Positions 1-22,759 of a stretch of DNA of 22,759 bases are shown piece after piece; the first letter of the stretch is position 1, and the number at the start of each line of letters is the position of its first letter. Made by a program: the position numbers and the translations under genes. The DNA is from Muribaculaceae bacterium. Lineage in GTDB: Bacteria; Bacteroidota; Bacteroidia; Bacteroidales; Muribaculaceae. Location of the stretch: contig JAFYCU010000014.1 of NCBI GenBank assembly GCA_017545095.1, positions 1-22,759 of the forward strand, in the 5' to 3' direction. A model generated the notes under the pieces. It was not told the origin of the DNA. It saw only the letters and a program-made list of their open reading frames with translations, and did not search any database.

Positions 1-858
1 CGAGGACGCCAGATCGAGATGGAGGCGGCTTGCACCGAGCACCTTAAGGAAATCGGCGGCTACCTGCCACCAGAGGTCGACGGCAAGCCCAACTTCAAGC
101 ACATCGAGTTCGAACGCGGTGACTTTGAGGTCGAGGCCACGGTGATGATACCGGTGCGTAACCGCATCCGCACCATCCGTGACGCCATCGACAGTGTCTT
201 GAAGCAGAAAACCACCTTCAAGTTCAACCTCATGGTGGTCGACAACTTCTCGACCGACGGCACACGCGAGGCCATCGCCGAGTATGACGACCCGCGCCTG
301 ATTCACATCATCGCCGACTACTATGATATGGGTATCGGTGGCTACTGGAACCTGGCGGCTCATCACGAGAAGGCCGGCAAGTTCAGTGTGCAGCTCGACA
401 GCGACGACATGTACAAGGACGAGAACACCCTCCAGACGATGGTCAACGCCTTCTATGAGCAAAACGTGGCCATGGTGGTGGGCACCTACCTGATGACCGA
501 CATCGATGGCAATCCCATCCCCCCCGGTGTGATCGACCACAAGGAGTGGACCCCCGAGAACGGCCGCAACAACGCCTTGCGCATCAACGGACTGGGTGCC
601 CCGCGCGCGTTCTACACCCCGGTGCTGCGCGACGTGAAGATTCCCAACACCAGCTACGGCGAGGACTACGCCCTGGGCTTGAACATCTCGCGCACCTACC
701 AAATCGGGCGTGTGTATGAGCCGGTGTATCTGTGCCGCCGCTGGGAGGACAACAGCGATGCCAGTCTGGACGTGGAGAAGATGAACCGCAACAACCTCTA
801 CAAGGACCGCATCCGCACCTGGGAGCTCCAGGCTCGCATCGCCCTGAACAAGAAGTGA
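1..858 (+). CDS. Family 2 glycosyltransferase, 5' end outside window
   Basis: The frame is open from base 1, so the gene is probably cut by the window edge; the first ATG inside is at 19 and would give 279 residues. Counting from that ATG, a GT-A fold is visible: VMIPVRNR at about 43-50 (nucleotide-sugar strand), [10 protein letters not shown] at 73-82, and the metal-binding QLDSDDM at 125-131, followed by a GED motif near 213-215. It should transfer a sugar from a nucleotide sugar to an unknown acceptor. No membrane segment is visible in this part. The gene ends 42 bases before a HIT-like DUF4922 gene on the same strand, so the two may be co-transcribed. The acceptor and full domain layout cannot be judged because the N-terminus is missing. 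Family assignment is firm, the substrate unknown. Confidence 0.85.
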
Positions 859-876
859 TGGCCAATAGGCCACAGT

Positions 877-900
877 AGTCCCATTAGCCCTATTAGCCCC
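877..900 (+). repeat. Short tandem repeat, 9-bp unit
   Basis: Two 9-bp units (CATTAGCCC and TATTAGCCC) fill the gap directly before the ATG at 901. A related sequence (AGTCTTATTAGCTCC) is found at 8805-8820 before another start codon. No Shine-Dalgarno sequence is present in this gap. Confidence 0.5.
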
Positions 901-1884
901 ATGACATCCCCAACCATTGCTCAGCAAGTGCAGGCTCTTGAGCAGCGGCAGCTGCGCGAGTGGCCGCTGGTGCGCGACAATTATGCCGCGCTCGAGCGGG
1001 TGCAGTTGCGCGAGCTGTGGCTGGGTGAGCATCTTGTGTTGCTTCAGCACAACCCCGAGCGGCGGCGGTCGGCTGCCGCTCGGGTCGATGCTGCCGCGCT
1101 GGCGGCACGGCCTTGCTTCTTGTGCCGTGAGCATCAGCCTGCCGAGCAGGAAACGGTGGAGTGGGGTGGTGGTCGCTACAAGATTCAGGTGAACCCTTAT
1201 CCCATCTTCCCGCGACACCTCACCATCTCGGCCACCGAGCACACGCCGCAGAGCCTCGCCACCCCACGGCACATCGCCGATATGCTTGCCCTGGCTAACG
1301 ACCTGCCCGATTACGTGGTGTTTTACAACGGCCCGCAGTGCGGGGCTTCGGCTCCCAACCATTTCCATTTTCAGGCCGGTGTGAAGGGCATGCTGCCGCT
1401 GTGTGCCGAGGTGACCGACCCCGTGGCATGGCCTGAGGAGTGCCGGATTGATGGCAACGAGGAGGGCTTCGTCGCTTTCTCACAGCGATTCGGACGGTTT
1501 CTGTTTTTCATCAAAACAGCGACCCCCGTGCAGGCTCAGCTCTATTTCGCCCGCCTGCAACTGGCCATGATGCTGGCCGTCGGTCGAGCCGAGGAGCCGA
1601 TGCAGAACCTGCTGTGCTGGACCGAGGGCGGCGACCACTGTCTGGCGGTGTTCCCGCGTCGAAGGCACCGGCCCGAATGCTACGGCGAGGGTGACGGGCA
1701 GTTGCTGCTCAGCCCCGCCAGCACCGAGATGGGCGGTCTGTGGGCCATAGCCTCGGCGAGCGACTATGACGCGCTCGATGAAGCGAGGGTACAGGCACTC
1801 TATGATGAACTGTGTATCGACACCGCAACCGCAGTGGCGATTATCGATAATTATTTCAAAACTAAACAACCCAACAATGGATAA
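901..1884 (+). CDS. DUF4922 protein, HIT-like nucleotidyltransferase/phosphorylase fold
   Basis: This 327-residue protein carries CFLC at 72-75, a likely zinc knuckle, and the stretch GPQCGASAPNHFHFQAG at 144-160. The H-F-H-F-Q pattern (His154, His156, Gln158) is the form of the HIT active site seen in transferases and phosphorylases such as GalT and Ap4A phosphorylase, as opposed to the HxHxH of HIT hydrolases. The family is known as DUF4922. By fold it would form a nucleotidyl-histidine intermediate and transfer or phosphorolyse a nucleotide. No signal peptide is present, so it is cytoplasmic. It lies between a family 2 glycosyltransferase and a SpoIID-like gene and overlaps the latter by 8 bases, which suggests an operon and perhaps a role in nucleotide-sugar handling. 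The specific reaction is unknown. Confidence 0.8.
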   Translation: MTSPTIAQQVQALEQRQLREWPLVRDNYAALERVQLRELWLGEHLVLLQHNPERRRSAAARVDAAALAARPCFLCREHQPAEQETVEWGGGRYKIQVNPYPIFPRHLTISATEHTPQSLATPRHIADMLALANDLPDYVVFYNGPQCGASAPNHFHFQAGVKGMLPLCAEVTDPVAWPEECRIDGNEEGFVAFSQRFGRFLFFIKTATPVQAQLYFARLQLAMMLAVGRAEEPMQNLLCWTEGGDHCLAVFPRRRHRPECYGEGDGQLLLSPASTEMGGLWAIASASDYDALDEARVQALYDELCIDTATAVAIIDNYFKTKQPNNG

Positions 1885-3274
1885 TAATCATGTTCCACAA
1901 GTGAAGGTGGGCATCATGAGCGATGAAAACGATGTCCGCGTGACGTTGAACGGCACCTACGGCATTTGGGGCACCTACGAGGGCGAAACCCTGCACGACG
2001 ACAGATGGGATACCGATGGCTCGATTATGGTGATTCTTGGAGCCGATGGAAAATTGAATTTCGATGTTGACATCTTCAGCGCTTGGAAGTGGGACACCCT
2101 CACCTTTGTGCCCAAAGATGACAGCTGCTCGTTCACACTGCACGATGTGACCATCGGAGTCAGTTTCCACTGGAAACGCAACGAGGATCAAACGTTTAAA
2201 GGAGCACTTAAGCTCATCCAGGAAAACGGACGCATCGTAGCCATCAATGAAATTGATGTTGAGAGCTATCTCACCAGTGTGATTTCGAGCGAGATGAGTG
2301 CCAATGCCTCGCTCGAGCTGCTCAAGGCGCATGCCGTGATTTCGCGCAGCTGGCTGCTGGCGCAGATGCGCAAGCCGGCCCCGGCCGATGACGGTCGCGA
2401 CGTGCTGGGCGACACCGCGCCGGTGGTGCGGGCGGCCACCGACAGCGATGATGAGCTCATCCGCTGGTGGGACCGCGACGACCATGTGCACTTCGATGTG
2501 TGTGCCGACGACCACTGCCAGCGGTATCAGGGCATCACCCGTGCCTCCACGCCGCAGGTGCAACAGGCCATCGAGGCCACCTGGGGGCAGGTGCTCATGC
2601 ACCGAGGCGAGTTGTGCGACGCTCGGTTCAGCAAGTCGTGTGGCGGGGTGTTCGAGGAGTTTGAGAATTGCTGGGAGCATCAACACCACCCCTATTTGGT
2701 GGCACGTCGCGACGGCGAGGACGAGACCAAGTTCCCCGACCTCACCCGCGAGGACGAGGCCGAGGAGTGGATTCTCACCGCCCCCAAGGCGTTCTGCAAC
2801 ACACGCGACAAGGAAATCCTGAGCCAGGTGCTTAACGACTACGACCAGGAAACCACCGACTTCTACCGCTGGCAGGTGGAGTACACTCAGGAGCAGTTTG
2901 CCGACCTCATCCGCCGCCGCACAGGCGATGACTATGGCCGCATCCGCGACTTGCAGCCGGTGGCGCGCGGCACCAGCGGCCGGCTCTACAAGATGAAAAT
3001 TGTGGGCGAGAAGAAGAGCCGCGTCATCGGCAAGGAGCTCGCCATCCGTCACGCACTGAGCGAGAGCGCACTCTACAGCTCGGCCTTTGTGGTCGAGCGG
3101 CACGATGTGGATGCCGACGGCTACCCCGCCAAGTTTGTGCTGCGCGGAGCCGGCTGGGGCCACGGCGTGGGCCTGTGCCAAATAGGAGCCGCAGTCATGG
3201 GCGCCAAGGGCTACAACTATAAGCAAATCCTGCTCCACTATTTCGTGGGAGCGACTATTGAAAAGGAATATTGA
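1877..3274 (+). CDS. SpoIID/LytB domain protein (peptidoglycan-acting)
   Basis: Starting at ATG 1877, inside the end of the upstream gene, gives 465 residues; an upstream in-frame ATG at 1766 would lie wholly inside the DUF4922 gene and is less likely. Family landmarks are VESYLTSVISSEM at 128-140 followed by LELLKAHAVISRSW (catalytic Glu region of SpoIID), the DVCADDHCQRYQG segment at 207-219 (typical zinc-type C...HCQ.Y), and GWGHGVGLCQIGA at 426-438 near the C-terminus. SpoIID proteins cleave or modify glycan strands, especially those stripped of peptides. A 35-40 residue Asp-rich insertion around 166-205 separates the two core parts. No signal peptide is visible at the N-terminus, which is odd for a wall enzyme. 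The neighbours (AmpG-like transporter, NamZ, MurQ) support a role in wall turnover. The bacterium need not sporulate. Confidence 0.87.
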   Translation: MDNNHVPQVKVGIMSDENDVRVTLNGTYGIWGTYEGETLHDDRWDTDGSIMVILGADGKLNFDVDIFSAWKWDTLTFVPKDDSCSFTLHDVTIGVSFHWKRNEDQTFKGALKLIQENGRIVAINEIDVESYLTSVISSEMSANASLELLKAHAVISRSWLLAQMRKPAPADDGRDVLGDTAPVVRAATDSDDELIRWWDRDDHVHFDVCADDHCQRYQGITRASTPQVQQAIEATWGQVLMHRGELCDARFSKSCGGVFEEFENCWEHQHHPYLVARRDGEDETKFPDLTREDEAEEWILTAPKAFCNTRDKEILSQVLNDYDQETTDFYRWQVEYTQEQFADLIRRRTGDDYGRIRDLQPVARGTSGRLYKMKIVGEKKSRVIGKELAIRHALSESALYSSAFVVERHDVDADGYPAKFVLRGAGWGHGVGLCQIGAAVMGAKGYNYKQILLHYFVGATIEKEY

Positions 3275-3296
3275 AACAATAAAATGAAACAAAGCT

Positions 3297-4631
3297 ATGA
3301 ATAAAGCCTCTGTTCCCCTGAAAGAGAAAACCCCGTGGTGGTGGGTGCCCACCCTGTATTTTGCCGAAGGTGTTCCCTATTTTGTGGTCAACAACATCTC
3401 GGTGATGATGTTCACCAAGATGGGAGTCCCCAATGGCGATATGTCGTTCTTCACCACGTTGCTTTATTTCCCGTGGTTCTTGAAAGGCATTTGGAGCCCC
3501 ATCGTGGATGTTGTCAAGACCAAGCGTTGGTGGATTATCTCCATGCAGGTGCTCATGACGGCAATGATGCTGTTGCTCACGCTGTCGTTGCCCCACCCGT
3601 CGGCAGATGTGGTCGCTTCGGGCCACACGCCCATCAGCATGTTCACCATCACGCTCATCCTCTTCATCATCGCCGCTTTTGCATCGGCCACGCACGACAT
3701 TGCCGCCGACGGCTTCTATATGCTAGCCCATAGTCCCAGCAGCCAGGCGGCCTTTATCGGCATCCGCAGCGTGTTCTATCGTGTGGCATCGGTCTTTGGC
3801 CAGGGTGTGCTGGTGCTGATTGCCGGACTCATTGAGCGCAACACGGGCGACATTCCCATGTCGTGGCAAATCACGCTGGGCGTGTCGGCAGTGATTTTCT
3901 TCTTAATTACGCTCTATCACACCTTTGCTCTGCCTCACAGCGACCAAGACAAGCCGCGCATCGACACAGCCACCAGTTCTGCTGGAGACAATTTGCGTGA
4001 ACTGGCCAACTCGTTCAAAACGTTTGTGCAAAAGCCTGGTGTGCTGCTCGCCATTGCTTTCATGCTGCTCTATCGCTTGCCCGAGGGGTTCCTCATCAAG
4101 TTGTGCCAGCCGTTCCTGGTCCATCCGATTGCCGATGGTGGCTTGGGATTGCCCACCGACTTGGTGGGAACCGTCTATGGTGTGTTTGGTGTGATAGCCT
4201 TGCTACTTGGCGGCATCCTTGGCGGCATTTATTCATCGCGTGTGGGACTGAAGAAATCGCTGTGGCTCATGGCAGGCTGTATGACGCTGCCTTGCCTCAC
4301 ATTTGTGTATCTGGCCATTGCGCAGCCAGCCAATGTGGTGATTATCACCATTGCTCTGTGCATTGAGCAGTTTGGTTACGGCTTCGGCTTCACCGCCTAT
4401 ATGCTCTACATGATGTATTTCAGCGAGGGCGAGTTCAAGACTTCGCACTATGCCATCTGCACCGCCTTCATGGCGTTGAGCATGATGCTTCCGGGCTTTG
4501 TGGCCGGTTACATCCAGGAGGCTATCGGCTATGTGAACTTCTTCTGGATGGTGATGGCATGCTGCTTCGCCACTCTGCTCGTGACCTACTTTGTCGACAA
4601 GAAAATCGACCCCGACTACGGCCGCAAATAA
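3297..4631 (+). CDS. AmpG-like MFS permease (muropeptide/amino-sugar importer)
   Basis: This 444-residue protein has about 12 hydrophobic segments. Near the N-terminus, PTLYFAEGVPYFVVNN and then FPWFLKGIWSPIVD match the AmpG/acetyl-CoA-transporter branch of the MFS, in which PW.LK..W.P..D is characteristic. AmpG permeases bring anhydro-muropeptides or GlcNAc-anhydroMurNAc into the cytoplasm by proton symport. The start at 3297 lies 22 bases after the SpoIID-like gene; a 6-codon ORF (3283-3303) overlaps the start and is probably meaningless. The gene is followed 33 bases later by namZ. Its position between two wall-degrading proteins supports muropeptide or MurNAc-disaccharide import. The exact substrate is inferred, and other sugar symport cannot be excluded. 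Confidence 0.82.
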   Translation: MNKASVPLKEKTPWWWVPTLYFAEGVPYFVVNNISVMMFTKMGVPNGDMSFFTTLLYFPWFLKGIWSPIVDVVKTKRWWIISMQVLMTAMMLLLTLSLPHPSADVVASGHTPISMFTITLILFIIAAFASATHDIAADGFYMLAHSPSSQAAFIGIRSVFYRVASVFGQGVLVLIAGLIERNTGDIPMSWQITLGVSAVIFFLITLYHTFALPHSDQDKPRIDTATSSAGDNLRELANSFKTFVQKPGVLLAIAFMLLYRLPEGFLIKLCQPFLVHPIADGGLGLPTDLVGTVYGVFGVIALLLGGILGGIYSSRVGLKKSLWLMAGCMTLPCLTFVYLAIAQPANVVIITIALCIEQFGYGFGFTAYMLYMMYFSEGEFKTSHYAICTAFMALSMMLPGFVAGYIQEAIGYVNFFWMVMACCFATLLVTYFVDKKIDPDYGRK

Positions 4632-4664
4632 GAAGTTTAGAATAATCAGCGAAAGAACAAGAAT

Positions 4665-5900
4665 ATGAAACGAATCATTTTGGCGGTAATGGCCATCGTA
4701 TTGGCACTCACGATGGGTGCCGTGGTGAAGCCCGGCATCGAGGTGCTACGCGATGGCGGCTTCCGCGAGCTGCAAGGCAAGCGTGTGGGACTGGTGACCA
4801 ACCCCAGCGGTATCGACAACAATCTCAAGTCGACCGTTGACATCCTCAACGAGGCACCAGGAGTGAAACTGGTTGCACTCTTCGGCCCCGAGCACGGCGT
4901 GCGTGGCAACGCCCATGCCGGCGATGCCGTGGGCGATGAGACCGACCCCGCCACGGGAGTGAAGATGTATTCGCTCTATGGTAAAACCCATAAACCCACT
5001 CCGGAAATGCTTCGCGACATTGATGTGCTGGTGTATGACATCCAGGACATTGGTTGCCGCAGCTACACGTTCTATGCCACCATGGGCGTGTGCATGGAAG
5101 CGTGTGCCGAAAATGGCAAGGAGTTTATGGTGCTTGACCGTCCTAATCCGCTGGGCGGCAACAAGGTCGAGGGCAACCTGGTAGAGGACGGCTACTTCTC
5201 GTTTGTGAGCAAGTACCGCATTCCCTACCTTTATGGCCTCACCCCGGGCGAGCTGGCGCAGCTGCTCAACGAGGAAGGGCACATCAAGGGCCATGCCAAG
5301 CTCACTGTCATCCCCATGCAGGGGTGGACGCGCGACATGAAGTTCCGCGACACGGGCATGCCGTGGGTGGCTCCCTCACCGCAGATTCCGGCTCCCGAAA
5401 ACGCGTTCTTCTACCCCGTGTCGGGCATTTTGGGCGAGTTGTACATCTTCAACACTGGCATTGGCTACACCTTGCCTTTCGAGACCTTTGCAGCTTCGTG
5501 GATCGATGCCGAGCAGTTGTCCAAGCGCATGAATGCCCTCAACCTGCCAGGGATGCACTTCCGCCCCATCAACTACAAGCCGTTCTTCGCCTTGAGCGTG
5601 GCGGTGGACCAGTCGTTGCAGGAGGTGCACGGCGTGCAGACCTACATCACCGACCCCGATGCCGCGCAACTCGTGCTCACACAGTTCTATTTCCTGCAAG
5701 TGATTCACGAGATGTATCCCGACAAGCAGCTCTTTGAGCAGAACCCGAAGCGTTACGCCATGTTCGACAAGGTGTGTGGCTCCAAGGAAATTCGCGAGCG
5801 GTTCATCAAGCGTTACTGCGTCGAGGACATCGAGCCGTATTTCAACAAGGATGCCGAGGCTTTCAAGGCACTCTCCAGCAAGTATTATCTCTATCATTGA
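4665..5900 (+). CDS. namZ: Exo-beta-N-acetylmuramidase NamZ (DUF1343, GH171)
   Basis: The 411-residue product starts with a clear signal peptide (MKRIILAVMAIVLALTMGAV), so it is exported, probably to the periplasm. DUF1343 hallmarks follow: GLVTNPSG at 42-49, the active-site motif FGPEHGVRG at 73-81 with Glu76 the expected catalytic acid, VLVYDIQDIGCRSYTF at 121-136, and VLDRPNPLGG near 157-166. Characterised members (Bacillus subtilis NamZ) release terminal MurNAc from the non-reducing end of peptidoglycan fragments. Length is normal for the family. It lies 33 bases after the AmpG-like permease and upstream of the kinase and MurQ needed to use MurNAc, so the context agrees with the enzyme. 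Two REP-like palindromes separate it from the next gene. Confidence 0.9.
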   Translation: MKRIILAVMAIVLALTMGAVVKPGIEVLRDGGFRELQGKRVGLVTNPSGIDNNLKSTVDILNEAPGVKLVALFGPEHGVRGNAHAGDAVGDETDPATGVKMYSLYGKTHKPTPEMLRDIDVLVYDIQDIGCRSYTFYATMGVCMEACAENGKEFMVLDRPNPLGGNKVEGNLVEDGYFSFVSKYRIPYLYGLTPGELAQLLNEEGHIKGHAKLTVIPMQGWTRDMKFRDTGMPWVAPSPQIPAPENAFFYPVSGILGELYIFNTGIGYTLPFETFAASWIDAEQLSKRMNALNLPGMHFRPINYKPFFALSVAVDQSLQEVHGVQTYITDPDAAQLVLTQFYFLQVIHEMYPDKQLFEQNPKRYAMFDKVCGSKEIRERFIKRYCVEDIEPYFNKDAEAFKALSSKYYLYH

Positions 5901-5918
5901 GTCCCTGTCAGTCCCTCA

Positions 5919-5944
5919 CCGCAAGCGGCGATTCCATCGCCGCC
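5919..5944 (+). repeat. REP-like palindrome, copy 1
   Basis: A perfect 8-bp stem (GCGGCGAT / ATCGCCGC) around a TCC loop, preceded by CCGCAA and followed by C. It is identical over 26 bases to the copy at 5961. Its structure, a short conserved tetranucleotide (GCAA) 5' of a hairpin, is that of REP sequences mobilised by RAYT transposases, and a RAYT gene lies at 12804. It is located in the namZ-dehydrogenase gap. Confidence 0.85.
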
Positions 5945-5960
5945 CGGCAAGCAACCTTCC

Positions 5961-5986
5961 CCGCAAGCGGCGATTCCATCGCCGCC
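5961..5986 (+). repeat. REP-like palindrome, copy 2
   Basis: Exact 26-base duplicate of the copy at 5919, in the same orientation and 42 bases downstream. The stem is GCGGCGAT / ATCGCCGC with loop TCC. It ends 17 bases before the ATG at 6004 and so would lie in the leader of the dehydrogenase message, where the hairpin could affect stability or translation. Confidence 0.85.
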
Positions 5987-6003
5987 ACCAAGTCAAGAAC
6001 ATT

Positions 6004-8805
6004 ATGACACCGAATCACAAGCAATATGTGCAGCGCATAGCTGCTTTCATCCCCGACGACCGTATCTACACCGATGACCTGCGCTGTCTGGCGTGGGGCA
6101 CCGATGCGGGCTTCTACCGCCATCTGCCGCAGGTGGTGGTGCGCAGCCGCAACGAGCAGGAGGTGAGCCGCCTGCTGGCCATTGCCCACGAAATGCGCCT
6201 GCCGGTCACCTTCCGGGCCGCCGGCACCAGCCTGAGCGGACAGACGGTCACCGACTCCATCCTCATCGTGGCAGGCAAGCATTGGGAAGGTTATCGCATT
6301 GCCGCAGATGCTTCCACCATCGCGTTGCAGCCCGGACTCATCGGCAGTCAGGTTGATAAAATCCTGGCACCGTTGGGCCGCACGTTCACCCCCGACCCGG
6401 CCTCAAAGAATTCGGCCATGGTGGGCGGCATCGTCATCAACAACGCTTCGGGCATGAGCTGCGGCACCCATGCCAACAGCGATCGCATGATGCGCTCGAT
6501 GCGCATCGTACTGGCCGATGGCACTGTGCTCGACACGGGCGATGAGGCCAGCCGCGAGGCATTCCGCCAGTCGCACCCCGATTTCATCGCGGGCATCGAG
6601 CGCCTGCGCAACCGTGTGATGGCCAACCCCATGCTGGTGGAGCGCATCAAGCGCAAATACAGCATCAAGAACGTGACGGGCCTGAACATCTCGCCCTTTG
6701 TGCGCTACACCGACCCCTTCGACATCATCACTCACCTGATGGTGGGCAGCGAGGGAACGCTTGCCTTTGCCAGCGAGTTCACCATGAACACAGGCCACCT
6801 GTACCCGCACCGTGCCAGTGCCATGCTCTATTTCCAAGAGATGCGTCGTGCCTGTGAGGCCGTGGTGGCGATGAAGCAGGCTCCAGTGCACTGTGCCGAG
6901 CTGCTCGACCGCAAGTCGCTCGCCAGTGTTGACGACAACACGGGCGAGAACCTCACGGCGGTGCTTATCCAAACCTTTGCCGACTCGCCCGAAGAATTGG
7001 AGCGTAATATTGCGTCAATCAAGCAGGTGCTGGAGCCGTTCTCGCTCTATGTGCCGGCGCGTTTCACCAGCGACCCTAAGGAATACGGCAAGTACTGGGC
7101 CATTCGCTCGGGCATCTTCCCCAGCGTGGGTGGCACCCGTCCGTTGGGCACCACGGTGATTATCGAGGATGTGGCGTTCCACATCGAAGACCTGCCAGAT
7201 GCCACTGTCGACCTGGCTAATATGCTTATCGAGCATGGCTACGACGACAGTTGCATCTACGGCCATGCCCTCGAGGGCAACTACCACTTCATCATCGCCC
7301 AGTCGTTCGACACGCCCGAGGAAGTGGCCCGTTACCGCAACCTGATGCAGGAAACGGTGCGGCTGGTCATCGACAAGTACGATGGCTCGCTCAAGGCCGA
7401 GCACGGCACGGGGCGCAACATGGCTCCCTTTGTGCGCAAGGAGTGGGGCGACGAGGCCTACGACATCATGCGTGAGGTGAAACGCCTGTTCGATCCCGAT
7501 GGCATCCTTAACCCCGGCGTGATTTTCAACGAAGACCCCGACAGTTTTGTGACCGATATCAAGCCTATGCCGCTCACCGACGATGCGGTGAACCGTTGCA
7601 TCGAGTGCGGGTTCTGCGAGGTGAACTGCGTGAGCTGTGGTTTCACGCTGTCGAGCCGCCAACGTATCATTGTGCAGCGCGAGATTTCGCGACTGCGAGC
7701 CACAGGCAAAGACCCCGACCGCCTGGCGCGACTCGAAAAGCAATACCAATACTTGGGCGATGACACCTGTGCTGCCGATGGCTTGTGCAGCACCTCGTGT
7801 CCGATGGGCATCAACGTGGGCGACCTCACCCACCATCTGCGCAATGCCGCACACGGCGAGGGCACGTTGGCGCATGGACTGGGCCGTTTCGCCGCACGCC
7901 ATTTTGGCGCGGTCAAGGGCGGTCTCAAGTCGTTGCTCTGCGTGGCCAATGCCGCCGGTGCCGTGCTGGGCGACGGTGGAGTGAGCACCACAGGCCGATT
8001 GCTCCACAAGGCCGGCCTCCCCCTGTGGTCGCCCTCCCTCCCCAAGCCCCGAAAGGCCAAACCGTTGTCTGCAAACGGCAATTCCATCGCCACCAAGCGT
8101 GTGGTTTATTTCCCCAGCTGCCTCAACCAGACCATGGGCCGCAGCAAGCATGGGCCGGAGGTTGATTTGGTCGACAAAGTGGTCGCTTTCCTCGCCAAGG
8201 CGGGCTGGCAGGTCATCTTCCCCGAAAGCATGAACCAGATGTGCTGCGGCATGATTTGGGAAAGCAAGGGCATGCCCGATGTGGCCGATAACAAGACGGC
8301 CGAATTGGAGCAGGCCCTACTTCGGGCCAGCGAGAACGGCAAGTGGCTCGTGGTGTGTGATCAGAGTCCCTGCCTGCACCGCATGAAAGAACATTTTAAG
8401 CAGGTAAAACCGCTCGAACTCATGGAGTTTGTCCACGACTATGTGGCCGACGACCTCACCTTCACCCCCACCGATGAGCCGGTGGCTCTGCACCTCACGT
8501 GTTCCACACGCTTGATGGGCATCGACGGCAAGGTGCTCGACCTGGCTCGGCGGTGCTCCACCCATGTGGTGGTGCCCGATGGGGTGGGGTGCTGCGCCTT
8601 TGCCGGCGACAAGGGGTTCACACATCCCGAACTCAATGCCTACGCCCTGCGCAAGTTGCGCCCCGTGATTGAGCGCGAAGGCATCAAGCGCGGGTTCTCC
8701 AACAGTCGCACCTGCGAAATCGGACTCACCACACACAGTGGGGTACCCTATCAGTCGCTTATCTACCTGATTGATGAATGCACTTCGTCAAAGAAATCCC
8801 AATAA
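6004..8805 (+). CDS. FAD/4Fe-4S D-lactate dehydrogenase-like (GlcD-GlcF fusion)
   Basis: The start at 6004 gives 933 residues; the frame is open further upstream only because the REP repeats contain no stops. Domain order: FAD-binding PCMH domain with FRAAGTSLSGQT at 70-81 and DPASKNSAMVGGIVINNASG at 131-150; FAD-oxidase C-terminal domain ending in EHGTGRN...LFDPDGILNPG; two 4Fe-4S motifs, CIECGFCEVNC at 532-542 and CAADGLCSTSCP at 589-600; then two CCG domains with CCG at 747-749 and GCCAFAGDKGF starting at 862. This layout and length match respiratory D-lactate dehydrogenases of the Dld-II type; related D-2-hydroxyacid or glycolate oxidases are alternatives. It is likely peripheral on the inner membrane, passing electrons to quinone. 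MurQ, encoded downstream, releases D-lactate, which fits this substrate. Residues about 689-697 are encoded by a decayed REP copy. Confidence 0.86.
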   Translation: MTPNHKQYVQRIAAFIPDDRIYTDDLRCLAWGTDAGFYRHLPQVVVRSRNEQEVSRLLAIAHEMRLPVTFRAAGTSLSGQTVTDSILIVAGKHWEGYRIAADASTIALQPGLIGSQVDKILAPLGRTFTPDPASKNSAMVGGIVINNASGMSCGTHANSDRMMRSMRIVLADGTVLDTGDEASREAFRQSHPDFIAGIERLRNRVMANPMLVERIKRKYSIKNVTGLNISPFVRYTDPFDIITHLMVGSEGTLAFASEFTMNTGHLYPHRASAMLYFQEMRRACEAVVAMKQAPVHCAELLDRKSLASVDDNTGENLTAVLIQTFADSPEELERNIASIKQVLEPFSLYVPARFTSDPKEYGKYWAIRSGIFPSVGGTRPLGTTVIIEDVAFHIEDLPDATVDLANMLIEHGYDDSCIYGHALEGNYHFIIAQSFDTPEEVARYRNLMQETVRLVIDKYDGSLKAEHGTGRNMAPFVRKEWGDEAYDIMREVKRLFDPDGILNPGVIFNEDPDSFVTDIKPMPLTDDAVNRCIECGFCEVNCVSCGFTLSSRQRIIVQREISRLRATGKDPDRLARLEKQYQYLGDDTCAADGLCSTSCPMGINVGDLTHHLRNAAHGEGTLAHGLGRFAARHFGAVKGGLKSLLCVANAAGAVLGDGGVSTTGRLLHKAGLPLWSPSLPKPRKAKPLSANGNSIATKRVVYFPSCLNQTMGRSKHGPEVDLVDKVVAFLAKAGWQVIFPESMNQMCCGMIWESKGMPDVADNKTAELEQALLRASENGKWLVVCDQSPCLHRMKEHFKQVKPLELMEFVHDYVADDLTFTPTDEPVALHLTCSTRLMGIDGKVLDLARRCSTHVVVPDGVGCCAFAGDKGFTHPELNAYALRKLRPVIEREGIKRGFSNSRTCEIGLTTHSGVPYQSLIYLIDECTSSKKSQ
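8069..8094 (+). repeat. Decayed REP-like palindrome inside the dehydrogenase gene
   Basis: Aligns over 26 bases with the intact copies at 5919/5961 with four differences (one C to T, three G to A), keeping the GCAA prefix and the ATTCCATCGCC part. The changes break the stem. It is read in frame as A-N-G-N-S-I-A-T, where an intact copy would read A-S-G-D-S-I-A-A. It sits in the linker between the iron-sulfur and the first CCG domain. Confidence 0.65.
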
Positions 8806-8828
8806 GTCTTATTAGCTCCAATTAGATA
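8806..8828 (+). repeat. Short AT-rich junction repeat
   Basis: Two imperfect 10-bp units beginning ATTAG fill the gap between the dehydrogenase stop (8803-8805) and the ATG at 8829. It resembles the junction repeat at 877-900. Confidence 0.4.
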
Positions 8829-9983
8829 ATGAAAGAATCAAAACGCCTTTTGGCCGTCGACATCCTGCGCGGCATCACCATCGCCGGCATGTTGCTGGTG
8901 AACAACCCCGGCTCGTGGAGCCACCTCTACACCCCGCTTGGCCATGCCGAGTGGATAGGGCTCACACCCACCGACCTCGTGTTCCCATTCTTCGTGTTTG
9001 TGATGGGTGTGTCGATGTTTTTCTCGCTGCGCAAGTTCAATTTCAAGCCCACGCGCCCGCTCATGCTCAAGATTGTGCGCCGCACGGTGGTGCTCTTCCT
9101 CATCGGGTGGATGGTGCAGTGGTTTGGTATGTGGCTGCGCGGGCTGTATAACCCCGAGTCGCACTTTTTCCAGCGCATGTTTGGCGACCTGCGCATCTTG
9201 GGCGTGTTCCAGCGCTTGGCGTTGGTCTATTTTTTTGGCTCGCTGTGCGTTGTGGTTTTCAAGCAGCGGTTCATTCCATGGCTCATTGGGTTGATACTCA
9301 TTGTTTATGCCATCATCCTTGGCACAGGGCATGGTTATGAGTTCTCGTTGCAGAACGTCCTCTCGCAGGTCGACTGTGCCGTGCTGGGCGAGGACCACAT
9401 GTATCATGAGCATGCCTTTGGCGAGAAGCTCGCCCTCGACCCCGAGGGCATCCTAAGCACCTTGCCCTGCATTGCCCATGTGCTCATCGGCTTCATGGTG
9501 GGCAAGTGCCTCACCGATGTGCACGACAACCGCGACCGCGTGGTGCAAATCGCCATTTGGGGCGGGGTGATGCTCCTGGTGGGCTGGCTGCTGCAATACG
9601 GCATCCCGTGCAGCAAGAAGGCCTGGACTTCGTCGTATGTGCTCATCACCTGCGGTATGGCCTCGTCGATACTGGCGATGCTCATCTATTTCATCGACAT
9701 CAAGGGTCGCAAGCGTTGGTGCCGCTTCTTCCAGGCTTTTGGCGTGAACCCGTTGTTCTGCTACTTGGTGGGTACCGTGCTCGCCATCGTGTTCGGCGCT
9801 GTGCGCTTCGGCATGGATGGTGACGACAAGCCCATCACGCTCCACACACTCATCTACGATGGCTGGAAAGCCGTCCTCGTCAACGAAGAGGCCGCTTCAC
9901 TGTTCTATGCCCTCACCTTCGTGTTCATCACCTGGTGCTTCGGCTATTACCTCTACAAGAAGAAAATTTATATCAAGATATAA
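8829..9983 (+). CDS. COG4299/DUF5009 membrane protein (NagX/HGSNAT-like; possible MurNAc transporter)
   Basis: The 384-residue protein is polytopic, with about ten hydrophobic segments. Signature parts are RLLAVDILRGITIAGMLLVNN at the N-terminus, PTDLVFPFFVFVMG at about 47-60, and DPEGILSTLP near 201-210, typical of COG4299 proteins related to heparan-alpha-glucosaminide N-acetyltransferase and to NagX of bacterial GlcNAc gene clusters. These act on amino sugars at the membrane, by acetylation or transport. In Tannerella forsythia a membrane protein gene (murT) directly precedes murK and murQ and serves MurNAc uptake; I believe, but am not certain, that it belongs to this family. The same order (membrane protein, kinase, MurQ) is present here. 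Family assignment is strong; transporter versus acyltransferase function is open. Confidence 0.83.
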   Translation: MKESKRLLAVDILRGITIAGMLLVNNPGSWSHLYTPLGHAEWIGLTPTDLVFPFFVFVMGVSMFFSLRKFNFKPTRPLMLKIVRRTVVLFLIGWMVQWFGMWLRGLYNPESHFFQRMFGDLRILGVFQRLALVYFFGSLCVVVFKQRFIPWLIGLILIVYAIILGTGHGYEFSLQNVLSQVDCAVLGEDHMYHEHAFGEKLALDPEGILSTLPCIAHVLIGFMVGKCLTDVHDNRDRVVQIAIWGGVMLLVGWLLQYGIPCSKKAWTSSYVLITCGMASSILAMLIYFIDIKGRKRWCRFFQAFGVNPLFCYLVGTVLAIVFGAVRFGMDGDDKPITLHTLIYDGWKAVLVNEEAASLFYALTFVFITWCFGYYLYKKKIYIKI

Positions 9984-9988
9984 TAATA

Positions 9989-10019
9989 GAGAACCGAGAA
10001 CCAAGAACCGAGAACCAAG
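9989..10019 (+). repeat. Heptamer tandem repeat (GAGAACC)n
   Basis: Four 7-bp units, GAGAACC three times and AAGAACC once, followed by a partial unit. It starts six bases after the membrane-protein stop codon. It belongs to the class of intergenic heptamer arrays seen at several junctions in this window. Confidence 0.7.
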
Positions 10020-10020
10020 C

Positions 10021-10034
10021 TGGCTAACGCAAAA
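10021..10034 (+). repeat. 14-bp repeat, left arm, inverted copy at 11054
   Basis: TGGCTAACGCAAAA is present here and as an exact reverse complement at 11054-11067, so the pair brackets the kinase gene. Heptamer arrays lie just inside both arms. Confidence 0.6.
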
Positions 10035-10036
10035 AT

Positions 10037-10057
10037 GATGCAAGATGCGAGATGCGA
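10037..10057 (+). repeat. Heptamer repeat (GATGCGA)n upstream of the kinase
   Basis: Units GATGCAA, GATGCGA, GATGCGA, followed by GAGCCGCAATGCGCCACTTG. The same heptamers and the following GCGCCACTTGTG recur at 10977-11027 after the kinase gene, as a direct repeat. Confidence 0.65.
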
Positions 10058-10080
10058 GAGCCGCAATGCGCCACTTGTGG

Positions 10081-10130
10081 CTCGTAGCTTATCACTAAAA
10101 AACTCATGACTCATTACTAAAAACTTAAAA
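10081..10130 (+). repeat. Degenerate heptamer array
   Basis: Successive 7-bp units such as CTTATCA, CTCATGA, CTCATTA, CTAAAAA and CTTAAAA, with one single-base slip near 10102. It fills the leader just before the ATG at 10134; no Shine-Dalgarno sequence is apparent. Confidence 0.45.
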
Positions 10131-10133
10131 GAT

Positions 10134-10976
10134 ATGGTATTAATTGCTGACTGCGGGTCGACCAAGATTGACTGGTGCCTGCTTAATGGAAACGAGAAAG
10201 TTGCACAAATCTTCACCACTGGTATGAACGCCTTGCTGCTCACCCAGGAGGAGATGACCAAGACCATCCACGACGAACTGCTCCCGCACCTGGTGAGCTA
10301 CAGCGTCGACGAGATTTACTATTATGGCGCTGGTATTATCAGCGACGAAATCAAGAGCCATGTGCGTGGTGCCTTGCAAGCCAACATCCCCTCGGCCTCG
10401 AAAATCGAGATCGAGACCGACCTGGTGGGTGCCGCTCGCGCTTTGTGTGGCCACAAGCCCGGCATTGCCTGCATTCTGGGCACCGGTTCCAACTCTTGCT
10501 ACTACGATGGCGAGCGTGTGGTTGACAACGTGTCGCCGCTGGGCTACATCCTTGGCGACGAGGGCAGCGGGGCCGTGATGGGCAAGCTGCTCGTGGGTGA
10601 TGTGCTCAAGCATCAGCTCCCCGAACACCTGTGCGAGAAGTTCCTCAAGGAATATGACACCGACCGCACGCAAATCATCAACGCCGTCTATCGCCAGCCG
10701 GCTGCTAACCGCTATCTGGCCCACTTCGCGCCATTCTTGCAGAAGAACATCCACGAGCCGGCCATCCACGACCTGGTGTTCCGCGCTTTCACCGCGTTCT
10801 TCGTCCGCAACGTGGAGAGCTACAAGGGCTACAAAGAGCTGCCCGTGGGCTTCGTGGGATCCATCGCCTTTGTGCAGAAGCCCGTCCTCATCGAGGCCGC
10901 TCAGGCACGAGGCATCACCGTGGGTACCATCATACAGAATCCTATGGAGGGTCTCATTCGCTACCATAGCAATTGA
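10134..10976 (+). CDS. BadF/BcrA-type amino-sugar kinase (MurNAc/GlcNAc kinase, MurK-like)
   Basis: The 280-residue protein has an ASKHA-fold ATPase layout: phosphate-1 motif LIADCGSTKIDWCL at 3-16, a second phosphate/adenosine-type motif CILGTGSNSCYYDG at 113-126, and GYILGDEGSGAVMGK at 137-151. These are typical of the N-acetylglucosamine kinase/BadF-BadG family. It would use ATP to phosphorylate an N-acetyl amino sugar at the 6-position in the cytoplasm. It directly precedes murQ, whose substrate is MurNAc-6-phosphate, so MurNAc (perhaps also GlcNAc) is the most likely substrate, as for MurK enzymes. Heptamer arrays and a 14-bp inverted repeat bracket the gene, which may mark a past insertion or shuffling. 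The kinase class is firm; the sugar is inferred from neighbours. Confidence 0.85.
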   Translation: MVLIADCGSTKIDWCLLNGNEKVAQIFTTGMNALLLTQEEMTKTIHDELLPHLVSYSVDEIYYYGAGIISDEIKSHVRGALQANIPSASKIEIETDLVGAARALCGHKPGIACILGTGSNSCYYDGERVVDNVSPLGYILGDEGSGAVMGKLLVGDVLKHQLPEHLCEKFLKEYDTDRTQIINAVYRQPAANRYLAHFAPFLQKNIHEPAIHDLVFRAFTAFFVRNVESYKGYKELPVGFVGSIAFVQKPVLIEAAQARGITVGTIIQNPMEGLIRYHSN

Positions 10977-11027
10977 GATGCAAGATGCGAGATTCGAGAT
11001 GCGAGAGGCGCATTGCGCCACTTGTGA
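10977..11027 (+). repeat. Heptamer repeat (GATGCGA)n downstream of the kinase
   Basis: Units GATGCAA, GATGCGA, GATTCGA, GATGCGA begin immediately after the kinase stop codon, followed by GAGGCGCATTGCGCCACTTGTG. GGCGCA-T-TGCGCC is a perfect 6-bp palindrome around one base. The block is a direct repeat of 10037-10079. Confidence 0.65.
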
Positions 11028-11053
11028 AATCCTTAGATGCCTTATATTCTCTA

Positions 11054-11067
11054 TTTTGCGTTAGCCA
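11054..11067 (-). repeat. 14-bp repeat, right arm
   Basis: TTTTGCGTTAGCCA is the exact reverse complement of 10021-10034. The pair encloses 1047 bp containing the kinase gene. Confidence 0.6.
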
Positions 11068-11080
11068 AATAAGCATCTCT

Positions 11081-11108
11081 GAAAACTGATAACTGAAAAC
11101 TGATAACT
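11081..11108 (+). repeat. Heptamer array GAAAACT/GATAACT
   Basis: Four perfect 7-bp units, GAAAACT and GATAACT alternating twice, ending 7 bases before the murQ ATG at 11116. It would form the leader of murQ. Confidence 0.75.
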
Positions 11109-11115
11109 TCCAAAA

Positions 11116-11934
11116 ATGGCTTTTATCAAAATCAGCGAGCAACCCTCGCTTTACAACGACCTGGAGAAGAAGTCGGTGCATGAATTGCTCACCGAGATTA
11201 ACCAGGAAGATCACAAGGTGGCCGATGCTGTGCAGCAGGCCATTCCACAGATTGAAAAACTCGTCAACGCCATCGTCGAGCGCATGCATCGCGGCGGACG
11301 CATCTTCTATATGGGTGCAGGTACCAGCGGTCGGCTCGGCGTGCTCGATGCCAGCGAGATACCGCCCACATTCGGCATGGATCCGGGATGGATCATCGGA
11401 CTCATCGCCGGTGGCGACACGGCATTGCGCAATGCCGTTGAGAATGCCGAGGACGACACCCACCAGGGATGGCTCGATTTGCAGCAGTATGGCATCAACG
11501 ACAAGGACACGGTGATTGGCATCGCCGCCTCGGGCACCACGCCCTATGTGATTGGTGCCCTGCGCGATGCGCGTGAGCATGGCTGCCTCACGGCGGCCAT
11601 CACCAGCAATCCCGATGCGCCGGTGAGCGAGGTCGCCGACATTCCCATCGAGATGATTGTGGGACCCGAATATGTCACTGGCAGCTCGCGCATGAAGAGC
11701 GGCACAGGACAGAAACTCATCTGCAACATGATCTCCACCAGTGTGATGATCAAGATGGGGCGTGTCAAGGGCAACAAGATGGTGAACATGCAGCTCACCA
11801 ACCAGAAACTCGTCGACCGCGGCACGCGCTGGCTGGTGGAAATGCTCGGCATCCCCTACGACCAGGCCAAGCGCCTGCTGCTTCTCCACGGCTCGGTAAA
11901 GCGAGCCGAGGAAGCCTACAGGCAACGTCGGTAA
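11116..11934 (+). CDS. murQ: N-acetylmuramic acid 6-phosphate etherase MurQ
   Basis: MurQ cleaves the lactyl ether of MurNAc-6-phosphate, giving GlcNAc-6-phosphate and D-lactate in the cytoplasm. The 272-residue sequence has the SIS-domain sugar-phosphate motif FYMGAGTSGRLGVLDASEIPPTFG at 64-87 (catalytic Glu at 81), the AVENAEDD segment at 107-114 with the second conserved Glu, the phosphate-binding IAASGTTPYV loop, and the signature VTGSSRMKSGTGQKL. It is slightly shorter than E. coli MurQ (298) at the C-terminus. It follows the MurK-like kinase that would supply its substrate, and the upstream D-lactate dehydrogenase-like gene could use one product. Identification is secure. Confidence 0.96.
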   Translation: MAFIKISEQPSLYNDLEKKSVHELLTEINQEDHKVADAVQQAIPQIEKLVNAIVERMHRGGRIFYMGAGTSGRLGVLDASEIPPTFGMDPGWIIGLIAGGDTALRNAVENAEDDTHQGWLDLQQYGINDKDTVIGIAASGTTPYVIGALRDAREHGCLTAAITSNPDAPVSEVADIPIEMIVGPEYVTGSSRMKSGTGQKLICNMISTSVMIKMGRVKGNKMVNMQLTNQKLVDRGTRWLVEMLGIPYDQAKRLLLLHGSVKRAEEAYRQRR

Positions 11935-11963
11935 TTTTTTATTGCGTTATCACGTTAATTGAA

Positions 11964-12617
11964 ATGAAAAAGCTCATCGCAACCCTTGCCTGTGCGCTCA
12001 TGGCCATCGCTGTGTGGGCGCAGGCCAATCAGGACGTGTACTATGTGCGTCGCGCCACGCTCTTCGACCTGCTGCCCGTGGGCAAGAGCGACATCATCAT
12101 GCTGGGCAACAGCCTCACCGACGGGGCCGAGTGGAACGAACTGCTCAACAACCGCCACGTGAAAAACCGGGGCATTGTGGGCGACATCGTGCAGGGGCTT
12201 TACGAGCGCATGGAACCCATCCTCAAGGGGCAACCCAAGAAGATCTTCATCCTCAGCGGGGTGAACGATGTGTCGCATGGCGTGACCGGCGACAGCATCG
12301 CCCGGGCCATGGAGAAGCTCATCGTGCTGATCAAGACCCGCAGTCCGCGCACCAAGATTTACTTGCAGTCGATGCTCCCGTTCAACAACCAGGTGCGCGA
12401 GTGGAAGCTGCTGGTGGGCCGAGAGCAGGTGGTGGTGGATGGCAACCGCGCCCTGGAGCAGGTGGCCCGCCGTCAGGGCGTGACGTGGATCAACCTCTAC
12501 CCGCTCTTTGTCGACGGGCAGGGCCGCCTCCGTGCCGAGTACACCAACGACGGCCTCCACCTCCTCGGCCCCGCCTACCTCATCTGGCGCGACGCCATCA
12601 AGCCCTACGTTAAGTAG
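11964..12617 (+). CDS. Exported SGNH/GDSL hydrolase (esterase)
   Basis: The 217-residue product begins with a signal peptide (MKKLIATLACALMAIAVWAQ). SGNH blocks are visible: GNSLTDG at 48-54 (nucleophile Ser50), NRGIVGD at 68-74 (oxyanion Gly), GVND at 99-102 (Asn101), and NDGLHL at 195-200 (Asp196/His199). Such enzymes remove acyl, often acetyl, groups from carbohydrates. Coming 29 bases after murQ in a wall-salvage locus, it may deacetylate O-acetylated MurNAc or another glycan, but a sialate or xylan acetylesterase role is equally compatible with the sequence. It is the last gene of the + strand run; REP-like palindromes follow. Confidence 0.85.
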   Translation: MKKLIATLACALMAIAVWAQANQDVYYVRRATLFDLLPVGKSDIIMLGNSLTDGAEWNELLNNRHVKNRGIVGDIVQGLYERMEPILKGQPKKIFILSGVNDVSHGVTGDSIARAMEKLIVLIKTRSPRTKIYLQSMLPFNNQVREWKLLVGREQVVVDGNRALEQVARRQGVTWINLYPLFVDGQGRLRAEYTNDGLHLLGPAYLIWRDAIKPYVK

Positions 12618-12646
12618 AAAAGCACCAAGCCGCAAGCCCCCTTAAT

Positions 12647-12671
12647 TGCAAGCGGCGATTCTATCGCCGCC
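12647..12671 (+). repeat. REP-like palindrome, loop variant
   Basis: Stem GCGGCGAT / ATCGCCGC with loop TCT in place of TCC, preceded by TGCAA. It lies in the gap between the SGNH hydrolase and the RAYT gene, 49 bases from the next copy and in the same orientation. Confidence 0.82.
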
Positions 12672-12695
12672 CCCAAGCTCCAGTCATTCCTTAAT

Positions 12696-12720
12696 CGCAA
12701 GCGGCGATTCCATCGCCGCC
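12696..12720 (+). repeat. REP-like palindrome upstream of the RAYT gene
   Basis: Intact stem GCGGCGAT / ATCGCCGC with loop TCC, preceded by CGCAA. It lies 84 bases before the RAYT start and forms a direct pair with the copy at 12647. Confidence 0.85.
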
Positions 12721-12738
12721 CCTCAAGCAAGCTCCGCC

Positions 12739-12807
12739 ATGCCCAAGCTCACCCCCGAGCAGCTCGCCTCCATCAAGCGCAATGCCGGCACCAAGCAGCC
12801 TCCATGA
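12739..12807 (+). CDS. 22-codon ORF overlapping the RAYT start (possible leader peptide)
   Basis: A short ORF runs from ATG 12739 to TGA 12805-12807 and would encode MPKLTPEQLASIKRNAG plus five more residues. Its stop overlaps the RAYT start as ATGA, the usual arrangement for translational coupling. It is in a different frame from the RAYT. It could be a real leader peptide controlling transposase translation, a remnant of a longer N-terminus, or chance. There is no homology evidence. Confidence 0.3.
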   Translation: MPKLTPEQLASIKRNAGTKQPP

Positions 12808-13877
12808 CCCGCCGCGACGTCAGCCACGACTACACCAGCCGATGCTTCTACATGATCACCCTCACCGTGCTCGGCCGCCACCCCGTGCTCGGACAGGTGG
12901 ACGGCACCTCGCTTGCTCCATGCATGAAGCCATCGCTGCTCGGTGCCGCAGTGCAGCGTGAGTGGGGCAGCATCAGCACCCACTGCTCGCAAGTGGCTGT
13001 GGTGGCTTGCCAGCTTATGCCCGACCATCTGCACGGCATCCTTTATGTGCGGGAGCCAGTGAACTTCCCTCTCGGGAATGTGGTCAAGGGCTTCAAGCTC
13101 GCTTGCAACCGGGTACTGCGCGAGCTGCTGGCGGCGATGAAATCGCCGCTTACCGAGAAGGAGCAAGCCCTGCTGCACCTTGCCGCCTTGCGGCAGCCAG
13201 GCAAGGCCGTGCTGTGGAGCGAAGGCTACAACGACATCATCCTGCGCTCTTATGATGAACTGGAAACGTGGAAACAATACCTGCTCGACAATCCGCGCCG
13301 CCTGCTGCTCAGGCGGGAGCACTCCGAGTGGCTGCGGCCATTTTTCGACCTGCCACTGGGGCAGCATAAGTGCTGCGGCATCGGCAATCGTGACCTGCTC
13401 GACGCACCAGTGCGTGTGCAGGTGCACATCTCACGCAGCATGCCTCAGGAGCAAATCAACCGGGAGCGAGAAAGCTTACTGGAGCAGGCGAGGGCTGGAG
13501 CAGTGTTGGTATCCCCATCTGTCTCTCCTGGCGAGAAACAAGTCATGCGAGCCGCTTTCGAGGCCGGGATGCGCCTGATTGTTATTCAAGAGAACGGCTT
13601 CACTCCATTGAGCAAGCCTCACCGTCAGTTTTTCGAAGCCTGCGCTCAAGGTCGCCTGCTGCTCCTCTCCCTTTGGCGACATCACAACGAGAAACGGCCG
13701 CTCACCGCAGCCAAGTGCGCCGCCATGAACCAGCCCGCGAAATATGCAATAAATAAAGCCAAAGCCCGGGTCGCCTTTTATCCGCAAGCCCTTCCCCGCA
13801 AGCGGCGATTCCATCGCCGCCCCGGTGCCTCGCCGCCCCAGTGTATCATCCGTTCCCTTTTCCGCAGGCGGCGATGA
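12804..13877 (+). CDS. REP-associated tyrosine transposase (RAYT, HUH/Y1) with extra C-terminal domain
   Basis: The product is 357 residues, far longer than a typical single-domain RAYT (about 150-200). Residues 1-180 carry the Y1 transposase fold: TSRCFYMITLTVLGR near the N-terminus, the metal-binding LMPDHLHGIL with the HUH pair His75 and His77, and WKQYLLDNPRR with candidate catalytic Tyr159. Such enzymes cut and join single-stranded DNA at REP hairpins. Residues about 203-315 form a second region (VQVHISRS, AGAVLVSPSVSPGEK, AGMRLIVIQENGF, ACAQGRLLLLS) that looks like a Rossmann fold of the DprA/SLOG kind; this is inferred by pattern only. The gene contains an inverted REP copy (codons 109-116), and its last 30 or so codons run through two more copies, the stop codon lying in a REP loop. 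REP copies flank it on both sides. Confidence 0.83.
   Translation: MTRRDVSHDYTSRCFYMITLTVLGRHPVLGQVDGTSLAPCMKPSLLGAAVQREWGSISTHCSQVAVVACQLMPDHLHGILYVREPVNFPLGNVVKGFKLACNRVLRELLAAMKSPLTEKEQALLHLAALRQPGKAVLWSEGYNDIILRSYDELETWKQYLLDNPRRLLLRREHSEWLRPFFDLPLGQHKCCGIGNRDLLDAPVRVQVHISRSMPQEQINRERESLLEQARAGAVLVSPSVSPGEKQVMRAAFEAGMRLIVIQENGFTPLSKPHRQFFEACAQGRLLLLSLWRHHNEKRPLTAAKCAAMNQPAKYAINKAKARVAFYPQALPRKRRFHRRPGASPPQCIIRSLFRRRR
13130..13152 (-). repeat. REP-like palindrome inside the RAYT gene, reversed
   Basis: On the minus strand this reads TAAGCGGCGATTTCATCGCC plus GCC, differing from the intact family sequence at the first base of this stretch and in the loop (TTC). The 8-bp stem is perfect. 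On the plus strand it is read in the RAYT frame as A-A-M-K-S-P-L (residues 110-116), between the HUH motif and the catalytic Tyr. Confidence 0.7.
13796..13821 (+). repeat. REP-like palindrome at the RAYT 3' end
   Basis: Identical over 26 bases to the copies at 5919 and 5961. It lies inside the annotated RAYT reading frame, which reads it as R-K-R-R-F-H-R-R. Confidence 0.85.
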
Positions 13878-13886
13878 ATCGCCGCC
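13863..13886 (+). repeat. REP-like palindrome variant containing the RAYT stop
   Basis: A 9-bp perfect stem (GGCGGCGAT / ATCGCCGCC) around a two-base GA loop, preceded by CGCA. The TGA stop of the RAYT frame (13875-13877) uses the last stem base and the loop. It is in direct orientation, 67 bases from the previous copy. Confidence 0.78.
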
Positions 13887-13966
13887 CCGGTTACTACCCA
13901 AAAACCGAACAGGCCATCGCCGTTACACGGGATGGTTCTTTTGTAACATTTTGCCTGGGCGGTTTT

Positions 13967-14140
13967 TTACGAGACCGGCTCTGTGGTGGTGTCGTCGGCA
14001 CTTTGCTGCGCTTTTTGCTGTCTGAGCCGGTCGCGGTAGGCGGCGAGGTAGCGGTTGCGGTGCTGCTGGCGCTCGCGGGCGCGGCGCGCCTGGTGCTTGG
14101 CCACGTCCTGCGCGTGGTATTCGTAGTTGTTGTCGGCCAT
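13967..14140 (-). CDS. Small basic protein (57 residues) downstream of recR
   Basis: Reading the minus strand from the ATG at 14140 gives 57 codons ending in TAA at 13967-13969. The product begins MADNNYEYHAQDVAK and continues as a strongly basic, Gln/Arg/Ala-rich region (QARRARERQQHRNRYLAAYR) likely to be one helix, with an acidic-polar tail (SADDTTTEPVS). Only five bases separate its start from the recR stop, so the two are almost certainly co-transcribed. No family is recognised. The high charge suggests a nucleic-acid or ribosome partner, but that is speculation. Start, spacing and codon pattern look like a real gene. Confidence 0.55.
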   Translation of the reverse strand: MADNNYEYHAQDVAKHQARRARERQQHRNRYLAAYRDRLRQQKAQQSADDTTTEPVS

Positions 14141-14145
14141 CGGGG

Positions 14146-14775
14146 TCAGTCGGTTTTGAACGATTCGGAGAACAGGGTGCGGTTCTGGATGGAGCGGCCC
14201 AGGGTGAGCTCGTCGGTGTACTCGATTTCGTTGCCCACGCTCACGCCGCGCGCGAGCATGGTGATGCGCACGTCGGGGTAGGGTGCCAGGCGGCGGTAGA
14301 TGTAGAAATTGGTGGTGTCGCCCTCCATGGTGGCGGCCAGGGCGAGGATCACCTCGCGGATGCCGCCGGCCTTGACACGTTCTACCAGCGAGTCAATCTC
14401 GATGTCCTGCGGCCCGATGCCGTCCATGGGCGAGATGAGCCCGCCCAGCACATGGTACAGGCCGTGGTGCTGGTGGGTGTTCTCGATGCTCATCACGTCT
14501 TTCACATTCTCTACCACGCAGATGGTGCTGGCGTCGCGCACCGGGTTGGCGCAGATGGGGCACTGCTCGGTCTCGCTGATGTTGTGGCATGTGCGGCAGT
14601 AACGGATTTCGCGCCGCAGCCGCATCACGGCCTCGCCCAGGGCCACCGCCTCGCCCTCGGGCTGCTTGAGCAGGTGCAGCACCAGCCGCAAGGCCGTCTT
14701 GCGCCCAATCCCCGGCAGCTTCGCAAACGCGCTCACAGCCGACTCCAATAACGTAGATGCAAACTCCTGATCCAT
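14146..14775 (-). CDS. recR: Recombination mediator protein RecR
   Basis: The 209-residue protein has the full RecR order: helix-hairpin-helix with [20 protein letters not shown] at 17-36, a four-cysteine zinc finger [16 protein letters not shown], a Toprim domain starting [14 protein letters not shown], and the C-terminal [21 protein letters not shown] typical of RecR. It works with RecO (and RecF) to load RecA on single-stranded gaps. Length is normal. It is followed by a 57-codon gene after five bases. The upstream region is AT-rich and borders the GxxExxY cassette; no promoter with correct spacing was found. Confidence 0.97.
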
Positions 14776-14822
14776 TATTCTAAGAAATTGATTTCAAACA
14801 ATAGTGATTATTTTCTATTAAT

Positions 14823-14839
14823 CAGACAACTAAAGACAA
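14823..14839 (+). repeat. Left inverted repeat of the GxxExxY cassette
   Basis: CAGACAACTAAAGACAA matches the reverse complement of 15328-15344 in 16 of 17 positions. The two arms enclose the AT-rich GxxExxY gene, outer ends 522 bp apart. No obvious target-site duplication is seen. Confidence 0.55.
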
Positions 14840-14856
14840 TCAAGGACAATGATGAA

Positions 14857-15287
14857 TCAATATCCAATAATTACGTGTCCATCGACTGCAACAATTTGCT
14901 TGGTGTTGTCGTCATAGAAATAACGTTCAACTATAGCAGTTTGAGGCTGGAAATTGACCAATATGCCGCAGGGCATTTTTAGGATTCTCATGTAGTTGAA
15001 TAGTTGAGCACGGTGGTTTTTGACCAGTTCAGACACCGCCTTGCATTCCACTATAATGTTTTTTTGCATAAAAAGTCAAGACGGAATATTGCCTGCATGG
15101 GTTTGCTGCGATATGATGGGTGGAACGTATCTTCACGACGAAAAGGGATTCCCTGTTCCGTTAATTCAAATTCCAGTCCTTCTTGATAGCAAGCCTCGTT
15201 AAGTCCTGGACCAAGCTCTCGATGTACTTGACAAATCGCACCAACTACAGGATAAATTTGCTCCTTGAGCATTTGAATGTCAATCAT
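14857..15287 (-). pseudogene. GxxExxY family protein (PD-(D/E)XK nuclease-like), frameshifted
   Basis: Two minus-strand frames together make one protein. The first (15287-15051) gives 78 residues starting MIDIQMLKEQIYPVVGAICQ and containing G-L-N-E-A-C-Y, the GxxExxY motif, and RLDFLC with the acidic residue of a PD-(D/E)XK site. The second (15069-14857) supplies IIVECKAVSEL with the ExK part, then HRAQLFNYMRILKMPCGILVNF, typical of the family's C-terminus. The break is at a run of seven A (15059-15065 on the complementary strand); eight A would restore one frame of about 143 residues. It may be a true pseudogene, an assembly error, or expressed by slippage. The gene is much more AT-rich than its neighbours and is bracketed by inverted repeats. 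Function of the family is unproven. Confidence 0.8.
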
Positions 15288-15300
15288 TTATATGATATTG

Positions 15301-15344
15301 CCTTAAGTTGTCCTTAATTGTCTTAAGTTGTCTTTAATTGTCTG
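15301..15344 (-). repeat. Tandem 10-11 bp repeat and right inverted repeat of the GxxExxY cassette
   Basis: Four imperfect units of the type CTTAAGTTGT/CTTTAATTGT occur in a row. The last 17 bases (15328-15344) are the inverted partner of 14823-14839. It lies between the GxxExxY gene start and the end of the DUF2207 gene. Confidence 0.6.
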
Positions 15345-15407
15345 ACCCTATATCGTATATATGGCCTGTTCCTTGTTGTTTTCTTTTTTATTTTGATAGT
15401 GGAGAAG

Positions 15408-17213
15408 TTATCGTATTCCGCTGCCTCCGCCTCCGCTGGAGCCTCCACCGCCGCCGTAGCTGGAGTGGCCGCCTCCGCCGGAGCTGCTCTCGCGGGCGGC
15501 TCGCTCGGCTGCGAGGCGTTCCTCGCGTTCGGCGGGCGTTTCGTAACGCTCGATATAGGTCACCGCACGGTTCATCTGTGTGGTGAGCAGTGTGCCGGTG
15601 GTCACGGTCTCGAGCAGGTCGTCGAGCGTGGTGCGCACATCCAAGGGCCACACTTTCTTTAGGTTCTTCGCCACCTCGTCGGCGATGCCAAACAGCGTGG
15701 CATAGACCAGATACTCTTTCCAAATCGACACTTCGTCGATCTTGCGCTCGCCGCTCAAGGTGAACTCTTGCAGGAATTTCTTCAGTCCGAACACTGCGTT
15801 GGCGTCCTGTGGCGTGATGCGGCTGATTGACAGCGAGGGCAGGTCGTTCAACCCCCTTTTGAGCTGTTGCACATAGGCGCGGTGCTCCACCGGGAACTGC
15901 TTGGCATAGGTCTGAAGCTCTTTGGGTTGCAACACATGGTCGTCGCCGGCCACATTCCACATGAAGCGTTGCAGCAGATACATGATTTGGTCCTCGCTGT
16001 GGCGGCCTTTCTCTAAAGGCGGCGGCCCGGGGTTGGCGATTTGTATCACGCGCTCCAGGTTGCCTTTCTGGTCCACTTGCCGCTGCACGGTGAGCCGCCC
16101 CTGATGCACCATGCGCAGGATGTAGGCCCCCATCTGGTGTGAGCGCGCTGTGGTGGTACGTCCCACCGTGTCGAGCACCGCCTTGGCGTGGTTGAGGTCG
16201 CCCTCCAAGGGGATGTCGCGGCTCCACTGCTGCGACTCGGCCTTGGTGACACCAAACAGACGGTTGAGCTGGTAGTCGCGCTTGAAATTGCTGCGCGAAC
16301 TGAAAATGCCGGTGATGAGCAGGAATGGTGCGATTAGCCAGGCGATGATGCCAGCCAGGTCGCCCAACCCGTCGAGCATCTCCAGCCAAGTGCTGCGCTT
16401 GGGGTCGTAGCCCTCGCCGCCGGGCGACGACTGCTTGCGGGCCTTGTCGTAACGCTCCACATCCTCGATGTTGTAGTCGCTGCCCTTGAACACCTGCTTG
16501 AGCAGCTTGTCGGTGTAGATTCCCTTGACATCGGTCACAGGATGGAACATGCCTTTCTCGAAACGTGCGGTCACGGTCACCTTCTCATGCTCGTTGAGAA
16601 GCGGCTCGGTGGTCTCGGCCACAATCTTGCCGTCGATGATGTCCTTGGTGCCGTAGTGTCCGAAGCTCCAGATGCGCGTGTTGTCGTGGGTGAACGCACC
16701 GTCTTGCTTGCTGATGGTCACGCGCACGTGTTCGGGATAGGGCGTGGAAGCATCGAAGAAGTGGAAGCTGAAGCCATCGTAGTCGTCGTAGCTCTGCACC
16801 ATGCGCGTGAGGGTGTAGCGCACCACATAGGTGCGTCGCCCTTGCGCACCGATGCCCCAGCACAGCTCGGGCCCGCCTTCGCCCTGGTAGATGCCGCACC
16901 GCAGCGCTTTCTCGCCGCGCGACCGGTCTTCGTCCCAGCGGCGGTCTACTTCGAACACATGTCCGCGCTCGTCGCTCACCGCAAGCTCGCCCACTTCCAT
17001 CACGCCCAGGTTATACATCTTAATATATGCCTCGGTGCCTGCGGCCGAGATACTGTAGGAGCGAGTCTCGATCACGCGTGCGTGGCCTTGGTCGTTGAGC
17101 ATCACCTGGATGTCGACATCGTAGAGCGTGTGTGCGAACGCAAAGCCGCTGCTCATGGCCAGCCATAATGCCATCAGGGTCGAGCGCAGGGATTGGGTAG
17201 TGAGGTGTTTCAT
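15408..17213 (-). CDS. DUF2207 domain membrane protein
   Basis: Starting at 17213, where the ATG overlaps the preceding stop as ATGA, gives 601 residues with a signal peptide (MKHLTTQSLRSTLMALWLAM...AFA). An in-frame ATG at 17324 lies inside the preceding gene and lacks a signal peptide at its end. The N-terminal half (from HTLYDVDIQVMLNDQGHARV) is the extracytoplasmic DUF2207 beta domain; a hydrophobic segment LAGIIAWLIAPFLLITGIF follows near 305-325; the C-terminal half is a cytoplasmic helical region. The tail is Gly/Ser-rich and ends GGGGSGIR, as commonly seen in this family. Function is unknown; DUF2207 genes often sit beside lemA, as here, and are thought to relate to the envelope. Confidence 0.85.
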   Translation of the reverse strand: MKHLTTQSLRSTLMALWLAMSSGFAFAHTLYDVDIQVMLNDQGHARVIETRSYSISAAGTEAYIKMYNLGVMEVGELAVSDERGHVFEVDRRWDEDRSRGEKALRCGIYQGEGGPELCWGIGAQGRRTYVVRYTLTRMVQSYDDYDGFSFHFFDASTPYPEHVRVTISKQDGAFTHDNTRIWSFGHYGTKDIIDGKIVAETTEPLLNEHEKVTVTARFEKGMFHPVTDVKGIYTDKLLKQVFKGSDYNIEDVERYDKARKQSSPGGEGYDPKRSTWLEMLDGLGDLAGIIAWLIAPFLLITGIFSSRSNFKRDYQLNRLFGVTKAESQQWSRDIPLEGDLNHAKAVLDTVGRTTTARSHQMGAYILRMVHQGRLTVQRQVDQKGNLERVIQIANPGPPPLEKGRHSEDQIMYLLQRFMWNVAGDDHVLQPKELQTYAKQFPVEHRAYVQQLKRGLNDLPSLSISRITPQDANAVFGLKKFLQEFTLSGERKIDEVSIWKEYLVYATLFGIADEVAKNLKKVWPLDVRTTLDDLLETVTTGTLLTTQMNRAVTYIERYETPAEREERLAAERAARESSSGGGGHSSYGGGGGSSGGGGSGIR

Positions 17214-17596
17214 AACTTCTTGCGTGTGATGAAAAAGTAACGGCAAAGGCGATATATCACCCAAATGCCTCCGCCGATGATAGCCAGCGCCAGCATGCCC
17301 GAGAGGAAGAGGTGTTCGAGACACCAGTCGATGAGCGTGCCAGTGTTGCCCGTGGTGGTCTTTTGCGCTCCATCGGTCATCATGGGGCTGTTCAGCTCAT
17401 CGGGGGTGAATGCGCTGGCGGCGGCAATCACCGAGTCGGTGTTGAAGTCGTCAACAACCTCGATGCTGTCGGTGTTGTCAACAAGTTCTGGATCTTCGGT
17501 CGGCATGTTGTCCACATCAACCATGTTGGCTTGTGCACCACACGCCAGCCATCCGCATACCGCTATCGTGAAGATGAAAATTCTAAAGGTGGCCAT
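17210..17596 (-). CDS. Small exported/membrane protein between lemA and the DUF2207 gene
   Basis: A 128-residue protein with an N-terminal signal segment (MATFRIFIFTIAVCGWLACG), an acidic, low-complexity middle (TEDPELVDNTDSIEVVDDF at about 33-51), and a hydrophobic helix LFLSGMLALAIIGGGIWVIY near 96-115 followed by a basic end (FFITRKKL). The predicted topology is signal peptide, periplasmic acidic region, single membrane anchor, short cytoplasmic basic tail. It starts 9 bases after lemA and its stop overlaps the DUF2207 start by ATGA, so the three genes form one operon. No known family is recognised; a partner or scaffold of the LemA/DUF2207 pair is a guess. Confidence 0.7.
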   Translation of the reverse strand: MATFRIFIFTIAVCGWLACGAQANMVDVDNMPTEDPELVDNTDSIEVVDDFNTDSVIAAASAFTPDELNSPMMTDGAQKTTTGNTGTLIDWCLEHLFLSGMLALAIIGGGIWVIYRLCRYFFITRKKL

Positions 17597-17605
17597 ATCA
17601 AAGCT

Positions 17606-18166
17606 TTACTCAAAAATCTGCGGCATGCCGCGCTTGCTCTCATCATCGGTCTTGAGGTAGTCGCGCTCGCGGAAGTTGAGCATACTGGCCACGAACGACG
17701 ACGGCCACTGGCGCACGGCACGGTTGAGCAGCGTGGCGGAGTCGTTATACACCATGCGGCTCATGCGCACGTTCTCCTCATACTGCTTCACCCCGGCCAT
17801 AGTCTCCTGGTACAGACGGTCGGCCTTGAGGTCGGGATAGGCTTCGCTGATGGCCATCAGTCGGCTCATGATCGACGAGATTTCGCCTTCTTGTCGCACC
17901 ACGTCTTCGGCGGTAGTCACTCCGCCTTGGCGCCGCTGTGCAATCACGTTGATGAGGGTCTGGCTCTCATGCTCGGCATATTTGCTTGCCGTCTTGGCCA
18001 GGGCAAGCAGCACGTCCCAGCGGGAGTTGAGCTGCACCTCGATTTGTCCCAGGGCGTTCTTGCAGTTCTCGTCAAGGGTCACCAACCGGCGCTGTGTCGA
18101 CACGAAATAGAAAAAGCAGCACACGGCCAGCGCAACAATCACTAAAAGGATAATAGTAGCAGTCAT
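17606..18166 (-). CDS. lemA: LemA family protein
   Basis: The start at 18166 gives 186 residues, the usual LemA length, beginning MTATIILLVIVALAVCCFFYF, a single N-terminal membrane helix. It continues with NALGQIEVQLNSRWDVLLALAKTASKYAEHE, the family signature of a long helical bundle facing outward, and EAYPDLKADRLYQETM. A longer in-frame start at 18319 would translate through the promoter region and is rejected. LemA proteins are envelope proteins of unclear role, frequently encoded with TPM or DUF2207 membrane proteins. It is the first gene of a three-gene operon and has a consensus-like promoter about 80 bases upstream. Confidence 0.92.
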   Translation of the reverse strand: MTATIILLVIVALAVCCFFYFVSTQRRLVTLDENCKNALGQIEVQLNSRWDVLLALAKTASKYAEHESQTLINVIAQRRQGGVTTAEDVVRQEGEISSIMSRLMAISEAYPDLKADRLYQETMAGVKQYEENVRMSRMVYNDSATLLNRAVRQWPSSFVASMLNFRERDYLKTDDESKRGMPQIFE

Positions 18167-18244
18167 ATCGCTAAAAGTATTAAATGATGAATAATTCCAT
18201 AGTTCAGCGTTTGCGGCATTTTGTATGTCCCGCTGTTCAATTTG

Positions 18245-18276
18245 CAAAATTAAGCGTTTTTCATGATATTTGCAAA
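18245..18276 (-). promoter_or_regulatory. Bacteroidetes-type promoter for the lemA operon
   Basis: On the minus strand TTTG (18276-18273), 20 bases, then TAATTTTG (18252-18245), an exact fit to the Bacteroides -33 TTTG / -7 TAnnTTTG consensus. Predicted transcription begins roughly 70 bases before the lemA ATG. Confidence 0.7.
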
Positions 18277-18297
18277 TCTTGTGCCATTTAGTTTGTT

Positions 18298-18324
18298 CAA
18301 TGCGTAATGCACAATGCACAATGA
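18298..18324 (+). repeat. Heptamer repeat (CAATGCA)n
   Basis: Units CAATGCG, TAATGCA, CAATGCA and a partial CAATGAT. It lies in the 360-bp divergent gap between lemA and mdh, upstream of both promoters. The rest of that gap (18325-18420) holds a GC-rich block with no recognised feature. Confidence 0.6.
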
Positions 18325-18424
18325 TTACGATGCGGCGATGAACTCATGACCCTGAGGTTGGGGAGGCCATGGGCTTGGTGCGCGGTCGCCTAACCTGTCG
18401 TCCTACGTTAATGTTATTAAATTC

Positions 18425-18456
18425 TTGCGCAATTCATGAATTAATTACTATCTTTG
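18425..18456 (+). promoter_or_regulatory. Bacteroidetes-type promoter for mdh
   Basis: TTG at 18425-18427, a 21-base spacer, and TATCTTTG at 18449-18456, matching TAnnTTTG. The predicted leader to the ATG at 18527 is about 65 bases and AT-rich. Confidence 0.68.
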
Positions 18457-18526
18457 CAGTTCATTTTTGCAGATATTGCAGAACGAGATAAATTTAAAGC
18501 ATAAATATTTAAACAGATTACAAGAC

Positions 18527-19519
18527 ATGGCATTTTTAACTCACGACAAGCTCGTCATCGTCGGTGCTGCCGGCATGATTGGCTCCAACATGGTTCAGAC
18601 TGCATTGATGATGGGTTTGACCGATGATATCTGTCTCTACGACGTGTTCTCGCCCGAGGGTGTGGCCGAGGAGATGCGCCAGAGTGGTTTTGGTAACGTG
18701 AAAATCACCGCTACCACCAATGCTGCCGAGGCCTACACCGGTGCCAAGTATATCATCTCCAGTGGTGGCGCACCGCGCAAGGAGGGTATGACACGCGAGG
18801 ATCTGCTGGCCGGTAACTGCAAAATTGCTGAGGACCTGGGCAAGGACATCCAGCGCTATTGCCCCGATGTGAAGCATGTGGTGATTATCTTCAACCCTGC
18901 CGACCTCACTGGTTTGGTCACGCTGCTTTATTCAGGACTGAAGCCTTGTCAGGTGACCACCCTCGCCGCGCTCGACACCACGCGCTTGCAGAGTGCGCTG
19001 GCCAAGAAGTTCGGTGTGATGCAGGACGAGATCGAGGGTTGTGCCACTTATGGCGGCCATGGCGAGCAGATGGCCGTGTTTGGGTCACACGTCACCATTG
19101 CCGGGCGCAAGCTCACCGACATCATCGGCACTGAGGAATTCCCCGTGCAGGAGTGGGACGAGATGAAGACCGCCGTCACGCAGGGTGGGGCAGCCATCAT
19201 CAAGCTCCGTGGCCGCAGCTCGTTCCAGAGCCCGGCTTATCTGTCGGTGGAAATGATTCGTTCCGTCATGGGCGGCGAACCGTTCCGCTTCCCTGTGGGA
19301 ACCTATGTGAACAACGGCAAGTACAACCACATCATGATGGCCATGAAGACCACGCTCGGCCCCGATGGTGCCGCCTACGAGGTGCCGCAGGGCACTCCCG
19401 AGGAGAACGCTAAGCTCGATGCCAGCTACGGGCACCTGTGCAAGATGCGCGACGAGCTGGTGACCTTGGGCATTGTGCCTCCCATCAGCGAGTGGAGCAA
19501 GATCAATCCAAACCTATAA
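18527..19519 (+). CDS. mdh: Malate dehydrogenase
   Basis: The 330-residue enzyme interconverts malate and oxaloacetate with NAD(H). The start at 18527 places the nucleotide-binding strand (DKLVIVGAAGMIGSN) at residues 7-21 as expected; an upstream in-frame ATG at 18467 would begin in the leader just after the promoter. Visible are the substrate-loop arginine in GGAPRKEGMTREDLL, the conserved NPAD segment, TLAALDTTRLQSALAKKFGV with the catalytic Asp and Arg, and YGGHGEQMAVF with the active-site His. It is typical of the LDH-like MDH of Bacteroidetes, used in the reductive branch to succinate. Single gene with its own promoter and a terminator at 19560-19590. Confidence 0.94.
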   Translation: MAFLTHDKLVIVGAAGMIGSNMVQTALMMGLTDDICLYDVFSPEGVAEEMRQSGFGNVKITATTNAAEAYTGAKYIISSGGAPRKEGMTREDLLAGNCKIAEDLGKDIQRYCPDVKHVVIIFNPADLTGLVTLLYSGLKPCQVTTLAALDTTRLQSALAKKFGVMQDEIEGCATYGGHGEQMAVFGSHVTIAGRKLTDIIGTEEFPVQEWDEMKTAVTQGGAAIIKLRGRSSFQSPAYLSVEMIRSVMGGEPFRFPVGTYVNNGKYNHIMMAMKTTLGPDGAAYEVPQGTPEENAKLDASYGHLCKMRDELVTLGIVPPISEWSKINPNL

Positions 19520-19559
19520 GCGCAAGGCTCGCAGGATGTTTTCATAATTGTTGGTTGGG

Positions 19560-19590
19560 CGGCGAGGCGAGCGGTCTCGCCGTCTTTTTT
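19560..19590 (+). terminator. Rho-independent terminator after mdh
   Basis: Stem CGGCGAG (19560-19566) with CTCGCCG (19576-19582), or alternatively GGCGAG (19566-19571) with CTCGCC (19576-19581), followed by TCTTTTTT at 19583-19590. It begins 40 bases after the mdh stop. Confidence 0.8.
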
Positions 19591-19600
19591 CGGCGCAACG

Positions 19601-19641
19601 CAATCAAGGCCATCGGATTGATAGTCCAATGGCCTTGATTG
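19601..19641. repeat. 13-bp perfect inverted repeat between convergent genes
   Basis: CAATCAAGGCCAT (19601-19613) and ATGGCCTTGATTG (19629-19641) are exact reverse complements around a 15-base loop. It lies between the mdh terminator and the end of the convergent porin gene. No T-run follows on either side, so it is a hairpin of uncertain role, possibly a second transcription barrier. Confidence 0.6.
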
Positions 19642-19667
19642 GCTGTGTTGTGCCGTGCTTATCCGTT

Positions 19668-20687
19668 TCAGAATCCCACCTGAAGCTGGGTGAGGATGCT
19701 GTGCGATTTCTCGCTGCCGTGAAGATCGCTGTACATATATCCTAACTGCACACGACATTTCTTGTAGAACCAGTACTGCACACCGGCTTGGTAGTCCATG
19801 AGCTGTAGTGTGCCATCGTTAAGGTCGAGGTAGTCGACCGAGGCCACTAAGTCGAGGCCCTTCACGCCAATGTTGCTCACCTGGGCGGTAGCATAGCAGC
19901 CATGACTGTTCATGTCGCCGTCCTTGCCCCACAGCATCTCGCCGCGCAGGTTAAAGGGAGCGGTTCTGAGCTGGAAGCCGGCGGCAAAGCGGTTGCGCTT
20001 GTAGTCGCCGGTCACATTCGACGGGCTGATGTCGCTGTAGTCGGTCAATGTAGCCAACGAGCCTTTTCCTAATATCATCGAACCGCTCACGTCAAGCTCC
20101 TTGACAGGGTGGAATGTGAGGCGTGCCGCGAAGTCTTTCCACGAGTTGTCGTCGCTGCGGTTGCGACCTGCTCCATTCATCACTGCCAAGTCGTAGCTCA
20201 CATAGCGGCCCGCATCGCCATACACTGTGAAACCCAAGTCGCGACCAGCCCCGCCAGGCATCATCAGTGCGCTCGCGCCGCCAATCATCCATTGAGTAGG
20301 AGCCGACATCTGTGTGATCATCTCCATCACCGACGGTGAGATGGGGTTCTCAAGAGTGAACGGGGTCTTGAACTGTCCTAATTTCATGTTCAGCCATGGT
20401 GTTGGACGGTAGTTCACCCAGTATTCATGCAGTGACATCGCTCTGAAGTCGGTCATGATAAATGCATTCCAGTGGTCGTTGATGCGGTAGTCGCCCATCA
20501 AGATGATGCGCCTCACGCTGAACTCGTTGTTCGGTTCGCTCTCGCTGTCGTAATCCCATCCAGCCTGGGCATAGCCGCTGATGGTGAAATGATCTTTCAC
20601 ATAGTCCACCGCTTTCTCCAGGTTGTTTTGTGCCGTGGCACTAAGTGCTGCCACAGCCATCATGCAGGTTATCAGTTTCTTCATCAT
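19668..20687 (-). CDS. Phosphate-selective porin O/P-type outer membrane protein
   Basis: The 339-residue product begins with a signal peptide (MMKKLITCMMAVAALSATAQ); the second Met at 20684 is an equally possible start. The mature part alternates polar and aromatic residues as in beta strands, has the KLGQFKTPFTLENP motif at about 102-115 typical of the porin O/P family, and ends in a phenylalanine (QLQVGF), the usual outer-membrane barrel terminus. It would form a diffusion channel for anions such as phosphate or pyrophosphate, though selectivity is not readable from sequence. It lies 94 bases after the tlpA-like gene, with its own -7 element, and converges on mdh. Confidence 0.85.
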   Translation of the reverse strand: MMKKLITCMMAVAALSATAQNNLEKAVDYVKDHFTISGYAQAGWDYDSESEPNNEFSVRRIILMGDYRINDHWNAFIMTDFRAMSLHEYWVNYRPTPWLNMKLGQFKTPFTLENPISPSVMEMITQMSAPTQWMIGGASALMMPGGAGRDLGFTVYGDAGRYVSYDLAVMNGAGRNRSDDNSWKDFAARLTFHPVKELDVSGSMILGKGSLATLTDYSDISPSNVTGDYKRNRFAAGFQLRTAPFNLRGEMLWGKDGDMNSHGCYATAQVSNIGVKGLDLVASVDYLDLNDGTLQLMDYQAGVQYWFYKKCRVQLGYMYSDLHGSEKSHSILTQLQVGF

Positions 20688-20740
20688 GGTTCAACTAAAT
20701 TGCTCATTATGAAATGGCTAATAAAGCAATTCAAGTTTCA

Positions 20741-20748
20741 CAAAGCTA
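20741..20748 (-). promoter_or_regulatory. Possible -7 element for the porin gene
   Basis: TAGCTTTG on the minus strand fits TAnnTTTG, 53 bases before the porin start. No good -33 TTG was found at the right spacing, so confidence is modest. Confidence 0.4.
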
Positions 20749-20763
20749 CTTGCAAAACTTGAA

Positions 20764-20784
20764 TCCATTATCCATTATCAATTA
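20764..20784 (-). repeat. Heptamer repeat overlapping the tlpA-like stop
   Basis: On the minus strand the units are TAATTGA, TAATGGA and TAATGGA. The first TAA is the stop codon of the lipoprotein gene that ends at 20782. Confidence 0.5.
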
Positions 20785-21750
20785 TTTCATGGCTTCTGCC
20801 ACGGCTTGCTTCATGGCTTCGCCCTCGAGGCCGCGTGCCACGATAATGCCTTGCGGGTCGATGAGCATGATGTGCGGTATGCCACTGATGCCATACAGGT
20901 CGGTGGGCGCGGTCCAGTTCTTGCCACCCTGCATCACCTGCCAGGTAATGCCCATGTTTTTGATGGCTTGCTGCGTGTCGGCGGGGTCATCCCACACGGC
21001 AACGCCCACAACAATGAGCTTGCCCTTGTATTGCTCGTAGAGGGCCTTGATGTTGGGAATCTCGCGACGGCAGGGTCCGCACCAGCTCGCCCAGAAGTCC
21101 ACCAGCGTGTACTTTCCTTGTCCGGCGTAGTCCGAGAGTTTCTGCCCGTCGGGGGCGGCGAAGTCGGCAAATTTCTTGCCCACGGCGGTCACCTCGAGTT
21201 GCTTGGCGGCGTTGATGGCTTTTTGCACACGCTTCAGGTCGCGGTAGTTGGCGGGAGCGCTGGCGAGCAGCGAGTCGATTTGTGACACCGTGAATTGGTT
21301 GTACATCAGGTAGTAGTTGAAGGCCCAAGGGCCAATGCCGTTGTCGCGGTTCTCCTCGTAGATTTTGAGGAACATCGGTGCGGCATCGGCATCATCCACG
21401 CTGTCGAGCTGTGCCTCGATGGCCGTCATCTTCTCGTTGAGCGGAGTGCCGCTGGCTTTGCCGTCGGTCATGATGCTGATTTCACCCGGCTCCACCACAA
21501 AGCCAATGCGCTTGCTGCCCACAAGCAGGCGGGCCATGAACGAACCCTCGACGTTGCCTTCGAGCACGGCGGCTTGGTTGGCTATCACGGCACTCACCAG
21601 CGTGTCGCCGCTGTCGTAACTCGTGAGATAGGCCGTGTCGCCGTCGGCGGCGTTGTCGCCCACCGTGGCCACCACCTTGTAGTGCTCTCCCCGGGTGCAT
21701 GACGACATCAGCAGCAGAGCCAATGCCATTGTGTAAAGTAACTTTTTCAT
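20782..21750 (-). CDS. TlpA-like thiol-disulfide lipoprotein (DUF4369 + thioredoxin)
   Basis: The 322-residue protein starts with a lipoprotein signal (MKKLLYTMALALLLMSSC, lipidated Cys18). Residues about 24-110 resemble DUF4369 (VVATVGDNAADGDTAYL...); a helical linker follows; residues about 190-322 form a TlpA/AhpC-type thioredoxin domain with FWASWCGPCRREIP (redox pair Cys224 and Cys227) and the cis-proline loop GISGIPHIMLID. It should reduce or exchange disulfides in the periplasm, anchored to a membrane. Such proteins are very common in Bacteroidetes and their partners are seldom known. The gene lies 67 bases after the acetyltransferase gene, on the same strand. Confidence 0.88.
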   Translation of the reverse strand: MKKLLYTMALALLLMSSCTRGEHYKVVATVGDNAADGDTAYLTSYDSGDTLVSAVIANQAAVLEGNVEGSFMARLLVGSKRIGFVVEPGEISIMTDGKASGTPLNEKMTAIEAQLDSVDDADAAPMFLKIYEENRDNGIGPWAFNYYLMYNQFTVSQIDSLLASAPANYRDLKRVQKAINAAKQLEVTAVGKKFADFAAPDGQKLSDYAGQGKYTLVDFWASWCGPCRREIPNIKALYEQYKGKLIVVGVAVWDDPADTQQAIKNMGITWQVMQGGKNWTAPTDLYGISGIPHIMLIDPQGIIVARGLEGEAMKQAVAEAMK

Positions 21751-21817
21751 AATCGGTTGTAAAAATGATGATTAATATTGTTTTCTGATTTTTCCCAATC
21801 GGAGTTGTTGGTTTTTG

Positions 21818-22405
21818 CTATTTGATGCGCCTCACGGGTCGGCAGGGGTTGCCCATGGCCAGATATCCGTCGGGGATGTCGCGAGTCACCACCGAGCCGG
21901 CGCCAATCACCACATCGTTGCCGATGGTCACGCCGGGCATCACACACACATGGCCGCCAATCCACACGTTGTCGCCCACCACGATAGGCAGCGAATATTG
22001 TTTGCCTGCCTGCCGCTGTGCCTCGTCGAGCGGATGGCCGGCAGTGTAGAACGCGCAGCTTGGAGCGATGAACACACGCTGGCCAAAGGTCACCGGGGCC
22101 TCGTCGAGAATCACCAGCCCCGTGTTGGCGAAAAAGTCCTCGCCAATGCTGATGTTGAATCCGTAGTCGCACATGAAGGGCGAGATGATTTTGAACCGCT
22201 CGCCGGTGTGCCCCAGCATCTGGCGCATCAGCGCCGTGCGCTCAGCCACCTGCGACGGGCGCAGCTGGTTGTAGTCGAAGCAACGCTCGTGGCATTCTGC
22301 CAGCAGGTCGAGCAGCGTGCTGTTGGCCGAGGCCGCATACAGCTCGCCGCTCATCATCTTCTCCAGCTCCGACAGTTGCTCAGGGGTGAATGATTTCCGA
22401 TTCAT
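21818..22405 (-). CDS. Maltose/galactoside O-acetyltransferase-like enzyme
   Basis: The start at 22405 gives 195 residues beginning MNRKSFTPEQLSELEKMMSGELY, the typical N-terminal helix (Mac domain) of maltose O-acetyltransferases. An in-frame ATG at 22471 would begin upstream of the promoter and is unlikely. The rest is a left-handed beta-helix with hexapeptide repeats (ISIGEDFFANTGLVILDEAPVTFG, VVVGDNVWIGG..., VTIGNDVVIGAGSVVTRDIP). APSCAFYTAGHPLD contains the catalytic His. It transfers acetyl from acetyl-CoA to a sugar hydroxyl, in the cytoplasm. It is divergent from an alpha-amylase-like gene, which would suit a maltose or glucose acceptor, but acceptors in this family are loosely defined. 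Confidence 0.88.
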   Translation of the reverse strand: MNRKSFTPEQLSELEKMMSGELYAASANSTLLDLLAECHERCFDYNQLRPSQVAERTALMRQMLGHTGERFKIISPFMCDYGFNISIGEDFFANTGLVILDEAPVTFGQRVFIAPSCAFYTAGHPLDEAQRQAGKQYSLPIVVGDNVWIGGHVCVMPGVTIGNDVVIGAGSVVTRDIPDGYLAMGNPCRPVRRIK

Positions 22406-22428
22406 CGTCACATTTCGTTTTGCCGCCG

Positions 22429-22458
22429 CAAAGTTACGGATTATTCGGTGATTGGCAA
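22429..22458 (-). promoter_or_regulatory. Bacteroidetes-type promoter for the acetyltransferase gene
   Basis: On the minus strand TTG (22458-22456), 19 bases, then TAACTTTG (22436-22429). It lies 23 bases before the chosen ATG at 22405 and so argues against the longer start at 22471. Confidence 0.6.
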
Positions 22459-22631
22459 TGCAATTCGCCATGGTTTTGGAAAAATGAGAGCCGAAAAAAC
22501 CATAAGGATTTTAAGGTGCGAGTTTAGGTAAGGATGATTGCCATGGTCTGGTGAACCCATATAGGGGGAAAGCTCTGGGTACGGCTTTACTTTTATCGGT
22601 TAGGATGGGGGTCAATCCCAAGAAAAATCGC

Positions 22632-22639
22632 TAATTTTG
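22632..22639 (+). promoter_or_regulatory. Possible -7 element for the alpha-amylase-like gene
   Basis: TAATTTTG fits TAnnTTTG, 30 bases before the ATG at 22670. No clear -33 TTG is present at the usual distance. The gap 22472-22631 shows nothing else recognisable. Confidence 0.45.
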
Positions 22640-22669
22640 CATCTTCAATCAACATCTACAACAACGCTT

Positions 22670-22759
22670 ATGACGAAAACCATCATCTACCAGTTGCTTC
22701 CGCGATTGTTTGGCAATACCAATGCCCATTGTGTGCCTGGAGGCACGCTGGAGCAGAAC
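22670..22759 (+). CDS. Alpha-amylase family protein, N-terminus only
   Basis: The frame opens at ATG 22670 and runs off the window after 30 codons. The start MTKTIIYQLLPRLFGNTN resembles the first beta strand of GH13 alpha-amylase-like proteins of Bacteroidetes (IYQ.LPR.FGN). No active-site residue is within the window. It would act on alpha-glucans, in the cytoplasm as no signal peptide is seen. Confidence 0.68.
   Translation, partial: MTKTIIYQLLPRLFGNTNAHCVPGGTLEQN

Follow-up and report, generated by a model that had tools for sequence, protein, structure and literature searches.

A REP-associated tyrosine transposase fused to a predicted DprA-like domain in Muribaculaceae and other Bacteroidetes

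The stretch of Muribaculaceae DNA analyzed here (the window, 22,759 nucleotides) contains a REP-associated tyrosine transposase (RAYT) gene whose product continues into a second domain with the predicted fold of DprA. On a tree of the HUH domain the fused architecture is a single-origin, conserved family, and the locus is a REPtron, a RAYT gene accompanied by REP palindromes of its own. DprA-like domains are familiar from transformation, recombination and phage-defence antitoxins; the fusion extends them to a domesticated transposase. The reading tentatively preferred for the added domain, with a probability of roughly 45%, is that it acts as a tethered module holding single-stranded DNA (ssDNA) on a REP nuclease. 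Other readings are weighed below.

The fusion gene and its REP palindromes

The features of the gene and of the repeats around it are as follows (window coordinates, strand in brackets).

12804..13877 (+): RAYT/DprA-like fusion gene; ORF from ATG to stop, 357 aa, both domains present in homologs
12804..13346 (+): N-terminal Y1/HUH REP transposase domain, residues 1-181
13020..13034 (+): HUH motif PDHLH, residues 73-77; H75 and H77 in 75/75 aligned fused proteins
13278..13295 (+): catalytic tyrosine motif YLLDNP, residues 159-164; Y159, N163 and P164 in 75/75
13341..13754 (+): predicted C-terminal DprA-like Rossmann domain, residues 180-317; AlphaFold2 pLDDT 95.7 modelled alone, DprA or ShosA in every top row of Foldseek and VIA
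13749..13874 (+): read-through tail, residues ~316-357, across two REPs (at 13802 and 13868); no counterpart of such length in relatives, pLDDT at most 55 from residue 321
12648..12671 (-): upstream flanking REP copy, hairpin at 12652
12697..12720 (-): upstream flanking REP copy, hairpin at 12701
13130..13153 (+): in-gene REP hairpin (at 13131), in frame, between HUH and Tyr motifs; matches the flanking REPs as a repeat
13798..13821 (-): REP copy in the read-through tail, hairpin at 13802
13868..13885 (.): REP copy at the stop codon, hairpin at 13868
5921..5944 (-): distant same-family REP copy, lying between genes for NamZ and the FAD-oxidase, hairpin at 5925
5963..5986 (-): distant same-family REP copy in the same interval, between NamZ and FAD-oxidase genes, hairpin at 5967

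Sequence models detect the first half of the protein only, and that weakly. The NCBIfam model REP_Tyr_transpos (NF047646) matches residues 60-176 at E 9.1e-8, with 32.1 bits against a curated cut-off of 80; Pfam Y1_Tnp (PF01797) matches at E 0.0071, with 16.9 bits against a cut-off of 23. As both curated cut-offs are missed, the protein is, by sequence, a divergent RAYT relative. A sequence-only reading had called this half a Y1/HUH REP transposase with His75, His77 and Tyr159, and the call holds: all three residues are invariant in the 75 aligned fused proteins (the query and the 74 relatives of alignment A2). The HUH motif and a single tyrosine in the Y-x-x-NP context, by which RAYTs are recognized, are both present, and the structural model matches 4er8 and the IS608/ISDra2 TnpA proteins. 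An enzyme of the TnpA_REP/RAYT kind would cleave REPs in ssDNA and transfer the strand.

Flanking REP palindromes, another mark of a RAYT, are also in place. Seven hairpins of the form GCGGCGAT-N2/3-ATCGCCGC lie in the window (5925, 5967, 12652, 12701, 13131, 13802 and 13868); 100 shuffles yield none. Two are upstream of the gene, one is inside it, two are at its 3' end and two are some 7 kb off; that is, four of the seven flank or overlap the gene ends. Directly before the stem on one strand stands GCAA, GTAA or GCAG (7/7), never the canonical GT[AG]G (0/7). The distant pair at 5921-5986 is spaced 42 bases apart, and the longest ORF call for the FAD-linked oxidase begins upstream and reads through both copies.

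The in-gene hairpin recurs in the family. The insert between HUH and Tyr holds a hairpin in 43 of 74 loci, against 2 of 74 controls; the 74 come from the 80 family loci described below, six of which (L014, L048, L055, L061, L077 and L080) have no anchor motif. Strict GTAG occurs in 7 of the 43 inserts; a looser pattern, G[CT]A[AGT], which was chosen after looking, occurs in 25 of the 43, against a shuffle mean of 8.4 and maximum of 15. At the level of whole genomes, one REP-like pattern has from 1 to 27 matches in each of 16 related genomes, and a reversed-pattern control has none in 15 of them and one in the other. Four of the 16, picked for an insert without the REP-like pattern, still have 5, 2, 1 and 5 matches. 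Both the low numbers and these four genomes count against the ssDNA-holding reading. The repeats are then dispersed but sparse, and their pattern is not tightly tied to the carrier gene.

Both ends of the ORF show irregularities. At the 3' end, relatives stop 3-5 residues past query residue 314 in 36 of 38 aligned cases (7 and 18 in the other two); over the 74 relatives of A2 the tail past that residue is 3-32 residues long, against 43 in the query. These shorter relatives, and the passage of the tail through two REP palindromes, show that the final ~40 residues do not belong to the C-terminal domain. At the 5' end, a 22-codon ORF at 12739-12807 (MPKLTPEQLASIKRNAGTKQPP and a stop codon) shares the bases ATGA with the RAYT start. 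The ORF looks like the N-terminal leader that relatives carry in frame, but is offset by one frame; the offset reflects either a frame shift or translational coupling.

Predicted fold of the second domain and the DprA residues it keeps

From sequence patterns, a second alpha/beta region had been placed at residues ~203-315 and likened to DprA or to SLOG proteins. The region is real: in the whole-protein model, each block of ten residues between 181 and 310 has a pLDDT of 94-98. It extends slightly wider, over ~180-317. The proposed structure prediction and fold search gave a Rossmann-like and, more narrowly, DprA-like result. When the domain is searched alone, each of the first 14 of 50 Foldseek rows listed is either DprA or ShosA, an antitoxin of the DprA family; VIA Z scores (domain modelled alone) are 9.4-13.1 for DprA and ShosA, against 5.7 for the next fold. 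ShosA (8zva) is the best single match, and most of the closest folds are DprA. The likeness is to DprA and ShosA more than to SLOG proteins at large: TM1055 and YpsA, which we take to be members of the SLOG superfamily, score far lower than DprA and ShosA.

This ranking bears on one alternative, in which the domain would be a ligand sensor, a nucleotide-binding switch of the SLOG type by which the HUH nuclease is activated or shut off. In the fold searches all nucleotide enzymes rank far below DprA and ShosA, and we know of no bound nucleotide for the fused family. A ligand sensor is unlikely, if still a serious contender.

By its model, then, the domain is a shortened DprA-like Rossmann domain. 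Residues 180-317 share the fold of the DprA/Smf Rossmann domain (PF02481; PDB 4ljk, 3uqz, 3maj), and of DprA itself only residues 11-152 (H. pylori) or 71-217 (S. pneumoniae) are matched. Sequence similarity is faint. PF02481 has no match to the window protein at E 1, and the hhalign probability is only 8.2; both count against the ssDNA-holding reading. Among relatives PF02481 matches 13 of 62, with a best E of 1.5e-4.

Two stretches of the gene correspond to known DprA positions:

13434..13436 (+): Arg211, aligned with the ssDNA-contacting arginine of DprA (R52 in H. pylori, R115 in S. pneumoniae); Arg in 74/75 (Lys in one) and in 28/35 of the broad set
13524..13538 (+): SPGEK, residues 241-245, at the position of the DprA ARGID loop (register by eye); E244 in 35/35 and K245 in 30/35 of the broad set

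The broad set has 35 rows. In the accessible text of the reports on DprA, R52/R115 is crucial for ssDNA, together with K137/K202 and R143 (PMC4489622, PMC4066776). Only R52 of the three H. pylori residues needed for ssDNA binding is clearly retained in the fusions, another point against an ssDNA-holding role. With a hand-set register that places N309 on the asparagine of RNR, the R143 position (first Arg of RNR) is Leu or Met in 75/75 and in 33/35 of the broad set, and that equivalent is lost; the K137/K202 position is Arg or Lys in only 30/75, a minority, and in 18/35 of the broad set, and is Ala in the query. What the fusions share with DprA is the S-R (GTR) arginine, a G-E-K at the G-I-D position and N309 at the RNR asparagine, the last two in registers set by eye. 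Other basic residues are retained: K245, R249 and K271 in 74/75 each, and in 30, 23 and 31 of the 35 broad-set rows. Conserved positions of the domain concentrate in post-strand loops (entropy 0.86 vs 1.32, one-sided p 0.011).

The match to DprA stops at S. pneumoniae residue 217; the zones for dimerization and RecA contact (235-275) are absent. The accessible text of PMC4066776 assigns E235, D243, E265 and the stretch from G249 to D275 to these contacts and has DprA binding ssDNA as a dimer; loss of the dimer interface therefore counts against the ssDNA-holding reading as well. As the dimer and RecA-contact part is absent, a module that holds ssDNA is preferred here to a full RecA loader.

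The same residues weigh on a further alternative, that the domain docks the nuclease onto host recombination machinery (RecA, SSB or the host's own DprA) and so ties REP cleavage to repair by recombination. DprA, a RecA mediator, does supply most of the closest folds, and a possible partner is at hand: all 12 host genomes searched have a dprA of their own, and in genome G003 a fused copy lies ~1 kb from it. Against this, the residues with which S. pneumoniae DprA meets RecA or forms its dimer fall outside the matched part (71-217). Moreover, a tblastn search (1e-5, one RecR and one DprA query) found neither recR nor dprA in the 80 related loci (3.1-13.4 kb per locus, 52 of 80 with ~6 kb on both sides), to which the G003 copy is the counter-case. 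On balance, docking of this kind is rather improbable. In the window itself recR lies just downstream of the fusion gene, on the opposite strand (14149-14775); given the 80 loci, this proximity is probably chance, and a functional meaning is rejected.

The preferred, ssDNA-holding reading would work as follows. The HUH domain would recognize a REP hairpin in single-stranded DNA and nick it via Tyr159; the DprA-like domain would then grip the adjacent single strand by its conserved face (R211, K245, R249, K271); this grip would retain the nuclease on lagging-strand or gap ssDNA; and the cleaved ends, being held together, could be rejoined or passed to strand transfer. The suggestion made from sequence, that a fused module could couple REP excision to ssDNA handling or to a signal, is a plausible proposal.

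A fused family distinct from other RAYTs

An HMM search for the same fusion elsewhere in Bacteroidetes had been proposed, and a family was found. A search of 5.8 billion proteins scored 7998 candidates, of which at least 1360 are relatives at E<=0.001. For most of the 120 homologs listed, 86-87% of the query is covered in one local alignment; both halves are present in 39/39 aligned rows, query included. Annotation is nearly absent: only 3 of the 120 carry a name, in each case 'hypothetical protein'. A pattern scan of GTDB contigs confirmed at least 515 relatives, of which the best 80 were taken as loci. These are titled Prevotella, Prevotellaceae, Bacteroidaceae and other Bacteroidales and Bacteroidetes; many derive from ruminants, and cultured hosts are represented by L004 (Prevotella sp. 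tf2-5), L032, L034 (Xylanibacter brevis ATCC 19188) and L045. Alignment A2 includes 74 of the 80 (L008, L011, L014, L028, L049 and L053 being redundant or truncated) and A3 includes 61.

The two domains travel together. In 251 genomes of the same taxonomic family, the C-terminal domain is found in 76 and an HUH profile match in 83; the C-terminal domain starts directly downstream, within 600 bases, of 122 of the 125 strongest HUH matches listed, as counted against the first 150 domain matches listed, both lists being longer. In two of the three exceptions the match lies at 10-369 of its contig, minus strand, and the gene therefore runs past the contig end; the third, L172, has a shortened C-terminal domain. 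In a phylum sample the profile matches 5 of 395 genomes including the centre genome, and the other four matches are stand-alone DprA-like or DprA-type proteins; in an order sample a narrower profile matches 8 of 198, centre included, some being short fragments. Twelve genomes have from 1 to 12 domain matches each, counting fragments and one unfused protein.

On the tree of HUH domains a single branch (support 99/96) separates all 43 fused proteins from the rest. It recurs in 98% of 200 bootstrap trees, and the tree program warns of long branches. The fused rows are the window protein, 26 of the 74 A2 loci and 16 divergent members; the 24 unfused Y1/HUH proteins of the same taxonomic family, all outside the fused group, come from the best NF047646 matches, so that other unfused kinds may be missing. 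Both parts of the fusion are under purifying selection: median dN/dS is 0.10 for the C-terminal domain (maximum 0.58) and 0.11 for the HUH domain, over 33 non-independent pairs. The single-origin clade, the 122/125 linkage and the purifying selection rule out a frame-shift artefact or a chance fusion of ORFs.

Is the second domain simply an ordinary extension of all RAYTs? The unfused proteins outside the clade say not. They are ~180-230 aa long without a DprA-like domain, or ~265-300 aa with a different tail, and the ORFs of at least 100 aa from the 30 loci that supplied unfused Y1 proteins include none that the DprA-like-domain profile matches at E<=0.01. An extension common to all RAYTs is ruled out on both counts. 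The companion idea, that RAYTs are usually single-domain, is only partly true: C-terminal domains are known in several subclasses, DnaA_C-like or HTH, with none that is DprA-like in the accessible parts of Quentin et al. 2018 (PMC6006769).

Of the subclasses described there, 2.4 is the closest in kind. The likeness, as far as that text goes, lies in the HUH and Y-x-x-NP motifs, the flanking REPs and the in-frame REP hairpins between HuH and Tyr, the last called unique to 2.4 (PMC6006769). The differences are that 2.4 proteins, with a median length of 194 aa, have no extension after the core, where the fusion has ~138 residues of DprA-like domain, and that the fusion HUH reads DHLH, not the NH[IFV]H given for 2.4. 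Five unfused proteins, called 2.4-like by eye (length, YIxxNP), are the nearest tree group, at a weak joint node (91/33). Given its ~138-residue domain and the 122/125 linkage, the window protein is kept apart from the ordinary members of 2.4; its clade forms a RAYT variant of its own.

No paper on a RAYT/DprA-like fusion appeared in the titles and abstract openings of the matches listed, and none was found combining 'tyrosine transposase' with 'DprA' or 'ShosA' with 'DprA', most subscription journals being out of reach. Host benefit of RAYTs is a standing question, and a large clade with a near-constant DprA-like domain, partly in cultured hosts, offers a direct handle on it. The spread of REPs is described as poorly understood in the accessible text of PMC8266576. 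A bolder and doubtful extension of the ssDNA-holding reading is that the once-only fusion made a nick-and-hold machine, whose DprA-derived domain would capture the strand freed at a REP and hand it to recombination or gap-repair machinery, making REPs programmed sites of ssDNA processing in Prevotella-like genomes. If true, this would be the first RAYT with a built-in recombination-mediator module, as far as the literature searched shows.

Stand-alone relatives, defence and other architectures

Unfused DprA-like proteins of ~150-200 aa also occur; these retain the RN motif and have a further segment after it. Two of them (L165 1360-1965 and L166 1354-1842; 162-201 aa) match PADLOC PsyrA at 7.1e-12 and 1e-14; the first adjoins DarG, and the second a type I restriction gene and a Fic protein. 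The second has 788 homologs. At E<=10 (Z set to 1e6) an HMM of the stand-alone type finds 61 of 94 fusions, with an E below 1e-3 for 7; it matches 0 of 26 unfused Y1 proteins and 0 of 12 housekeeping DprAs. The type represented by L165 and L166 is possibly a widespread, defence-linked DprA-like family.

Such neighbours, together with ShosA as the best fold match, raise a toxin-antitoxin-like role in defence, in which the domain would restrain the nuclease, as a ShosA- or PsyrA-like partner, until phage or plasmid DNA is sensed. The fusion differs from these DprA-family antitoxins in being joined to a transposase and in PADLOC itself: no family matches the window protein at E 0.1, its C-terminal domain at E 1, or three fusion C-terminal domains. 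The ten window genes scanned have matches to ordinary metabolic, transport and repair families (two under cut-off), and the REP association fits a RAYT role. A defence function for the fusion is very unlikely on this evidence.

Some further architectures were met. A 368-aa protein (L093 1936-3042) has an N-terminal DprA-like domain and a C-terminal part that is weakly TnsA-like, an endonuclease match at E 0.019. A rare second stand-alone type occurs in the same bacterial family (L169 1615-2196 and L170 1762-2313; 4 homologs); the gene just downstream of the L169 protein is presumably a look-alike of S-adenosylmethionine synthetase. A 675-aa protein (L167 106-2133) apparently contains two tandem DprA-like regions, as judged by eye. 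Within the fused family, L095, L098, L100 and L101 form a deep, long-stemmed branch (support 100/99) whose HUH domain is distinct; in two of these, L098 and L100, HUH and Tyr are separated by long repetitive inserts made of NESGGA- or SSITTA-like runs.
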